This document shows positions 1-64,000 of a stretch of DNA of 64,000 nt, piece by piece. How positions within the stretch are numbered: the stretch's first letter is position 1; the number at the start of each line of letters is the position of its first letter. The stretch is from an uncultured Candidatus Melainabacteria bacterium (GTDB lineage: Bacteria > Cyanobacteriota > Vampirovibrionia > Gastranaerophilales > Gastranaerophilaceae), in the NCBI GenBank assembly GCA_947090755.1, contig CAMUPF010000002.1, positions 62,001 to 126,000 on the forward strand. Reading direction: 5' to 3'. The translations under genes and the position numbers were made by a program. The notes beneath the pieces were generated by a model, which had not been told where the DNA came from, made no database searches, and worked only from the letters and a program-made list of their open reading frames with translations.

Positions 1-3000
1 CTCGGCAGCGTTAACATAAAGGACAAGAAAAATCCGGATCTTAACCTTTCAATTTCAATGGACAAAACAAATGCACAGGAATTAATCCGACTTCTTCCGC
101 CTGAAAAAGACTTAATGCCGGAACTTAATTTCATCGCGCTCAAAAAACATTACTTCGACGGAAACGCACTTGCACACCTTGACGTCACCGGCAAAGCTGT
201 CAGACCGCTTCTTAACGGAAGTATTCTAATTACTGACGCGTACATGGTAAAACCGATTAAAAACGCCGGAAAAGCAACCATTAAACTCGTTTTCAAACGT
301 GACAAAATGACGCTTGAAACAAATGTTCCGACAGCCCCTAAAGAGCGCGTATGGGCAAACGGCGTTTTCGATCTTTATGATGAAAAAAGATGTACTTTAA
401 ACGTAAAATCCACCCCGAATATTGACCTTGAAACCGCACAAACAGTCCTCAACCCGTTACAGGAAATAATTAAAATCGATTTTGGCCCCGTTCCTTTGAT
501 GAAAATCCTCGGCACAGGAAATATTGACATAAATGTAAACGGAAATGTCGCGGACCCGCATATTACCGGAGCGTTTAAATTCAAAAACGCCAAGGTTTCG
601 TTTAACGATATGCCAAATTTAGTAATAAAAAACGGAGCCGGAGAACTTACCTTCAACGACACAGATACTTTATTCAAAACCACCTCCGCAACGCTTAATT
701 CTAATCCTGTAAGCGTTACCGGCACCTGCACTCTTCAAGGCGTTTTCAATTTCTTTGCAAACACTAAGAACCAAAATCTGACCAAACTTCTGGCTGATAT
801 CAAAGGCAACACTCTTCTTGCCGATTTGAACAACTACTTTGAGCAGATTGAAAATATCAAGGGAATAGGGGATTTAGACCTGAATATCTTCGGAACAATA
901 AAAGATATTAATGAAATCGAATTTAACAAAAACATTTTTTCAAAAGGCAAAATCGGCCTGAACGCTGTAACAATTAAGCCAAAAGGCGTTCCGCAGGCTA
1001 TTTCCAACATTTTTGGCAATATTGAAATTGACAACAAAGACCTTCTCATGAATCTTTATGCGCTAATAAACATGTCAAAAATTACAATTGAAGGGAAAAT
1101 CAAAGACACAGACGCTAATCTTCTTGTAAAAACAAAAGATTTCAGACTCATCGACGGGATTTCAACACTTCCGATAGATTTGCAGAAAACTATTCTAACC
1201 CTTATAAAATCTAACGAAATTATGAACCTTATTCCGGCGATAAACACTAACTTTACCGCCAAATACAAGGGCCCGATTGAAAATATTCAGCCGCAAAATC
1301 TTGAAGTTTACGGAACCGTTCTATCAGACAACCCTGCGTTCAAAAAATCTAATTACGAACTTACAAACGGCACGCTTAAATTCAGCCCGATAAAAATTAA
1401 GACAAAAGACCTTCAACTGGACACAAACGCAACAGTTTCAAACATTTTAACAGATAAACAGTCCCTTTCCGGCGCTCTGGTGCTTAAAGATTTCGACCTT
1501 AATCTTATCAATATAAACACGCTTAAAAATATTCCCGAACTAAAATCGCTCACTTCAACGCTTGAAAATCTGAGCGGAAAAATAAATATTAACGCGGTAA
1601 CACAAAGCAACAATACTACCGCTAACTGCACATTACAGGGAATAAAAATTCAGGAAAACCACCGGACCCACGAAATCCTAAGCGGAAAACTAAGAATTCG
1701 TAACGACCAGCTTTTAACTGACGGTATAAACGCCAGATTCTTTGACATGCCGGTACTTCTAAACGGCAGAATTTCGCTGGTTGACAAGAAACTCCCGTCT
1801 TATCATTTCTGGCTTAACACAAAGCCAAATCAGGAATTCGTCAACAGCTGCTTCAACAAAAATGCGCTCTATCCGATAAAAATCAAAGGCGATATAAAAA
1901 TGGATGCCGAAATTTCAGGCACCGCACAGAATACCAATATAAAATCCGACCTCCTTCTAAACAAGGACTCTTCGATTTACTACATGGGCGCAACACTGGG
2001 TGACAACGCAAATGCCGTAAAACTTACCTCAAACCTGACACTTCATGGCAGCGAACTAAAAATCAACAACTTTAACTATGATAAACTTGTTCTTTCTCTG
2101 GACAAAAACGAAAATATCGTGCCATTGTTGAATATTTCGGGCGGAATGGCATACTCTACGGATAACCTTATCAAATTTAACAACCTGAAAATCAAATCTA
2201 AAATGCCGGTTGACGCAAAAATCTTCAACATAATCTTCCGCAAGCCGTTCATGAAAGAAGGTGTATTCACCTCCGACCTGACGCTCAACGGTAACTCAGT
2301 TAAACCGCAGGTTCTTGGTAAACTTAACGTTATGGACATAAATATTCCGCTTTTTGAAACCAATATTAATAACATAAATTTTGACTTCACCCCTAAAGCT
2401 ATTAATATCCTTTCTAAAGGCGACCTTGTGACGAACAAAATCCAACTTGCAGCGGCGCTTAAAAACGACCTTTCACTCCCGCTTCAGGTCGATAATATGA
2501 ATATCCATGTGGCACAGCTTGACGTCAACAAAATCCTTGACAAAATTAAGCATATCGAAGAATCTAATTTCAAAATGCATTCAACTTCAAGCGTTATACA
2601 ACCGTTAGATTACACAAACTTTATCGTTAATAATGCCAAAATATCCGCCGATAAAATACTTATCGACAAAATTATCGCGGATAATTACATCAGTACTCTT
2701 GAAATCGGACGCGATAAAATTCTGAAACTCAAAAACTTTAACTTTGACCTTGCAGAAGGAACCGTAACCGGTAACATTACACACAATTACAGCAATGATA
2801 AGCTTTACCTTGACCTAACACTGAATAAAGCAAACGCTGCCCAAATGGCTGAAACCTTATTCAAAATCAAAGGCCAGTTATACGGTCTTGCAAACGGAAA
2901 AATTTCAATTTCCTGCGACGCTAAAAATGACAAAACCTGCCTTGCAACCTTAAGCGGTAACGGCAACTTTGAAATTCAGGACGGTAAAATGCCAAAACTT

Positions 3001-3486
3001 GGTTCGCTGGAATACCTTCTTAAAGCCGGCAACCTTATCAGTAACGGGCTTACCGGCCTTACTATCAACGGACTTATTGACCTGTTATCACCGCTTAAAT
3101 CCGGCGAATTCAAAACAATTTCCGGCGATTTTACAATGAAAGACGGCGTTGCGGATGAAATAAATATTTATTCCAGCGGCAAAGACCTCAACCTTTACAT
3201 CAACGGTAAATATAATCTGAGCAGTGCCGTGGCCGATTTTACGATTTTCGGAAGCCTTTCAAAAGACGTAACGACCGTGATTAATAAAGTCAAAAACCTT
3301 TCCCTAAACACACTTTTAAAAACCATTCCGGGTGTTAAAAAAGACAGTAACAGTGAATTCGCTACTGAAATCGCAAAGATTCCAAACGCAAACGATATCA
3401 ATAACATTTATAAATTTTTCCGCGTAATCATTAACGGCGACATCAACGGCGAAAACTTTGTAAAATCATTTGAGTGGGTTGAATAA
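1..3486 (+). CDS. TamB/AsmA-like envelope protein, 5' end missing
   Basis: The frame is open from base 1, so the gene starts outside the window; at least 1161 residues are visible, and the ATG at 58 is only an internal Met. The protein is a long run of short beta-rich repeats of alternating polar and hydrophobic residues, with many Asn/Lys/Asp turns. The last ~180 residues look like the AsmA-like C-terminal domain, with a GNGNFEIQDGKMPKL stretch, then DFTMKDGVADEINIYSSG and a Gly/Asp beta hairpin. Family members (AsmA, TamB, YhdP) are periplasmic bridge proteins involved in lipid transport or outer-membrane assembly. That role here is inferred from architecture. No terminator is visible after the stop. 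Confidence 0.72.
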   Translation, partial: LGSVNIKDKKNPDLNLSISMDKTNAQELIRLLPPEKDLMPELNFIALKKHYFDGNALAHLDVTGKAVRPLLNGSILITDAYMVKPIKNAGKATIKLVFKRDKMTLETNVPTAPKERVWANGVFDLYDEKRCTLNVKSTPNIDLETAQTVLNPLQEIIKIDFGPVPLMKILGTGNIDINVNGNVADPHITGAFKFKNAKVSFNDMPNLVIKNGAGELTFNDTDTLFKTTSATLNSNPVSVTGTCTLQGVFNFFANTKNQNLTKLLADIKGNTLLADLNNYFEQIENIKGIGDLDLNIFGTIKDINEIEFNKNIFSKGKIGLNAVTIKPKGVPQAISNIFGNIEIDNKDLLMNLYALINMSKITIEGKIKDTDANLLVKTKDFRLIDGISTLPIDLQKTILTLIKSNEIMNLIPAINTNFTAKYKGPIENIQPQNLEVYGTVLSDNPAFKKSNYELTNGTLKFSPIKIKTKDLQLDTNATVSNILTDKQSLSGALVLKDFDLNLININTLKNIPELKSLTSTLENLSGKININAVTQSNNTTANCTLQGIKIQENHRTHEILSGKLRIRNDQLLTDGINARFFDMPVLLNGRISLVDKKLPSYHFWLNTKPNQEFVNSCFNKNALYPIKIKGDIKMDAEISGTAQNTNIKSDLLLNKDSSIYYMGATLGDNANAVKLTSNLTLHGSELKINNFNYDKLVLSLDKNENIVPLLNISGGMAYSTDNLIKFNNLKIKSKMPVDAKIFNIIFRKPFMKEGVFTSDLTLNGNSVKPQVLGKLNVMDINIPLFETNINNINFDFTPKAINILSKGDLVTNKIQLAAALKNDLSLPLQVDNMNIHVAQLDVNKILDKIKHIEESNFKMHSTSSVIQPLDYTNFIVNNAKISADKILIDKIIADNYISTLEIGRDKILKLKNFNFDLAEGTVTGNITHNYSNDKLYLDLTLNKANAAQMAETLFKIKGQLYGLANGKISISCDAKNDKTCLATLSGNGNFEIQDGKMPKLGSLEYLLKAGNLISNGLTGLTINGLIDLLSPLKSGEFKTISGDFTMKDGVADEINIYSSGKDLNLYINGKYNLSSAVADFTIFGSLSKDVTTVINKVKNLSLNTLLKTIPGVKKDSNSEFATEIAKIPNANDINNIYKFFRVIINGDINGENFVKSFEWVE

Positions 3487-3568
3487 TTAAATTTGTAAAC
3501 TTTTCTTTACCTTATGGCAATTTATTTTTTTAGGTGTTTTATGTAGTTTAACAGAAGGTTATTTAGAC

Positions 3569-5089
3569 ATGATACATTCAATAAATCCATATAATTTCAG
3601 GGGGCAAAATACCCAGCAGCCAACGCAAAAGAAAAATACTAACGCAAGTATTTTCTACGTAAACGACCTGCACGGTAATATGGCGAATATGAGCCGTATT
3701 TACAACGCAAAACAAAGTTTTGACAAACAAAACCACGACGGTCAGGATGTTTTTGCTCTTGGCGCAGGCGATATTTCAGCAGGGGCCAATATTAAACTTC
3801 TAAAAATCTCTAACGCCTTCTTGAACGTTATGGGCGTTCTTGGCACTGCAATCGGCAACCACGAATTTGACGCAGAACCGGCACAAATCGCAGAAATAAA
3901 CAAAGGCGCAAGCTACAAAATTATGGGCGCTAACCTTGATATTAAAGGTTCCGACAATCCGCTCAACGGCAAAATCACAAAATCTTTTGTACACGAAATT
4001 AACGGGAACAAATATGGAATTATCGGACTTATCCCGCCGGATTTACACGAAAGAATCCGCGAAAACGAATCAAGAAAAACCATTATTCCTTATTCTAAAG
4101 AGGATTCCGTAAAAGCTGTTCAGGCAGAAGCTGACAAATTAAAAGCCGACGGAATCAACAAAATTATAGTTCTTTCACACTGCGGTCTTGAGTTTGATAA
4201 AAATCTTGCTAAAAACACCTCCGGCGTTGACGTAATCCTTGGTGCTCACACTCACGAATTGATTAAAGACATCAAAAATAACGAAAACTTATTCACTTCA
4301 AAAACCGGTGAACCGGTAATCATTACACAAGCCGGCAAAGACGGCGAGCAATTCGGCATTTTAAACCTTGAATTTGACGAAAACGGAATTATCCAAAAAG
4401 CACAAAATAATGTTCAAAAATCTAACCAGTTCAAACGCAACCCTATTTTGGAAAAAATCTTCGACGGAATAATCGGCAAAGCAACAGAAGTCGGTTACGT
4501 AGAAAAATCAGCACCGGCACCGGAACACAGACTTGTTGACCCGAACCCGCACGCGTTCTTCATTATGGACGCCTGCCGTGAAGAGTTCGACACAGACCTA
4601 GCCCTCATTAACGCCGGCAATATCCGCGGCCACTTTGATGAAGGCAAACTTACAGAACGAAAAGTTTTTGAAGTAGTTCCGTTAAAAAACCGTATGGTTA
4701 AAATGAAACTTACTGAAGAAGAAGTCGTTAACGCACTCAAAAACGGTGCAAAATCACTGATTAATCCGGGCTTTAAGCCAAGTATCGTAATGCCGTCAGG
4801 CCTTGAATACACAATGAACCGAAAAGGCGAAGTTCTTAACGCAACATTCATCGACAAACAAGGCGGCAAACACGAAATCGACGTAAACAATCCTGACCCG
4901 AATAAAACTTATACAGTTGCAACCGACGATTTCTTTGCAAGCGGCGGCGATAAACTTATTCCAAACAAAATCGATGAAGTAGACGAAAAATTCGAATTTG
5001 ACAAAGATAAACTAACCTGCGATAACATCAAACGCCACGGCAAACCTGTCGTAATCGAGGACGACGGCAGAATTCAAATAGTAGATTAA
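3569..5089 (+). CDS. 5'-nucleotidase / 2',3'-cyclic phosphodiesterase family protein (UshA-like)
   Basis: 506 residues in two domains. The N-terminal metallophosphatase domain has DLHG (D33, H35), GAGD (D68), GNHEFD (N97-H98), a SHCG motif near residue 200 and GAHTHE near 226, which is the full set of dinuclear metal ligands. The C-terminal 5'-nucleotidase domain (about 300-480) has INAGNIRG and DDFFASGGD, which stack and bind the nucleoside base. Family enzymes hydrolyse nucleotides, usually in the periplasm, but no signal peptide is visible: the start is MIHSINPYNFRGQN. An AGAAGG ribosome binding site precedes the ATG. It is cytoplasmic or exported by another route; substrate not predictable. 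Confidence 0.88.
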   Translation: MIHSINPYNFRGQNTQQPTQKKNTNASIFYVNDLHGNMANMSRIYNAKQSFDKQNHDGQDVFALGAGDISAGANIKLLKISNAFLNVMGVLGTAIGNHEFDAEPAQIAEINKGASYKIMGANLDIKGSDNPLNGKITKSFVHEINGNKYGIIGLIPPDLHERIRENESRKTIIPYSKEDSVKAVQAEADKLKADGINKIIVLSHCGLEFDKNLAKNTSGVDVILGAHTHELIKDIKNNENLFTSKTGEPVIITQAGKDGEQFGILNLEFDENGIIQKAQNNVQKSNQFKRNPILEKIFDGIIGKATEVGYVEKSAPAPEHRLVDPNPHAFFIMDACREEFDTDLALINAGNIRGHFDEGKLTERKVFEVVPLKNRMVKMKLTEEEVVNALKNGAKSLINPGFKPSIVMPSGLEYTMNRKGEVLNATFIDKQGGKHEIDVNNPDPNKTYTVATDDFFASGGDKLIPNKIDEVDEKFEFDKDKLTCDNIKRHGKPVVIEDDGRIQIVD

Positions 5090-5113
5090 AAAAGCGCCCA
5101 TCGGGCGCTTTTT
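5088..5113. terminator. Bidirectional intrinsic terminator
   Basis: A-run, then GCGCCC-ATC-GGGCGC stem-loop and T-run. It lies between the convergent nucleotidase gene and the minus-strand pilin gene, so it can end transcripts from both sides. Confidence 0.85.
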
Positions 5114-6140
5114 AACGTTTAACACATCTTATAGAATGATAATACGAGGCGGCAGCCGGATATCTTGACCCTGCGTCAAAATTCTGCCCCCAATGCGAAC
5201 TAAGATTTATTTTAGAACTTGATAAAAGTCCGCTTGTAATATTACCGATGAACTCACGGTTGTAAAACATCGCACTCAACTCATCCCTATTTGGCAAACG
5301 ACTTTCAGCATCCTGCTGTGTACAAAGTTTGCTTGCGCCCTCCGGTTGTGACATACTTGAGGTATTTCGGTTTAATGGCATTGGTGCGACAATCACAGGG
5401 TCAGTAGGATAAAGCGCCGTAATGAACCCAATATCTTTACCGACGGTATTAGGGCCTTTATTACCGTTCAAATCATAAATAAAATTCACACACATTTTAG
5501 GTTGCGAGTAATGCCAGCCAGTTTCCCCCATATCCGGCTGACAAGAAGGGTTATAGTATACCGCTATAGATTCCCCGTTCGCAGTTTCAAAAGCTGCGGC
5601 TTTTGTATCAATATCTTTTTGAGGGTTGATAATAGTTTCGTCATAAGCACTTGTAAACATCGGGTTCATTTCACTAAGTTTCATAGGCCAAACACGTGTA
5701 CTTCCTGCGATATTTGTATACGAAGACGGAATTCCACAGTCAGGAAGGTGTTCATTGTCACAAATATTGTTAATTTTAAGAACTTTAGAAAGGCCTTCTG
5801 TTACAAAGGTTTCAGTGGCCGTGTCAACGGCGGAAGCAGAATCTGTTGCGGCTGTGAACGTTCCGTAACCGTTGAGCGCCGGCATTAGTGCGATTGCTTG
5901 TGAAAACCGCGCATAAAGCGCTTTTCTCTGCGTGTTCCAAGTGCGTTCGTTAATGTTACCTGTCAGCGACGGCAAAGTTATCGCCGCAACAACACCAATT
6001 ATTGTCAATGACAATAAAATCTCTGCCATCGTGAATGCTCGGAACGCCGGCACTCCGCCCTTCGCGTTAATTTTCACGTCGTCCGCAAGCACGGAACGCA
6101 TATATGGCACCGGCTCAGCCGGCCCCCCCCCCCCCTGCAT
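5112..6140 (-). CDS. Prepilin-like protein with lectin-like C-terminus, phase-variable copy 1
   Basis: The mature part begins at FTMAEILLSLTIIG, a type IV pilin / type II pseudopilin N-terminus with Glu at +5 and a hydrophobic helix. Prepilin peptidase would cleave A|F, so Ala replaces the usual Gly at -1. The C-terminus (SRLPNRDEL ... RYPAA ... IRCVKR) resembles DUF1566-type lectin-like folds, so it may be an adhesive pilin. The ATG at 6140 lacks a ribosome binding site. A better start is the ATG at 6165, with GTGAGGAT just upstream, encoding MKKASVLTYA before a 13-G tract, but that frame stops at a TGA just past the tract. One G fewer, or two more, would join start and pilin. A paralogue lies at 18797-19744 on the same strand. 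Confidence 0.82.
   Translation of the reverse strand: MQGGGGPAEPVPYMRSVLADDVKINAKGGVPAFRAFTMAEILLSLTIIGVVAAITLPSLTGNINERTWNTQRKALYARFSQAIALMPALNGYGTFTAATDSASAVDTATETFVTEGLSKVLKINNICDNEHLPDCGIPSSYTNIAGSTRVWPMKLSEMNPMFTSAYDETIINPQKDIDTKAAAFETANGESIAVYYNPSCQPDMGETGWHYSQPKMCVNFIYDLNGNKGPNTVGKDIGFITALYPTDPVIVAPMPLNRNTSSMSQPEGASKLCTQQDAESRLPNRDELSAMFYNREFIGNITSGLLSSSKINLSSHWGQNFDAGSRYPAAASYYHSIRCVKR
6123..6135 (-). repeat. Poly-G tract (13) inside the prepilin leader
   Basis: Thirteen consecutive C on the + strand (G on the coding strand). The tract lies between the SD-preceded ATG at 6165 and the pilin frame, which are 25 nt apart modulo frame, so the present length puts them out of frame by +1. 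Such homopolymers are typical contingency-locus slippage sites. Sequencing or assembly error in the tract length cannot be excluded. Confidence 0.85.
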
Positions 6141-6224
6141 AAGTTAATACACTAGCTTTTTTCATATAATCCTCACTTTCTGTATACATTAATTATGCAG
6201 CATGTTTCAACATTAGTCAAGGGG

Positions 6225-6923
6225 CTAAATATTCAACTTATAGCCGCCGCCGTAGATGGTTTCGATGTACTTTTTGCCTTCCGAAATCTTGTCAAGTTTC
6301 GCTCTTAAATGACGGATGTGAACACGAATCGTTTCAACATCATCATCCGGTGCGTAACCCCAGATTTCTTTCAAGAGCTGTGCAGACGAAACCATTGCAC
6401 CGTGGTGCTGAAATAACAAATTAAACACATCAAACTCAATCGGTGTTAACTTCGCGACTTTACCGTTAATCTCAACGCTATAAGTTTCCGGCATTAAAGT
6501 GATTTCGCCAACCGTTAGCAATTCACGGGTCGCAGCGGATTTTGGAATCTGCGCGGTGCGTTTCAAAAGAGCACGAACACGAACAAGAAGTTCTTCCATT
6601 TCAAAAGGCTTCACAAGGTAATCATCAACTCCGATATCAAACCCTTTAACCTTATCGTTAAGCTGTGACAGCGCAGTAAGCATTAAAATCGGAACCTCTG
6701 CGGTTTCCGGATTTTTACGGATTCTCTGCGCAACAGTAAACCCGTCAACTTCCGGCATCATAACGTCAAGCACAACAAGGCATGGGCACTCCTGCTTTGC
6801 AAGCGCAAACCCTTTCACTCCGTCAAACGCCTGTATAACCTTATAACCGGCAAGTTCTAAGTTAACCTTAATCAACTCATTTATAGCCAAATCGTCATCT
6901 ATCACCAAAATTTTATTATTCAT
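6225..6923 (-). CDS. OmpR/PhoB-family response regulator, RpaB-like
   Basis: 232 residues. The receiver domain (1-120) has the acidic pocket IDDD at 8-10, phospho-acceptor D53 (VLDVMMP), T83 and K105. The C-terminal winged helix (about 135-230) ends in RVHIRHLRAKLD and YGGGYKL, typical of OmpR-class DNA-binding domains. The overall pattern resembles cyanobacterial RpaB. No partner kinase gene is adjacent. No Shine-Dalgarno sequence precedes the ATG; instead TAAAAT (6935-6930) sits 6 nt upstream, which could give a leaderless mRNA. Target genes cannot be read from the sequence. Confidence 0.92.
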   Translation of the reverse strand: MNNKILVIDDDLAINELIKVNLELAGYKVIQAFDGVKGFALAKQECPCLVVLDVMMPEVDGFTVAQRIRKNPETAEVPILMLTALSQLNDKVKGFDIGVDDYLVKPFEMEELLVRVRALLKRTAQIPKSAATRELLTVGEITLMPETYSVEINGKVAKLTPIEFDVFNLLFQHHGAMVSSAQLLKEIWGYAPDDDVETIRVHIRHLRAKLDKISEGKKYIETIYGGGYKLNI

Positions 6924-7069
6924 ATCCGAATTTTAAACCCAACAAGGCTATTTTTAAAGCCTATTTTTAACAATTCTTAATAAACCTGTCTTCTAAAAAG
7001 CCCGTCAATCCGCCACTTTCAGCCTTCTTAAAAAATTTTTACAAAAATATTATTTTTAGCGTGTAAAAA

Positions 7070-7098
7070 TTACATTTTTTAGATTTTTATAGTAATAT
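7070..7098 (+). promoter_or_regulatory. Probable sigma70-type promoter of speD
   Basis: TTACAT (7070-7075), 17-nt spacer, TAATAT (7093-7098), followed by a leader of about 55 nt to the speD ribosome binding site. The -35 box is imperfect. Confidence 0.45.
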
Positions 7099-7161
7099 AT
7101 TAGAGCGTGAAAAATTATCCGCACTGTGTAGTATAAAACATTTTTATAGGAGGCTCATGAA

Positions 7162-7617
7162 TTGGACGTAAGACAACCATTACAAGCGTTTGAACAAGAC
7201 GGTGTTGAAGAAGTAAACTTAGGACAACACGTACTGGCAGAATTTTTTGAATGTGACCCTAACATTTTAAATAGCATTGACAAAGTAGAAAAATATATGG
7301 TAGACGCAGCACTTGAGTGCGGAGCGACTATTGTACAAAAGTGTTTTCATATGTTTAACCCGTACGGCGTATCGGGTGTTGTAATTATTTCGGAAAGCCA
7401 TTTAGCAATTCACACCTGGCCGGAACTTGGTTATGCGGCCGTTGACTTGTTCACTTGCGGTGACAAATGCGATCCAAAAATTTCTTATGAGTTTTTGAAA
7501 AAGAAATTCCACTGCCAAAATGCAACGTTTACTGAATTAAAACGCGGTATTTTGAATAAAAACACAATGAAAGTTTCAGAAAAACCTTTCGAAATCGCTG
7601 AACAGATTTGTGGGTAG
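7162..7617 (+). CDS. speD: S-adenosylmethionine decarboxylase proenzyme
   Basis: 151 residues. Decarboxylates S-adenosylmethionine to supply aminopropyl groups for spermidine synthesis. The self-cleavage motif ISESHLAIHTWPE is intact: cleavage before S79 would create the pyruvoyl group, and H84 and C99 keep the +5 and +20 spacing of the small bacterial class. The start is TTG at 7162, 8 nt after a perfect AGGAGG (7148-7153). An ATG at 7157 is only 3 nt from the AGGAGG and opens a 4-codon frame overlapping the true start. No spermidine synthase gene is nearby. Ends at a strong bidirectional terminator. Confidence 0.93.
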   Translation: MDVRQPLQAFEQDGVEEVNLGQHVLAEFFECDPNILNSIDKVEKYMVDAALECGATIVQKCFHMFNPYGVSGVVIISESHLAIHTWPELGYAAVDLFTCGDKCDPKISYEFLKKKFHCQNATFTELKRGILNKNTMKVSEKPFEIAEQICG

Positions 7618-7631
7618 AGGGAAATATATTT

Positions 7632-7672
7632 AATAATAAAAGGGCTGTCTTTATGACAGCCCTTTTATTATT
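7632..7672. terminator. Bidirectional intrinsic terminator
   Basis: Perfect 18-bp inverted repeat containing GGGCTGTC-loop-GACAGCCC flanked by A/T tracts, between convergent speD and the glycosyltransferase gene. Confidence 0.9.
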
Positions 7673-7689
7673 GATATCAAATAATGGTT

Positions 7690-8685
7690 TCACAATAATT
7701 TTTTAGAATTAATCAAATTCAGAACATGCGCCGGTTTTATTGATTTCATACAAGGGGTGTGTTTTTGGCCTTCTTTTAACTTAGCACATTCTTTTTGCCA
7801 GCAATATTTACATTCAATCATAGGCTCAACGACGTAACCGTTTTGTCCATAAGGGCTCACATTTTCGGGGTTCGTTGACCCGTAAATACCAACAGTTTTC
7901 ACGCCAAGACCCGAAGCAATATGTAACGGGCCGGAATCTCCGGAGATAAACAGGTCACACAAAGAAAACAGAGCCATACTCTCTGCAATAGAAAGTTCAC
8001 CGGAAAGCAAAACTGCCCCGTCAATCTTATCAGCTATTGTTTTATGGTAATCTTTTTCATCAGGCGAGCCGGAAACCAATATTGTTCCGCCGTAAATTTG
8101 TTTTAAAAGATTTCCGAATTCTACCCAGTATTTGGCAGGCCAGGTTCTACCCTGACGGTTTTTATCAGTTTGGCCTCCCGGAGAAAAAACTATCAACGGG
8201 TGCGCGAAGTTAGATACACGGGATTTCATCTTTTCAAGTGCTGCGCTATCAAGACCAAGACGAAGATTTTTTGGTTGTTTTAGCTTCGGAAACGCTTTTT
8301 GAGCCGCAAGGAAAAACGCATAAACGACATGCTTATGGCCGCGCGGAACCTTACCGTATTTTTCTTTAGGGTTTGCAATAAATGTCATAAAGTTATTTCT
8401 AAATGCATTCGTAAGATTAAAAATAACATCATAGTGCTCGTGACGAAGCTTAAGCGCGATTTCAAGGTTATACGAAAAATCTTTTTTACGCTTATGGTCA
8501 AATTCAATAATTTTATCGATATCAGGATTATGTTGCAAAACGTGTACATATCTTGATTCACAGCAATAGTGAACCTCATAATGAGGATATTTGGCCTTAA
8601 TCGCCTGCGCAATAACCGTTGTATGCACAATATCACCCAGCGCACCAAATCTTAATATAAGTATTTTTTTAGTTTCATCAGCCAT
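7690..8685 (-). CDS. Glycosyltransferase family 9 (heptosyltransferase-like)
   Basis: 331 residues from MADETKK. Two Rossmann-like halves; the N-terminal LRFGALGDIVHTT is the GT9 acceptor-side motif, and the C-terminal SGDSGPLHIASGLGVKTVGIYG is the nucleotide-sugar binding motif of the WaaC/WaaF family. These enzymes add heptose to the LPS core, which fits kdsA in this window. A Cys cluster (CKYCWQKEC) near the end is unusual but seen in some GT9 proteins. The frame extends 17 residues further to 8736, but the ATG at 8685 is preferred: an extended -10 (TGTTATCAT, 8701-8693) lies 7 nt upstream, suggesting a leaderless message. Confidence 0.88.
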   Translation of the reverse strand: MADETKKILILRFGALGDIVHTTVIAQAIKAKYPHYEVHYCCESRYVHVLQHNPDIDKIIEFDHKRKKDFSYNLEIALKLRHEHYDVIFNLTNAFRNNFMTFIANPKEKYGKVPRGHKHVVYAFFLAAQKAFPKLKQPKNLRLGLDSAALEKMKSRVSNFAHPLIVFSPGGQTDKNRQGRTWPAKYWVEFGNLLKQIYGGTILVSGSPDEKDYHKTIADKIDGAVLLSGELSIAESMALFSLCDLFISGDSGPLHIASGLGVKTVGIYGSTNPENVSPYGQNGYVVEPMIECKYCWQKECAKLKEGQKHTPCMKSIKPAHVLNLINSKKLL

Positions 8686-8692
8686 AACATTT

Positions 8693-8701
8693 ATGATAAC
8701 A
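8693..8701 (-). promoter_or_regulatory. Extended -10 box 7 nt before the glycosyltransferase start
   Basis: TGT-TATCAT read on the minus strand; the gap to the ATG at 8685 is 7 nt, so transcription would begin at about the start codon. No clear -35 and no Shine-Dalgarno sequence. Confidence 0.4.
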
Positions 8702-8772
8702 TAAAAATTTTTCCATACCACTAGAATATATTTCAAATATAGTGTATAATAATACAGAATAAAGGAACCGGA

Positions 8773-10680
8773 ATGTCATTTTTTAGTAAGATAAAAGAAT
8801 TGACAAAACGAATAAACGAAGTTGAAAGCGCAGTATATTATCAAAAACAAGATTATATTGAGATATACGAGCGTAATATTGCGCTGGAAAAAGAGCTGGC
8901 ACAACAGACTAAAGAACTGACTATGGCTAATAAAAAAATGGTTACGCTCCAGCATATCATAGATATGATGACGTCCTCAAAACCGCTCGAAAATGTTCTT
9001 GATAATATTGTTAACAGTATCTCCAACGAATTTGGCTATGTCCACGGTGCTATTTTGCAGAAAATGAAGGATGAAAAGGGTGATTATATTAAAATCATTT
9101 CTCAGTCAAACGATACTGCTATTGAAAACCTTCACAACGTAATCCATGCACCGCTTTATACCCTGCGTTTAAACTATTCACCTGTAGGTATATACGCAGA
9201 AGCTATGCGCTCTGGAGAAATCACCCAAACACAGAACCTCGGTCAGACTTTACAAGAAATCATGCCTGCAATTACTGATGAACAGATAAGCCAGATTCTT
9301 GATAAAGATTACTGCCAGTCTATGATTATTATTCCGCTTAATTGTATGAATAAGCATTTCGGCTGGTTCGTCGTCTTTTCTTCACGCGAAGAACTCGCAA
9401 GTTCTGAAACAGATTTTTTAAGCATCTTCGGCAAACAAATTGAAATGGCTATAACAATTGCCCACCTATTCTCAACCGTCAAAGAACAGGCCGTAACCGA
9501 CGGGCTTACAGGGCTATACAACCGCCGCTATTTTGAAGAATACATAAAAAAAGAAGTTACGCGTGCTAATCGCCAAAAACAGCCGTTTTCTATTATTGGT
9601 CTTGACTTAGACTTCTTAAAACAAATTAACGATAAATACGGACACGCATTTGGAGATTTAGCAATAAAAACGCTTGCCGATGTAATCAAAAATAACGCTC
9701 GTTCCATTGATATTGCAGCACGTATGGGCGGTGAAGAGTTTAATATAATCTTACCGGGCGTTGATTCTAAAGGCGCACTTGTCGCGGCTGAACGTATCAG
9801 AAAAACCCTTGCGGCTCAAGAACTTGACACAATCGGCCATATAACAGCAAGTATCGGCGTCGCAACATATTTTGAACACACAGACAACGCCGAAGAACTT
9901 CTGGAACTGACCGATCAGGCGATGTATGAGTCAAAACGCAACGGAAGAAACCGTGTTACACTCGCCACTCCAATCTCCGAAACAAGCTGGCAGGAAATCG
10001 CTATCAATACATTTATTGATATTTTGTCCAAGCACAATATTCCTGTTGAAAAAAATGTAAGCAAAGAACTTTGCGAAAAACTCAAAGACACCGAGCAAAA
10101 CCGGAAATCACAACCTAAAGAAACCCTTTACGTTGTCGCCGATATGCTGACAAGACTTTACAACCCGCTTCACGAGGAAGGTGTTGTCAAAAAGAAAGTT
10201 TTAATAGCGTCCTCACTGGCTAAACGCTTTGATTTATCAAAAGAAGAAATCGACCATTTAAAAATCGCGATTCTTATGTACGATATCGGCAATTTGATGA
10301 TTCCGCAAGAGATTCTGCAAAAAACCGCGCCTTTAACAGAAGAAGAAAAAACATTCATCAAAGAACATCCGATTATTGCGGCGCGCGACATACTGAAACC
10401 GATTTCTGTTGTACAGGACATCATCCCGATAATTGAAAAACACCACGAAAACTGGGACGGAACCGGTTATCCTAACAAACTTGCAAAAGACGAAATTCCT
10501 ATGAGTTCTCAAATCATCCTGATTATCGACTCATATTTTGCGCTCACGGAAACCCGTCCGTACCGCGCCAAAATGTCTGAAAAAGACGCGCTTAAAGTTA
10601 TCAAACAGGACGCAGGCAAAAAATGGAACGCAGAACTCGTTAAAGAATTTATCGCAATCATTAAAAACGAACTCAAATGA
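8773..10680 (+). CDS. GAF-GGDEF-degenerate HD-GYP signalling protein
   Basis: 635 residues. Order: N-terminal coiled coil (1-65), a GAF-like sensor (about 70-225), a GGDEF domain (about 235-395) with the active-site motif GGEEF, and an HD-GYP domain (about 440-630). The diguanylate cyclase half looks active. In the HD-GYP half the distal HHENWDGTGYP motif is kept, but the HD metal motif reads YDIGN instead of HDIGK, so loss of c-di-GMP hydrolysis is likely. It overlaps thiL by 4 nt (ATGA). Soluble; no membrane segments. A second GAF-GGDEF-HD-GYP protein at 36186 keeps both motifs. Confidence 0.88.
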   Translation: MSFFSKIKELTKRINEVESAVYYQKQDYIEIYERNIALEKELAQQTKELTMANKKMVTLQHIIDMMTSSKPLENVLDNIVNSISNEFGYVHGAILQKMKDEKGDYIKIISQSNDTAIENLHNVIHAPLYTLRLNYSPVGIYAEAMRSGEITQTQNLGQTLQEIMPAITDEQISQILDKDYCQSMIIIPLNCMNKHFGWFVVFSSREELASSETDFLSIFGKQIEMAITIAHLFSTVKEQAVTDGLTGLYNRRYFEEYIKKEVTRANRQKQPFSIIGLDLDFLKQINDKYGHAFGDLAIKTLADVIKNNARSIDIAARMGGEEFNIILPGVDSKGALVAAERIRKTLAAQELDTIGHITASIGVATYFEHTDNAEELLELTDQAMYESKRNGRNRVTLATPISETSWQEIAINTFIDILSKHNIPVEKNVSKELCEKLKDTEQNRKSQPKETLYVVADMLTRLYNPLHEEGVVKKKVLIASSLAKRFDLSKEEIDHLKIAILMYDIGNLMIPQEILQKTAPLTEEEKTFIKEHPIIAARDILKPISVVQDIIPIIEKHHENWDGTGYPNKLAKDEIPMSSQIILIIDSYFALTETRPYRAKMSEKDALKVIKQDAGKKWNAELVKEFIAIIKNELK

Positions 10681-11564
10681 TGGAAAAAGTTTTCATACAA
10701 CTAATAAAAGAAACCCTAAATTCCTGCTACATCGGCGACGATTGTGCATATTTAAAGGATTTAGGTATAGTAATTTCTCAGGACAGTCTTGTCGAAGGTG
10801 TTCATTTTCTGCGCGATAAAATAACCCCGTGGCAATTAGGCCGGAAAACCGCAATGGTAAACATTTCAGACATCTGCGCAAGCGGCGCCGAACCCGCTTA
10901 TATGACTGTCGCACTTTCACTGCCTAAAGGTACAAACTCAGACTTTGTAAAAGAGTTCTATGAAGGCCTAAAATCCGCTTGCGGCACAGTTGAAATCGTA
11001 GGCGGTGACATCACTGCAGCAGATAAAATATTTATTTCTGCAACCGCAATCGGCAAAACTGCAGGCCGCAATATCAGTTCGCGGGGCCACGCTCAAATCG
11101 GCCAAAAAATTATTGTTTCAGGCCCCCACGGTTCAAGCGGCGCAGGGCTAAAGCTGCTTCTTGGGGGCAAACCCACACCTGAAAACTTAATCAAAGCACA
11201 TCTTGAACCCGTTGCACAGCGAGAATTTTCCGTAAAAATTGCGACTACACAAAAAACGCCTTACGCGATGATGGATACCTCCGACGGGCTTATGGACGCG
11301 CTTTCGCAAATTTCAGAAGCCAGCGGCGTTCAGATGTCTGTTGATTTTGCCAAAATCCCTTTTAATGAAGAAATCAAAATGTTTAGTGACTGGCGGGAAC
11401 TCGTTCTTTTTGGCGGCGAAGATTACCAGATTATAGCAACCGTTGATACACCGCCGGCCGCTGCAACAGTAATAGGCGAAGTTAGAAAAGGTTCGGGCGT
11501 TAACCTTAACGGAAAAATTTATTCAAAAGAATTAATTGAATCTAAAATATTTAAACACATATAA
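10677..11564 (+). CDS. thiL: Thiamine-monophosphate kinase
   Basis: 295 residues, shorter than the usual ~320. Phosphorylates thiamine phosphate to thiamine diphosphate with ATP. Recognisable family motifs are IGDDCA near the start, the KTAMVNISDICASGAEP segment, GGD in the middle, MMDTSDGLMDAL, and FGGEDYQI near the C-terminus. The ATG overlaps the TGA of the preceding cyclase gene, so translation is probably coupled although the functions are unrelated. An inverted repeat follows the stop. Confidence 0.92.
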   Translation: MMEKVFIQLIKETLNSCYIGDDCAYLKDLGIVISQDSLVEGVHFLRDKITPWQLGRKTAMVNISDICASGAEPAYMTVALSLPKGTNSDFVKEFYEGLKSACGTVEIVGGDITAADKIFISATAIGKTAGRNISSRGHAQIGQKIIVSGPHGSSGAGLKLLLGGKPTPENLIKAHLEPVAQREFSVKIATTQKTPYAMMDTSDGLMDALSQISEASGVQMSVDFAKIPFNEEIKMFSDWRELVLFGGEDYQIIATVDTPPAAATVIGEVRKGSGVNLNGKIYSKELIESKIFKHI

Positions 11565-11567
11565 GCA

Positions 11568-11593
11568 ACGCGCCAGCCTTCAGGCTGGCGCGT
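11568..11593. terminator. Strong hairpin after thiL
   Basis: 12-bp perfect inverted repeat around a 2-nt centre (ACGCGCCAGCCT / AGGCTGGCGCGT). The following bases are not T-rich on the + strand, so termination is likely but atypical. It also lies 3' of the small minus-strand gene. Confidence 0.6.
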
Positions 11594-11637
11594 ACTTCTT
11601 CATATTTCAGCTAATTCTTAACGTAATCCTTTGTCCA

Positions 11638-11811
11638 TTACATTGCAGTAACGTGATAATCATTCTCCACATTATGTGTTGTTGAAGCAAAAAATTTGTT
11701 CAAAAATGCTTCAAAATTTCGTTGCAATCCTGCAACTTCTGCTTTTAAATCTGCAAAATTTTCTTCTTTAGCCTGTGCAACAGCTTTTTCAAATAACTCG
11801 TCGTAATACAT
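11638..11811 (-). CDS. Small acidic protein, 57 aa, unknown
   Basis: A 57-residue frame starting MYYDELFEKAVAQAKEEN with AGGAGT 7 nt before the ATG. The central part (FADLKAEVAGLQRNFEAFLNKFF) is a probable amphipathic helix with heptad spacing. No motif recognised. The good ribosome binding site and absence of a competing frame support a real gene. It is convergent with thiL. Confidence 0.6.
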   Translation of the reverse strand: MYYDELFEKAVAQAKEENFADLKAEVAGLQRNFEAFLNKFFASTTHNVENDYHVTAM

Positions 11812-11956
11812 AATCTATACTCCTATTTACTAACATTCCCAATATCGGCACTCTTTTTTCAAAACTTTAACTTTTTTAAGCATTTTGTTACAAATATTTA
11901 TCAAAATATAGAATTTTCATATTTTATAATCTATAATGCATGAATAAGAGGTAATT

Positions 11957-12793
11957 ATGGCATTAGATTTTGGTATGAGTACCTACGACTATTACTCAAG
12001 CCGTAGAGATATGGAAGTTATCGCACAAATAGTTGACGCATTAAAAGAAATTCTTGAAGAAGATTCAAAACAACCACAGCCGCTGTTTTTGAAGATTTCA
12101 GACAATTTGATTATGAACATAGCCAGAATGGCAGTTCAGGAACGAAAAAAAACATTTCTTATCGGTATCACCGGCGAAAGCGCCTCCGGTAAAACCGTTT
12201 TCGTTGACAACACCATTAAAGCCTGCGTTAAAAGCGAAAACGAAGGGATTTATACCGTAATCCGCTGTGATGATTACTACAAAGACACCTCTAAAGAACT
12301 AAAAGAAGCAGGAAGTTACGAAGCACTTTTTAAAACAGGTTTCAGCTTTGACACACCTGATGTTGTAGACCTTGAATTAATGAAAAGCCATCTTATTGAC
12401 CTAAAAGCCGGCAAAGACATTTATTCACCACTATACAACTTCGTGACCTGCGAATCTAAACTCAATAGCGAACTAAAAAAACCTGCCCGCGTAATCTTAA
12501 CCGAAGGGCTTTATGTCTTAAACGAGAATGTTCGCGACGTAATGGATGTAAAAGTATACGTTTTCACCCCGCTTGAAGTGTTAAAAGACCGCTGGTACAG
12601 ACGTGCAGAATCCCGTGGCAAGACCGGTGAAGCGGCTGATTTACAATTTGCCGACGTAAATAAAACCGCACAGCAATACATCCGCCCGACTTACCAGATA
12701 GCAGACGCCGTAATCAACGGGCTTGTAAGTCAGGAATATATCCAGGAAATTACAAACAAAATCCTAAAAAAATTAAAAGCAATAGAATTATAA
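11957..12793 (+). CDS. Uridine kinase-like P-loop protein
   Basis: 278 residues. After an N-terminal helical extension (1-65), a P-loop kinase domain of the uridine kinase / phosphoribulokinase family: Walker A GESASGKT (73-80), RCDDYYKD as the substrate-side loop, FDTPDVVD, and a Walker B-like VILTEGLYVL. The C-terminal DRWYRRAESRGKTG matches the lid region. Substrate could be uridine/cytidine or another small metabolite. GAGGT lies 5 nt before the ATG, and two TATAAT boxes (11925-11930, 11932-11937) lie just upstream. Confidence 0.78.
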   Translation: MALDFGMSTYDYYSSRRDMEVIAQIVDALKEILEEDSKQPQPLFLKISDNLIMNIARMAVQERKKTFLIGITGESASGKTVFVDNTIKACVKSENEGIYTVIRCDDYYKDTSKELKEAGSYEALFKTGFSFDTPDVVDLELMKSHLIDLKAGKDIYSPLYNFVTCESKLNSELKKPARVILTEGLYVLNENVRDVMDVKVYVFTPLEVLKDRWYRRAESRGKTGEAADLQFADVNKTAQQYIRPTYQIADAVINGLVSQEYIQEITNKILKKLKAIEL

Positions 12794-12804
12794 CGGCTTT
12801 TACA

Positions 12805-12835
12805 AAAAAAGGCCTCGCAATGCGAGGCTAAAATT
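12805..12835 (+). terminator. Intrinsic terminator
   Basis: GCCTCGC-AAT-GCGAGGC hairpin after an A-run and followed by TAAAATTTT. Moderate U-tract. Confidence 0.65.
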
Positions 12836-12905
12836 TTGTTAGGAAATAGGAATAAGGAATATAACTCTCTCTCGTCTTATATATATAAAGTATATAAACC
12901 GAACT

Positions 12906-13290
12906 CAAATTCAACAACACGCATTTTCTTTACAAAATTTAACACTTGACGGTTACGGAACCTACCAGTTTGCAGACGCAATGGCAGGTATAATTAATTC
13001 TTGGCTGACTAAATTAAGTGAATTGAACTCAATGTTCACAGGTACGTGAAACGACGGTACTTCTAACGGTGGTAGAAACTACACAACCCCACAAAAAGAC
13101 ATTGATACCTTCGCTGCTGCATTTGAAACGCAGAACGGGGAATCTATCGCCGTTTACTACAATCCGTATTGTCAAATTGATATGCAGGAAACAGTATGGT
13201 ATTATTCTCAACCAAAAATGTGTGCTAACTTTATCTATGACTTAAATGGTAACAAAGGGCCAAACACTGTTGGCAAAAATTATAAATAAT
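12906..13290 (+). pseudogene. Broken prepilin/lectin-like fragment (third copy)
   Basis: Frame 0 translation from about 12906 matches the middle of the two pilins at 5112 and 18797: LDGYGTY corresponds to ALNGYGT, KLSELNSMF to KLSEMNPMF, then KDIDTFAAAFETQNGESIAVYYNP, and QPKMCANFIYDLNGNKGPNTVGK. It lacks the pilin N-terminus and start, has an in-frame TGA near 13047, and stops right after NTVGKNYK, so the lectin-like C-terminus is also missing. It lies on the opposite strand from the intact copies. Either a dead remnant or a silent donor cassette. A strong terminator follows. Confidence 0.8.
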
Positions 13291-13295
13291 ACCAC

Positions 13296-13327
13296 AGGCG
13301 CGGAGCGTTGCTCCGCGCCTCTCTTTT
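13296..13327. terminator. Intrinsic terminator
   Basis: AGGCGCGGAGC-GTT-GCTCCGCGCCT stem followed by CTCTTTT. Lies between the pilin remnant and the convergent protease gene. Confidence 0.8.
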
Positions 13328-13979
13328 AACCATTATGTTTGGAAATAAATTTTTTCGCGTCGTTAATCGGTATGGCAAAACCGATTCCGATATTCGATAT
13401 ATTATTATCCGGGTTATAAATAGACTGGTTAATCCCGATAACTTCGCCGGACGTATTCAACAACGGCCCGCCGGAACATCCCGGGTTAATCGCCGCGTCT
13501 GTCTGGATTTTCCCTTTAGCATAATCTATCCTTGAAATTATACCCTGCGTCAGCGTTCCCGAAAATCCAAACGGATTACCAATAGTCAGCACTCTCTGAC
13601 CGATTTTCAGCCCGTCAGAATCTCCGAGTTTCACAGTCTTCAACCTTGTCTTCGGTTCAATTTTAATTAAAGCCAAATCCTTGTTTTTCCCCATATTCGC
13701 AAGCACTTTCGCCTTATAAACTTTACCGTCATAAGTCGTAACTTCAAGTTCCTTCGTCTGCGAAACAACATGCGAACCCGTCAAAATCGTTCCGTCCGTA
13801 TTAATTATACATCCGGTTCCGGCAGTAAAACCGTCCGAAATTATACCATCAATCGTGACAATCGCAGGGTTTATATTCTCATAAACCGAAATATAAACCT
13901 CTTCCTCAGCCGTATAGGCAAAGACCAGCCCCGTAGATAACGTTAATATACTCATTAGAAACAATACAAATTTTCTCAT
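13326..13979 (-). CDS. HtrA/Deg-like trypsin-family serine protease without PDZ domain
   Basis: 217 residues. A signal peptide (1-21, hydrophobic core, cleavage near VFAYT) sends it to the periplasm. The trypsin-like fold has the triad H70 (TGSHVV), D101 (KDLALIK) and S169 (NPGCSGGPLL). Typical HtrA proteins are longer and carry one or two PDZ domains after the protease; none is present, so it may be a minimal protease. A GAGGG ribosome binding site precedes the ATG. Probable role: envelope protein quality control. Confidence 0.87.
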   Translation of the reverse strand: MRKFVLFLMSILTLSTGLVFAYTAEEEVYISVYENINPAIVTIDGIISDGFTAGTGCIINTDGTILTGSHVVSQTKELEVTTYDGKVYKAKVLANMGKNKDLALIKIEPKTRLKTVKLGDSDGLKIGQRVLTIGNPFGFSGTLTQGIISRIDYAKGKIQTDAAINPGCSGGPLLNTSGEVIGINQSIYNPDNNISNIGIGFAIPINDAKKFISKHNG

Positions 13980-14060
13980 TTTCTTGCCCTCTTACAAATC
14001 CATTTTCACCCGTGCTATAATGTGAAAAAATAGGTATTGTAATATTGTAAAGATATATTC

Positions 14061-14089
14061 TTGTAATTATTAAAGTTTTAATGTATACT
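14061..14089 (+). promoter_or_regulatory. Promoter of the ycf23-like gene
   Basis: TTGTAA (14061-14066), 17-nt spacer, TATACT (14084-14089); leader of about 36 nt with AGGAGAAA before the ATG. Confidence 0.6.
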
Positions 14090-14131
14090 TGTGTTGAAAG
14101 TACACTTCATTAAATAGGAGAAATGTAAAAA

Positions 14132-14890
14132 ATGTCTAGAATCGAATTATTTAAACAACATTTAATCGAAAAAAGAGCGGTAAAAGTTATTGCAGGTATT
14201 GATAACTTTGATATCGAAAATATTAAAAAAGTTGTTTCATCAGCACAAATCGCAGGCGCAAGCGCTATTGATATCTGTGCAGACGAAAAAATTATCTCTG
14301 AAGTTAGAGAAATGACAGATTTGCCATTGTTCGTATCTTCAGTTGTTCCATCTGAACTTGCCAGAGCAGTTGAACTTGGCGCTGACGCTATCGAACTTGG
14401 TAACTTCGACGCACTTTACAAAAAAGGCATGGCTTTCTCTGCAAATGAAGTTATGAACCTTGTTAAAGAAACTTTGTCATTGTTAGGCGAAAACAGAGTA
14501 TTCTTCTCTGTAACAATCCCTGGTGAAATCTCAATCGCTGAGCAAATTGAATTGGCCAGAGAACTTGAATATATGGGAATCAACCTTATCCAAACAGAAG
14601 GTCACTACACATCTAAAGAAAACCTTGATGGTGTAAGAGGCTTAATGAACAGAGCAGAATTAACATTGTCAAACACAATTGAACTTGCAAGAAACGTTGA
14701 TATGGCTATTATGACAGCAACAGGCATCAACTCAACGACAGCACCGTTCGCATTCGCAGCAGGCGCAAGCGCAATCGGCGTTGGTTCTTGCGTAAACAAA
14801 TTAAACTCAGAACTTTCAATGATTGCAACAATCAAATCTATCGTTGAAATCGCTGCTAAAAACAAACAAGAAGTTCTTGAACTTGTTTAA
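14132..14890 (+). CDS. Ycf23/DUF561-family TIM-barrel protein
   Basis: 252 residues. Alternating beta/alpha pattern of a TIM barrel: KVIAGIDNFD, AGASAIDICAD, LPLFVSSVVP, GADAIELGNFDALY, FFSVTIPG, GINLIQTEG, and the phosphate-binding-like AFAAGASAIGVGS at the end. Ycf23/DUF561 is conserved in cyanobacteria and plastids with no settled function, so its presence supports a cyanobacterial-lineage host. Single-gene transcript with its own promoter and terminator. Confidence 0.85.
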   Translation: MSRIELFKQHLIEKRAVKVIAGIDNFDIENIKKVVSSAQIAGASAIDICADEKIISEVREMTDLPLFVSSVVPSELARAVELGADAIELGNFDALYKKGMAFSANEVMNLVKETLSLLGENRVFFSVTIPGEISIAEQIELARELEYMGINLIQTEGHYTSKENLDGVRGLMNRAELTLSNTIELARNVDMAIMTATGINSTTAPFAFAAGASAIGVGSCVNKLNSELSMIATIKSIVEIAAKNKQEVLELV

Positions 14891-14908
14891 TTCAAATTTA
14901 AATATTGC

Positions 14909-14938
14909 AAGGCGCGGGTCACAACCCGCGCCTTTTTT
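14909..14938 (+). terminator. Intrinsic terminator
   Basis: GGCGCGGGT-CACA-ACCCGCGCC stem followed by six T. Confidence 0.88.
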
Positions 14939-15018
14939 ATATTGTAGAACGGGGGAATGTGATATTTTTCCATGTCCGTGTTATTATAGATTTATCAGAT
15001 ACCAATTGGAGAGGAAAA

Positions 15019-17658
15019 ATGATAGGTTTACTATTGAAATTGTTGGGCGATCCTAACGAACGCAAAGTTAAAAATATATTAGGGATAATAGAACACATCA
15101 ACGCACTTGAACCACAGTTTGCAGAAATGTCAGACGATGAATTACGCGCAAAAACACAAGAATTTAAAGAAATTTTAGCAAACCGTAAAACATCTGACGA
15201 TTTTATGACCGACAGAAAGTTGGAAAAAGAAACATTAGACAAAATTTTACCCGAAGCTTTTGCGACGGTAAGAGAAGCCGGCAAACGTGTCTTGAATATG
15301 CGCCACTTTGACGTTCAGTTAATAGGCGGTTACTTCTTACACAACGGTCACATCACAGAGATGAGAACCGGTGAAGGTAAAACCCTTGTTGCGACGCTTC
15401 CGGCATATCTTAACGCTTTGACAGGCAAAGGCGTTCACGTTGTAACCGTCAACGATTACCTTGCAAAACGTGACAGCGAATGGATGGGTAAAATTTATGA
15501 ATTTTTAGGATTAACCGTTGGCGTTGTGCTTTCCGGCACCCACGGGCCTAACGAATACGAAGAAAAACGCCACGCTTACAATTGCGACATCACTTATGGA
15601 ACAAACAACGAATTCGGGTTTGATTATCTTCGCGACAATATGGCGCAAAGCAAAGAAATGCTTGTCCAACGCCCTTACAACTACGCGATTATCGACGAAG
15701 TCGACAGTATCTTAATTGATGAAGCAAGAACTCCGTTAATCATCAGCGGCCGACTTGAAAAATCCGCAGAAACCTATCTTTTGATGGCGGAAATTGCGCC
15801 AAAACTTGAAAAAACAAAGGATTACGAGGTTGATGAAAAGAACAAAAACGTAATTCTCACCGAGGACGGTATCGACCACGCACAGGAACTTCTGGGCGTA
15901 ACCGATTTATTTGATGTTTCAACCCAGTACGCGCATCATCTTTTACAAGCATTGAAGGCAAAAGAACTTTATATTCGCGACACAGACTACGTTGTTAAAA
16001 ACGGCGAAGTTCAAATCGTAGACGAGTTTACCGGCCGTATTATGGAAGGCCGCCGCTGGTCTGAAGGCTTACATCAGGCGTTAGAAGCAAAAGAAGGCGT
16101 TAAAATTCAGGACGAAACCCAAACGCTTGCAAGCATCACTTACCAGAACCTTTTCAGACTTTATCCGAAACTTTCCGGTATGACTGGTACCGCAATGACA
16201 GAAGAAGCGGAATTCGGCAAAATCTACAACCTTGAAGTTACGGTAATCCCGACAAACAAGCCGGACATAAGAAAAAATTACGCGGATAAAATTTATAAAA
16301 ACGAACTTCAAAAATATCTGGCGGCAGTAGAAGAAATTGCAGCGGTCCACGAAACCGGAAGACCGGTTCTTGTAGGTACAATCAGTATCGAAAAATCTGA
16401 ATTTGTATCAGAACTCTTAAAACGCCGCGGTATAAAACATAACGTGTTGAACGCTAAGCAGCACGAACGTGAGGCTTATATTATCGCTCAGGCCGGCAGA
16501 AAAGGTGCCGTAACCATCGCGACAAACATGGCAGGCCGCGGAACAGATATCCTGCTCGGCGGTAACGCTGAATTCCTCGCAAAAGAAAACCTCGATAGCA
16601 AAGGTATTACACCGGAACATCCGGACTACGAAAACTTCAAAAATGTTGCGCTTGATGAGGCAAGAAAAATCACAGAAGCCGAACACGCAGAAGTTGTAGA
16701 ACTTGGCGGCCTGCACGTTATCGGTACAGAACGCCACGAATCACGCCGTATTGACAACCAGTTACGCGGGCGTGCCGCACGTCAGGGCGACCCCGGCTCA
16801 ACAAGATTCTTTTTATCGCTTGAAGACAACTTAATGAGAATATTCGGCGGAGAAAAAATTACAGCCGTTATGAATATGCTTAACATCGACGAAACAATGG
16901 AAATTGAATCGCCGCTTATCACAAAACAAATTGAATCTGCACAAAAGAAAGTGGAAACTTACCACTTCGACATAAGAAAACACGTCCTTGAATATGACGA
17001 CGTTATGAATATTCAGCGTGAAAAATTCTACGCACAACGCCGCAAAGTTCTTTTCGGCCAGAACCTTTCTGAAGATATTCAATACATGATTGAACGCGAA
17101 GTCGACAGGATTTTACGCAGCTACATAGCCCCGGGGATGACACCTGATGAATACATCTTTGACGATTTAGTTACAATGGTAAAAGAAATCCACTCAACAA
17201 TCCCGCAGCTTTCACAACTTGATGTTAAAGATATTCAAGGCGTAAAATTCGACGCAATTTACGAAAAAGTAAAAGACCTTGCCGTTGACGCATACAAAAC
17301 TCACGAAGCGTCATTAATCAACTTCTACAACAGCGTACTTGAAAAATATGACCCTAATTTCATCCCGCAGCAACCGTTCAGTGATGAAAACATGGTTCGC
17401 GGACTTGAACGCGATATCTTATTGAAGACAATTGACGCGAAATGGATTGACCACCTTCACAACATTGATATGGTTCGCGAAAGCATCGGGCTTCGCGCAT
17501 ACGGTCAAAAAGACCCGCTTATCGAATACAAAAAAGAAGCGTACGATTTGTTTAACAAAATGATGTACGAAATTCAGGGCGAAACAGTAAAATATTTATT
17601 CCGTATGAAGTTCGGAATACAGATTATGAACAACCCTGTGGAAAATATGGAAGAATAA
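15019..17658 (+). CDS. secA: Preprotein translocase ATPase SecA
   Basis: 879 residues from the ATG at 15019, which has GAGAGG upstream and matches the usual SecA N-terminus; the frame is open 38 codons further up but crosses the preceding terminator. SecA drives Sec-dependent export with SecYEG at the inner membrane. Visible: Walker A MRTGEGKT (about 115-122), [17 protein letters not shown], the SGMTGTA motif, [31 protein letters not shown], and [17 protein letters not shown] of motor domain 2. The C-terminal Zn-binding SEC-C motif found in many SecAs is absent; the protein ends soon after the helical scaffold domain. Confidence 0.97.
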
Positions 17659-17671
17659 AGGAAAAAGATAA

Positions 17672-18769
17672 ATGTTAAGAACAGGTATAGTAGGACTTCC
17701 GAATGTCGGGAAATCAACGTTATTTAACGCGCTCACGAGCGCCAAGAATGCACAAAGCGCGAATTATCCGTTTTGTACAATCGAGCCTAACGTCGGCGTT
17801 GTTAACGTTCCGGACGAAAGACTGGAAATTTTAAAAGATTTATGCAAAGCTCAGGAAATAATTCCGACAGCGATTGAATTTGTAGACATCGCAGGGCTTG
17901 TAAAAGGCGCAAGCAAAGGCGAAGGCTTGGGCAACCAATTTTTACACAATATCCGCGAAGTTGACGCGATAATTCAGGTAGTAAGATGTTTTGACGACGA
18001 AAACACCATCCACGTAGCCGGAAAAGTTAACCCGCTCGACGACATCGAAACTATCAACACGGAACTTGCACTTGCAGACCTTGCTTCAGTTGAAAAACGT
18101 CTTGCACGTATCTCAAAACAGGCAAAAAGCGGCGACAAGGACGCTAAATTAGAAGAAAAAGTTTTGAATAAACTTGCCGAACTTCTCAACGAAAGCACAT
18201 TTATCAACATCAACGACCACTTTGAAGAAGACGAAATTCCGGTGGCAAAAATGCTTAACCTTATGTCAACAAAACCTGTGATTTATGTCGCAAACGTTGC
18301 CGAAACCGACATCAAAACCGGCAACGATTACACAAAACAAGTGGCCGAATACGCAAAATCACACGGTGCACAGACGGTTATAATTTCCGCTAGAATCGAA
18401 GAAGAACTTGCAGAACTCGGGCCGGAAGAGGCAAAAGAATATTTGGCAGAACTTGGCGTTGAAGACAGCGGTATCAACAGAATGATTAAATCAGTTTACA
18501 CATTGTTGAACCTGCGCACCTTCATCACAGCCGGCGAAAAAGAGGTTCACGCCTGGACTATTCCGGCAGGTGCAAAAGCACCTCAAGCCGCAGGTGTAAT
18601 CCACACGGACTTCGAAAAAGGGTTCATTCGTGCAGAAATCACGCCGTATAAAGATTTTGCAGAACTTGGCTCCTACGTTGCCTGCAAGGAAAAAGGCGTA
18701 ACACGTTTGGAAGGCAAGGACTACGTGGTCCAGGACGGCGACTTAGTTCACTTCAGATTTGCAGTATAA
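17672..18769 (+). CDS. ychF: Redox/ribosome-associated GTPase (ATPase) YchF
   Basis: 365 residues, full length. P-loop GLPNVGKST (8-16), G2/G3 DIAGLVKGASKGEGLGNQF, a coiled-coil insert, and the C-terminal TGS domain with the HAWTIPAGAKAPQAAGVIHTDFEKGF signature. YchF/OLA1 binds ribosomes and prefers ATP over GTP. It follows secA by 13 nt with its own AAGGAAAA site, so both are probably co-transcribed. Confidence 0.96.
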   Translation: MLRTGIVGLPNVGKSTLFNALTSAKNAQSANYPFCTIEPNVGVVNVPDERLEILKDLCKAQEIIPTAIEFVDIAGLVKGASKGEGLGNQFLHNIREVDAIIQVVRCFDDENTIHVAGKVNPLDDIETINTELALADLASVEKRLARISKQAKSGDKDAKLEEKVLNKLAELLNESTFININDHFEEDEIPVAKMLNLMSTKPVIYVANVAETDIKTGNDYTKQVAEYAKSHGAQTVIISARIEEELAELGPEEAKEYLAELGVEDSGINRMIKSVYTLLNLRTFITAGEKEVHAWTIPAGAKAPQAAGVIHTDFEKGFIRAEITPYKDFAELGSYVACKEKGVTRLEGKDYVVQDGDLVHFRFAV

Positions 18770-18770
18770 A

Positions 18771-18798
18771 AAAAAAGGAGCCTAACGGCTCCTTTTTT
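18771..18798. terminator. Bidirectional intrinsic terminator
   Basis: A-run, GGAGCC-TAAC-GGCTCC, T-run, between ychF and the convergent pilin gene. Confidence 0.87.
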
Positions 18799-19744
18799 AA
18801 CGTTTAACACATCGGACAGAGTTGATGTCAGATCGCGCCGCAGGGTAACGACGCCCAGCAATGAAATTTTGTGTCCATATTGTTCCTGTACTTCCTGCAG
18901 AAATGACCGAAGCCGACCAAAAAAGACTCGATGGCATACCTAAAAGAGTTTTATTATAGAACATCGCTGTCAATTCGTCACGATTTGGCAGTCTGCTTTC
19001 CGCGTCTTGTTTTTGACAAAGCCTACCGGCTTCTGTATATATACTTGAACCGGCATTTGCCTGCAATGGCATTGGCGCAACAACTACTGGGTCGGACGGG
19101 TAAAGCGCTGTGATAAATCCTATATCTTTACCAACAGTATTTGGCCCCTTATTTCCATTCAAGTCATAAACAAAATTTGCACACATTTTCGGTTGCGTAT
19201 AGTGATAAATTGTTTCATTCATATCTGCAACACAGTTCGGATTATAGTAAACGATTATAGATTCACCGTTTTGGGTTTCAAACGCAGCGGCCTTCGTATC
19301 TAATTGTTGATAGGAATAGTTCATTGCGCCATCTGTTGCATCACTATTAGCGCTATTAAAAATCGGGTTCAAACCAACCAAAGTATTATATGCTGTTGTA
19401 AAAGAACTAAGAACATCACCGTTCATAGCAGTAACAGAATCAGGAATCCCGCAATCAGTAAGATGGGCATAGTCGCAAATATTATTTATTTTAAGAACTT
19501 TTGCCAAGCCTTCAGTAACAAAGGTTTCTGCCGCAGTGTCGACCGCAGAGGTTGACTCATTGCCTTCGATTAAAGTTCCATATCCGTTCAACGCAGGCAT
19601 AAGCGCAATCGCCTGACTAAAACGGGCGTATAAAGCTTTGCGTTGAGTGTTCCAAGTGCGTTCGTTAATGTTACCCGTCAACGATGGCAACGTTATCGCA
19701 GCGACCACGCCGATGATGGTTAAAGATAATAATATCTCCGCCAT
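18797..19744 (-). CDS. Prepilin-like protein with lectin-like C-terminus, phase-variable copy 2
   Basis: Paralogue of the 5112-6140 gene. The N-terminal 55 residues of the mature part (from MAEILLSLTIIG) are the same in both; the middle and C-terminal parts differ but keep NPNC, QPKMCANFVYDLNGNKGPNTVGKDIGF, RLPNRDEL and RCVKR. The true start is the ATG at 19817 (GTGAGGAT upstream), giving MKNQKVLTCQ, whose VLT core matches copy 1. A 14-G tract then separates it from RSVKAVFAFTMAE. At the present length the upstream frame ends in a TAA at 19766-19764. One G fewer would restore a complete prepilin. In the pilin frame the only ATG (19744) is inside the mature N-terminus and useless as a start, so the gene is probably OFF as sequenced. 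Confidence 0.82.
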   Translation of the reverse strand: MAEILLSLTIIGVVAAITLPSLTGNINERTWNTQRKALYARFSQAIALMPALNGYGTLIEGNESTSAVDTAAETFVTEGLAKVLKINNICDYAHLTDCGIPDSVTAMNGDVLSSFTTAYNTLVGLNPIFNSANSDATDGAMNYSYQQLDTKAAAFETQNGESIIVYYNPNCVADMNETIYHYTQPKMCANFVYDLNGNKGPNTVGKDIGFITALYPSDPVVVAPMPLQANAGSSIYTEAGRLCQKQDAESRLPNRDELTAMFYNKTLLGMPSSLFWSASVISAGSTGTIWTQNFIAGRRYPAARSDINSVRCVKR

Positions 19745-19774
19745 GGTAAAAGCAAATACTGCCTTAACGGAGCG

Positions 19775-19788
19775 CCCCCCCCCCCCCC
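19775..19788 (-). repeat. Poly-G tract (14) inside the prepilin leader
   Basis: Fourteen consecutive C on the + strand. Start ATG (19817) and pilin frame (19744) are 73 nt apart, one more than a multiple of three; the same +1 offset as in copy 1. Confidence 0.85.
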
Positions 19789-19882
19789 TGACATGTCAAT
19801 ACTTTTTGGTTTTTCATAATTTTTTATCCTCACTTTCTATATAATCATTATTTATCATTTTTCACCTCATGTCAATATATGA

Positions 19883-19911
19883 TTGCCAATACGAAAAAAA
19901 TATGCTAGAAT
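19883..19911 (+). promoter_or_regulatory. Promoter of the receiver-like/GGDEF gene
   Basis: TTGCCA (19883-19888), 17-nt spacer, TAGAAT (19906-19911) with TGC before it (extended -10). AGAGAGG follows as ribosome binding site. Confidence 0.65.
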
Positions 19912-19932
19912 AGTTCGCAAAGAGAGGTTTTT

Positions 19933-20811
19933 ATGAAAAATATAGTCATTTATGCGCAAAGAAAAGAGTCACAACTCGCTGATTTTCTTGCTAAAGAACT
20001 CGACGACGCTAACGTTAGAGTAGAAGAAGATTATACATTAAAAGAATACGAAACACTTAACCCAAGCCTTATTATTGCGGAAAATATCAAGGATTTACCT
20101 GATGTCCTGGCGCTTGTCAAATTCAAAACCCCGATTTTATTCATCGGTGAAGAGTTTAAAAAAGCGTCTATCGTCCGCGCGTTCGCTTACGACTTTATTA
20201 GGACTCCGGTTGATACTAACGAACTTTTGATAAGAGTTAAATCAATGCTCAGAATCCGCGAACTTATGTCTAAAATCCGCCAGGTTTCAACAACCGACGA
20301 ATTGACAGGGCTTCACAACAGAAAATATATGCAGGAACGTTTGGATCAAGAAATTTCTTACACAAAACGTTATGGCTTGAAACTTTCCTGCCTGCTGTTT
20401 GATATCGACTTCTTTAAAGTCGTAAATGACATTTACGGCTACAGCTGGGGCGATGTCCTATTAAAATCTATCGCTGAAAAATTAAAACAATTAATCAGAA
20501 AAGAAGATATTTTGACCCGTTACGGCGACGAGGAATTTTTGGTACTTCTTCCAAACACCTCAGAAGAACAGGCGTTCTTGTTTGCGGAACGTTTTAGACG
20601 CGATATCGAGCGTATGGAATTTATCCCGGCGGGCGAAGAAGAACGACATCCGATTACGATTTCCGGCGGAATCGCTACATACCCTTGTATGGATAACGTC
20701 GAGGAAGATGCCAACACAATCATTCGATACGCAGAACACGCGCTTTACAACGCTAAAAAACGCGGCAAAAACAAAATCGTTCAGTTCTCACAACTGAACC
20801 TCGGTGAATAG
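19933..20811 (+). CDS. Receiver-like plus GGDEF domain protein
   Basis: 292 residues. The N-terminal ~115 residues have the length and secondary structure of a receiver domain but lack the acidic pocket and phospho-Asp (LIIAEN where a receiver has LxLLD), so it is a pseudo-receiver. The GGDEF domain (about 125-285) has TDELTGLHNRKYM and DIDFFKVVNDIYGYSWGD, but the signature is YGDEEF instead of GGDEF/GGEEF: the second Gly is Asp. Catalysis is doubtful, and it may act as a c-di-GMP or GTP sensor. Confidence 0.82.
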   Translation: MKNIVIYAQRKESQLADFLAKELDDANVRVEEDYTLKEYETLNPSLIIAENIKDLPDVLALVKFKTPILFIGEEFKKASIVRAFAYDFIRTPVDTNELLIRVKSMLRIRELMSKIRQVSTTDELTGLHNRKYMQERLDQEISYTKRYGLKLSCLLFDIDFFKVVNDIYGYSWGDVLLKSIAEKLKQLIRKEDILTRYGDEEFLVLLPNTSEEQAFLFAERFRRDIERMEFIPAGEEERHPITISGGIATYPCMDNVEEDANTIIRYAEHALYNAKKRGKNKIVQFSQLNLGE

Positions 20812-20869
20812 TCGACTGAGTCGACAGCCATAATTGGGTTTATTGGTAAAACGCAATGAATAAAGATAA

Positions 20870-20900
20870 GGGCGAAGCCGTTGGCTTCGCCCCTCTTTTT
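20870..20900 (+). terminator. Intrinsic terminator
   Basis: GGGCGAAGCC-GTT-GGCTTCGCCC stem followed by CTCTTTTT. Confidence 0.87.
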
Positions 20901-20909
20901 CCGCAATAC

Positions 20910-20937
20910 TTGCACCACGCTTTTTTTGTGCTACAAT
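20910..20937 (+). promoter_or_regulatory. Promoter of prfA operon, leaderless geometry
   Basis: TTGCAC (20910-20915), 16-nt spacer, TACAAT (20932-20937) with TGC just before. Only 7 nt separate the -10 from the prfA ATG, and no Shine-Dalgarno sequence fits between. Confidence 0.65.
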
Positions 20938-20944
20938 CAAACGT

Positions 20945-22027
20945 ATGAAAGATATGTTAGAAAAAATTGAACAAATAGAAAAAAAATACATTGAGTTGGG
21001 CGAAACCCTCTCCGACCCTGCCGTAATCCAGGATTACAATCGTTTCCGCGACCTTTCGAAACAAAGAAAAGCGATGGAAGAAACCGTTGAAACATATTAC
21101 GCCTGGAAAAAAGCCAACGACACCATAGCCGAAACAAAAGAATTATTACACGGTGAAACTGATGAAGAAATGAAGGCATTTCTTAAATCAGAACTGGAAG
21201 AAAATGAAGCAAAAATCCCTGAATTTGAAGAGAAAATGAAAGTTCTTCTCTTACCGCGCGACCCTATGGATGAAAAAGATATTATGTTAGAAATCCGTGG
21301 TTCAGCCGGCGGTGACGAAGCAAACATTTTTGCAGGCGACCTGTTAAGAATGTACCTGCGCTTCGCAGACAAACAGGGCTGGCAAACACAAATTCTGTCT
21401 AAAACAGAATGCGAAGCCGGAGGCTTTTCAGAAGTTATCGTTTCCATTAAGGGCGACAGTGTTTATTCTAAGCTGAAATACGAATCAGGCGTTCACCGTG
21501 TTCAAAGGGTTCCGGCAACCGAATCACAGGGCAGGGTCCACACCTCAACCGCAACCGTTGCGGTTATGCCTGAAGTCGACGACGTTGAAGTCGAACTTAA
21601 TATGAATGATATTGAAATCACAACAGCACGTTCAGGCGGCGCCGGCGGCCAAAACGTTAACAAGGTTGAAACCGCAGCCAGAGTATTCCACAAACCGACA
21701 GGAATTATGATTTTCTGTACGGAAGAACGCTCACAGCTTCAAAACAAAGAACGCGCACTACAAATCCTTAAAGCAAAACTTTACGACATGGAAGTTCAAA
21801 AGCAGATGAAAGAAATCACTGACCTTCGCCGCTCTCAAGTGGGTTCCGGCGACAGAAGCGAACGTATCCGCACCTACAACTTCCCGCAAGGACGTCTTAC
21901 CGACCACCGCGTTAACCAGAACCTTAACGTATGGACTGTTATCGACGGAGATTTAGACGACCTGTTGAAACTCCTCATTGAGTACGACCAAAAACTTAAA
22001 CTCGAAAAACTTGCAGAGGTTAATTAA
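20945..22027 (+). CDS. prfA: Peptide chain release factor 1
   Basis: 360 residues. Recognises UAA/UAG stop codons and triggers peptide release. It has the RF1 anticodon-like motif VPATESQGR (PAT, not the RF2 SPF) and the catalytic GGQ in [15 protein letters not shown] near residue 235. First gene of prfA-ylxR-infB-rbfA-truB; the promoter leaves essentially no 5' leader. ATG at 20945 is preferred over the one at 20954 because of the promoter spacing. Confidence 0.97.
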
Positions 22028-22039
22028 TGAGGGTAAATT

Positions 22040-22285
22040 ATGACTGAGAGAAAATGCGTTGCCTGCGGGGAAATTAAAGACACTAAAGACTTAATTAAAA
22101 TCACAAAACAATCCTCCGACGGCAACGTATTTATTAATCACGATACAAAAATATTTGGCAGATCTGCATATCTTTGCTATAATATTGCTTGTATTGAAAC
22201 CGCATTTAAAAAAAATAAACTCCAGAAGGCTTTGCGCACAGCACTCCCCGAGGACTTGAAAGGAAAAATAATTAATGAGTTTTGA
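22040..22285 (+). CDS. rnpM: YlxR/RnpM-family RNA-binding protein
   Basis: 81 residues, DUF448 family. Starts with RKCVACGEIKDTKDLIKI, the family's CxxC signature, and has GRSAYLCYNIACIETAFKKNKLQKAL at the C-terminal half. The family binds RNA and in Firmicutes modulates RNase P. It sits where ylxR usually lies, before infB, and overlaps infB by 11 nt. Confidence 0.92.
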   Translation: MTERKCVACGEIKDTKDLIKITKQSSDGNVFINHDTKIFGRSAYLCYNIACIETAFKKNKLQKALRTALPEDLKGKIINEF

Positions 22286-24860
22286 ATCACCTATAAGAAT
22301 TAATGAATTAGCCAAAGAACTGGGCATGACGAGTAAAGAAATTATCGAAAAACTCGGCCAGATGTCTATCACAGGCAAAACTCATTCGAGCACAATCACA
22401 CCTGACCAGATTAAACGCCTGAAAGAGTTTATGAATCAGGGTTCACAGCCGGTTGCGAAAAAGCCTAAAGCGTTCATCGTAAAAAAAGCTAAAGCTGTTG
22501 AGGTTGAAGAAAAACAGCCGGAAGAAAAAATTGAAAAAACTGTTGAAGAGAAAAAAGAACCTGCAAAAGAAACTCCGCGTGTTGAAGTTGTAAAAACACG
22601 TCCGGTTGTTAACAGACTCGAAATTGTTCGCCGTGCACCGCGCCCTGAAGCAGGTAATACGGTTCAAGACGGCCGTCCTGAACGCAGACCGGTACGTCCT
22701 CAACAGGGCGAAAGAAGATTCCCGCCGCGTGACGGTAACAGAGAGTTTAACCGTGACGGCAACCGCGAAGGACGACCATATCCACCGCGTGGAGAAAGAG
22801 GCGACAGACCCGCACGTCCTTTTGACAAGCGTTCTACTCAAACCAGAGAACAACGCCCTGAAAACGCCGGCGATAAAAAACCTATTGAAAGACGTATAAT
22901 TCCGCAAGAAATGTACGACAACAAATCCGGTGCCAGAAAACGCCCTGAACCTGCCGGAAATAAAAAGAAAACTAAAGATTTCAACAACAAAAAAGAAGAA
23001 CAAGAAAGAATTTCACTGGAAAAAGCAGCGGCGCAACACCATAAAAAACGTTCCCAAAGAGAAGAAAACGTCGAAGCCGTTACACAACTCGTTGTAACTC
23101 AAGCAATGACTATCAGCGAACTTTCAGACAAAATTCAACGCACACCGGCTGAAATCGTTAAATTCCTTATGCTTAACGGAATCATGGCTACGTTGAATCA
23201 GCTTATTGATGTTGAAGTTATCAAAAAAATCTGTACAGAATTTGAAATCGAAGTTCTTGAGGAAGACTTAGAAGCCTTCATTGAAGAAGAACTTCAAAAA
23301 GAACAAAAATCAAAAGCGCTTGAAGAGGTTGATAAAAAATTACTCAAAAAACGTGCGCCGGTTGTATCAATTATGGGCCACGTTGACCACGGTAAAACAA
23401 CACTTCTTGACAGCATCCGCGCATCAAAACACAAAATCGTCGCGACCGAAGTCGGCGGTATCACACAATCCATCGGTGCTTACACAGTATTCGTTGATGA
23501 TAAAAAAGTTGTGTTCCTTGACACTCCGGGTCACGAAGCGTTTACCGAAATGCGTGCGCGCGGTGCAAAAGCAACTGATATTGCAATCCTTGTCGTTGCA
23601 GCAGACGACGGTATCATGCCTCAAACAATTGAAGCAATTAGTCACGCAAAAGCCGCTGAAATTCCGATTATCGTTGCTGTAAACAAAATTGACAAACCGG
23701 GGGCTAACCCTGATAAAATCTTACAACAGCTTACAGAACACGGGCTTGTACCGGAAGAATGGGGCGGCGACACTATTACTGTTAAAGTTTCAGCACTTCA
23801 AGGCACCGGTATCGACGAACTTCTTGAATACATTCTGCTTGTTGCGGATATGGAAGAACTCAAAGCTAACCCGAAAGCAGAAGCGTCAGGCGTTGTAATT
23901 GAAGCAAACTTAGACAAAGGTAAAGGCCCTGTTGCAACATTGTTGGTACAAAACGGAACATTAAGAGTTGGTAACTGTATCGTTGTAGGTACAGCATGCG
24001 GCCGTGTTCGTGCCCTGCTTTCAGACAGCGGCGAACGTATCCAAAAAGCAGAACCGTCAACCCCTGTCGAAATCTTAGGTTTGACAGAAGTTCCGCAAGC
24101 CGGCGACTACTTTGAAGTTGTTCAAAACGAAAAAGAAATGAAAGCGATTATCGACAAACGTAAAGAACGTGAACGCGATAAACGTATTGAAGCAACACTT
24201 CCTGCACACATCCGCCGTGAAGCCGTTGCAGGCGACGACGATATTCCGCAATTGAACTTAATCATCAAAGCGAACACACACGGTTCCGCTGAAGCCGTTT
24301 CACAGGCAATCGCACAGCTTGAATCTCAATTAATCAAAACCAAAATCATTCACGTCGGTGTCGGTGACATTTCTGAAGCCGACGTAATGCTGGCATCAGC
24401 TTCCGGTGCTCTAATTCTCGGCTTCACCGTAAAAGAAGATTCAAACGCTCTTGCGGCAGCAGAAAAAGAAGGCGTTACAATTAAAAAATACGATATCATT
24501 TATCAAATCCTCGAAGATATCGAAAAAACAATGCTTTCACTTCTTCAACCGGAAACCAAAGAGGTTCAACTCGGTAAAGCAGAAATCCGCCAAATCTTCA
24601 CAATCGGCAAAACAACCAAAATTGCCGGCTGCTACGTTACTGAGGGTAAAATTATCAGAAGCAAAAACGCTGTTCTTATCCGTGACGGAAAAGAAATATT
24701 CACAGGGGTAATTGACCAGCTTAAACGTTTCAAGGATGATGTAAAAGAAGTTGCTCAAGGTTTTGAATGCGGTATTTCATTCGCTAAATTCAACGACCTT
24801 CAAATCGGTGACATCATTCAGGTTTCAACTACCGAAGAAATCGAGCGTACAAGTTTATAG
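22275..24860 (+). CDS. infB: Translation initiation factor IF-2
   Basis: 861 residues. Two IF2-N helical modules (about 1-55 and 270-330) flank a long basic, Arg/Gly/Pro-rich disordered linker with short repeats ([16 protein letters not shown]). The GTPase domain starts near 360 with GHVDHGKTT (about 368-376), DTPGHEAF and NKIDKP; the C-terminal domains bind fMet-tRNA and the ribosome. The start overlaps rnpM by 11 nt, indicating coupled translation. nusA, which usually precedes ylxR-infB, is not here; prfA takes that place. Confidence 0.97.
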
Positions 24861-24878
24861 TTTTATGAGGGGACAACA

Positions 24879-25223
24879 ATGACTCTAAGAAATGAACGTG
24901 TAAGAAAAGAATTAATGCGTGATATCTCTGAAATTTTGCAGCGCGAAATCAGAGGTCTGGCAGGCGTTGTATCTATTGTAGACATCGAAGTAGCGCACGA
25001 TAACTCTTTTGCAAAAGTTATATACAGCGTTTTGGGTTCTGAAGAACAAATCGAAAAAACAAAAGAAACTATCGAAAAAAGCACCCCTAAAATCCGCTAT
25101 GAAGTCGGCAAACGCATTCGCCTCAGACTTACACCGGAACTTAGATTCGTCTACACGGATTCTTTTGAAAAGGGTTCGCGCGTAACAGATTTAATCAATA
25201 AAATTTCAAGAGGGGAACTGTAA
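24879..25223 (+). CDS. rbfA: 30S ribosome-binding factor A
   Basis: 114 residues. KH-like fold: RNERVRKELMRDISEILQREI, VSIVDIEVAHDNSFAKVIYSV, and RIRLRLTPELRFVYTDSFEKGSR, all RbfA signatures. Needed for 16S rRNA maturation of the 30S subunit. GAGGGG ribosome binding site; 18 nt after infB. Confidence 0.95.
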   Translation: MTLRNERVRKELMRDISEILQREIRGLAGVVSIVDIEVAHDNSFAKVIYSVLGSEEQIEKTKETIEKSTPKIRYEVGKRIRLRLTPELRFVYTDSFEKGSRVTDLINKISRGEL

Positions 25224-25226
25224 GAA

Positions 25227-26081
25227 TTGTTCGGGTTCATCAATATTAATAAACCCAAAGGAATGACATCACACGATGTTGTTGCAACATTACGCAGACT
25301 TACAAACATCCGCCAAATCGGCCACACCGGAACTCTTGACCCGTTTGCGGAAGGGGTTTTGCCTGTTTGTATAGGCAGGGCAACAAGACTTATCGAATTT
25401 CTTGAAGACGATAAAGCCTATCTTGCAACAGTTCAACTCGGCTCAAACACCGATACCTACGACATCGACGGACAGGTTACGGAAACCTTCGACAAAAAAG
25501 TTAAGCGCGAAGAAGTTGAAAGTGCACTTGAAAACTTCCGCGGTGAAATCGAACAAATGCCGCCGATTTATTCTGCAATAAAAGTCAACGGCAAAAAGCT
25601 TTACGAATACGCCCGCAAAGGTGAAGAAGTTGAAATCCAACCGCGCAGGGTGACAATCGAAAAACTGGATTTAATTGAATTTGACGAATCCGCACAGAGT
25701 GCCGTGCTTTCGGTTAAATGTTCCAAAGGCACATATATTCGCTCAATCGCTTACGACCTTGGAAAAATTTTAGGCACTGGCGCCCATTTAAGTGCGCTTG
25801 TAAGAACACAGGCAGGCAGATTCACTCTTGAAAACGCCATTCCTCTACAAAAACTCGTTTTTGGCGATGTAAAAAGCCATCTTATTAATCCGATTGACGT
25901 GCTTCCGTACGAAAAAATTGAAGTCAACGAATCCGACATCGCAAAGATTCAAAACGGCGTTGCCCTCAAAAACTACAAAGTTGAAAACGGGAAATTTGTA
26001 CTTTTGACAAAAGAAAATAACATTTGCGCAATAGGTTTTAGCGAGGATAATGTTATTAGTCAAAAGAAAGTGTTTTTATGA
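25227..26081 (+). CDS. truB: tRNA pseudouridine(55) synthase
   Basis: 284 residues. Makes pseudouridine 55 in the tRNA T-loop. GHTGTLDPFAEGVLPVCIGRATR carries the catalytic Asp (D38), and KGTYIRSIAYDLG with GAHLSALVRTQAGRF follow. The start is TTG at 25227, 3 nt after the rbfA stop, with GAGGGG about 11 nt upstream inside rbfA; no ATG fits the conserved N-terminus FGFININKPKGMTSHDVV. Confidence 0.95.
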   Translation: MFGFININKPKGMTSHDVVATLRRLTNIRQIGHTGTLDPFAEGVLPVCIGRATRLIEFLEDDKAYLATVQLGSNTDTYDIDGQVTETFDKKVKREEVESALENFRGEIEQMPPIYSAIKVNGKKLYEYARKGEEVEIQPRRVTIEKLDLIEFDESAQSAVLSVKCSKGTYIRSIAYDLGKILGTGAHLSALVRTQAGRFTLENAIPLQKLVFGDVKSHLINPIDVLPYEKIEVNESDIAKIQNGVALKNYKVENGKFVLLTKENNICAIGFSEDNVISQKKVFL

Positions 26082-26902
26082 AAAAGTTTTTAACAATATT
26101 ATTGATTTTCTGTGCACAATCAGTTTGGGCTGAGAACCTTTGTCCGACCACCTACGAATTAACATCAGGCTGGGCAAGATTTGCAAGCCGCGCATCAGGA
26201 AGCAATTTCATACACACAAAAATCCTTGAAAAATATCTTGAAACCCAGATTGCTAAAAAAATCACAGGGGATTTCGATATAAAAATTGACTCGTTCAGCA
26301 CCGCAGATTTAAAAGAGGGGAAATTTAAAGGCGTTAAAGCTACCGGTGAGAACATTGAAATTGACAAAATTTCTGTATCAAAAGCAACTATCAATTCAAT
26401 TTGCACATTTAACCAGATAGAAAAAACCGAAGATTCACACTACCGGTTCGTAACTGACTTTCCCGCCAACCTCACACTCGAACTATCTTCTGCAGACCTG
26501 AATAGAATCACAACCACGACAGATTACAAAAAAATGCTGCGGGATATAAACGAAAGTCTGATGGGATTTTTAAAAATTGACGACATAAAATTCGACATAA
26601 AAAACAACAAAATCCGCTACGATTTAACCTTCAGTACGCCTTTTTCACCCAAAAAGCAATCCGTTAGCGTAACGACCGGCATAAACTTTCAAAACAACGA
26701 CGTAACAGTCGATACTCTTGAATCCAGCGGCAAATCATCAATTTTAAAAGCCTTAACAATGAGCGGCGCGTTAAATTATGTTAACCCTCTTGATTTTTCT
26801 GTTAAAATCTTAGAGAATAGTAGAATAAACGCAGACGTAAAAGACGTTTATATAAACGAGGATAAAGTTATCCTCAAAGCGTTTATAAACATCGGGAAGT
26901 GA
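26078..26902 (+). CDS. Secreted DUF2993-like protein (LmeA family)
   Basis: 274 residues with a clear signal peptide (MKKFLTILLIFCAQSVWA, cleavage near WAE). The rest is beta-rich; LEKYLETQIAKKITGDFDIKIDSFSTADLKEGKF and GVKATGENIEIDKI resemble DUF2993, a family with a lipid-binding, AsmA-like fold found widely in cyanobacteria. Probably periplasmic and lipid- or envelope-related. The ATG overlaps the truB stop (ATGA). Confidence 0.65.
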   Translation: MKKFLTILLIFCAQSVWAENLCPTTYELTSGWARFASRASGSNFIHTKILEKYLETQIAKKITGDFDIKIDSFSTADLKEGKFKGVKATGENIEIDKISVSKATINSICTFNQIEKTEDSHYRFVTDFPANLTLELSSADLNRITTTTDYKKMLRDINESLMGFLKIDDIKFDIKNNKIRYDLTFSTPFSPKKQSVSVTTGINFQNNDVTVDTLESSGKSSILKALTMSGALNYVNPLDFSVKILENSRINADVKDVYINEDKVILKAFINIGK

Positions 26903-26909
26903 GGACTTT

Positions 26910-27491
26910 ATGAACCAGAAAAGTTTGAATATCACCTTAATTATTCTAACAATATTAATCGGAACGGCATTCGTATTTTCCGTAAAAAGCATGCGTCCAG
27001 CCCCGCTTCCGCCGGATGTAATCGACCCGTCACATGAAGAAACGCCGCCGGATGAAAATCAGGAAGGACAGTTTGTAAACGTATTTTTTATCGGCCAGAA
27101 CAAAAACGGTGAAGAAGTTTATAAAGCAGTAAAACGTAAATATGACCCTACTGTTGACGGAACGCCCGTAAAATTTGCGGTAACAGCGCTTATTGACGGG
27201 CCAAAACCTGAAGAAGTAAAACTCGGGGTGTATTCTGAAATCCCTGTTGGCACAAGATTACTAAACGTCATCGACGCTTCTGACGGGGTCTACATAAACC
27301 TTTCTAAACACTTTGAAACCGGAGGCGGCACTGACAGCATTTATAAAAGAATATTCCAGCTTATAAAAACAACAAAATACAATACAAATAAGCCTGTTTA
27401 CCTGTTAATTGACAACGAAAAAGTCGAAGTACTCGGCGGTGACGGGATTATGATTACACAGCCATTAACAGAAAATTCACTCGGTGGTTAA
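26910..27491 (+). CDS. Membrane-anchored GerMN-domain protein
   Basis: 193 residues. N-terminal transmembrane anchor (8-26, ITLIILTILIGTAFVF), a Pro/Glu-rich linker, then a GerMN-type domain (about 55-185): VNVFFIGQNKNGEEVYKAV, ALIDGPKPEE, and GVYINLSKHF. GerMN modules occur in spore germination proteins and in non-sporulating envelope proteins of cyanobacteria. Role unknown; 7 nt after the previous gene in the same operon. Confidence 0.75.
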   Translation: MNQKSLNITLIILTILIGTAFVFSVKSMRPAPLPPDVIDPSHEETPPDENQEGQFVNVFFIGQNKNGEEVYKAVKRKYDPTVDGTPVKFAVTALIDGPKPEEVKLGVYSEIPVGTRLLNVIDASDGVYINLSKHFETGGGTDSIYKRIFQLIKTTKYNTNKPVYLLIDNEKVEVLGGDGIMITQPLTENSLGG

Positions 27492-27497
27492 GGATTT

Positions 27498-27743
27498 ATG
27501 AGCGACGTGCAAGAAAAAGATTTAGACTACTATTTGAACCTTAATTGGACTCTAATAGAGGGCACAGATTTGGATTTCGAGGGGAAACTCTATCATTATA
27601 TAGAAATTGAAGAGATTCCGAGTTTTACATTTTGCGCCCCAACAATAGAAAAAGCACGCGAAAACTATAAAAAACAGCTCCGCGTGACTTTACAGGTTAT
27701 GCTTGAATACGGGGACGAAATCCCGATTCCGCACAATAATTGA
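27498..27743 (+). CDS. Small HicB-like-fold protein, unknown
   Basis: 81 residues, acidic. YHYIEIEEIPSFTFCAPTIEKARENYKKQLRVTLQVMLEYGDEIPIP has the layout of a HicB-like domain (strand, strand, helix, then an IPxP tail), but there is no HicA partner and no DNA-binding extension. Last gene of the operon before a strong terminator; likely a conserved lineage protein rather than an active antitoxin. Confidence 0.6.
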   Translation: MSDVQEKDLDYYLNLNWTLIEGTDLDFEGKLYHYIEIEEIPSFTFCAPTIEKARENYKKQLRVTLQVMLEYGDEIPIPHNN

Positions 27744-27750
27744 CAAGATG

Positions 27751-27783
27751 TGCAAAACCGCCTCGAAAGGCGGTTTTGCATTT
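27751..27783 (+). terminator. Intrinsic terminator
   Basis: TGCAAAACCGCCT-CGAA-AGGCGGTTTTGCA, 13-bp stem with a stable GNRA-like loop, followed by TTTG. Ends the prfA operon. Confidence 0.85.
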
Positions 27784-27816
27784 GCAGCCTATTAATATTA
27801 TTATAGAATTTAAAGC

Positions 27817-28851
27817 CTAAAATTGTTTTAGGAAACGCTCGTCGTTATTGAAGAACAAGCGTATATCGTCGATTGCGTATTTCAACATCGCAAGACGTTC
27901 AACCCCCATACCGAACGCGAAGCCTGAATATACATCCGGATCGATTCCAACGCCACGTAATACATTCGGGTCTACCATGCCGGCGCCAAGAATCTCAAGC
28001 CAGCCGGTTCCTGAACAAATACGACAGCCTTTACCCTGACACATTATACATTGAACATCAATTTCCGCTGAAGGTTCCGTGAACGGGAAGAAGCTGTTTC
28101 TGAAACGGGTTGGTCTGCTTTCGCCAAAATAAAGTCTGATAAATTCGTTCAAAACACCTTTCAAATCTCCAAAAGTAATGTCTTTATCAACATAAAGACC
28201 TTCAATCTGGTGGAAGAAATTATTTTTACGAGCGTTAATATTTTCGTTTCTGTAAACTCTGCCCGGTGCAATAACACGGATTGGCGGGTTTTGGACCTCC
28301 ATAGCGTGAATTTGAGCGCCGGATGTCTGGCTTCTAAGTACAACATTTTTAGCAAGTGTTGTGTAGAAAGTATCCTGAACGTCACGTGCAGGATGGTCTT
28401 TCGGCACATTCAACATGTCAAAGTTGTAGTATTCGGTTTCAACTTCCGGTGACAATTCCGCCGGAATAACAGAGAAGCCAAGAGTCTGGAATATCGCTGA
28501 AATCTCGTTAATCGTTGATGTAATCGGGTGAATACGACCCTGTGGAACATATTTACCGGTTAACGTTACGTCGATTCTTTCCTTTGCAAGTTTTTCATCC
28601 AGTTCTTTTTTGTAGAACAATTCGTGCTTTGCGCGCAAACCTTCTTCAAGTTTTTGAGAAATCTGGTTAGCAAGCGAACCTACAACCTTTTTGTCCTCGT
28701 CTGAAAGATCTTTTAGCCCTTTTTTAATCTCGTTTAATTGTCCTTTACGGCTCAGGTATGTGTCGCGAATTTGCGCAACATCGTTGATTGAAGCGGCTTT
28801 TTCAAGTTCCGCAACAGCACTTTCATATATTTTTTCTAATTGTTCTTTCAT
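27817..28851 (-). CDS. pheS: Phenylalanine-tRNA ligase alpha subunit
   Basis: 344 residues. Class II synthetase: N-terminal coiled coil (1-90), then motif 2 (GRVYRNENINARKNNFFHQIEG) and motif 3 (GFAFGMGVERLAMLKY). Charges tRNA-Phe with the beta subunit. A C-rich loop (CIMCQGKGCRICSG) is inserted before motif 3, as in many bacterial PheS. pheT is not adjacent; after pheS comes only the convergent terminator region. A GAGG ribosome binding site precedes the ATG. Third gene of kdsA-MBL-pheS. Confidence 0.96.
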   Translation of the reverse strand: MKEQLEKIYESAVAELEKAASINDVAQIRDTYLSRKGQLNEIKKGLKDLSDEDKKVVGSLANQISQKLEEGLRAKHELFYKKELDEKLAKERIDVTLTGKYVPQGRIHPITSTINEISAIFQTLGFSVIPAELSPEVETEYYNFDMLNVPKDHPARDVQDTFYTTLAKNVVLRSQTSGAQIHAMEVQNPPIRVIAPGRVYRNENINARKNNFFHQIEGLYVDKDITFGDLKGVLNEFIRLYFGESRPTRFRNSFFPFTEPSAEIDVQCIMCQGKGCRICSGTGWLEILGAGMVDPNVLRGVGIDPDVYSGFAFGMGVERLAMLKYAIDDIRLFFNNDERFLKQF

Positions 28852-28863
28852 TTTATACCTCGA

Positions 28864-29487
28864 TTAATAATTTATTATATCATTAAACTTTTTTTCATAA
28901 GCAATTGTCGTCGGCGACCCGTGACCGGGATAAACTTTTATATTATCATCAAGTGCAAAAAGCACATCCACAACGCTGTGACGAATTTGCGAAAAGCTTC
29001 CCGCAGGCAAATCCGTTCTTCCGATTGTGCCCTGAAAAAGTGTATCACCGGAAAACAAATCATCACCTATCAAATAACATACACCGCCCGGAGTGTGCCC
29101 CGGAGTTTCAATAACTTTAATTTCGTTCTCACCAAGAGTTAAAACCGCCGGCAATGTTCCGTCAATTACAGGGTTTTCAACGCCAGCCGTCGGCAAACCG
29201 AACATCGTCATAACCTCGCGGGTATGCAAAACTTGTTCTTTATCGCTCTCGTGAACATAAACTTTTGCATTAAGCGCCTCTTTCATCCTGTTTATGCCTA
29301 AAACGTGATCAAAGTGTCCGTGAGTCAGAAGAATATATTTCACGGTAAGGTCATTTTCACTCACATAATTAACGATTTCCGGCACATAGTCAGAGCAATC
29401 GATAAGAATTGCCTCTTTTGACGCCTCATCGATAACCAGATAATTATTTGCCTGAACCGGCCCTGCAACGTACGTTTTAATAAGCAA
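28864..29487 (-). CDS. MBL-fold metallo-hydrolase (glyoxalase II-like)
   Basis: 207 residues. Metallo-beta-lactamase fold with THGHFDH (metal ligands), ETPGHTPGGVCY, FSGDTLFQGTIGRTDLP and a final YPGHGSPTT, a complete ligand set for two metals. Likely a hydroxyacylglutathione-hydrolase-like thioesterase; substrate unknown. It starts at TTG 29487 with AGGGGG lying inside the end of kdsA, so translation is coupled. Confidence 0.85.
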   Translation of the reverse strand: MLIKTYVAGPVQANNYLVIDEASKEAILIDCSDYVPEIVNYVSENDLTVKYILLTHGHFDHVLGINRMKEALNAKVYVHESDKEQVLHTREVMTMFGLPTAGVENPVIDGTLPAVLTLGENEIKVIETPGHTPGGVCYLIGDDLFSGDTLFQGTIGRTDLPAGSFSQIRHSVVDVLFALDDNIKVYPGHGSPTTIAYEKKFNDIINY

Positions 29488-29489
29488 GA

Positions 29490-30314
29490 CTACGCCCCCT
29501 TAACCAGTTCAAAAATATCTTTGCATTGTTTAAACAATGCTTCCGCGTCTTTAAGCGCAACCATATTCGGCCCGTCACAAAGCGCTTTGTCAGGGTCAGG
29601 ATGGACTTCAAAGAATAACACATTTGCGCCGACAGCCATGGCGGCTTTAGCCAGTACCGGAACGAATCTTCTGTCCCCGCCGGAACTTAAACCGTTTGCC
29701 CCCGGAAGCTGGACGCTGTGTGTAGCGTCAAAAACAACAGGATAACCGAATGATTGCATAATCGGGATTCCGCGAAAATCTACAACAAGGTTGTTGTAAC
29801 CAAAACTTGTACCGCGGTCTGTCACAAGAATATTATTATTACCTGCATCTTCAACTTTTTTAATTAAAGGCTTCATTTGTTCCGGCGCGAGGAATTGACC
29901 CTTTTTAATATTAACGATTTTGCCTGTTTTAGCGGCAGCAACCAGTAAATCCGTCTGGCGGCAAAGAAACGCCGGAATCTGCAAAATATCAGCGACTTTA
30001 GCGGTGGGTTCTGCCTGCTCAGGCGTATGGATATCTGTTACAATCGGCAGATTAAATTTTTCTTTAATTTCCGCAAGGGTTTTCAAGCCATCTTCCATCC
30101 CCGGCCCTCTGTAAGATGTAATTGAGGAACGATTTGCTTTATCAAAAGATGATTTAAAAACATAGTTAATGTCAAGCTTCTGACAAATTTCTTTTAAGCC
30201 TGCAGCGACTTCTTCTGCCATAGGCTTAGATTCTAACGCACACGGACCGGCTAAGATAGTAAGCTTATCCCCGCCGATTTCAAAATTTCCAAGTTTAATT
30301 CTCTTCATATCCAT
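29490..30314 (-). CDS. kdsA: 3-deoxy-8-phosphooctulonate synthase
   Basis: 274 residues. Condenses PEP with arabinose 5-phosphate to Kdo 8-phosphate for LPS inner core. Visible: LAGPCALES, KSSFDKANRSSITSYRGPG, DIHTPEQ, CRQTDLL, DRGTSFGYNNLVVD, DATHSVQLPG and FFEVHPDPDKALCDGPN. NIKKGQFLAPEQM is a further family motif. Evidence for a Gram-negative type envelope. ATG at 30314 chosen over the one at 30308 because a promoter (TTGCAC-17-TACAAT) ends 6 nt before it; there is no Shine-Dalgarno sequence, so the mRNA is likely leaderless. Confidence 0.96.
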   Translation of the reverse strand: MDMKRIKLGNFEIGGDKLTILAGPCALESKPMAEEVAAGLKEICQKLDINYVFKSSFDKANRSSITSYRGPGMEDGLKTLAEIKEKFNLPIVTDIHTPEQAEPTAKVADILQIPAFLCRQTDLLVAAAKTGKIVNIKKGQFLAPEQMKPLIKKVEDAGNNNILVTDRGTSFGYNNLVVDFRGIPIMQSFGYPVVFDATHSVQLPGANGLSSGGDRRFVPVLAKAAMAVGANVLFFEVHPDPDKALCDGPNMVALKDAEALFKQCKDIFELVKGA

Positions 30315-30320
30315 AGGCTA

Positions 30321-30349
30321 ATTGTAATTGAAAAACAAAATTTGTGCAA
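30321..30349 (-). promoter_or_regulatory. Promoter of kdsA operon, leaderless geometry
   Basis: On the minus strand: TTGCAC (30349-30344), 17-nt spacer, TACAAT (30326-30321), then 6 nt to the ATG. Confidence 0.65.
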
Positions 30350-30363
30350 CGAATATTAACGAA

Positions 30364-30627
30364 CTATTTCCGCGCTTCATCTAAAATACAATAATTCCGC
30401 TTAACATCCCAAACTCCATGAAAATCGGTTTCACAGTCCTGAGGAGTCCTAATGCAATACCCTTGATCTACTGTTTCACATTGATGTCGTGTATAATCCC
30501 AACACCCACCTCTATCAAGACAGAAATCAATCTCAAAAAAATCAGAATTATCAAGAGATTGCCACACACTACAACAACAAGACACAAAAAGGAAGATTAT
30601 AAAAATCAAAATAACAAAAAACTTCAT
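30364..30627 (-). CDS. Small Cys-rich lipoprotein or secreted protein
   Basis: 87 residues. Hydrophobic signal sequence followed by FVSC, a plausible though not ideal lipobox, then a Cys-rich part: FCLDRGGCWDYTRHQCE, CIRTPQDCETDFHGVW, NYC. The GGCW and GVW spacing looks like two related disulfide units. It follows the gene at 30647 by 19 nt on the same strand but has its own extended -10 (TGATATAAT) ending 6 nt before the ATG. Its position suggests a partner or immunity protein for that gene (inference). Confidence 0.65.
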   Translation of the reverse strand: MKFFVILIFIIFLFVSCCCSVWQSLDNSDFFEIDFCLDRGGCWDYTRHQCETVDQGYCIRTPQDCETDFHGVWDVKRNYCILDEARK

Positions 30628-30633
30628 ATTGAA

Positions 30634-30642
30634 ATTATATCA
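30634..30642 (-). promoter_or_regulatory. Extended -10 just before the lipoprotein gene
   Basis: TGA-TATAAT on the minus strand, 6 nt before the ATG at 30627. No clear -35. It would give a leaderless mRNA separate from the upstream gene. Confidence 0.4.
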
Positions 30643-30646
30643 CAAA

Positions 30647-31639
30647 TTATTTCTTTTTATACCGTTCGGGAAAACCATTAGGAATCCTATGTTTTAATAA
30701 ATCATATGCGTCAATTAATGGATGCCAATGGCCCAAATCCCTTCCTTCACGATTAGCTTCTTGATCTTCTTCAATATCTTTCAAACTGGCTTCAATAGAT
30801 AAATGTTTTTCTTTTATATTTCTAAAACTATCAGTAAACTCCCTCAAATCACTTAACGCCTGAGCCAAAATTTCACCTAGAATGCCACTTTGAGCCGCCT
30901 CGCAATTTGCTTTCGCATGAAAATATTTATCTGCATACTTCGTAGCAGCATCTTTCATCTCTATGAAATTTGTAACAAAATTACTAATAGTTTGCATTAA
31001 TGTAATATACGGCTGTTCCAAGCTTATCAAATCATTTATTAAAGCCCGAGCATATTCAGAATTTAATATTGAATACTCATTTGCCGTATTTTGAATTTGT
31101 GCAATAGAATCCTCTATTTCCGCTGATAAATTTTCACCTTCCTTTATAGCACTATCAAGATTTTCTAATATACCCCAACAATCACATGGTTCATCATTTT
31201 TCTTATCATCAGGTAATCGCTCAGCTTGACACTTACAATTTGGATGAAGCCTAGCAGGAATGTCCTCTTGAGTCTCAAAAACTTCTCCATCTAAAGCTTG
31301 ACATTTATCACAGGCTCCATCTTCTGTATGCCAAACATATCTGGTACTTATACCACCTTTTAACAAAATCGCCCCGTCAGGGCTTTGAGAAATATTCATA
31401 AAATTTTCAGCCTCACGTTTTGCTTCATCAGCTAAACCTGCACGATTAAATTCATTATAGCGATACAATGAATGTTCAAGCTGACCTAACTTTTCATATA
31501 GCTTATAATTCTCATCATAATTTCCGTTCAATAAATTTTCAGCGACTGACAACTTTAATTGCGTCAATGATTCTAGTGAATCCAAATCTTGTTTGTTTTG
31601 TTGTATTGACCGCGCGGCATTTTTTATAATATCTAACAT
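30647..31639 (-). CDS. Protein with phage minor-head (SPP1 gp7/Mu F-like) domain, possible effector
   Basis: 330 residues. Residues about 95-140 (YVWHTEDGACDKCQALDGEVF ... IPARLHPNCKCQAE) match the Cys-containing C-terminal motif of phage head-morphogenesis proteins of the SPP1 gp7/Mu gpF type, which also occurs in bacterial toxins. The flanks are helical (about 1-75 and 155-290), and the last 30 residues (GHWHPLIDAYDLLKHRIPNGFPERY) are a His/Trp-rich tail that might be the active part. No other phage gene is near. AGGAG ribosome binding site. A toxin-immunity pair with the next gene is a hypothesis. Confidence 0.6.
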   Translation of the reverse strand: MLDIIKNAARSIQQNKQDLDSLESLTQLKLSVAENLLNGNYDENYKLYEKLGQLEHSLYRYNEFNRAGLADEAKREAENFMNISQSPDGAILLKGGISTRYVWHTEDGACDKCQALDGEVFETQEDIPARLHPNCKCQAERLPDDKKNDEPCDCWGILENLDSAIKEGENLSAEIEDSIAQIQNTANEYSILNSEYARALINDLISLEQPYITLMQTISNFVTNFIEMKDAATKYADKYFHAKANCEAAQSGILGEILAQALSDLREFTDSFRNIKEKHLSIEASLKDIEEDQEANREGRDLGHWHPLIDAYDLLKHRIPNGFPERYKKK

Positions 31640-31725
31640 TTAAAACTCCTTTTTCTCTATTCTAGCGTTTTTGCAAATCCTCGCAAGCCGGCAATTTCGT
31701 GTAGGCAAAATCATGGACAAAAGCC

Positions 31726-31754
31726 TTGCAAGTGGGGCGTTTTTCTGATATAAT
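31726..31754 (+). promoter_or_regulatory. Strong promoter of the helicase gene
   Basis: TTGCAA (31726-31731), 17-nt spacer, TATAAT (31749-31754) preceded by TGA (extended -10). Close to the sigma70 consensus; AGGGGAGAG follows as ribosome binding site. Confidence 0.75.
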
Positions 31755-31780
31755 CTACACACAAGGGGAGAGAAAAAGAA

Positions 31781-34700
31781 ATGTTACAAGAAGCCACCAA
31801 AGCAATTAATTCTGCGTTCAATAACAGTTTTATAAAAAAATTAAGTCAGTATCTTCACGACTGCGTGCGCGAAGAAGTTAAAAGTTCAACCTTCCGAAAC
31901 CTCAAAGGTGACAAGGATAATAAATGGATTTTTCTTAAAGGCGAAGAACAACTTTTTACCAAATTTCAGGAATACATCCCGCTTGACGGCGCTGACCCCA
32001 AGCTTACAGAACTTATGCTTCAATCTGAACACGGTTCTCGCGATAAATACCTGATTTACGGTTACTTATTTTTGGTCGGTAAAAACTCCAAATCAAAAAA
32101 AGCTAACGAATTCTTAACCCCGCTTCTTTATATGCCTTGCCGCCTAGAACGCAACGGCGTTAATATTAATTGTTTTCCGATGGACGAAGTTCTATCCCTG
32201 AACACCGGCGCACTCGCCGCTCTCATGCGCAAAAACGACGACGAGGATGAAGTCGATATCCTTTTAGAAGGGATTTTAAACGAGGTTCCCGACCTTCCTA
32301 TTACGCAGGAAAAACTCGATATTTTCCTAACAACCCTCAAATCCCTCATTCCCGAAATAGAAATAACTTCTAACGTCAATGATTATGTAGAAGAAGATAA
32401 CATAACAAAATCCGCAAAAGAATTTTACACTGAAGAAAAAATCACTGCCGACAATGTCGATGATGTTGTCGAAGAGGAAGAAAATAATCAAAAAGCTTCC
32501 GTTAAACTTGAAAAGGTTTCCATAACCTATCAGAGCGCGATAATTTTAACCAAACGTCCGTCTGTCACAGCAGGCGTTCTACACGAACTGACCCAAATCG
32601 CTGAAAAGCCGAGCGGGATTTACCGCGAAACAGCTCTGAGCATTATCAACGAAGAATACGCGCAGTCAAAAGAAAAATCAGTGCCGCTTCAAGACATAAA
32701 AAACATTACTGATTTTTACCCTGTAACGCCATTATCGTTGAGTGATTCACAGGAACAAGTTATTAAAAACATCGACAACAGCAAGTTCGTTGCGGTTCAA
32801 GGTCCTCCGGGAACCGGCAAATCCCAAACCATTGTCAACCTTGTTTCACACCTTGTTGCAAACGGCAAAACCGTACTTGTGGCCTCCCGTATGGACAAAG
32901 CCGTTGACGTCGTTGCTGACCGGCTTAACAGCCTTGGCGCAAAATACATGGCGCTTCGCGCAGGACGGCAGAATTATCAACGAATGTTGAGTGATGAGTT
33001 AAACAACTTGCTTTCAGACGAATCTATCCTTGACGAAGACCTTGAGGACAGTATCTTTGCAACCGTCGACGATATGAAAGACCACCTTGATTACATCAAA
33101 GAAATCGAGGGCAAGTGCGAAAAAATTATCAAGTTAGAGCGCGAATGGCACGACCAGAACTTAATTGTTGAAGAACAAGAAGAAATCGTCGGCAAAATGC
33201 AGTTTATAAAAACTTCGCTTAAAAAACTCGACATTGAAACCCTAAAACTTATCTCCAAAACATTAGAGAAAAACCTTGAAAAAATGGGCATAATCGCTAA
33301 AATCCTGAACTTTTTCAGCGAACTTAAACTCAAAAAAACGTTAAAGATGAAAAATTTCGATGTCAGCCTTGAAAACCTTTCACGCCTGAATGAAGAACTG
33401 GATTTCGAAACATTATTGTTCCAGTTACGCAAAATTGAAGCGGAAATTCAAAAGACCGGCAACCTTCACCAGTTGACCGCACACATTAAAAAGAAAAAAG
33501 CAGAACAAAAAACGCTTGCGATAAACATTTTGAAAAACACGCGCCGTGAATCCTTAAAATCGCTTCTTTATGATGAGAACAAAAAACGCCGGCTGAAAAT
33601 TCACGCAAAAGCGCTCACCGCAAACAGAAAACGTATTCAAGACACAATTCTTGCGGAAGAAGACTTCCGGCCGCTGCTAGACGCGTTCCCTTGCTGGTGC
33701 GTTACGACTTATTCGGTTTCGGATTCCCTGCCGCTAAAACCGGGGATGTTTGACGTTGCAATCATTGATGAAGCTTCACAATGCGACATTGCAAGCTGTT
33801 TCCCGATACTTTTCCGTGCAAAACGCGCTGTAATAGTTGGCGATGACAAACAGCTTCCACACCTTTCGTTCCTCGAAAAAGCAAAAGAACAATCGTTCCT
33901 AAGCCAGTACGGAATCCCTGAAAAATACCAGCTTATCTGGCGTTTCAGAACAAATTCCATGTTCGACCTTGCAGACTACTACTCAATGAACTCAGTAATG
34001 CTCGACGAACACTTCCGCTGCCTGCCGCCGATTATTGATTTTTCCAACCGCGAATTTTACAACAGCAAAATCCGCATAATGCGCAAAGATTTTGATAAAA
34101 CACCGGTTCTTGAACTTGTTGAAGTGCCGGACGGCAAAGTTGATTTTGACGCAACACGCAACCTGCCCGAAGTCGAAGCCGTCGTAAAACGGCTTTACGA
34201 CATAGTTGTAGAGGACGAACGCAACAACCCTGAAAAACCGGTTACTATCGGTTTAATTTCACCGTTCCGCGCACAGGTTGAAGCTTTGAAAGTCGCGGTT
34301 TCCAAGGTGCTTTCCGACCACATGATTGCCAAACACCGGATTGAAATCGGTACCGCGCACACATTTCAGGGTGATGAACGCGATATAATGCTTATTTCAT
34401 GGGCATTTGCAGACAACAGCTTCACACAAAGTATAACCTTCCTGCAAAAATCAAACCTCTTTAACGTCGCGATTACGCGGGGTAAAAATAAGGTTATTAA
34501 CTTTGTTTCGCGCGATCCTGCCGGACTTCCTGACGGTCATTTCAGACATTATATTTCGTTTATGAAACAATATCAGGACAAACTCAAACTATCAGCTTCT
34601 GACGATTTTGACGAAAACATTTACAAAAACGCACTTGAAAAAGAAATCGCCTCAGAAATCCGTAAACTTGACCATAACGTACAGGCCGGAGTCGAAATCG

Positions 34701-34903
34701 CAAGTTTGAGTGCGGATTTGGTTGTAGATAATAAATTAATTATTGAAATCGACGGAGTTGAGGACAACGTAAAATCCCGTATGACAAACATGAAAAAACA
34801 GGCGATTCTGGAACGCTGCGGTTTTACGGTAAAACGCATAACTTACCGCGAATGGCAGTATTCAAAAGACGCTTGTATCGACAGAGTTTTAAAGGACTTA
34901 TAA
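31781..34903 (+). CDS. SF1 (Upf1/Dna2-like) helicase fused to a C-terminal nuclease-like domain
   Basis: 1040 residues. Helicase motifs in order: I GPPGTGKSQT, Ia TVLVASRMDKAVD, II IIDEASQCD, III VGDDKQLP, IV EHFRCLPPIIDF, V TAHTFQGDERD and VI NVAITRGKNKV. A coiled insert with acidic stretches separates motifs Ia and II. The last ~100 residues (ADLVVDNKLIIEIDG ... KKQAILERCGFTVKRI) look like a PD-(D/E)xK / DUF559-type nuclease with Asp...Glu-Ile-Asp spacing. Such helicase-nuclease fusions occur in defence and DNA repair. The gene stands alone between its own promoter and terminator. Role uncertain. Confidence 0.8.
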   Translation: MLQEATKAINSAFNNSFIKKLSQYLHDCVREEVKSSTFRNLKGDKDNKWIFLKGEEQLFTKFQEYIPLDGADPKLTELMLQSEHGSRDKYLIYGYLFLVGKNSKSKKANEFLTPLLYMPCRLERNGVNINCFPMDEVLSLNTGALAALMRKNDDEDEVDILLEGILNEVPDLPITQEKLDIFLTTLKSLIPEIEITSNVNDYVEEDNITKSAKEFYTEEKITADNVDDVVEEEENNQKASVKLEKVSITYQSAIILTKRPSVTAGVLHELTQIAEKPSGIYRETALSIINEEYAQSKEKSVPLQDIKNITDFYPVTPLSLSDSQEQVIKNIDNSKFVAVQGPPGTGKSQTIVNLVSHLVANGKTVLVASRMDKAVDVVADRLNSLGAKYMALRAGRQNYQRMLSDELNNLLSDESILDEDLEDSIFATVDDMKDHLDYIKEIEGKCEKIIKLEREWHDQNLIVEEQEEIVGKMQFIKTSLKKLDIETLKLISKTLEKNLEKMGIIAKILNFFSELKLKKTLKMKNFDVSLENLSRLNEELDFETLLFQLRKIEAEIQKTGNLHQLTAHIKKKKAEQKTLAINILKNTRRESLKSLLYDENKKRRLKIHAKALTANRKRIQDTILAEEDFRPLLDAFPCWCVTTYSVSDSLPLKPGMFDVAIIDEASQCDIASCFPILFRAKRAVIVGDDKQLPHLSFLEKAKEQSFLSQYGIPEKYQLIWRFRTNSMFDLADYYSMNSVMLDEHFRCLPPIIDFSNREFYNSKIRIMRKDFDKTPVLELVEVPDGKVDFDATRNLPEVEAVVKRLYDIVVEDERNNPEKPVTIGLISPFRAQVEALKVAVSKVLSDHMIAKHRIEIGTAHTFQGDERDIMLISWAFADNSFTQSITFLQKSNLFNVAITRGKNKVINFVSRDPAGLPDGHFRHYISFMKQYQDKLKLSASDDFDENIYKNALEKEIASEIRKLDHNVQAGVEIASLSADLVVDNKLIIEIDGVEDNVKSRMTNMKKQAILERCGFTVKRITYREWQYSKDACIDRVLKDL

Positions 34904-34909
34904 AAGAAG

Positions 34910-34936
34910 GGCGGCTTGCACGCAAGCCGCCTTTTT
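34910..34936 (+). terminator. Intrinsic terminator
   Basis: GGCGGCTTG-CACG-CAAGCCGCC stem followed by five T. Confidence 0.85.
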
Positions 34937-34962
34937 GTATAGATAAAAAAAGATTTATTCCA

Positions 34963-36009
34963 TTATGCAGAAAGACTTAATTTTTCTTGTTCGGTTTTTT
35001 GTTTATCCATGTAAAAATTTCCGCCGATTGCGGCCGCTACTACGCCAACACCTGCGGCAATCCAGCCCCATTTGCCTTTACCGGCTTTTTTCGCTGCGTT
35101 TGCGGCTGATTCAGCGACGGTTTCTGCCGTAGTTTCTGCGGCTTTAGCAACAGTGCGTTCAACTTTTGTCGTGCCAGTTTCTGCCGTAGTTTCTGCGGCT
35201 TTAGCAACAGTGCGTTCAACTTTTGTCGTGACAGTTTCTGCCTGAGCTGGTGTTATCTCAGGCACCCTACCATTTTCAAGAAATACTTTCATGGACTCTT
35301 CGGCACTTTTCCACGGGGCGTCGGCGATTATTTCGTGATTGTTAATCGCTTGATAAAGTTTACGGCCTTCGGTTTTCATTTTTCCGTTTGCCGTCATCCA
35401 GCGCGCTTCGCGCGCAGGTTTTGAATTATTGATACGCGTACGTTTATGTTCTGCATGTGATGCGGTTTCGGCAGATTTTTTAGCGGCTTTTTTCTTCTTT
35501 GAACTCAGGTAATCCGCATTTGCCTCTTTTTTAGCGGCATTATTTGAAACCACTTCATTTTCAGCTTTTAAGCGCGCAACTTCTTTTTCATATTCGGCAG
35601 GATTATTCCTTCTTAAAACGTCTAAATATGCATCTGTAGCAAAGGCTGTTTTAGCGTCTGTCATATTCTTTTGATGCCATCTTTTACGTGCGCCGTCGCC
35701 CATACCGAGAATTTGTTCATAGTGGTTAACTGCAGCGTTAGCGTTAAACCTCTTTGCCGCTTTTTGAACCGGCGCGGTTGTAACCGGAGTAAGATTTGCC
35801 CTTGCCTGCTCTGCTGTATAAATTTCACGAACAGTTGGCGCTACTTGCGCCAAACCTTTTGCGCTAACCTTTTCACCTGCTTTTCTCAAATCCTGTAAAT
35901 GTTCACGAACGGCAAGCAGAACTTCCATTTCGGTAGCTTTTGGATTTTGTCTGATATAATTACTTGCGAACGCACCCGCTGTTGATAAAACATCTATTCT
36001 TGCACACAT
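34963..36009 (-). CDS. Ala/Lys-rich repeat protein with C-terminal membrane anchor, unknown
   Basis: 348 residues. N-terminal helical part (1-110), a Lys/Ala-rich charged middle, then two perfect 19-residue repeats (TKVERTVAKAAETTAETG and the next copy) followed by AAESAANAAKK, and a transmembrane helix (WGWIAAGVGVVAAAIGGNFYM) close to the C-terminus with a charged tail. Topology suggests a tail-anchored protein with a long helical cytoplasmic part. Strong AAAGGAGAAA ribosome binding site. No family recognised. Confidence 0.65.
   Translation of the reverse strand: MCARIDVLSTAGAFASNYIRQNPKATEMEVLLAVREHLQDLRKAGEKVSAKGLAQVAPTVREIYTAEQARANLTPVTTAPVQKAAKRFNANAAVNHYEQILGMGDGARKRWHQKNMTDAKTAFATDAYLDVLRRNNPAEYEKEVARLKAENEVVSNNAAKKEANADYLSSKKKKAAKKSAETASHAEHKRTRINNSKPAREARWMTANGKMKTEGRKLYQAINNHEIIADAPWKSAEESMKVFLENGRVPEITPAQAETVTTKVERTVAKAAETTAETGTTKVERTVAKAAETTAETVAESAANAAKKAGKGKWGWIAAGVGVVAAAIGGNFYMDKQKTEQEKLSLSA
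35121..35234. repeat. 57-bp tandem repeat, two copies
   Basis: Copies 35121-35177 and 35178-35234 differ at one base (GTGCCAG/GTGACAG); a partial third unit follows. In frame with the gene on the minus strand, 19 residues per unit. Slippage or recombination here would change length without shifting the frame. Confidence 0.9.
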
Positions 36010-36091
36010 ATCTTTTCTCCTTTCATATGTTTAATGCCTTCTTATCTACATGAAAACATAGTGAAAAGATTTTTTGCACACTGCCCCGCCC

Positions 36092-36109
36092 ATCCTATCC
36101 TATCCTATC
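36092..36109. repeat. ATCCT pentanucleotide repeat
   Basis: Three and a half copies of ATCCT in the intergenic gap between 36009 and 36186. Short; possible slippage site, not in a coding frame. Confidence 0.6.
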
Positions 36110-36185
36110 AGGGATTATGACAGGGTTTCAGGCACTTTACAACTCATATTTACAAAAGTTTACATAGTCTAATTACATAGTAAAC

Positions 36186-38129
36186 TTATACGCTTGTAGA
36201 AAGTGATGGTGCAATTGCGATAAAATGACGCACCAAATCCGCATCCCAATGTTTACCGGCACCGTCTTTTAAAATTGCGCAGGCTTTTTCAAGCGGCATT
36301 CCCTTACGATATGGTCTGTCACTGACTAATGCGTGATACGCGTCCGCTACGGATATAATCCTTGCCTCTAACGGGATTTCATTACCTTTTAACCCCATCG
36401 GGTAACCGGTTCCGTCGATTTTTTCGTGGTGATATTTTACCATCGGAATCAAATCTCTAAGCCCCGGATTAGGCGCAAGAACCTTTTCTGCACCAATCGT
36501 CGGGTGCTGTTTCATAATTTCCCACTCTTCATCAGAAAGTTTATCGGTTTTTCTCAAAACATTCTCCGGAATACCGATTTTGCCCACATCGTGAAGCTGT
36601 GCACCAAGTGCAATTCGTTGAACTTCGTCTTCCGGAAGATTAATTGCACGCGCAAGCGCCTCTGAATAACGTGAAACAGAAGTTGAGTGACCTTTTGTAT
36701 AAGGGTCTTTCGCATCAATCGCACCTGTCAGAGATGTAACCATTTCAATAAGGTGGTTCTGGGATTTAACTTCAGATGTATTGAACTTTTGAACAAGTTC
36801 GTCTTCGTAATTAATACCCAGTTGAGAATGGCGTTTTGATAAAACCTGTGCAAAAGAGTTCAGCGCCTCATCATCCCAGAAATTGAAGTCAGAAGAACTG
36901 ATAATCGCTGACATACCTTCTTTATAACCCTTTGCCTGTGAAATAATCATAGCTTGTTCCGCCAGAATCAAAAGTTTTTCCTGATTTTCAGAGCATTCAG
37001 GATAGCTTGAAACCCCGACAGAAACCTTAACCGGCCCTACGTCGTCTATAAAACAACATGACAGACAATATGTAATGTACTCAGCCAGATATTTAGCGTC
37101 TGCAGTGTTGGTATTAGGCAGAATCAACGCGATTTCGTCACCGCCGTAGCGGCCTGCAATGTCAGAATTTCTTGCGCTCTGTTTAATTTTTTCTGCAAGA
37201 AGTTTGATTACCTCATCACCTTTCGCGTGGCCAAGTTCACGGTTAATTTTGGAAATATTATTAACGTCAAACATAATAATCGAAAGCGGAGTTTTGGTAG
37301 TTTTCGCCTTTTCAAGTTCTGCTGAAAGAATTTCCTGAAATCCGCGGTGTGTGTACAAACCTGTCAAAGTGTCCGTATTTGCGTATTTATTCGCCTGTTC
37401 CAGCAATTCAAAATTATGGATAAACAGGCCGCAATAATTTGCAATAAAACTTACCAGATCCAGATTTTGTTTCAAATCGTTTCTGCCAAGAAGCATTATG
37501 CCAAGACACTTATCAATAGACATCAGCGGCAAAATTACTGTTTCTGAATTTTTCAGATACGGGATATTTAAAAATTTATTGTCCTTCAAAATAATAGGTT
37601 TTCCGGTCACAAAACATTCCATAATAGGATTTTCCGCGTCAGATTGGAAAATCTTTGACGCATAAGTGCCGCCAACCTTTGAATATAATTTGAAATCAAT
37701 GCATTTCGAGGTTTCGTGGAAAAGCCCGAAACCGGTATAAATACAGTTTAATTTATCTCCGAGTGCATTATGAATCGCAACAAATAGCTCTGAAACATCC
37801 GTTCTGTTTTTAAGCGCCTGACAAACAGCATTCGCTATTTCATTGCCGTGTACAACGTTATTAGCCTGAATAGGATTGTTCGCATAGCCGCTATAAAGTC
37901 TGTTATGTGACTTATTAGCATTAAAATTATTGATTGTAGCGACAAGATTAGAAGCATCTTTCGACGCAGGTTTTTCAACCTTAACTGCCGCATTTTTCGC
38001 TGAAGACTTGACGGACGGAGCCTTACCGATTCCGGAAATCGGGTTCGTGGCCTGCTTTTCAACAGTTTTTTTAGTCTTATTCAGTTTTTGTGCTTCCACA
38101 ATTTCTTTAGTCAAATTTCCACCTGCCAC
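36186..38129 (-). CDS. GAF-GGDEF-HD-GYP cyclic-di-GMP protein
   Basis: 647 residues from GTG at 38129 (AAGG upstream). Low-complexity N-terminus (1-85), a GAF-like domain (about 85-245), GGDEF (about 250-405; RYGGDEIALILP, so the signature ends in Ile rather than Phe) and HD-GYP (about 460-640) with all motifs: QLHDVGKIGIP, HHEKIDGTGYP, and DAYHALVSDRPYRKG. Likely a c-di-GMP phosphodiesterase, with the GGDEF half cyclase or GTP sensor. Soluble. No ligand can be read for the GAF domain. It resembles the 8773 gene, but there the HD motif is broken. Confidence 0.92.
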   Translation of the reverse strand: MAGGNLTKEIVEAQKLNKTKKTVEKQATNPISGIGKAPSVKSSAKNAAVKVEKPASKDASNLVATINNFNANKSHNRLYSGYANNPIQANNVVHGNEIANAVCQALKNRTDVSELFVAIHNALGDKLNCIYTGFGLFHETSKCIDFKLYSKVGGTYASKIFQSDAENPIMECFVTGKPIILKDNKFLNIPYLKNSETVILPLMSIDKCLGIMLLGRNDLKQNLDLVSFIANYCGLFIHNFELLEQANKYANTDTLTGLYTHRGFQEILSAELEKAKTTKTPLSIIMFDVNNISKINRELGHAKGDEVIKLLAEKIKQSARNSDIAGRYGGDEIALILPNTNTADAKYLAEYITYCLSCCFIDDVGPVKVSVGVSSYPECSENQEKLLILAEQAMIISQAKGYKEGMSAIISSSDFNFWDDEALNSFAQVLSKRHSQLGINYEDELVQKFNTSEVKSQNHLIEMVTSLTGAIDAKDPYTKGHSTSVSRYSEALARAINLPEDEVQRIALGAQLHDVGKIGIPENVLRKTDKLSDEEWEIMKQHPTIGAEKVLAPNPGLRDLIPMVKYHHEKIDGTGYPMGLKGNEIPLEARIISVADAYHALVSDRPYRKGMPLEKACAILKDGAGKHWDADLVRHFIAIAPSLSTSV

Positions 38130-38413
38130 ACTTTACCTTCTAAAACCGCTCAAGGATTTTTCTTGCTAATTTCTTACAAGAATTTAACATTCCTTAAAAC
38201 TATTGTATAAAAATAATCACACAATTCAATACTCTATATGAATGGAACAATCCTAATTCATCTAACACTTTTACTCACTACATTTGTAGTATAAAACTTT
38301 TTTTACACCGCCGCAACCCTAAACTAACACAAATTTAACATAACTTAATTAAAGACAGACTCGTGTTTGTGGTATAAATATATATGAACATGTAGAAATA
38401 TGGAGAGATTTTT

Positions 38414-39757
38414 ATGTTACAAGAATTTATTTCAAGTCACGGAATGGTTATCTCCGGATTGATTTTGATTATCGCGTACGTTTTCATCGCGTCTGAAAAA
38501 ATCCAAAAATCCGTTGTTGCACTTGTGGGTGCGTCCTTGACTTTATTACTAGGACTTTTGCCTTTCCACGGTCATTTTGACAGCGGCTTAGGCGAATATG
38601 TCCACGGTGTCTTCGATTATATCGAGTTTGAAGTTATTTTCCTTCTTATCGGTATGATGATACTCGTACACATCGCAAGCAGAAGCGGTGTCTTCAAATG
38701 GATGGCATTAGAGCTTTTGAAAATGACTAAAGGACACCCGAAACTCGTTTTATTCACACTCGCGGCATTCACTGCTGTGGCGTCTGCGTTTTTGGATAAC
38801 GTTACAACCGTTGTTTTAATGATGCCAATCACATTCGTTATTGCAAAAGAATTCGATATCGACCCTATCCCGTTCTTAATCACAGAAGTTTTAGCGTCAA
38901 ACATCGGCGGCACAGCAACCTTAATCGGTGACCCGCCAAACATTATTATCGGCGCTAAAGCAGGTTTAAGCTTTATGGACTTTATCGTTGAACTTGCACC
39001 TATTATTACAGTAATTTTTATAGTATGTATTTCTGTTTTGACATTTATGTTCAGAAAACAACTCAAAGCAACCCCTAAAAAAATGGAACACGTTGCAAAC
39101 ATCGACAACTCAAAAACAATCACAGACAAATGGCTTATGATTCGCTCAGTTGTAACTTTGTTACTCGTAATCCTTGGCTTCGTAACACACGATTTGACCG
39201 GAATCCCTGCGTATGTATTCGCAGTCGCAGGCGCGTCATTCCTGTTGTTATTTGAAAAACCAAAAGAAATTTATCAAGACGTTGAATGGCTGACAATTTT
39301 CTTCTTCATCGGCTTATTCATTATTATCGGCGGATTTGAAGCAAACGGCGGAATCAGCTTCCTCGCTAACAAATTAATCGAAGTTACACAGGGCAGTCTT
39401 AACGTTGCGACAATGCTAATCCTCTGGGGTTCAGGAATACTTTCCGGCATAATCGACAACATCCCTTATACAGCAACAATGGCACCGTTGATTTCAGAAC
39501 TCATCAACCCTGCTAACCCAGGCGCTTTGATTTATGAAGGCGGCCATTCGCCACTATGGTGGGCGTTGTCACTGGGTGCGTGCCTCGGCGGAAACCTTAC
39601 GATTATCGGCGCGGCTGCAAACGTAATCGTTTCAGAAACTGCGACCTCAAAAGGCCACCCGATTTCATTTATGAGATTTATGAAATACGGCGCGCTCGTA
39701 ACATTCATATCATTGACGCTATCTTCAATATATTTATTTGTAAGATATTTACACTAA
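38414..39757 (+). CDS. ArsB/NhaD-superfamily ion transporter
   Basis: 447 residues with about 11-12 transmembrane segments. The repeated motifs typical of the ArsB/P-protein/NhaD family are visible: AFLDNVTTVVLMMPIT in the first half with SNIGGTATLIGDPPNIIIG, and GIIDNIPYTATMAPLI in the second. The ion may be Na+/H+, arsenite or a small organic anion; not decidable. Inner membrane. GGAGAG ribosome binding site. The C-terminus overlaps the RhuM remnant by 4 nt. Confidence 0.85.
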   Translation: MLQEFISSHGMVISGLILIIAYVFIASEKIQKSVVALVGASLTLLLGLLPFHGHFDSGLGEYVHGVFDYIEFEVIFLLIGMMILVHIASRSGVFKWMALELLKMTKGHPKLVLFTLAAFTAVASAFLDNVTTVVLMMPITFVIAKEFDIDPIPFLITEVLASNIGGTATLIGDPPNIIIGAKAGLSFMDFIVELAPIITVIFIVCISVLTFMFRKQLKATPKKMEHVANIDNSKTITDKWLMIRSVVTLLLVILGFVTHDLTGIPAYVFAVAGASFLLLFEKPKEIYQDVEWLTIFFFIGLFIIIGGFEANGGISFLANKLIEVTQGSLNVATMLILWGSGILSGIIDNIPYTATMAPLISELINPANPGALIYEGGHSPLWWALSLGACLGGNLTIIGAAANVIVSETATSKGHPISFMRFMKYGALVTFISLTLSSIYLFVRYLH

Positions 39758-40134
39758 TCAAAATACAATGAAAAAAGGCGGCTAGTAGAGCCGCCTTTTT
39801 TTGTTGCCCAGATACGAAATTTCGTTGCGACTTTCGATTTTACACGATACCCTACAGACAAAATCATGTCCAAATTATAATATTGCATTTCACGTGAAAC
39901 ATTTCTGTTGCCTTCTTTCTGAACTGTTCGGAAATTCCGAACAGTTGAAATTTCTTCTAATTCACCCTCTTCATAGATGTGTGAAATATGTTCACTAATA
40001 TTGGCTTTACTTGAATCAAACAATTTAACTATTGCATCCTGCGTCAGCCAGATTGTTTCATCATGCATTTTTACGCTCACTTGCGTTTGGCCATCTTCTG
40101 CCTGATAAATTATTAATTGTCCTTTATCATCCAT
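39754..40134 (-). pseudogene. RhuM-family gene fragment (3' end lost)
   Basis: From ATG 40134 (AGGGGT upstream) the first ~105 residues match RhuM: IYQAEDGQTQVSVKMHDETIWLTQDAIVKLF, STVRNFRTVQKEGNRNVSREMQYYNLDMILSVGYRV, and FRIWAT. RhuM proteins are usually ~330 residues with a Fic/DOC-like C-terminus. Here homology stops at FRIWAT, and the remaining residues (KKGGSTSRLFSLYFD) come from the transporter's terminator read backwards. The junction is near 39805. Probably a non-functional remnant of a horizontally acquired gene. Confidence 0.78.
39771..39802. terminator. Intrinsic terminator
   Basis: AAAAAAGGCGGCT-AGTAG-AGCCGCCTTTTTTT. Serves the transporter; it lies inside the tail of the RhuM remnant's frame. 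Confidence 0.88.
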
Positions 40135-40281
40135 TGCGTAACCCCTGTTTCCATACTCTATCACAAAATCAAAAATATATAAATTTTACCCCCAAAGTCG
40201 AACTGCCCATCCGAATAGTAAGTTTCGGCAATGTTAAACCTCTGCATGACGATACATAATCTAGTATCGGTTTTTTAAGAC

Positions 40282-40312
40282 TTGAACTTTTACGAAATGA
40301 ACAAAAGTTCAA
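40282..40312 (+). promoter_or_regulatory. 5'-UTR hairpin before the SLH gene
   Basis: TTGAACTTTT (40282-40291) and AAAAGTTCAA (40303-40312) form a perfect 10-bp stem with an 11-nt loop, ending 8 nt before AAGGAGG (40321-40327). It may stabilise the message or tune access to the ribosome binding site. Confidence 0.6.
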
Positions 40313-40332
40313 ACTTACACAAGGAGGTAAAA

Positions 40333-42414
40333 ATGACTATTAAAAAACTTACTGTGGCAGCCGCAATTGCCGTTGGAATAGTAACGGGTTCCTTGAATCA
40401 AGCAATGGCTACCTGCCCATGCACACAGAGCGCTCAACCGATTGCGCCATGTGCAGAACCTTTACCGGTTGTAACCGGCGGCGCTTGTCCGTGCAATGAA
40501 GTTCCCAGAACTAATTGCAACAAGTGTCAAAAAACATTTGATGAATGCAACTGCAAGGAAGAACCAGCACCTTGCGCTAAACCATGTGAGGATCCTTGCC
40601 ATCCAAAAAAGCACGACAAGGATTGTGGATGTGGTGGAGACGCTGATTTAAGCTGCACTCCGACTGCAGGCCCTGCCTGCGCCGCTTGCGCTCAAACCGG
40701 CAAACCATCTAGACAAGATATGAAACAAGTCTACGGATACCCCAACGCTGTTTACGGAGCAAACAACTATGTGGGTCAACCGGCAAACTCAATCCTTTCT
40801 ACAGAAACAGCATTAGGTAACAGTGCAGTTAATCGCCTTTCTTCAGGCATTAACGGCGTTACAGTTGCATCTGACGGACAAATCACAGGCGCTGCAACTC
40901 AAATTCCGTGCCTGAACGAAGCTCCCGACAGATATAACGGTATTCCTGTTCTTAGAAACGAAAGAACTATGGACGGCAAAAATTGCCCTATCGATTTGCA
41001 AACTTCAAACTCTATGGAGGCAATCAAAAAGAATTTCGTCCCTTTCGACATGAAAGCTGCATTCGCTGACATGGGTTTGAATAACATGACCGGTGCAGCT
41101 GCTAACCTCGGTTATGCAGGCGGATGCGCATTCCCGGATGTTCCAAACGGATACTGGGCTGCTTGCGACATCGACAAACTTGCTATGAACGACGTTGTTG
41201 TCGGCTACCCTGACGGTTTATTCAAGCCTAACAAAAACATTTCACGTGCAGAATTTGCAACTATGTTGGTAAAAGGTTTCAATCTTGACTGCGATATGCC
41301 AAGAACAACTATGTTCAAAGATGTTCCTACATCAAACTGGGCTAACCCTGCAATTGCCAAGGCTGTTGACGAAAACTTGATGAAAGGTTATCCGAACGGT
41401 ACTTTCGAACCGAGCAAAAACGTAACACGTGCAGAAGCATTAACTACAATTGCTAAAGGTATGACTTGTGATATCGACCAATGCAAAGCAGATGAAATCT
41501 TAAGCAAATACGCGGATGGCGCTTCAGTTCCAAGCTGGGCAAGAATCCCTGTTGCTAAGTCTTTATCAAACGGCGCATTAAAGGATTCACCTAATCCTAA
41601 CATGATTATGCCTAACAAAGACGCTTCACGTGCTGACGTTGCTTCTATGATGCAAACAGTTCGCGTAGCATTAGGTTACGACACAAACCCTAAAACCGCA
41701 AACAACATTTGCCCTGTCTGCCCGGACAAAAAGGCTTTTGTTGAAGAACAAGAAATCGTTAAAATCCCTACATTGAAGGTTAAGATGATCGACCAGATTA
41801 CCGCAAAATCTTCACACGTAGGCCAGTACTTCAGAGCAAAAACTCTTGAAGACTTAACAATCAACGGTCAATCATTCCCTTGCGGTTCAGTTGTAACCGG
41901 TCAGGTTGTAGAAGTTATCCGACCATCAGGTTGTGATAAGGGTGCTATCAAATTGTCATTCACAAGCATTAAGAACGGCAAATGTACAGCGAACCTGCCA
42001 AAACAAATCCTGACTGCTCAAGTTAACAAGTCAAAACAGGTTAACCCTGTAGCAAGACTTGTAGAAGCACCATTCACGCTTGTCGGTTCAATGGTTGGTA
42101 TTGTCGGCCGTACAGCAGGCGGTATCTTAACTAACGTAGGTAACGCTGCGGAAAATATCACAAATGACGCAGGTTATATGTTAGGTCACGGCTTCCAGGG
42201 TCAATTTGGCGCAGCAGCTAGAAACCTTGGTGACGGAATCTGGGAAACAGTTAAAGCACCTATCGACGTAACAAGAACAGCGTTATCAGGTACAATGGGC
42301 TTATTCCAAACCACCGGCGACGAAATTGCTTACCTTGTTGACCCGAGCGGATACAGAATTTCCGCAGTTAATCCAAGAGAACACGTTACTATTGCTTTCG
42401 GATGTACCGAGTAG
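40333..42414 (+). CDS. SLH-domain, Cys-rich outer-envelope protein
   Basis: 693 residues from ATG 40333 (strong AAGGAGG); the frame could start at 40282 but that lies in the 5' hairpin. Signal peptide (MTIKKLTVAAAIAVGIVTGSLNQAMA). Residues 27-110 hold about 22 Cys in CxC/CxxC patterns, then come three S-layer-homology modules (about 250-440) with FPDVPNGYWA, FKDVPTSNWAN, and SRADVASMM; a C-terminal region ends in beta-rich sequence and two Gly-rich helical segments. SLH modules anchor proteins to peptidoglycan-linked polymer in cyanobacteria. The Cys-rich part suggests disulfide cross-linking or metal binding. Codons and RBS look like a highly expressed gene. Confidence 0.87.
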   Translation: MTIKKLTVAAAIAVGIVTGSLNQAMATCPCTQSAQPIAPCAEPLPVVTGGACPCNEVPRTNCNKCQKTFDECNCKEEPAPCAKPCEDPCHPKKHDKDCGCGGDADLSCTPTAGPACAACAQTGKPSRQDMKQVYGYPNAVYGANNYVGQPANSILSTETALGNSAVNRLSSGINGVTVASDGQITGAATQIPCLNEAPDRYNGIPVLRNERTMDGKNCPIDLQTSNSMEAIKKNFVPFDMKAAFADMGLNNMTGAAANLGYAGGCAFPDVPNGYWAACDIDKLAMNDVVVGYPDGLFKPNKNISRAEFATMLVKGFNLDCDMPRTTMFKDVPTSNWANPAIAKAVDENLMKGYPNGTFEPSKNVTRAEALTTIAKGMTCDIDQCKADEILSKYADGASVPSWARIPVAKSLSNGALKDSPNPNMIMPNKDASRADVASMMQTVRVALGYDTNPKTANNICPVCPDKKAFVEEQEIVKIPTLKVKMIDQITAKSSHVGQYFRAKTLEDLTINGQSFPCGSVVTGQVVEVIRPSGCDKGAIKLSFTSIKNGKCTANLPKQILTAQVNKSKQVNPVARLVEAPFTLVGSMVGIVGRTAGGILTNVGNAAENITNDAGYMLGHGFQGQFGAAARNLGDGIWETVKAPIDVTRTALSGTMGLFQTTGDEIAYLVDPSGYRISAVNPREHVTIAFGCTE

Positions 42415-42450
42415 GCATTTGAAAGTATAAGTTAAATAGTTCGTTGCCAA

Positions 42451-42486
42451 AGTCGGGCGAGGGTTTTCCCCCGCCTGACTTTTTAT
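42451..42486 (+). terminator. Intrinsic terminator
   Basis: AGTCGGGCGAGGG-TTTT-CCCCCGCCTGACT imperfect stem followed by TTTTT. Confidence 0.75.
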
Positions 42487-42500
42487 TATTCCAAATATCA

Positions 42501-42529
42501 TTGACTTTGTGTCCTAAATATAGTACAAT
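42501..42529 (+). promoter_or_regulatory. Promoter of higBA-type module, leaderless geometry
   Basis: TTGACT (42501-42506), 17-nt spacer, TACAAT (42524-42529), then only TCTTTT before the ATG at 42536. No Shine-Dalgarno sequence. Confidence 0.65.
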
Positions 42530-42535
42530 TCTTTT

Positions 42536-42856
42536 ATGACTGAATATTCATTGACTAATTATATAGATGAAAACAATCAGGAACCGATTAAGATTTGGTT
42601 AAAATCTCTTGACGGAAGTTTTCGCAAAAGAGTATTACTAAGACTCGACAGGCTCAGAAGTGGCAATTTCGGGGATTACAAAAAACTGAACGATTATCTA
42701 TACGAGTTAAGATTTGATTTCGGAGCAGGCTACCGTATTTATTATACGATTGAAAATAAAACAATAATTTTGTTAATAAACGGTGGTGACAAAAAATCTC
42801 AAGTAAAAGATATCAAACTTGCCAATAAAATAATTGCAAAATTGAAAGGAATATAA
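42536..42856 (+). CDS. RelE/HigB-type addiction-module toxin (Gp49-like)
   Basis: 106 residues. Matches the addiction-module killer family (TIGR02683 type): PIKIWLKSLDGSFRKRVLLRLDRLRSGNFGDYKKLNDYLYELRFDFGAGYRIYYT, then INGGDKKSQVKDIKLANK. Expected to be an mRNA interferase or related translation poison. It precedes the antitoxin gene, as usual in this reversed-order family, by one base. Confidence 0.88.
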   Translation: MTEYSLTNYIDENNQEPIKIWLKSLDGSFRKRVLLRLDRLRSGNFGDYKKLNDYLYELRFDFGAGYRIYYTIENKTIILLINGGDKKSQVKDIKLANKIIAKLKGI

Positions 42857-42857
42857 T

Positions 42858-43160
42858 ATGAAAAATATAAACGATTTCAATTTAGAAGAACTAATCGACA
42901 ATGAATTAAAAACCGAAGAAGATATTAAAGAATGGTTGTCTTTAAATCTGGAAGAATATTTAAAAGATGGCGACTTAAACGCATTCGTCAAAGCGTTGGA
43001 ACATGTTGTAAGAGCCAAAGACAGTATTTCAAACTTATCTAAAAAAACAGGCATTTCCAGAAGCAATCTTTATGCAATATTCAAAGGTGAAGTTACCCCG
43101 CAATTTAACACAATTCTTAAGGTCTTAAAAGAATTAGGATATACTTTAAAAGTAGCATGA
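42858..43160 (+). CDS. HigA-type antitoxin (addiction-module antidote)
   Basis: 100 residues. N-terminal part reads WLSLNLEEYLKDGDLNAFVKALEHVVRAKD, then an HTH (SNLSKKTGISRSNLYAIFKGEVTPQFNTILKVLKELGYTLKV) typical of TIGR02684 antidotes. Binds the toxin and represses the operon. GGAATATAAT precedes the ATG; the -1 spacing to the toxin indicates coupled expression. Confidence 0.9.
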   Translation: MKNINDFNLEELIDNELKTEEDIKEWLSLNLEEYLKDGDLNAFVKALEHVVRAKDSISNLSKKTGISRSNLYAIFKGEVTPQFNTILKVLKELGYTLKVA

Positions 43161-43163
43161 TAC

Positions 43164-43589
43164 TTATGCGTTAAATATAATCCCCTGAATTGAGGAGTTA
43201 TTGGCGCGTTTTGTTGCGTCAACCATGTGTTCGCCAGCCAGTTTCATTTCCAAAAACAAATCGTCTGCCTTTTGTTTATTTTCGATGCTGCCATTTGAAT
43301 TAACAACATTCAACTGAGCATAATAAGCTTTTCTTGCATCCTGCCAGACGGAAGTTGTTTCAGCCTTTTTAGCGTCCAACTGTGCCTGACGCTCATCCAT
43401 ACCGGCCTTAACGGGATTAGTTGTCGTGCCGACAGCCGCTTTCAGGCAAATCAAAAGCATTTGCGCTTCATTTTCTGATAGCGTCATTATATTTATATTT
43501 GACAAATCCACATGCTGTTTTACTCGCGCAAGCTGCTGCGGGCTTAAATCTCTCAATATAGCTTGAATTTGTTGAACTGCTGTACTCAT
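43164..43589 (-). CDS. Small helical protein, unknown
   Basis: 141 residues from ATG 43589, which has AGGAGAGGATTATT upstream (the frame extends further but without a site). Mostly helical: QQIQAILRDLSPQQLARVKQHVDL at the N-terminus, then SENEAQMLLICLKAAVGTT, then a Lys/Ala-rich helix. No motif recognised and no membrane segment. Next to the TA pair but convergent with it, so not part of that operon. Confidence 0.6.
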   Translation of the reverse strand: MSTAVQQIQAILRDLSPQQLARVKQHVDLSNINIMTLSENEAQMLLICLKAAVGTTTNPVKAGMDERQAQLDAKKAETTSVWQDARKAYYAQLNVVNSNGSIENKQKADDLFLEMKLAGEHMVDATKRANNSSIQGIIFNA

Positions 43590-43668
43590 AATAATCCTCT
43601 CCTTTATATAAAGTTTATACAATTCTAAAAATTGCCTTTTTTAAAACAGGAGTTAAGTTTTGTAAATG

Positions 43669-43697
43669 TTGACATATATGTTAAAATCGTAAATAAT
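43669..43697 (+). promoter_or_regulatory. Promoter of the 43732 pilin-like gene
   Basis: TTGACA (43669-43674, consensus), 17-nt spacer, AATAAT (43692-43697). Leader of about 28 nt. Confidence 0.55.
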
Positions 43698-43731
43698 AAA
43701 ATTATCGAATATAATTGGGAGTTTTTATAAA

Positions 43732-44349
43732 ATGAAAAAATTACAGGCATTTTCACTTGCAGAAGTTATGATTGCTATGGCCGTAATCGGACTTGTTGCC
43801 GCACTTGTAATGCCTAACAGAATCACAGGTGCTCAGACAAAAGCTAATAATATAATATTTAAATCAACCTTTAATCAGCTCCAACAAGGCTTGATAACCG
43901 CAGCAAATGTTAGAAAACACGAATTTGTGAAAGTTGGCGAAAATGCCTCAAATAAAACCAAAACCGTAGAACAATTATCCGCATATCTTAAAGACCATTT
44001 TAATATTTCTAACTCAAACCGGAATATCGCAAATGACGAACTTGAAGACGAGCGTTACGCAGTCTACACCCTCAAAAGCGGTGCACAACTAATTTTTACT
44101 GAAGACAACATTGAGACCATGAAGGCTCACGGCTGTTCCGAATCACATCCTTGCGTCTTTTACATCGACGTCAACGGTAATAAAGTTCCTAACCGCATAG
44201 TCACCTGCATAACCGGAACAACAAGCAACAATATTACCGAGCCCTGCACCGTTTCCGAGAACAACAGCGATGATATTTTCCCTGTTATAATCAAAAACAT
44301 GCATATTTATCCGGCAACAAATGCAGTAAATTACGTATTGAGTAAATAA
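43732..44349 (+). CDS. Type IV pilin / pseudopilin-like protein
   Basis: 205 residues. Short leader MKKLQA followed by FSLAEVMIAMAVIGLVAALVMP: Glu at +5 and the hydrophobic helix of type IV pilins; cleavage would be A|F, again with Ala at -1, as in the two phase-variable pilins. The C-terminal part has four Cys (CSESHPC, CITGT, CTVSEN) and a DVNGNKVPN motif like the NGNKGPN of the larger pilins. No poly-G tract here, so it should be constitutively expressible. Probably a minor pilin or secretion pseudopilin. Confidence 0.83.
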   Translation: MKKLQAFSLAEVMIAMAVIGLVAALVMPNRITGAQTKANNIIFKSTFNQLQQGLITAANVRKHEFVKVGENASNKTKTVEQLSAYLKDHFNISNSNRNIANDELEDERYAVYTLKSGAQLIFTEDNIETMKAHGCSESHPCVFYIDVNGNKVPNRIVTCITGTTSNNITEPCTVSENNSDDIFPVIIKNMHIYPATNAVNYVLSK

Positions 44350-44350
44350 C

Positions 44351-44379
44351 TTGCAACTTTGCCCATAATATGCTACTAT
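44351..44379 (+). promoter_or_regulatory. Promoter of the TPR gene
   Basis: TTGCAA (44351-44356), 17-nt spacer, TACTAT (44374-44379) with TGC before it. A 7-bp palindrome (TACTCTT-GAG-AAGAGTA, 44380-44396) sits at the expected start site and may bind a regulator. Confidence 0.6.
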
Positions 44380-44413
44380 TACTCTTGAGAAGAGTAAATA
44401 TTTTGGTGAAAAT

Positions 44414-45472
44414 ATGGAAAAAGACATTAATAAGCAAATAGAAAATGCCATTATGGAAATGGCGAAAAACCCTAATGACGCACAAGGCTATCACAAACTT
44501 TCAGAACTTTATCTTGCACAACAGGATTACGATAAAGTTATGTCAGTCCTTGAAAGCCTGTTAAGTATTCATCCGGATGATGAAAGAGCTCTTATCGGAA
44601 TGGGTACAATGTGGTTCTACGAAAAGGATTTCAGAAAATCTCTGCAATACTTTAACAAAGCACTTGAATTAAACCCTAAAAACTATTTGACTTATTTCAA
44701 CATGGGTAACGTTTTTGCTGAATGGAAAAACTTCCAAAAGGCGCTCTTCTACTACAACCGCGCAATTGATTTAAACTCTGAAAACCCTGAAATCTACAAC
44801 GCAATCGCACTTTTGTATCAAGACTTCGAAGAATATATCGAATCAAAAGCCTACTACGAAAAAGCGCTTTCACTTGATCCGACTAACCTTACAGCCCTGA
44901 TTGATATGGGTAACGTTTGCTTCAAACTTTACGACTATCAAACAGCTTTAGAACTTTACAAAAAAGTTTTTGCGCTCAACGCTGACAACAAAATCGTTGC
45001 TATTTGCGTTGCGAATACTTTAACCCTGATGAAAGACCGCGAAGAAGCTTATGCGTGGTACGAAAAAGCACTTAAAATGGAAGGCGATAACCACAAAGCA
45101 TACATCTGTTACGCAATAGCCCTTTCAGAGTTTGAAGAATACGATGTTGCTGTCGGAATGTACCGGAAAGCTATCGACCTTGCACCGCAAGAAACTAATG
45201 CTTACGTACTTCTTGCAAACCTATATACAAACTTTAACCACCTTGATGAAGCTATGGCATTATACAAAAAGGTTCTGTCAATCAAGCCGAATGACGCAGA
45301 AACCTATATGTTACTCGGTAACGCGCACTATCTTAAGGATGAAATCGAATTAGCACTGGGTGCTTACAAATCTGCGATTACGATTGCACCCGAAAACGAC
45401 GAATATAAACTGGTTTATGTCCAAACACTGGATGAATATGTTGACAGAAAAAATAAGGGAGATGCCGCGTGA
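44414..45472 (+). CDS. TPR-repeat protein
   Basis: 352 residues made of about nine tetratricopeptide repeats (for example LGNAHYLKDEIELALGAYKSAITIAPEN, and YFNMGNVFAEWKNFQKALFYYNRAIDLN). No signal peptide. TPR arrays bind partner proteins; in this lineage such proteins are often linked to pili or cell-surface assembly. The GTG of the next gene overlaps the TGA (GTGA), so both are co-expressed. Confidence 0.92.
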   Translation: MEKDINKQIENAIMEMAKNPNDAQGYHKLSELYLAQQDYDKVMSVLESLLSIHPDDERALIGMGTMWFYEKDFRKSLQYFNKALELNPKNYLTYFNMGNVFAEWKNFQKALFYYNRAIDLNSENPEIYNAIALLYQDFEEYIESKAYYEKALSLDPTNLTALIDMGNVCFKLYDYQTALELYKKVFALNADNKIVAICVANTLTLMKDREEAYAWYEKALKMEGDNHKAYICYAIALSEFEEYDVAVGMYRKAIDLAPQETNAYVLLANLYTNFNHLDEAMALYKKVLSIKPNDAETYMLLGNAHYLKDEIELALGAYKSAITIAPENDEYKLVYVQTLDEYVDRKNKGDAA

Positions 45473-45891
45473 AATCCGGTGAACGAACACCCTATTTAAT
45501 CGAACGACTCGTGGTTTCACTGAGTTATCTTACAATGGGATTTATTGGCTTTATCTGGCTTGTTTTAGGAGCCTTCACGAAATCTCAAACCTCTGATTTT
45601 GTAAGATACCACATATTCCAGTCAATATTTATTTCGATATCGCTATTTATTCTAAACCTGCTTCTTGGAATAATCAACGATGTTCTGACGGTAATACCGT
45701 TCATAAAAGTACTAGTACAAAATATATATTACCTGCTTAACGCACCAATTTTCCTAAATTACTCACTCATTCAGACGGTTCTGTACCTGTTTATTGCGTA
45801 TTTGATGATAACCTCGGCGCTTGGAATATACACATACGTACCGTTTGTTTCAGATATAATTTCTCAAAATGTCGGCCGCGGCGGCAGGTAA
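45469..45891 (+). CDS. Tic20-like integral membrane protein
   Basis: 140 residues from GTG 45469, with four transmembrane helices (about 10-32, 55-75, 80-100, 105-128). The pattern RLVVSLSYL ... FVRYHIFQSIFISIS, a short loop, then IFLNYSLIQTVLYLFIAYLM resembles the cyanobacterial/plastid Tic20 family (HF-R-H motif). Function in non-plastid bacteria is not settled. Overlaps the TPR gene and precedes dapB by 22 nt. Confidence 0.6.
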   Translation: MKSGERTPYLIERLVVSLSYLTMGFIGFIWLVLGAFTKSQTSDFVRYHIFQSIFISISLFILNLLLGIINDVLTVIPFIKVLVQNIYYLLNAPIFLNYSLIQTVLYLFIAYLMITSALGIYTYVPFVSDIISQNVGRGGR

Positions 45892-45913
45892 AAAGGTCAA
45901 AGGAGTATAAAAT

Positions 45914-46663
45914 ATGATAAAAGTAGCAGTATGCGGCGCTCTGGGCAAAATGGGCAAAGAAGTCGTCGAAGCGGTTTCTGGCGCTCAGGATATGGAACTT
46001 ACCGCGCAAATAGACATTATGGGTGCTAACACATATAAAAGTATTGAAGAAGCACGTAAACACGTTGAATTCGACGTTGTAATCGACTTTACACAGCCAA
46101 AATCCATCTACGAAAACGCAAAATTCTGTCTAAATAACGGAATAAAAATCGTTATCGGCACAACCGGCCTAAAAGATGAAGAGATAGCAGAACTTCGTAC
46201 GCTGAGCGGGGCTAAAAACACCGGCTGCCTAATCGCACCAAACTTTTCAACCGGCGCAGTTTTGATGATGATGTTCGCGAAACAGGCGGCAAAATACTTT
46301 GATAACGCAGAAATCATTGAACTTCACCACAATCAGAAAAAAGACGCACCTTCCGGCACTGCGATTAAAACGGCGCAATTAATGGCGGAAGAAAAAGCAA
46401 GTTTTATGTGCGGAAACTGCGCGGAAGTTGAAACGATTTCAGGCGCACGCGGCGGAACCTCATACTCAGACATAAAAATCCATTCAGTGCGCATGCCGGG
46501 CTACATCGCGTCGCAGGAAGTAATCTTCGGCTCAAGCGGCCAAATCCTAAAAATCCGCCACGACTCAATGGATAGAAAATGCTATATGCAGGGGATTCTA
46601 CTGGCAACACGCCATGTAGTTGAGAAAAACGACTTCACATACGGCTTAGAAAACATATTATAA
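45914..46663 (+). CDS. dapB: 4-hydroxy-tetrahydrodipicolinate reductase
   Basis: 249 residues. NADPH-dependent step of the lysine/diaminopimelate pathway. Nucleotide-binding GALGKMG (8-14), VIDFTQPKS, GTTGLKDEE, and the catalytic ELHHNQKKDAPSGTA with the active-site His pair and Lys. Full length. AAAGGAG ribosome binding site. Confidence 0.96.
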   Translation: MIKVAVCGALGKMGKEVVEAVSGAQDMELTAQIDIMGANTYKSIEEARKHVEFDVVIDFTQPKSIYENAKFCLNNGIKIVIGTTGLKDEEIAELRTLSGAKNTGCLIAPNFSTGAVLMMMFAKQAAKYFDNAEIIELHHNQKKDAPSGTAIKTAQLMAEEKASFMCGNCAEVETISGARGGTSYSDIKIHSVRMPGYIASQEVIFGSSGQILKIRHDSMDRKCYMQGILLATRHVVEKNDFTYGLENIL

Positions 46664-46690
46664 AAAAGGGGCTTTAAAAAGCCCCTTTTT
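46663..46690. terminator. Bidirectional intrinsic terminator
   Basis: A-run, GGGGCTTT-AA-AAAGCCCC hairpin, T-run, between dapB and the convergent BFN gene. Confidence 0.85.
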
Positions 46691-47204
46691 ATTGTTCATT
46701 TTCAAAATGTTCGCCGTTTTCTTTCATCATTTTTGCGAAATCAGACGGTTTAATACTTTGAACAAACTGTTTAAACTCCTGCGCTTCTTCTTCATCTTTG
46801 GCCGAATCCGTAGAAACAGAGCCGTTGGAAAGCACATTGGCCGTGACAAAAATCGGCGCATCAACACGTATTGCAACAGCAATAGCGTCAGACGGGCGCG
46901 AATCAATCTCAATTACCTCATCACCTTTTTTGAGAAAAAGCGTAGCATAATAAGTTTCTTGCTCGACATCATTAATCTCAATGCGATCGAGTTCAAACCC
47001 CGTTTTTTTAATAATATCGGGGATTAAATCATGCGTCATCGGACGTACGACATTAAGATTTTCGATTTTTCTAATAATAGCACTGGCTTCAGCCGATCCA
47101 ATCCAAATAGGCAGCGCGCGGCGATTTTCTTTGTCGTGGAGCACAACAATTGGTGATCCTGTGCGTGTATCAAGGGCGATGCCCATAACTTTCATTTCAA
47201 TCAT
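46689..47204 (-). CDS. Bifunctional nuclease (BFN) family protein
   Basis: 171 residues. BFN/DUF151 domain: MKVMGIALDTRTGSPIVVLHDKENRRALPIWIGSAEASAI, RPMTHDLI and EIDSRPSDAIAVAIRVDAPIFV. The family has RNase and DNase activity in plants and is widespread in cyanobacteria; the function in bacteria is not defined. The C-terminal acidic tail (SAKDEEEAQEF) is typical. GAGG ribosome binding site. Confidence 0.9.
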   Translation of the reverse strand: MIEMKVMGIALDTRTGSPIVVLHDKENRRALPIWIGSAEASAIIRKIENLNVVRPMTHDLIPDIIKKTGFELDRIEINDVEQETYYATLFLKKGDEVIEIDSRPSDAIAVAIRVDAPIFVTANVLSNGSVSTDSAKDEEEAQEFKQFVQSIKPSDFAKMMKENGEHFENEQ

Positions 47205-47242
47205 ATAAATAACCTCTGTTTAGATTATAACATAAATATGGT

Positions 47243-47270
47243 TTGCAAAAAAGTTTTTTTGTGTTATTAT
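47243..47270 (+). promoter_or_regulatory. Promoter of tRNA-Ser
   Basis: TTGCAA (47243-47248), 16-nt spacer, TATTAT (47265-47270), about 7 nt before the presumed transcript start; the tRNA begins at 47285. Confidence 0.6.
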
Positions 47271-47284
47271 AAAAACAGCATTGA

Positions 47285-47374
47285 GGAGACGTGGCCGAGT
47301 AGGCTGAAGGCGGCACCCTGCTAAGGTGTTATATGGAGCAATCTGTATCGTGGGTTCGAATCCCACCGTCTCCG
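47285..47374 (+). tRNA. tRNA-Ser (GCU anticodon)
   Basis: 90 nt including a long variable arm as in class II tRNAs. Acceptor arms GGAGACG (47285-47291) and CGTCTCC (47367-47373) pair; anticodon loop CTGCTAA (47318-47324) gives anticodon GCT, decoding AGC/AGU; T-loop GTTCGAATC. The 3' CCA is not encoded. The 3' end of this gene is the left edge of the AT-rich island, as expected for an integration hotspot. Confidence 0.95.
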
Positions 47375-47417
47375 TTTTTAAGTCCACAAACTGAGAATCA
47401 GTGCAGATACAAAATTG

Positions 47418-47444
47418 AAAAACCGCCCACTGTGGGCGGTTTTT
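47418..47444 (+). terminator. Intrinsic terminator after tRNA-Ser
   Basis: AAAAACCGCCCAC-T-GTGGGCGGTTTTT, 13-bp inverted repeat followed by T-rich sequence. Confidence 0.8.
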
Positions 47445-47849
47445 GCATGTGATTTTTTAAAGAGAATTTTTAATGTACTTTAACAGGACATTTTATCTGA
47501 ACGCATAGAAGTATTATTCGGCAGAGTTGGCTTGGTGTTTTAGTTTGGGCGGTCGGAAATAATCGTTTTATTCGTTACGCAAATTACTCAAAAGTCTCTT
47601 TTGGGTATCAGAAAGTGGCTCAAATTTCCAATATTTTATTTTTAAAACCTAATAACACTCCTGTATTCCCCCTATTTTACTAAATTGTACGGGTAAAACG
47701 ATTATTTGACTTTTGAGGACTATGTGAGTAATTTCAAATTCATTTTTGAGGTCGGTAATTTTTGCTCAAAGGTCGGATACGAATTTTATCAACACAAAAC
47801 AACATAAAGCTCGGAAATAGTGTTCCATTGTGACCTAAAATGAGTTAAT
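47445..47849. other. Non-coding region with repeated motifs upstream of the first Mu-type transposase
   Basis: About 400 nt without a gene. It holds a perfect 14-bp inverted repeat (AAATAATCGTTTTA 47557-47570 and TAAAACGATTATTT 47694-47707), two further inverted 10-mers (CTCAAAAGTC / GACTTTTGAG and AAATTACTCA / TGAGTAATTT), and four copies of a GNTCGG(A/T)A core near 47551, 47751, 47771 and 47810. The arrangement is what multiple transposase- or repressor-binding sites at a Mu-like left end look like, but the exact element end is not resolvable. Confidence 0.5.
47557..47707. repeat. 14-bp inverted repeat pair, 123-bp spacer
   Basis: AAATAATCGTTTTA (47557-47570) and its exact complement (47694-47707). 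A 9-mer of the same core (ATCGTTTTA) recurs at 51285-51293. Confidence 0.75.
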
Positions 47850-47858
47850 GTGTGTACG

Positions 47859-49850
47859 ATGAACGAACAGTATATTGATATTAAGCGAATAGCAGAAGTA
47901 AAAGGGCTGAAAAGTACCCGCTCTATCAGAATTGCTATTCAAAAAGGTAAATACATAGCTCGAGAAGTCAAAGTTAATGGCGGAATTTCTTATGAGATTT
48001 TGTATTCAAGTTTAGAGTCTGAAATTCAAGAGAAACTTGAAAATGAAGAAATTAAATCAACAGCTCTAATTTCGGTAGAAAATAAAGTAAATTTTATTTC
48101 AGAGGACGCAAAATTAAACGCATTAGCAAGAGTTGATATCGTAACGGCATTATTTAATTTGCGAACGAAATATCAAACTAAGAAAGAAGCAGACGAAATA
48201 TTTTTAGATTTGTATAATAGCGGAATGTATTTACCTAAAATATATAAATTTGTCGGCTCAATTTCAATCGGAACATTGCATCGCTGGGTTAAGGCTTATG
48301 AGAATTATGGAACAAACGGACTTTTACCACAAAGAAAAACATCTCAACAAAATGAATACAACACAATATTAAACAACGAAATGAAACAAATATTCTTAAA
48401 ATACCTTCTGCATCCTAATCAGTTTAGTATCGGCAAGGCAATTAATCTAACAAAGCACGTTTTAGAAAAACGCGGCTATGAAAATATACCTTGCAACCTT
48501 ACTTTCAGAAGATTTGCCGAACACTTTAAAAAGACAAATTATTCAAAATTGGTATTAATGCGAGAGGGTGAAAAAGCATATCACGATAAAGTGGAAGCAT
48601 ATATTGAACGAGATATTACAAAATTGGAAGTGGGTGATGTCTTAATCGCAGACGGTCACGTTCTTAATTTTCAAGTTATTAATCCATTCACAGGCAAGCC
48701 AACGAGAGCGACACTCGTTGGCTTTTTAGATTGGAAATCAACAGCACTTGTTGGGTATGAAATTATGATGACAGAAAATACCCAATGTATTGCAAGTGCA
48801 TTGCGTAATTCAATTTTAAATCTCGGTTTGATTCCAAAGGTCGTATACCAAGATAACGGGAAAGCGTTTAAAGCAAAGTATTTTCAACATACAGATTTTG
48901 ATGAGGCAGGATTCAACGGCGTTTATTCAAACTTAGGAATTAAATCGGTGTTTGCAAAACCATACAACGCAAGAGCAAAAGTAATCGAGAGATTTTTCTT
49001 AGAATTTCAAGAAGAGTTTGAAAAGATGATGCCAAGTTACATTGGAACAAGTATTGAAGATAAACCTGCGTGGTTAAAGCGAGGAGAGAAGTTACACAAA
49101 CAAATGCACCAAAAGACAACAAAAAACTATATTCCAACCGTTCAAGATGTAATTAAATATATTGATTGTTGGATTGATTACCATAACTCAAAACCTTGTC
49201 CGAATAATAATCAAATGACAATTAAAGAGTGTTTAAACTCCGTTCAAAAACAAGAAATTGATAAAAATATCTTAAACGATTTGATGATGAAAAAGGAAAC
49301 AAGAACGATTAACAAACATGGAATAACATTCTTAGGTTTGCACTTTAGAAGTGAAGTTTTACTTGATTTAAGAGAATCGGTATTTATCAGGTATTCACTT
49401 TTTGATTTATCTAAAATCCACGTTTATTCAATGAAAGGCGAGTTTTTATGCGTGGCTCGTCAGGTAGAAAAAGTTCACCCGATGGCAAATCATCTTGGAA
49501 CTGTTAAAGATATGGAAGAGTTTAAACAACGAATTCAAAAACAAAAACGACAGTTTAATAAGGCTAAAAAGGAATTTTTGAAATATTATCCGACAGAAAA
49601 TGCTGAAGTTTTAGAAATCGAGGGGGTAAATGAAGAGAAAATGAAAAGAGTTCAAGAACTTTCTGTTGTGAAACCAAAACGTGAACGAAAGCAAACACCT
49701 CGTGAACAGCAGATGAACAGACCATTTTTTAATTCTGATTATGAAAAATTTGAATGGCTGATGAGTAACGGAACAACAAATCAAGAAGATAGAAAATGGC
49801 TTGTTAATTACATGAAAAGTGATGAATACATTAATTTATACGGAGATTAA
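47859..49850 (+). CDS. Mu-type DDE transposase (MuA-like), first copy
   Basis: 663 residues from ATG 47859 (GTG 47850 also possible; no clear ribosome binding site for either). An N-terminal Mu DNA-binding-like domain (IDIKRIAEVKGLKSTRSIRIAI) is followed by HTH segments, then the integrase-core DDE domain with D265 (ADGH), D332 (YQDNGKAF) and E377 (VIERFF), and a C-terminal beta-barrel plus basic tail. Full length with intact active site. Together with the MuB-like gene after it, a functional transposition unit is plausible. First gene of the AT-rich island after tRNA-Ser. Confidence 0.9.
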   Translation: MNEQYIDIKRIAEVKGLKSTRSIRIAIQKGKYIAREVKVNGGISYEILYSSLESEIQEKLENEEIKSTALISVENKVNFISEDAKLNALARVDIVTALFNLRTKYQTKKEADEIFLDLYNSGMYLPKIYKFVGSISIGTLHRWVKAYENYGTNGLLPQRKTSQQNEYNTILNNEMKQIFLKYLLHPNQFSIGKAINLTKHVLEKRGYENIPCNLTFRRFAEHFKKTNYSKLVLMREGEKAYHDKVEAYIERDITKLEVGDVLIADGHVLNFQVINPFTGKPTRATLVGFLDWKSTALVGYEIMMTENTQCIASALRNSILNLGLIPKVVYQDNGKAFKAKYFQHTDFDEAGFNGVYSNLGIKSVFAKPYNARAKVIERFFLEFQEEFEKMMPSYIGTSIEDKPAWLKRGEKLHKQMHQKTTKNYIPTVQDVIKYIDCWIDYHNSKPCPNNNQMTIKECLNSVQKQEIDKNILNDLMMKKETRTINKHGITFLGLHFRSEVLLDLRESVFIRYSLFDLSKIHVYSMKGEFLCVARQVEKVHPMANHLGTVKDMEEFKQRIQKQKRQFNKAKKEFLKYYPTENAEVLEIEGVNEEKMKRVQELSVVKPKRERKQTPREQQMNRPFFNSDYEKFEWLMSNGTTNQEDRKWLVNYMKSDEYINLYGD

Positions 49851-49853
49851 ATC

Positions 49854-50582
49854 ATGAGAAAAACTTTTGTAAAAACAAAAAATGTCAAAGAATTTATAGG
49901 ATTTATGGAGGAATTAAAATCACTTCCACCAAACATTCCCAAAATTGCTCTAGTTTATGGTGATTATGGACTTGGAAAATCAGAAACGATAAAATGGTGG
50001 ACTTTTAAAAATGATTGTATCTATGTTAGAGCAACAAAAGGGATGTCAGTCAGATGGTTATTGTCTGAAATAGCGGAAGAACTTGGGGAAGAAGCGTATT
50101 GGCATTCTCAAGAAACTTTTAATATGATTGAAAATAAATTAAAGCAAACTCCTAAAACTATAATTATTGATGAAATTGATTATCTTATAAATAATAATGT
50201 AATTGAAATTTTGAGAGATTTGCATGATAGAACAAACTGTCCATTAGTTTTAGTTGGAATGGCAAATATTGATAAAAAGTTATCTCGTTATCCTCATTTA
50301 AAAGATAGAATTTACAAGGCTTTTAAATTTCAAAGTTATGAAAGTCAGGATATTAAACAAATAGTATCGGAACTTACGGAAATCCCTATAAGTTCTGATG
50401 GACTTGAGTATCTTGCGACACGACATAATCAGTTTAGGCAGATAGTTAAACTGATAAATAAGGTTGAAAAATTAGCAAAAACAAATAGTATTACAGAATT
50501 AAACGAAGAAATTTTAAGGAACATGCTAGATGAAAGACAAAATTTTACTTCTTTGCAAGCGGTTAAACAGATTTACGCTTGA
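49854..50582 (+). CDS. MuB/TniB-like AAA+ ATPase
   Basis: 242 residues. Walker A GDYGLGKS (36-43), Walker B KTIIIDEIDYL (about 103-113), sensor LVGMANID and an arginine-containing helix, then a C-terminal helical domain. MuB-like proteins bind target DNA and activate the DDE transposase. It starts 3 nt after the transposase stop, as in Mu and related elements. Only one ATPase gene is present for the two transposases in this locus. Confidence 0.85.
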   Translation: MRKTFVKTKNVKEFIGFMEELKSLPPNIPKIALVYGDYGLGKSETIKWWTFKNDCIYVRATKGMSVRWLLSEIAEELGEEAYWHSQETFNMIENKLKQTPKTIIIDEIDYLINNNVIEILRDLHDRTNCPLVLVGMANIDKKLSRYPHLKDRIYKAFKFQSYESQDIKQIVSELTEIPISSDGLEYLATRHNQFRQIVKLINKVEKLAKTNSITELNEEILRNMLDERQNFTSLQAVKQIYA

Positions 50583-51204
50583 TGAAATATCTACAATATC
50601 AGAACTTGCACCTGATAAGTTACTTCCGATAATTAACGCATTAATTTCTGAAGGTAAATTATTACAAGAAAATGGAGTATATTTTTACTCTAAAAAGCAA
50701 AGTATTTCTGCGAAATATTCGATTTTTAAATATTATCCAAAAGTGACAATTGATTTAGTTTTAAGATGTTTTTGTGAATCAATTAGTACAACCAAAACTT
50801 CTCACATTATATCTATAGGTGAGGATCAAGTGCAAAAATTTTACACAATTTTTAGAACACTTATTTATGAGCGACAAGAAAAACGGCTTAGAAATTATTA
50901 TGTTCAAGAGCCTCAAAACGCAAGACACAGAAAGTTTTTTGACCAAGAAGTTTATTTATATATTTATAACAAACAAGTTTTCGTGTCGGAAATTTTATTG
51001 CAAAGTCCTGATGATAAACCTTTAAATTCAAATGATAAAGTCGAATTTTCTAAAATTTATTGTTATTTGACGAGAAATCTAACCCATAATCAAAATGTAC
51101 ATAACCTAAATTACAAAATTGCTGAAACCATTTGGCGCAGAAATAAGAAATTCAATGAGCTTTATTTTGACTTAAAAAATAAAATGCTTAATTTTTCGCA
51201 ATAA
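50530..51204 (+). CDS. Element-associated protein, winged-helix N-terminus
   Basis: 224 residues, starting inside the ATPase gene (53-nt overlap) with AAGGAAC upstream. Residues 1-55 look like a winged helix (FTLDEISTISELAPDKLLPIINALISEGKLL), then a second HTH-like part (LVLRCFCESISTTKTSHIISIGEDQVQKFYTIFRTLIYERQ), and a C-terminal TRNLTHNQNVHNLNYKIAETIWRRN that faintly recalls IS1595-type transposase ends, without a complete catalytic core. Function unknown; it may be a regulatory or targeting subunit of the Mu-like element. Confidence 0.6.
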   Translation: MKDKILLLCKRLNRFTLDEISTISELAPDKLLPIINALISEGKLLQENGVYFYSKKQSISAKYSIFKYYPKVTIDLVLRCFCESISTTKTSHIISIGEDQVQKFYTIFRTLIYERQEKRLRNYYVQEPQNARHRKFFDQEVYLYIYNKQVFVSEILLQSPDDKPLNSNDKVEFSKIYCYLTRNLTHNQNVHNLNYKIAETIWRRNKKFNELYFDLKNKMLNFSQ

Positions 51205-51578
51205 ACTTTTCCCTAATTTTTAACAAAAAATCAGTATTTTTCGGTATATATTATTTTAGAAAATTTGTGCTCAAATTCAATAACATCGTTTTAATTCAGC
51301 TTTTGGGAAATTTCCCCATCAAGAATTTATGTCTTATTTAATATTTATCAAAATCAAAATATAATAATGTAACATTTCTACATAAATTTGTGGACAATTT
51401 TTAAATGTAGATATAACGCAATAGCAACAAGGCTTTTAATATGAAATGTAAAAAATTCTTCAAAATAAAAAATCGGATTATTGCTTACTTTCAGACGTAG
51501 ACTTTTGTCCCAAAGTTGACAAAGTAAAATTTCACACCCTTTAAAAAGAATTGCAAGCAATTTAAACTTAAAGTATTT
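51205..51578. other. AT-rich non-coding gap between the two transposase genes
   Basis: 374 nt without a supported gene. It has the ATCGTTTTA 9-mer (51285-51293) shared with the left region, and TTTTGGGAAATTTCC. It may hold an element end or the promoter of the second transposase; no terminator seen. Confidence 0.4.
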
Positions 51579-52505
51579 ATGAAACAGAAAAAAGACAAAA
51601 CAAATATATGGATAGATATTAAAACCGCTGCAGACATTATTGGTCTAGGCGAGCAAACCCTTAAAAAACAATGCAGAGCTGGGAAATTTGTCTTTAAAAT
51701 TGTTAAAAAAGGAAAGTGTACAAATTATTTTATTCTGTTAAAATCTCTTCCTAATTTTGCTCAAGATAAATATTTTGGAGAAAAATTTTCTGATATTAAA
51801 TACTCGGAAGCCCCAAATTGGGCGAAACAACAGGCTGAAAAGTATTTAGAAATACTGGAAAACTCTGACGGGTTAAAAGGCAACGACTTAAAGCAATTTA
51901 TTGAAGAATGGAACGAATCAAATGAACCAACCTCTTATTCGTCTGTTATAAAAATGCGAAGAAGATATTTTAGGTATGGTTTGAGTGGATTATTATCAAG
52001 ACACGGGCAACATTTAATAGGAAGTTCTGTCAAAGATGATTATTTTGAATATTTTAAAAATTTATATCTAGTTGAGGGTGCACCATCTCTAAGAACGTGT
52101 TGGGATTTGACTTTAGGTTATGCAATAAGAGAATTTAATGCAGATAGAAAAACTTTTCCGAGTTTTATGGCTTTCAAACGCAGACTTGATAAAGAGATTC
52201 CGAAACAGGGTATTTATATGGCACGATATGGTCAATCCGCTTGGAATAGAAAGTATGGCGGATATATAGATAGAGATTACTCAAATATAACCTGTAATGA
52301 AGTTTGGGTATCAGATCACGCACAGATTGATGTTGCTTGTTTTGACTCAGATGGAAAAGTCGTTTTTCCTTGGGTTACGGTTTGGCGAGATTATAAATCC
52401 GGCAAATGGCTCGGTTGGGTTTTGCAAACAAAAAATCCTAATTCAGATTTTATTTTTCAGTCTTTTTATTATGCAGCACAAAATTTGGTTTGCCAAAAGA
52501 TGTGA
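51579..52505 (+). CDS. Second Mu-type transposase, 5' part (frame 0)
   Basis: 308 residues. Mu-like DNA-binding start (WIDIKTAADIIGLGEQTLKKQCRAGKFVF), HTH region (KMRRRYFRYGLSGLLSRHG), and the first catalytic Asp (D246, SDHAQID). The frame ends with AAQNLVCQKM and a TGA, but a -1 shift at A AAT TTG (52481-52487) continues into the 52490 frame as GLPKDVIIDNGKDY, exactly the second catalytic region. The fused protein would be 651 residues, close to the 663 of the first copy. About 20-30% similar by eye to the first transposase, so it is a distant paralogue, not a recent duplicate. Confidence 0.82.
   Translation: MKQKKDKTNIWIDIKTAADIIGLGEQTLKKQCRAGKFVFKIVKKGKCTNYFILLKSLPNFAQDKYFGEKFSDIKYSEAPNWAKQQAEKYLEILENSDGLKGNDLKQFIEEWNESNEPTSYSSVIKMRRRYFRYGLSGLLSRHGQHLIGSSVKDDYFEYFKNLYLVEGAPSLRTCWDLTLGYAIREFNADRKTFPSFMAFKRRLDKEIPKQGIYMARYGQSAWNRKYGGYIDRDYSNITCNEVWVSDHAQIDVACFDSDGKVVFPWVTVWRDYKSGKWLGWVLQTKNPNSDFIFQSFYYAAQNLVCQKM
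52481..52487 (+). promoter_or_regulatory. Slippery heptamer A AAT TTG (-1 frameshift site)
   Basis: In the zero frame the codons are CAA-AAT-TTG; X XXY YYZ geometry is exact with X=A, Y=T, Z=G. Slipping back one base gives GGT-TTG-CCA-AAA-GAT, which restores the conserved transposase sequence. Only a weak stem (GATAA/TTATC, from 52511) lies downstream; no clear pseudoknot. A random indel at this position is the alternative. Confidence 0.6.
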
Positions 52506-53533
52506 TTATTGATAACGGAAAAGATTATCGCTCAAAGGATTTCGCGGGTGGCAGGTCAAATTTTAAGGTTGATATCAGCAAAGGTCAAACTTCTGCAATG
52601 CTAAAGGAGTTGAATGTTAATGTACATTTTGCACTTCCATATAATGCTCAAACAAAACCGGTGGAAAGAGACTTTCTGAAGATTAAAGAATTGCTCTCAA
52701 AACATTGCGTGGGTTATCGTGGCGGAAATGTCGTCGAGCGTCCTGAAAAACTTGCAAAAGAAATTAAAGCAGGTAAAATTATGCAATTTGAATATTTCAA
52801 GAAAATATTTGATGATTTTATCCTGAATGTTTTAAATAAAAAGCCTTCAAACGGTAAAAATCTAAATGGAATCTGCCCTGACGAATTGTTTTACAATGAA
52901 TACACAGAAAAAATTACACCGTCACGCGATGCGTTGAAACTATTTTGTATGCGAACATCCCGCAATTTTACGATTGGGCGAAACGGTATTCAAGACAGGA
53001 CACTCGGTATTGCTTACTGGGCGGATTGGATGATTGCAAGAACGGGCTTGAAAGTATATCTTCGTCGGGATGTTCAGGATTACAAAGAAGCGTGGGCTTT
53101 TAAGGCAGATAATGATGAGTTTGTTGGAACAGTTAAAGCTGTTAAGGCGGTTGCAGCATTACACGCAGATAAAGTATCAAAAGAAGAGTTTAAAGAAGCA
53201 CTATCTATAAAGAAACGGAATCTGAAAATTACAAAGGCTTATATCAAACAAGCTCGTGAAATTTCGCTTGAAGAACAATATGAAAACTATAAAGCTGCTT
53301 ACGCTTCCAGCAATAAGGATTATAAAAAGAATGTCAAAGTTTCTAAAATTGCCAATACTAATATGGATAAAGCTATTCAGAAAAACAAAAAGATGGAAGC
53401 ATTTGGCAGACAGGATTTATCTGTATTTTTAGAAAATAAAAAGCCGAAAGAAAAATTATATTTGTTTGAAACTGATAAAATTTTGGAAAAAGAGCGAATT
53501 GAAATGGAAGCTACGAGGGTGAAGGCTTTATGA
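52490..53533 (+). CDS. Second Mu-type transposase, 3' part (-1 frame)
   Basis: Continuation of the 51579 protein. With the shift, D312 (VIIDNGKDY) and E363 (PVERDF) complete the DDE triad with D246. C-terminal part has the Mu-type beta-barrel (GRNGIQDRTLGIAYWADWMIARTGLKVYLRRD) and a basic helical tail. Its own ATG at 52490 is unlikely to be a real start: it lies inside the catalytic domain, without a ribosome binding site. Overlaps the next gene by 4 nt. Confidence 0.82.
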   Translation: MPKDVIIDNGKDYRSKDFAGGRSNFKVDISKGQTSAMLKELNVNVHFALPYNAQTKPVERDFLKIKELLSKHCVGYRGGNVVERPEKLAKEIKAGKIMQFEYFKKIFDDFILNVLNKKPSNGKNLNGICPDELFYNEYTEKITPSRDALKLFCMRTSRNFTIGRNGIQDRTLGIAYWADWMIARTGLKVYLRRDVQDYKEAWAFKADNDEFVGTVKAVKAVAALHADKVSKEEFKEALSIKKRNLKITKAYIKQAREISLEEQYENYKAAYASSNKDYKKNVKVSKIANTNMDKAIQKNKKMEAFGRQDLSVFLENKKPKEKLYLFETDKILEKERIEMEATRVKAL

Positions 53534-53940
53534 AGAAAAATAAATATTTTGATAAAGCAGAAAAAATGTACGTTGAGCAGTTTATAACCGAAGTTGGAGT
53601 TGCAAAGCGTCTTGGAATAAGTGACAGGACTGTCCGCAGATGGAAAACCGAAGGTAATTGGGGTGAAAAGCGAAAAGAATACCTAAATAAACAAACATTG
53701 ACTAATTATGATATGTACCAATTAGTTCGCAAAATGCTTGATGATTTCAACGAGGATGTCGCAAATAAGCAGCAAATCGATGTTTCAAGACTGAATAAAT
53801 TTCTAAACATAACTGAAGAAATGGTTAAGCCAAAAAGTAAAAAACTGACTTTAGAAGAATTGCTCAATATTGCTATCAAAAAACAAGATACCGAAGAATA
53901 TTTGTTCAATGATGACGAAGAATGGGATTTTAATTTTTAA
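53530..53940 (+). CDS. HTH protein, terminase-small-subunit/DUF1804-like
   Basis: 136 residues. N-terminal HTH (AEKMYVEQFITEVGVAKRLGISDRTVRRWKTEGNWGEKRKEYL) like phage terminase small subunits and the DUF1804 family of Mu-like phages; the remainder is helical and acidic. The ATGA overlap with the transposase indicates one transcription unit. With no capsid or tail genes nearby it is probably an element regulator or DNA-binding accessory. Confidence 0.65.
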   Translation: MKKNKYFDKAEKMYVEQFITEVGVAKRLGISDRTVRRWKTEGNWGEKRKEYLNKQTLTNYDMYQLVRKMLDDFNEDVANKQQIDVSRLNKFLNITEEMVKPKSKKLTLEELLNIAIKKQDTEEYLFNDDEEWDFNF

Positions 53941-54053
53941 ATCCAAGTCGTTTATTGCTCCGAAATCGTCATTTGAATAAAAATATACACGCACACAAAT
54001 TAAATTCAATAGAACGCTTTTTGAACACTTTTTGAACGGGGTTTAACCATGGT

Positions 54054-54284
54054 TTAAACTAAAGAATCTTTATTCCCTTCTGCTTGAATAAAAAACGCAT
54101 TCAAAAAATCAGCTTCTGCTCTTAAATTTTTAATAATCGGAGTTAAATTGTATAACTCTTCTATTTCTTGTTGTGTTGCACAGAAATAATCAGCCACAAC
54201 AGCTATGTTATACACCGCTTCCGCTTTTTTGCTTAATTGCTTAAATTCTTTGTCCGTAATATTGAAACCACTAACTTCTTTCAT
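54054..54284 (-). CDS. Small protein, 76 aa, unknown
   Basis: 76 residues, helical, acidic (MKEVSGFNITDKEFKQLSKKAEAVYNIAVVADYFCATQQEI). AGGAGGGTAGATT precedes the ATG, one of the best ribosome binding sites in the window. The next upstream feature is divergent; a near-palindrome around CCATGG lies at its 3' end. Possibly linked to the Mu-like element or the restriction operon. No motif recognised. Confidence 0.6.
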   Translation of the reverse strand: MKEVSGFNITDKEFKQLSKKAEAVYNIAVVADYFCATQQEIEELYNLTPIIKNLRAEADFLNAFFIQAEGNKDSLV

Positions 54285-54381
54285 AATCTACCCTCCTTTT
54301 GACACACAACACATTACCGACAAAGATGGGCAAAAGCTAGTGAAGATAAGAAAGAAGTTACATTCGGACATAATAGAGTTA

Positions 54382-55236
54382 TTAGTTTTTATTCTGATAA
54401 TAATTCGGTAAAGAATCAATTTTTGCATGATAATCAAGATAATTACATATCATAAGTGCTGTAAGAGTAGTATCATAAGTTATATCATACCAATCTTCAA
54501 GGGTTTTATTATCCATTTCAATTATATTGTTATTTGGATTTTCTCCCAAATTATTATGTCTAATATGCAAATTATTATATAAATTTTTCAAATCTCTTAC
54601 TAATGGGTTATACGTAGTCCCTTTCAACTTTGATTCAATTCCTTCAACTTTTAAAGATAGTGTTTGTAAAATATTTCTTTTGGCATCGAGATTACCTTTT
54701 AGGTCAAATCTGCGATATTCAATAACTATATCTGAAAGTTCCGGATATATTTCACTAATAGCACTTGTACTCATATCCTTTTCTACAATATAAAAATAAT
54801 TATTCTTTTCTACTATTTTATAATTAAGTTTTTCTATTACTATTTGGATGTTATTTAATAACTTATTTACACTACTTTTATTATATCGATCTGTAGGTAA
54901 AAGTTTTCTATTTAATAGTGAAATCATATTAAGTATAAACTCGTAATATAATAAGAGTTTTTCTTTATTATTTTTGCTTAGGTCTTTTTCTGTGATTTTT
55001 AAACTACTTCGCATATCTCTAACTGAAATATATGTTCCTGCATATTCATATTTAATAAAAAGAAAATCATTAACATATTTCTCAATAGTTATCATGTTTG
55101 TAGCTGGTAACCCAAAATTTCCTGTGTAAAAATGCTCTACAACTGGAGCTTTGGAAAAAATAAGTTCAACTCTTATCATTTCATCTGAATAATTTATATT
55201 TGCGTTATTTATCTTATCAATGATTGATTTTCTCAT
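54382..55236 (-). CDS. Fourth gene of the DpnII-type operon, unknown (HEPN-like C-terminus)
   Basis: 284 residues. Its ATG overlaps the stop of the restriction enzyme by one base (TAATG), so it is translationally coupled. The C-terminal half (KRNILQTLSLKVEGIESKLK ... NNLHIRHNNLG ... EDWYDITYDTTLTALMI) has the layout of Abi-type HEPN domains with an R-H pair, seen in AbiJ-like proteins, but the canonical RxxxxH spacing is not present. Function could be control of, or backup to, the restriction enzyme. AT-rich codon use as its neighbours. Confidence 0.6.
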   Translation of the reverse strand: MRKSIIDKINNANINYSDEMIRVELIFSKAPVVEHFYTGNFGLPATNMITIEKYVNDFLFIKYEYAGTYISVRDMRSSLKITEKDLSKNNKEKLLLYYEFILNMISLLNRKLLPTDRYNKSSVNKLLNNIQIVIEKLNYKIVEKNNYFYIVEKDMSTSAISEIYPELSDIVIEYRRFDLKGNLDAKRNILQTLSLKVEGIESKLKGTTYNPLVRDLKNLYNNLHIRHNNLGENPNNNIIEMDNKTLEDWYDITYDTTLTALMICNYLDYHAKIDSLPNYYQNKN

Positions 55237-56093
55237 TAGAATAAATTCTCTAGTATCCCATCTTCTAAATCTTGAATATTATAGACTGTATCCAAAACAT
55301 CAAAAGTTTCTTCAAGATTGTTTCTTGCACTATTCCAACCGCAACCGTCAGTAAACCAAATAAACGTTACGCCATCTATTGTAGCAACTTCTTGTGCTAA
55401 GGTTTTATAGCTTCTTGCCGTCTCATTAAGTTTTGAGCCGCCACTTGAATAGAAATTGGTTTCGATTACATAAATTTGATTGTCTGTTTTAATTACAAAA
55501 TCAAACCGTTTTTCCATTTTGCCCTGATTAGAAATTGCAGATAAATTTACATTCCACTTTTCTTCAATTTCGTGAATATACATTTCTTTGAAATAATTTG
55601 CACCCTTTATAAATCCTGCTTTTTGAATATAATCTTCAACAAGATTTTCCATTAAATGTCCGCCACGATTTTTACGGCCATTACTGTCTAATCCTGTTTC
55701 AACACCTGTTGCATAATCAACTAAATTGCTTACAATATGATTTTCCAGCAAATCAAACAATTTAGTTTTTCTCATAAACATTTTATAATCATCTATGCTG
55801 TAGTTTTGTTTTCTAAAAGAGAAATTATATTCACCATCAGTATCCGTAACAGAAATTTCGTTAGATCGAACAGCCAAAAGCAAAGGAATACATTTTAAAG
55901 TTTCAGGATATTTAGTGATAATGTCTTCAAAATCTTTTTCGATATTTTTTGAGCCAACTAGCGAATTTAAAATATTTAATTCAACTTTAATATCATCAAC
56001 ATTATTATTTACTTTATCAAAATCTACATAGTAACAATAATCTGCAATACAAGGTCTAAATGTAGATAACCACTCTTTAAAATCTCTAGTCAT
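55236..56093 (-). CDS. Type II restriction endonuclease, DpnII family
   Basis: 285 residues. DpnII/MboI-like enzymes cut GATC. The central domain has GRKNRGGHLMENLVEDYI, a catalytic Asp at D198 (RFDFVI) and E211-T-N in VIETNFYSSGGSKLNETARSYK, which is the family's PD-(D/E)xK variant, and FIWFTDGCGW near the end. The gene overlaps its methyltransferase by 8 nt, and the order dpnA-dpnM-dpnB matches streptococcal DpnII loci. Intact. Confidence 0.9.
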   Translation of the reverse strand: MTRDFKEWLSTFRPCIADYCYYVDFDKVNNNVDDIKVELNILNSLVGSKNIEKDFEDIITKYPETLKCIPLLLAVRSNEISVTDTDGEYNFSFRKQNYSIDDYKMFMRKTKLFDLLENHIVSNLVDYATGVETGLDSNGRKNRGGHLMENLVEDYIQKAGFIKGANYFKEMYIHEIEEKWNVNLSAISNQGKMEKRFDFVIKTDNQIYVIETNFYSSGGSKLNETARSYKTLAQEVATIDGVTFIWFTDGCGWNSARNNLEETFDVLDTVYNIQDLEDGILENLF

Positions 56094-56928
56094 AATTCCT
56101 CACTAAAACTTCTGTAATTTTGCCTCTACCATCTGCATTTGCATTGATTTGGCGAGAAGCAAAAACTTTTTTAATTTCGTAATTTGCATATAATTCATTT
56201 ACTAATTTAGTATCTGAATTTGAAAGCATAAATTTAACACCCATTGAATCAAATTCATCACAAACATCACGCAGTTTGAATTGCATATCAATATCAAATC
56301 CGTCTTTAGTATATGAAGTGAAACTTGAAGTTTCGTTTAACGGCACATAAGGCGGGTCAAAATAAACAAAATCACCTTTTTGGACTTTAGTTAAAATTTC
56401 TGAGAAGTCCGCGCACTTAATTTCAGTCTTTTTTAATAGTTCTGAACAATTCAAAAGATTGTTTTCATCAATGATACGTGGATTTTTGTAATGCCCAAAC
56501 GGAACATTAAACTGCCCCTGAGAATTAACTCTGTACATGCCGTTAAAACAGGTTCTATTCAAATAAATAAAACGACTTGCTCTTTCTACATCTGACAATT
56601 CTGCATATTTTTCAGTTCTATCAATATTTCGAATTTCTAAAAAATATTCTTTTGAAACTTCATGTTTGCTCAAATCTTCAATAAGTTCATATGCATTATC
56701 TCTAACAACTGAGTAAAGGTTTATTAATTCTTCATTCATATCGGAAATATAAGCATTTTCAGGTTGTAGTTCAAAGAATAAAGCACCGCCACCAATAAAT
56801 GGTTCAAAATAACGGTTGCATGATTTTGGCATGTTTTTAAGCAGTTCAAACATAAGTTGGCGTTTGCCACCAACCCATTTAACAATCGGATATGTTTCAC
56901 TTTTTAATTGTTCTAAAACTACTGCCAT
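56086..56928 (-). CDS. D12-class N6-adenine DNA methyltransferase (DpnM/Dam-like)
   Basis: 280 residues. Protects GATC by methylating adenine. Motifs: WVGGKRQL (18-25), FEPFIGGGALFFEL (motif I), DMNEELINLY, and the catalytic DPPY near residue 196 (VYFDPPYVPL). Overlaps dpnA-like gene by 10 nt and the REase by 8 nt; one operon. Confidence 0.93.
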   Translation of the reverse strand: MAVVLEQLKSETYPIVKWVGGKRQLMFELLKNMPKSCNRYFEPFIGGGALFFELQPENAYISDMNEELINLYSVVRDNAYELIEDLSKHEVSKEYFLEIRNIDRTEKYAELSDVERASRFIYLNRTCFNGMYRVNSQGQFNVPFGHYKNPRIIDENNLLNCSELLKKTEIKCADFSEILTKVQKGDFVYFDPPYVPLNETSSFTSYTKDGFDIDMQFKLRDVCDEFDSMGVKFMLSNSDTKLVNELYANYEIKKVFASRQINANADGRGKITEVLVRNYD

Positions 56929-57722
56929 GCTTTATCTTTCTTTAAAAATACTTGCTCAAACCTTTTAACAGAAAGGTCTAAGTATTCTTTCTCTAAGTCT
57001 ATTCCAATAAATTTCCTATCTAACTCTAATGCCATTATACCAGTTGTTGAGCTTCCTGTGAATGGATCTAAAATTAAATCGCCTTTGTTAGTTGATGCAA
57101 GGATTATGCGTCTTAACAATTCTAAAGGTTTTTGAGTCGGGTGCTTACCGAATTCTTTTTCTGAAGGCTTTGGAGTATCTATTTGCCAAACGGAGCGCAT
57201 TTGTTTATTTGGCTTTTTAAGAATATCATCGCCCCAATCACCATTTTTCATTGTTTCATAATTGAACGTATGCTTGCCTTTTGAGTCTTTTCTTGCCCAT
57301 AATAATGTTTCATGGCTTGCCGTAAAATATCTGCAACTCATATTCGGTGAAGCATTTGGTTTAAACCAACAAATGTCATTCAGAATTTTAAAACCAGCTT
57401 TCTGTAAAGCAAAACCGCAAGCATAGATTGAATGATAAGTTCCTGATATCCAAATTGTACCGTTAGGTTTTAAAACTCTTTTACAAGCATTAATCCATTT
57501 TTGATGGGATTCAAAATCTTCGTCCAAACCTTTACTTTCATCCCATTTTCCTTTGTTGACAGAAACAACTTTGCCGGCTTGACAAGTTATTCCGCCATTA
57601 GAAAGCATATATGGTGGGTCTGCAAAAATCATGTCAATGGATTCAGGAGTTGCTCTATTTAAAATTTCAATACAATCCCCCTGAAATAAAGTTATATTGT
57701 CTTTTTCATAAAACTTTTGCAT
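56919..57722 (-). CDS. Second DNA adenine methyltransferase (DpnA-like)
   Basis: 267 residues, beta-class order: catalytic DPPY (35-38, FADPPYML) precedes the SAM motif DPFTGSSTTG near residue 220. DpnA-type enzymes also methylate single-stranded GATC DNA, which helps protect incoming transformed DNA. First gene of the operon; TATAAT (57734-57729) lies 6 nt before the ATG, with no Shine-Dalgarno sequence. Confidence 0.9.
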   Translation of the reverse strand: MQKFYEKDNITLFQGDCIEILNRATPESIDMIFADPPYMLSNGGITCQAGKVVSVNKGKWDESKGLDEDFESHQKWINACKRVLKPNGTIWISGTYHSIYACGFALQKAGFKILNDICWFKPNASPNMSCRYFTASHETLLWARKDSKGKHTFNYETMKNGDWGDDILKKPNKQMRSVWQIDTPKPSEKEFGKHPTQKPLELLRRIILASTNKGDLILDPFTGSSTTGIMALELDRKFIGIDLEKEYLDLSVKRFEQVFLKKDKAWQ

Positions 57723-57728
57723 GGATTA

Positions 57729-57734
57729 ATTATA
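57729..57734 (-). promoter_or_regulatory. -10 box of the DpnII operon, leaderless geometry
   Basis: TATAAT on the minus strand followed by TAATCC and the ATG at 57722. No convincing -35. Confidence 0.45.
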
Positions 57735-57872
57735 GTATAAACAAGCAAACAAATCTTTGAATGTGAAGGTTTGTGTTTATAATATTAAATCTTAATTTTT
57801 TGTTAAAAAATTAATAATTTTAGGAATTTAATGATAGCATGAGAGTTATTTACAATCAGAATGGGTGGGAAT

Positions 57873-59795
57873 ATGTTATTAAAAAATGTAAAAATTCAAA
57901 ATTACAAATCTATAGAAGAAATAGAATTTCCTATAGAAAAACGTAATGACAGTTATACAACTATTTTATTAGGAAAAAATGAATCAGGTAAAAGTAATAT
58001 TTTAGAAGCTCTATCCGCATTAGAAAAATATAATGAAGAAGAAAAAATAAAATTTTTAAATGTACGAAATCAACAAAATGAACCAGAAATAGTGTCTATT
58101 TTTTATTCTATGGAAGAAGAAAATCCCGAAAAATATAGAAAAGAAATTGCAAAAGAAGTAAAAATTGATGATGAGATTCTATCTAAAATAACAGTGGATA
58201 AAGCCGTAAAAGAAATTTATATACAAGATGGCGAAAATATTTTTGGTTGTGAATGGCAAATTACTTATAAAAGTTTTCCAACTAATAATAAATTCTATCT
58301 TGAAACAAAAAAAGATATACCCGGCAAAGTTGTAAATGGAGTGCAACAACCGCCTAAACAAAAAATACAATATGAGATAGTTTATTGGAATAGTATAAAA
58401 GAGCTTGATGAAGAGATTAGAGCTACGTACTTACCATTAACCAGAGAAAAAATGGAAGAAATAATTACACCACTCATTGAAAAATATTTTAATTTAAATG
58501 AAATTTCTGTATCTGTTTGGAAATCTGATCCAAATTATCTTATTCAGGATAGCATATCATTAAAAGATTTTGCAGAGCACACATACAAATATCCTCCTCT
58601 TAGAAATATTTTTTCACTTGCAGGCTTAGAATCAAGTGACGATATCAATAAAAAAATTACTGAAATTGCACAGAGTTCAAATTATCGTAGAAAACTACAG
58701 AAACAATTATCTGATAAAACAACAGAATACATGAATAAGAAATGGCCTGAACATAAAATTTCTATTGATGTTGAAATATCTGATGAATTAAATATTCACG
58801 TTAAAGTTCAGGATAAAGATAATACAGATGCTTACCATAATATGGAAGAACGTAGTCAAGGATTTAAGCAATTTGTTTCTTTGTTATTAAGCCTTTCTGT
58901 TGATAATAATACTGGAGATTTAAAAAATGATTTAATATTAATTGACGAACCAGAAGTCCATATGCATCCATCAGGAATACGTTATATGATGCAAGAATTA
59001 TTAGAAATTGGTAAAAATAATTATGTTTTTATCGCAACACATTCTAATTTTATGATTGATCGTAATACACAAGAACGCCACTTTTTAACAACTAAAAAGA
59101 GTGGGAAAACAAAAATTAAACAAATATTATCAGCAGAAGACTTAAATGATGATGAAGTTCTGCAAAGTGCATTTGGTATGAATGTTGTAAGAGACTTTGT
59201 TTCAAATGATAAACTATTAGTAGAAGGAGCTTCCGATAAAATCTTATTACAAAAAGCCTTAAATAAAATTAAGCCAAATAATTGTATAAAAATTACAAAC
59301 GGAAAAGGCGATAACCTTTGTGCTGTAGCTTCTTTGTCCGGATATTATGAGGTATATCCGATTGTAGTAGTAGATGATGATGAACAAGGTAAAAAGATAA
59401 AAAGGGAAATAATAAAAATCGGATCCGATTATTCAAACGAAACAGTATTTACATTACGTGAACTATGTGGGGATTTAAAAGATTGTGGAACAATAGAGGA
59501 TTCACTGCCAATAGAATATCTCAAAACAAAAACTAATGAAATTTTATCTAGAAATAATATTGACTCGCTAGAAATAAAAGCAGACGATCCTTTTTGTGAA
59601 CAAATTAAATTACATTTACAAAAAAATATATTAGATGAAAATTTGTCCAAAAAAGAGAAGAAAGATAAAGTTGATCATATAATTTTAGAAATAAAAACAC
59701 GCATTTCAGATGATTTTGATGCAAAAAAAATAGAAGAAAAAGCACCTTTGTTACATAAGATTGCTACAAAAATTTTAGAAAAGTTTAGTAGATGA
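57873..59795 (+). CDS. OLD-family ATP-dependent nuclease
   Basis: 640 residues from ATG 57873 (GGTGGGAAT upstream; the frame also allows 57861). N-terminal ABC-type ATPase with Walker A LGKNESGKSN, signature-like region, Walker B LILIDEPEVHMHP and the H-loop THSNF; C-terminal Toprim nuclease domain with VEGASDK and VVVDDDEQGKK. OLD-family proteins act in phage exclusion or as part of Gabija-like systems; no UvrD-like GajB partner is present here. Sits between the DpnII operon and a WYL regulator, a typical defence-island setting. Confidence 0.88.
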   Translation: MLLKNVKIQNYKSIEEIEFPIEKRNDSYTTILLGKNESGKSNILEALSALEKYNEEEKIKFLNVRNQQNEPEIVSIFYSMEEENPEKYRKEIAKEVKIDDEILSKITVDKAVKEIYIQDGENIFGCEWQITYKSFPTNNKFYLETKKDIPGKVVNGVQQPPKQKIQYEIVYWNSIKELDEEIRATYLPLTREKMEEIITPLIEKYFNLNEISVSVWKSDPNYLIQDSISLKDFAEHTYKYPPLRNIFSLAGLESSDDINKKITEIAQSSNYRRKLQKQLSDKTTEYMNKKWPEHKISIDVEISDELNIHVKVQDKDNTDAYHNMEERSQGFKQFVSLLLSLSVDNNTGDLKNDLILIDEPEVHMHPSGIRYMMQELLEIGKNNYVFIATHSNFMIDRNTQERHFLTTKKSGKTKIKQILSAEDLNDDEVLQSAFGMNVVRDFVSNDKLLVEGASDKILLQKALNKIKPNNCIKITNGKGDNLCAVASLSGYYEVYPIVVVDDDEQGKKIKREIIKIGSDYSNETVFTLRELCGDLKDCGTIEDSLPIEYLKTKTNEILSRNNIDSLEIKADDPFCEQIKLHLQKNILDENLSKKEKKDKVDHIILEIKTRISDDFDAKKIEEKAPLLHKIATKILEKFSR

Positions 59796-59820
59796 ACATA
59801 TAAAATTTATATACAAAAAT

Positions 59821-60786
59821 TTATAAATAATTTTTCAAATTATCTTCCAAATACTTTTTATATTCCTCTTGCAATGATTTTGGTGCAATGATTTTGCAGC
59901 CGCTACCCCACTTGAATACATGCCAGATAATTTCCAAACTCCCGCTTGCTCTAAAAGTTACGGTATAACTACCGTCCTCATTATATTTACCTCTTTGTGT
60001 TGGGTGGAAATTGAATTGACTCGCTTCCGGTGCAAGTTCCGGTGAAAACAAAAGTTCAACATCAAGAACCTCTCCGTGGTAAACTCCAAAAGACAGGTTT
60101 GTGTACTCTTGTAAGTTAAAATCACCTTTATCAAAAGTTTTATCTGTAAGTTTAAGCCCTTCAAATTTATGCAGTAAATAGTTATAAATTTCATCTCCTT
60201 TGGCTTTTTCCCTTGCAACAAGATAAATCTTTTCGCCATAAATCATTCCAAGAGGTTCAATTAATCGGGATTTACCATGATAAATTCCCTCAACCATTTT
60301 TGAATGCTGAACGGCTTCTCTAATGACTTCCAATGTCTCCAAACTAATCCTATACTGCGGCATTTGACGGACGGCATAACCTTCTGTCTGCATATAAAGT
60401 TCAATATTTGTTTCGAGAGAATTAGCATTTTTACGATTAAATGCTTTAATTTTTTCGACCGTTTTAGCTAACTCTTCTTTCATTTCTTTGTTTGTAGTTC
60501 TGCGCTGACATTGTTCAATATTAGCTAGCTCTTTGGGGGTAAATGAAATCAAATTTGAAATTGAATAGTTGCTAAATCCCCAGTGTTTTTGAGTATCGTC
60601 TGTTTCAATTTCATCTACGGACGGGAAAATGCAAGTTAAACTATCTCTCATTCGTTCGGCAGTTCGTCGTGAAACATTATATCGCTCAGCAATTTCCGAA
60701 ATTGTCACTCCTTGAATTTTTGACGACATAAAAATTGCCAAATCTAAAATGTCTGAAACTCGTGAATATCTTGGTTTATCTTGCAT
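59821..60786 (-). CDS. WYL-domain transcriptional regulator
   Basis: 321 residues. N-terminal HTH (about 8-60; VTISEIAERYNVSRRTAERMRDSLTC), then a WYL domain (about 150-240; VEGIYHGKSRLIEPLGMIYGEKIYLVARE, where the WYL tripeptide is degenerate) and the WCX C-terminal domain. Such regulators commonly sit in defence islands and may respond to nucleic acid. Own promoter with extended -10 (TGCTATAAT); the shared CCATTTTTGTCGCA site lies over the -35 region. AGGAGAG ribosome binding site. Confidence 0.88.
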   Translation of the reverse strand: MQDKPRYSRVSDILDLAIFMSSKIQGVTISEIAERYNVSRRTAERMRDSLTCIFPSVDEIETDDTQKHWGFSNYSISNLISFTPKELANIEQCQRRTTNKEMKEELAKTVEKIKAFNRKNANSLETNIELYMQTEGYAVRQMPQYRISLETLEVIREAVQHSKMVEGIYHGKSRLIEPLGMIYGEKIYLVAREKAKGDEIYNYLLHKFEGLKLTDKTFDKGDFNLQEYTNLSFGVYHGEVLDVELLFSPELAPEASQFNFHPTQRGKYNEDGSYTVTFRASGSLEIIWHVFKWGSGCKIIAPKSLQEEYKKYLEDNLKNYL

Positions 60787-60806
60787 AATTCTCTCCTTCG
60801 GAAATT

Positions 60807-60837
60807 ATTATAGCACAATATGACCATTTTTGTCGCA
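60807..60837. promoter_or_regulatory. WYL-gene promoter with candidate operator
   Basis: Minus strand: TGC-TATAAT (-10, 60812-60807). The CCATTTTTGTCGCA sequence at 60824-60837 covers the -35 region and is matched at 13 of 14 bases by 63186-63199. Likely an operator for autoregulation and for the divergent 60892 gene. Confidence 0.55.
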
Positions 60838-60891
60838 AAGGTAAATTAAAATACAAATAAGTTGATAATAAAAATCAAAAGGAGACAAAAT

Positions 60892-61482
60892 ATGGACAAA
60901 ATTAAATTATTAATAAAATATAGAGAACAGGATACATTTGCAATACATTATGCTTGTGAATGTTTTTATAATGGTGGAGCTGTCGCACCATCTATTTGTG
61001 CAATAAGTCTTGTAAATATGAAAACACACGAACTGCATACATTTGCCTTGCATAATTATATTTTGCAAGGGAAATCATTGATTGATAGCGAAAAACAAGT
61101 GTTGTTAGATTTTGTAGATTTTTACAAATCATTGAACAATCCTATATTTATTCACTGGTCAATGGATAGTTTGCAATACGGATTTAAAGCTATTTTTGCC
61201 AGAGCTGAAAACTTTGGAATATATGATTTTGATTTATCAAAAATGCAAGATATAAATCTAAAAAATTATATTGATTTATCACTTATAAGAAGTTTAGAAA
61301 TGAATAATTGCAAGAGAATTTCTGTTCTAAACGGCAAAGATGAGGCAATAAGTTTTGATAAACGTGACTACAATTTGGTCAAATTATCAACAGAGGGTAA
61401 AGTTTTAGGAATATTAGAATTGTTTGAAAAATATCTTAATAACGATTTGGTTGATTCGGATTATAATGGAGTAATTTACTAA
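60892..61482 (+). CDS. Unknown protein, possible exonuclease-like fold
   Basis: 196 residues from ATG 60892 (AAAGGAGA upstream); the frame starts earlier at 60862 without a site. The alternation of strands and helices, with IFIHWSMDS and later YDFDLSK, and a Leu-rich C-terminus, hints at an RNase H-like/DEDD exonuclease fold, but no complete DEDD set can be named. Divergent from the WYL gene with the shared operator between them. Confidence 0.55.
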   Translation: MDKIKLLIKYREQDTFAIHYACECFYNGGAVAPSICAISLVNMKTHELHTFALHNYILQGKSLIDSEKQVLLDFVDFYKSLNNPIFIHWSMDSLQYGFKAIFARAENFGIYDFDLSKMQDINLKNYIDLSLIRSLEMNNCKRISVLNGKDEAISFDKRDYNLVKLSTEGKVLGILELFEKYLNNDLVDSDYNGVIY

Positions 61483-61542
61483 AGTTTAAGAGCATTATAA
61501 ACAAATTTGTAATAAAATCGTTATATTATAAAAGGAGTTTAA

Positions 61543-62724
61543 ATGAAAAAGATAGGTGTATTAATATTACTCTTAGTGTTTGGTACGATATCTGCAAGTG
61601 CTTATTTTACGTATGATTTTGAATTCAAATTAATTCAAAATGATAAAACAAAAATTTGCCAAGCTTTTGAAGACGGTTATGTTTGCAAAGGAGAAGAACC
61701 CGTTTATTATGAAAATTTAAAAAAAACATTTTTACCTCTGAAAATGAATTATTGGACTTTGGATGGAAAACAATGTTTACGTTTAAATCAAGGACATAAA
61801 TGTATTGATGAAAAACCTGTTTTTTGGTTCAAAGGACAAAAAGGAATATTAATAAAAGATAATGAAGGCAGAGAGCAAATTTGTGCCTTGAAACGTGATG
61901 GTAGTTATGAATGTCCTCAAAATGATGAATTATATAGTATGCTTTTACCGTATGGAAATTGGGAATTTATAAGAGAGGAGGGCTTTTGGAAGGTTAAATA
62001 CACACAAGGTTGTATAGGCTACAAAAACGGCTATATTTGTCCTAGGGAAGAACCAAGATATATCAAAGATTTTAGAAATAGTTTTTATTTCTCTGTTTCA
62101 GAACAAATGCCAAATTATTTAAAAAAAGAAAACGGCATTCCACTTGATAAAAATTGTTATGAATTAAAATTAGGTTATTATTGTGTGGGAGAAATGCCTG
62201 TAATAAATAAGGCGTACAAAAGTAATCAACATCGCGGAGTTTTTATTCCTGATAAAAACAATCCAGATATTAAAAAAATATGTAAACATTTTACACTTGA
62301 TAAATATATTGATAGCGGATATAAATGCAAAGGAGAAGAGCCGGTTATAACAAAAAGACCAACTAAAGTAAAATATACAGGAAAATATAAGTTTCATGGT
62401 AAAGTTGAAGAAATGCGCAAAGGTATAATTGCAAATTATGGGTTTGTTACATGTAACCAATACAAAGACGGATCAGTTTATTGTCCCGGAGAAGAAAATA
62501 ATCCTAAAAAGTATGCTATGACTTATGATTTAACGCCGGAAGAATTTAGGAAAGCTAAGGCTGAAGCTGAACGAAATAAAACTGAAGTAGAACGGTTAAA
62601 AGAGAGCCTCAATAAAGGTCGTATTTATATGCGTGATATGAATGGAAAAAGAACCGAATATAAAATTAATCCTTATACAATCGATAGGAATACTTTGGAA
62701 CTGATACCGCGTTGGTCACATTAA
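61543..62724 (+). CDS. Secreted Cys-repeat protein, unknown
   Basis: 393 residues. Signal peptide (MKKIGVLILLLVFGTISASA). Seven repeats of the form C-x(5-12)-G-x-x-C-x-x-E-x-P, for example CQAFEDGYVCKGEEPV, CYELKLGYYCVGEMPV, and CKHF...GYKCKGEEPV, about 45-60 residues apart; each Cys pair probably forms a disulfide in a small beta unit. A helical C-terminal tail (KAKAEAERNKTEVERLKESL) follows. Periplasmic or secreted, maybe adhesive or binding. AAAGGAG ribosome binding site. No known family recognised. Confidence 0.65.
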   Translation: MKKIGVLILLLVFGTISASAYFTYDFEFKLIQNDKTKICQAFEDGYVCKGEEPVYYENLKKTFLPLKMNYWTLDGKQCLRLNQGHKCIDEKPVFWFKGQKGILIKDNEGREQICALKRDGSYECPQNDELYSMLLPYGNWEFIREEGFWKVKYTQGCIGYKNGYICPREEPRYIKDFRNSFYFSVSEQMPNYLKKENGIPLDKNCYELKLGYYCVGEMPVINKAYKSNQHRGVFIPDKNNPDIKKICKHFTLDKYIDSGYKCKGEEPVITKRPTKVKYTGKYKFHGKVEEMRKGIIANYGFVTCNQYKDGSVYCPGEENNPKKYAMTYDLTPEEFRKAKAEAERNKTEVERLKESLNKGRIYMRDMNGKRTEYKINPYTIDRNTLELIPRWSH

Positions 62725-62757
62725 TGAACTGTATATGATTAATTAAAAGGAATTTAA

Positions 62758-63135
62758 ATGAAAAAGAATCGTATATCAAAAGCAAAAAATCAAACTTATC
62801 ATTTCAAAAAAAGATGTGATGAGAGATTAGGTGTGCAGATTGATAGAAAAGCAATTCAAAGACGAATCAAGGAACAGAAATTTGATGAACAATTTTATTT
62901 CTTAGATAGGCAATCTAATAGAGTTTCCAGATATCGTTACAGATTTCAAGATAAATGGTACATAATTCCTTATGACAAAAATACTCACAAGGTCATAACA
63001 ATATTTGAAGACAATAAACAAGATACCGTTTTAGAAACTAAACCAGAAATTACTAATCAAGGCTCAAAAAATTATTTTGCGAAATTGTTGCAAAATCTTA
63101 TTAAATTTTTCAAAAATATAACTATATCATTTTAA
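62758..63135 (+). CDS. Small basic protein, unknown
   Basis: 125 residues, strongly basic. YHFKKRCDERLGVQIDRKAIQRRIKEQKF, then FQDKWYIIPYDKNTHKVITIF, has the strand-helix-strand layout of RelE-like or DUF4258-like small domains, without the catalytic residues being identifiable. AAAAGGA precedes the ATG. 33 nt after the Cys-repeat gene, so probably co-transcribed. Confidence 0.55.
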   Translation: MKKNRISKAKNQTYHFKKRCDERLGVQIDRKAIQRRIKEQKFDEQFYFLDRQSNRVSRYRYRFQDKWYIIPYDKNTHKVITIFEDNKQDTVLETKPEITNQGSKNYFAKLLQNLIKFFKNITISF

Positions 63136-63185
63136 AAAAGAATGTAAATCGTAATATTTTTAAAATATTAAATAATACATTGTGT

Positions 63186-63199
63186 CCATATTTGTCGCA
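63186..63199. promoter_or_regulatory. Second copy of the WYL-region operator motif
   Basis: CCATATTTGTCGCA, 13 of 14 identical to the site at 60824; it lies about 10 nt before TATAAT (63209-63214), the likely -10 of the next gene. Confidence 0.5.
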
Positions 63200-63234
63200 C
63201 ATTTGTTTTATAATTTATTGAAAAGGAATGAATT

Positions 63235-64000
63235 ATGAATAAACAACCTATTATGTATCCGTACTGTGAAATTGCATATAAAACTGAAGATTCAATCGGT
63301 TGGAAGCTTGCAATTATGGATGGGGATAAAGAATATGTTAATGAAAAATGCAAAGAATACAACTGGTTTGATTATATTGTCTTCTCGGCAGGAAAATGTG
63401 CCTATCATATAAAAGACAATTTAGAATACTTTCCAAGACCATATATGGTTCATTTATTATCCCATTGGATATATTGGCAAGATTTAGACAGATGGTTTGT
63501 GAAAGAAGATGAGATAATCCCATATCCATTAAAAGATTGTGAAATAACTGATAAAATTCAATTTAGTTATGATTTTGAAACAGATAATTGCTGGAATGAT
63601 ATTGAAGATTTTGACGATAAAGAGCCTGTATTTATATCTGTTGAAGTTGGGTTTGAAACTAATACTCAAAAAACTGAGGCTATAGTAGAAATAAGTGCTT
63701 TATATTCTGAGTTTGAAAAATTTTTAGCAAATCTAAAAACAAAACATTTCGGAGTTTGTCATATTGAGGAATTTACAGATTATAAATTACTGGCATGGGA
63801 AAAAGATAATCAAATGAGGTTCATGATTCAAGATTATCATGAAAGTTCTGATAGTGAATATGCACCTATAGTTTTTGATGTATTGGTAAATAAAGATATT
63901 TTTTATAAATATTTTGAAGAATCTTATAATTCACTAAAATTTGAAAGTCAGAAGATGTTGCAAGAAACCATTGAAACTGTTTATAACAAGTTAAAAAAAT
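63235..64000 (+). CDS. Unknown protein, 3' end outside window
   Basis: An open frame from ATG 63235 (AAAAGGAATG upstream) with no stop to the end of the window; at least 255 residues. Acidic and aromatic-rich, e.g. MNKQPIMYPYCEIAYKTED, LLSHWIYWQDLDRWF, and CWNDIEDFDDKEPVF. No motif recognised. Promoter with TATAAT at 63209-63214 and the shared CCATATTTGTCGCA site. It could belong to the same regulon as the WYL-region genes. Confidence 0.65.
   Translation, partial: MNKQPIMYPYCEIAYKTEDSIGWKLAIMDGDKEYVNEKCKEYNWFDYIVFSAGKCAYHIKDNLEYFPRPYMVHLLSHWIYWQDLDRWFVKEDEIIPYPLKDCEITDKIQFSYDFETDNCWNDIEDFDDKEPVFISVEVGFETNTQKTEAIVEISALYSEFEKFLANLKTKHFGVCHIEEFTDYKLLAWEKDNQMRFMIQDYHESSDSEYAPIVFDVLVNKDIFYKYFEESYNSLKFESQKMLQETIETVYNKLKK

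Follow-up and report, generated by a model that had tools for sequence, protein, structure and literature searches.

Can a run of guanines placed between a start codon and a pilin reading frame act as a switch for the gene behind it? This question is raised by a prepilin-like gene, here termed copy 1, in a stretch of 64,000 nucleotides (the window, i.e., the whole stretch of DNA that was analyzed) from an uncultured gut bacterium of the cyanobacterial branch. The genome that holds the window belongs to the genus Gastranaerophilus, order Gastranaerophilales, and comprises 1.78 Mb in 53 contigs at 99.98% completeness; its SecA loci likewise point to Candidatus Gastranaerophilus / Gastranaerophilales.

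A 13-G tract separates start codon and prepilin frame in copy 1

The ATG at position 6165 (reverse strand) is preceded by AGTGAGGA, which provides a Shine-Dalgarno (SD) sequence, and the plus strand carries exactly 13 C at 6123–6135, that is, 13 G in the direction of translation. As sequenced, the peptide MKKASVLTYA is continued by four glycines from four GGG codons, and GCC, GGC and the stop codon TGA follow. With 12 or 15 G, the same start would yield MKKASVLTYAGGGGPAEPVPYMRSVLADDVKINAKGGVPAFRAFTMAEILLSLTIIGVVAAIT, pass the 87-nt tail and enter an ORF that stays intact up to its end at 5112. The sequence-only reading had proposed precisely this arrangement, a G tract between an SD-preceded ATG and a prepilin frame that is one G out of phase and becomes complete with one G fewer or two more, and in both respects it was borne out. 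Runs of eight G are found at 13 positions of the window, all of them within two tracts; shuffled sequences lead one to expect 0.27 such positions, and the observed number was reached in none of 100 shuffles. The positions of all features are given in Table 1.

Table 1. Features of the two pilin copies and the pilin remnant (window coordinates) and of the retroelement locus L307.
Feature	Position	Strand	Remarks
Copy 1, -35-like TTGACT	6215..6220	(-)	read from sequence; 17 bp to -10
Copy 1, -10-like CATAAT	6192..6197	(-)	read from sequence
Copy 1, head	6136..6165	(-)	SD-preceded ATG (6165); 10 codons, MKKASVLTYA
Copy 1, 13-G tract	6123..6135	(-)	ON at 12 or 15 G
Copy 1, tail	6036..6122	(-)	87-nt leader module PAEPVPYMRSVLADDVKINAKGGVPAFRA; only the ON frame is open
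Copy 1, mature prepilin-like ORF	5112..6035	(-)	FTMAEILLSLTIIGVVAAIT..., 307 aa
Copy 1, C-terminal C-type-lectin-like domain	5115..5450	(-)	by homology to copy 2; boundary approximate
Copy 2, head	19789..19817	(-)	ATG 19817; MKNQKVLTC
Copy 2, 14-G tract	19775..19788	(-)	ON at 13 or 16 G; one G too many as sequenced
Copy 2, mature prepilin-like ORF	18797..19750	(-)	317 aa; residues 206-317 predicted C-type-lectin fold
Copy 2, hypervariable end	18800..18922	(-)	residues 277-317; homologous to retroelement template, 63% identical
Remnant of a further pilin copy	12900..13290	(+)	without start or tract
L307, pilin 3' target end	1-131
L307, bAvd	529-897		PF22296, 48.3 bits (cut-off 40)
L307, template repeat	about 1041-1215
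L307, reverse transcriptase	1261-2463

Copy 1 belongs to a genome-wide family of prepilin genes

Altogether, 111 tracts of at least nine G occur in the 1.78-Mb genome, and 102 of them were examined, each being read together with its flanks. Ninety of the 102 are linked to pilins, with a short coding head on one side and a type IV prepilin ORF, or a truncated version of it, on the other: 78 (57 of class A and 21 of class B) connect a head with a prepilin ORF, and 12 further tracts have the same head or tail and are mostly cut off at contig ends. Most copies possess their own sigma-70-like promoter, SD sequence, ATG, head, G tract, modular tail and near-invariant pilin N-terminus FTMAEILLSLTIIG. 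In class A, the promoter elements TTGA[CT] (45/57) and CATAAT (49/57) lie at median positions -53 and -31 relative to the ATG. Class A heads comprise 9–11 codons (27, 30 or 33 nt), occur as 50 distinct sequences and are devoid of stop codons in all 57 cases, and class B heads have about 16 codons. The tails of class A span 15 to 246 nt. Palindromic repeats, e.g., GTCATGCTGAACTTGTTTCAG, occur in tails with the frame maintained. A tail of 87 nt, the length seen in copy 1, is found in ten class A copies, and in most of these it is of the PAEPV type, as in copy 1. The VLT core that the sequence-only reading had considered conserved indeed recurs in the head of copy 2, but is present in just seven of the 57 class A heads. 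Comparison with about 90 sister loci of like design strongly supports its central claim of a phase-variable prepilin that is OFF as sequenced. None of the viral contigs searched carried a phage-borne pilin.

Three G13–15 tracts (C8:16311, C8:22354 and C8:23465; loci L075 and L076) lie within non-pilin genes, one of them in front of the hexapeptide-acetyltransferase-like sequence LIGNHVWVGCNV, which suggests that these are phase-variable surface-glycan genes.

Frame-keeping flanks and intact ORFs argue for translation through the tract

We conclude, with a probability of about 0.83, that copy 1 is one of some 90 prepilin genes that act as translational contingency loci. The evidence that carries this conclusion lies on both sides of the tract. 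The length of every class A head is a multiple of three and so is that of 53 of 56 tails, while the tracts between them measure 13 G in 39 copies, 12 in 13, 11 in three and 9 in one, with copy 2 at 14 in addition (n mod 3 is 1 in 39, 0 in 14 and 2 in three); over all 78 copies the tract ranges from 9 to 14 G between flanks that are in frame. Where an in-frame tail measures 60 nt or more, the ON frame contains a stop codon in none of 28, and each of the other frames contains one in all 28. All 75 complete pilin ORFs (298–334 aa) are intact, including 58 that are out of phase, and nearest pairs of OFF copies have a median dN/dS of 0.22, so that OFF copies are evidently under purifying selection. 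As the set of copies was defined by tract and pilin motif, fully decayed copies such as the remnant in the window are not counted here. Two of the in-phase copies carry a stop codon in the tail. As sequenced, the OFF copies would give products with a median of 20 residues. Near-sister copies can be unequal in tract length (e.g., 13 G in C7:41187 and 12 G in C7:49701).

It is against these data that a start of the pilin elsewhere, with the G tract as a mere leader or 5'-untranslated region, has to be judged. The ATG at 6140, which the sequence-only reading had named as the start whose use would speak against a switch, is in frame at 13 G and opens an ORF of 342 aa, but it lacks an SD sequence, and an equivalent TATGCA is found in only 10 of the 57 class A heads; an SD-like start behind the tract exists in just four of 60 OFF copies. 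An alternative start would furthermore leave unexplained why the heads are free of stops and why tails of up to 246 nt are open solely in the frame of the upstream ATG, and we regard it as highly improbable. No better are the prospects of the proposal that OFF copies are decaying pseudogenes or that the tract chiefly serves recombination or mobility of cassettes. Variable occupancy of sites between species with clean empty sites, the remnant at 12900–13290 and heads and tails that look combinatorial among the pilin copies are all in line with it, yet decay is at odds with 75 intact ORFs out of 75 and a dN/dS of about 0.2, the copies are mostly old with synonymous sites near saturation, and mobility cannot account for frame-keeping on both sides of the tract. 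Because of frame-keeping flanks, tails open only in the ON frame and intact ORFs, translational phase variation fits far better than either decay or alternative starts.

Phase bias and reliability of tract lengths

With respect to the ON frame, the 78 copies comprise 55 with one G too many, 18 in phase and five with one G too few. We interpret this as a majority of OFF copies that are a single step away from ON. The assignment of ON and OFF states is provisional in that tract lengths stem from a metagenome-type assembly of 53 contigs, with one assembly per species. Homopolymers are error-prone, and the NN gaps that we found inside such tracts in relatives (L139 and G004) illustrate that tract lengths in metagenome assemblies are uncertain. 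Could the lengths be artefactual, most copies being really in phase with little or no OFF state? For this, a systematic over-call by one G would have to affect tracts of 13, 12 and 11 G equally, but stutter at homopolymers tends to make runs shorter, and the tracts recur with different modal lengths in separately assembled genomes of several genera. An artefact is thus unlikely.

The skew of 55 to 5 is not obviously expected under free slippage. It is the main support for a constitutive reading, according to which RNA polymerase or the ribosome slips on the G tract, so that every copy yields some in-frame product and tract length hardly matters. Slippage of this kind would account for intact ORFs in OFF copies, for frame-keeping flanks and for the skewed phase, and also for the situation in class B, where flank phase differs between subtypes and tract length tracks it, the same offset being kept (Fisher p=0.02). 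However, the offset is not universal: 18 copies here are in phase and other genera are one G short, a state that is the usual one in genus G027. In addition, Neisseria and Campylobacter have classical contingency loci in the form of variable tracts of at least nine G within ORFs (PMC5953494, PMC6321876). We give constitutive slippage a low probability, comparable to that of an assembly artefact and above that of decay or a start elsewhere. As MutS is present in the genome, slippage at contingency loci need not be fast. A universal programmed +1 shift is ruled out by the other genera, most of whose copies are one G short, and recent duplication is unlikely to be behind the shared phase, nearly all pairs being near synonymous saturation.

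The mature pilin is predicted to combine a helix with a C-type-lectin-like domain

Five copies that are naturally in phase score 19.5–22.0 bits with TIGR02532 (cut-off 16.3), and one of the five also exceeds the cut-off of PF07963. The genome encodes one PilD-type prepilin peptidase domain (PF06750 at C17:23433) and a PilB-like assembly ATPase (PF00437 at C36:7873, 422 bits), with three more ATPase matches over the cut-off. In an AlphaFold2 model of mature copy 2 (pLDDT 82; calculated from 23 sequences), the chain forms a long N-terminal helix and, at residues 206–317, a C-type-lectin fold. This fold is closest to the C-terminal domain of Legionella Lcl (8q4e), with Z 9.8 and an rmsd of 1.5 A over 91 residues; Bdellovibrio Bd2740 (8oks) also reaches Z 9.8, and Foldseek returned an E value of 1.2e-4. 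Sequence searches yielded only weak matches to relatives of solved structure, and the best score with the PF07603 (Lcl_C) profile was 28.4 bits, below the Pfam cut-off of 34.9. We therefore call the domain lectin-like by fold alone and do not assign it to PF07603. The mature pilin is thus predicted to consist of a helix and a variable C-type-lectin-like domain with putative glycan binding. Over 75 copies, residues 1–55 hardly vary (0.17 bits), in contrast to a hypervariable lectin domain (2.21 bits).

Pilin 3' ends bear the signature of a diversity-generating retroelement

A search for reverse transcriptases led to a complete diversity-generating retroelement outside the window (contig C19:27-2490, L307; Table 1). 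Nine further places in the genome match its template, eight of them at 80% identity or more. In these eight best ends, 103 of 234 template adenines are mismatched, compared with 46 of 817 other bases (p=2e-41), corresponding to a pooled mismatch rate of 44% at A versus 4–7% at C, G or T, and in the two closest ends all mismatches (14/14 and 15/15) are at adenines. Judged by this pattern in the sequences, the eight pilin-type lectin 3' ends bear the signature of adenine-directed mutagenesis. Two of them, C15:39002 (G11, in phase) and C21:15514 (G12, out of phase), are assembled up to the 5' end and prove to be G-tract pilins of class B, as does the weaker ninth match (C15:14080); the remaining six of the eight are found at the end of a contig or close to it. 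All six congeners have both template and reverse transcriptase, and template identity is 71% in G005 and about 96% in the other five.

Within class A, the window copies included, variability also peaks at residues that align with template Asn codons (3.64 versus 2.37 bits, p=1e-5). The end of copy 2 is 63% identical to the template and lacks a strong adenine bias. From these alignments, the two pilin copies of the window may represent targets of the retroelement that are older or have been archived.

Two other loci deserve mention. At C16:36898 (L308), a second retroelement-like locus has a reverse transcriptase beside a 127-nt repeat (219–345 and 861–987) with 13 mismatches, all at adenines of one copy, and adjoins a lysozyme-like ORF (prophage-like). 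The reverse transcriptase at C11:36717 (L309) is of the retron type, retron St85-like by NCBIfam, below the cut-off.

A model for lectin-pilin display and its relation to known systems

In the mechanism that we propose, slipped-strand mispairing would alter the tract by one G. In the OFF state, translation would stop after about 20 codons, and in the ON state it would read through into the prepilin, which would be cleaved by the single PilD-like peptidase and then become part of a type IV pilus, probably in the role of a minor or tip subunit. In this way, every cell would show a small random subset of lectin-pilins. We lean, if only slightly, towards extending this to a display in two layers, in which the retroelement would write new lectin specificities into the ends of the pilin genes, copies would build up throughout the genome as archived variants (class A) and the G tracts would randomly expose or hide about 90 lectin-pilins.

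Both poly-G phase variation and retroelements are familiar; this gene family stands out by its scale, its lectin-like domain and the union of the two mechanisms. The sequence-only reading had cited homopolymer-controlled pilins of Neisseria and Campylobacter as precedents. These hold loosely: poly-G switching exists there, but the Neisseria tract sits in pilC and not in pilE. To our knowledge, there is no case of poly-G switching of a type IV pilin in Campylobacter. In Neisseria, the G tract is located in the gene for PilC, a retraction and adhesion factor, pilE varies by recombination, and repeats occur in just 23 of 607 pilS alleles (PMC5953494). Campylobacter phasomes are rich in poly-G, and C. 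jejuni has 18–39 phase-variable genes from mixed families, with 81 in one outlier (PMC6321876). Neisseria (pilC, pglA, lgtA) and Campylobacter resemble the loci described here in having a tract of at least nine G near the start of a surface-related ORF where a change by one G would switch the frame, but where the phase-variable genes of C. jejuni come from mixed families, the tracts described here belong to about 90 paralogues of a single pilin family. The Neisseria G tracts lie in pilC and pilin-modifying genes, those described here in the pilin genes themselves. The pilE/pilS system is similar in its many pilin copies, variable C-terminal region and variation of display, but it relies on gene conversion into a single expression locus, whereas most copies here have their own promoter and start and would be switched by tract length.

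Bordetella Mtd-type retroelements share with L307 the order target end, bAvd, template repeat and reverse transcriptase, adenine-biased differences and targets of C-type-lectin fold. Diversity-generating retroelements with pilin-tip targets occur in Bacteroides. In contrast to known retroelements, at least nine template-like ends are dispersed here in type IV pilin proteins, and the targets, where assembled, also sit behind a switchable G tract. Legionella Lcl (PF07603) is alike in the fold of its C-terminal domain, which is carried there on a collagen-like stalk and here on a type IV pilin helix. The modular pilins of Streptococcus sanguinis are, as far as is known, single-copy and stably expressed. 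Their combination of a pilin module with an adhesive module in PilB and PilA/PilC (PMC8179133, PMC9934059) is a further parallel, but here the repertoire is large and phase-variable and the adhesive part C-type-lectin-like.

A paper on Melainabacteria mentions pili genes and nothing more (PMC5877343). In the openly accessible journal papers searched, we found neither a report of pilin phase variation in Gastranaerophilales or Melainabacteria nor a lectin-pilin repertoire in which G-tract switching and retroelement mutagenesis come together. Most known cases of multi-locus phase variation come from pathogens; whether this reflects database bias is a question put by a 2025 review (PMC11868660). 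In this uncultured gut lineage, G tracts outnumber any count of phase-variable genes in the available part of the Campylobacter survey, and nearly all belong to one pilin family. As many pilin genes are out of phase in the assembly, annotation of such genomes would seem to miss or truncate them. G-tract switching and a retroelement acting on the same domain provide a testable model of a commensal that would diversify and ration its surface adhesins, and the model bears on what these bacteria bind in the gut.

G tracts and pilin sites in relatives

Tracts number 86–118 per genome in five other Gastranaerophilus species and are missing in a sixth; the range is 0–90 in other genera of the family and 0–6 in other families of the order. 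In other genera of the family, the architecture recurs with G10–12. One congener (G002/L187) has a copy with 11 G and a different tail at the site of copy 1; in G001, G003 and G006 this site is vacant, and the genes on either side of it abut or almost abut. L139 lacks the copy 2 cassette. In the relative L140, the neighbors that flank the remnant in the window enclose an intact pilin copy with a G12 tract. The sixth species, G005, lacks any tract of at least nine G and has only ten matches to the copy 1 region, but retains the retroelement, possibly a natural loss of the switch. Gene order in L187 is rearranged relative to window positions 7600–19900 with pilin copies at the breakpoints, and their positions suggest recombination between dispersed pilin copies.

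A hairpin between the SD sequence and the region behind the tract was considered and dismissed, copy-specific pairing being absent in four groups of copies. At loci in other genera (L148, L165, L172 and G027), CTCC or GCTCCT, complementary to the SD sequence, is often found just 3' of the tract. G019, another genus of the family, has about 88 G tracts (e.g., at L240–L247), many of which are different in kind: G10 stands directly 5' of TAA and a terminator-like hairpin and encodes a C-terminal poly-Gly (...VTYKVTQAGGG*).
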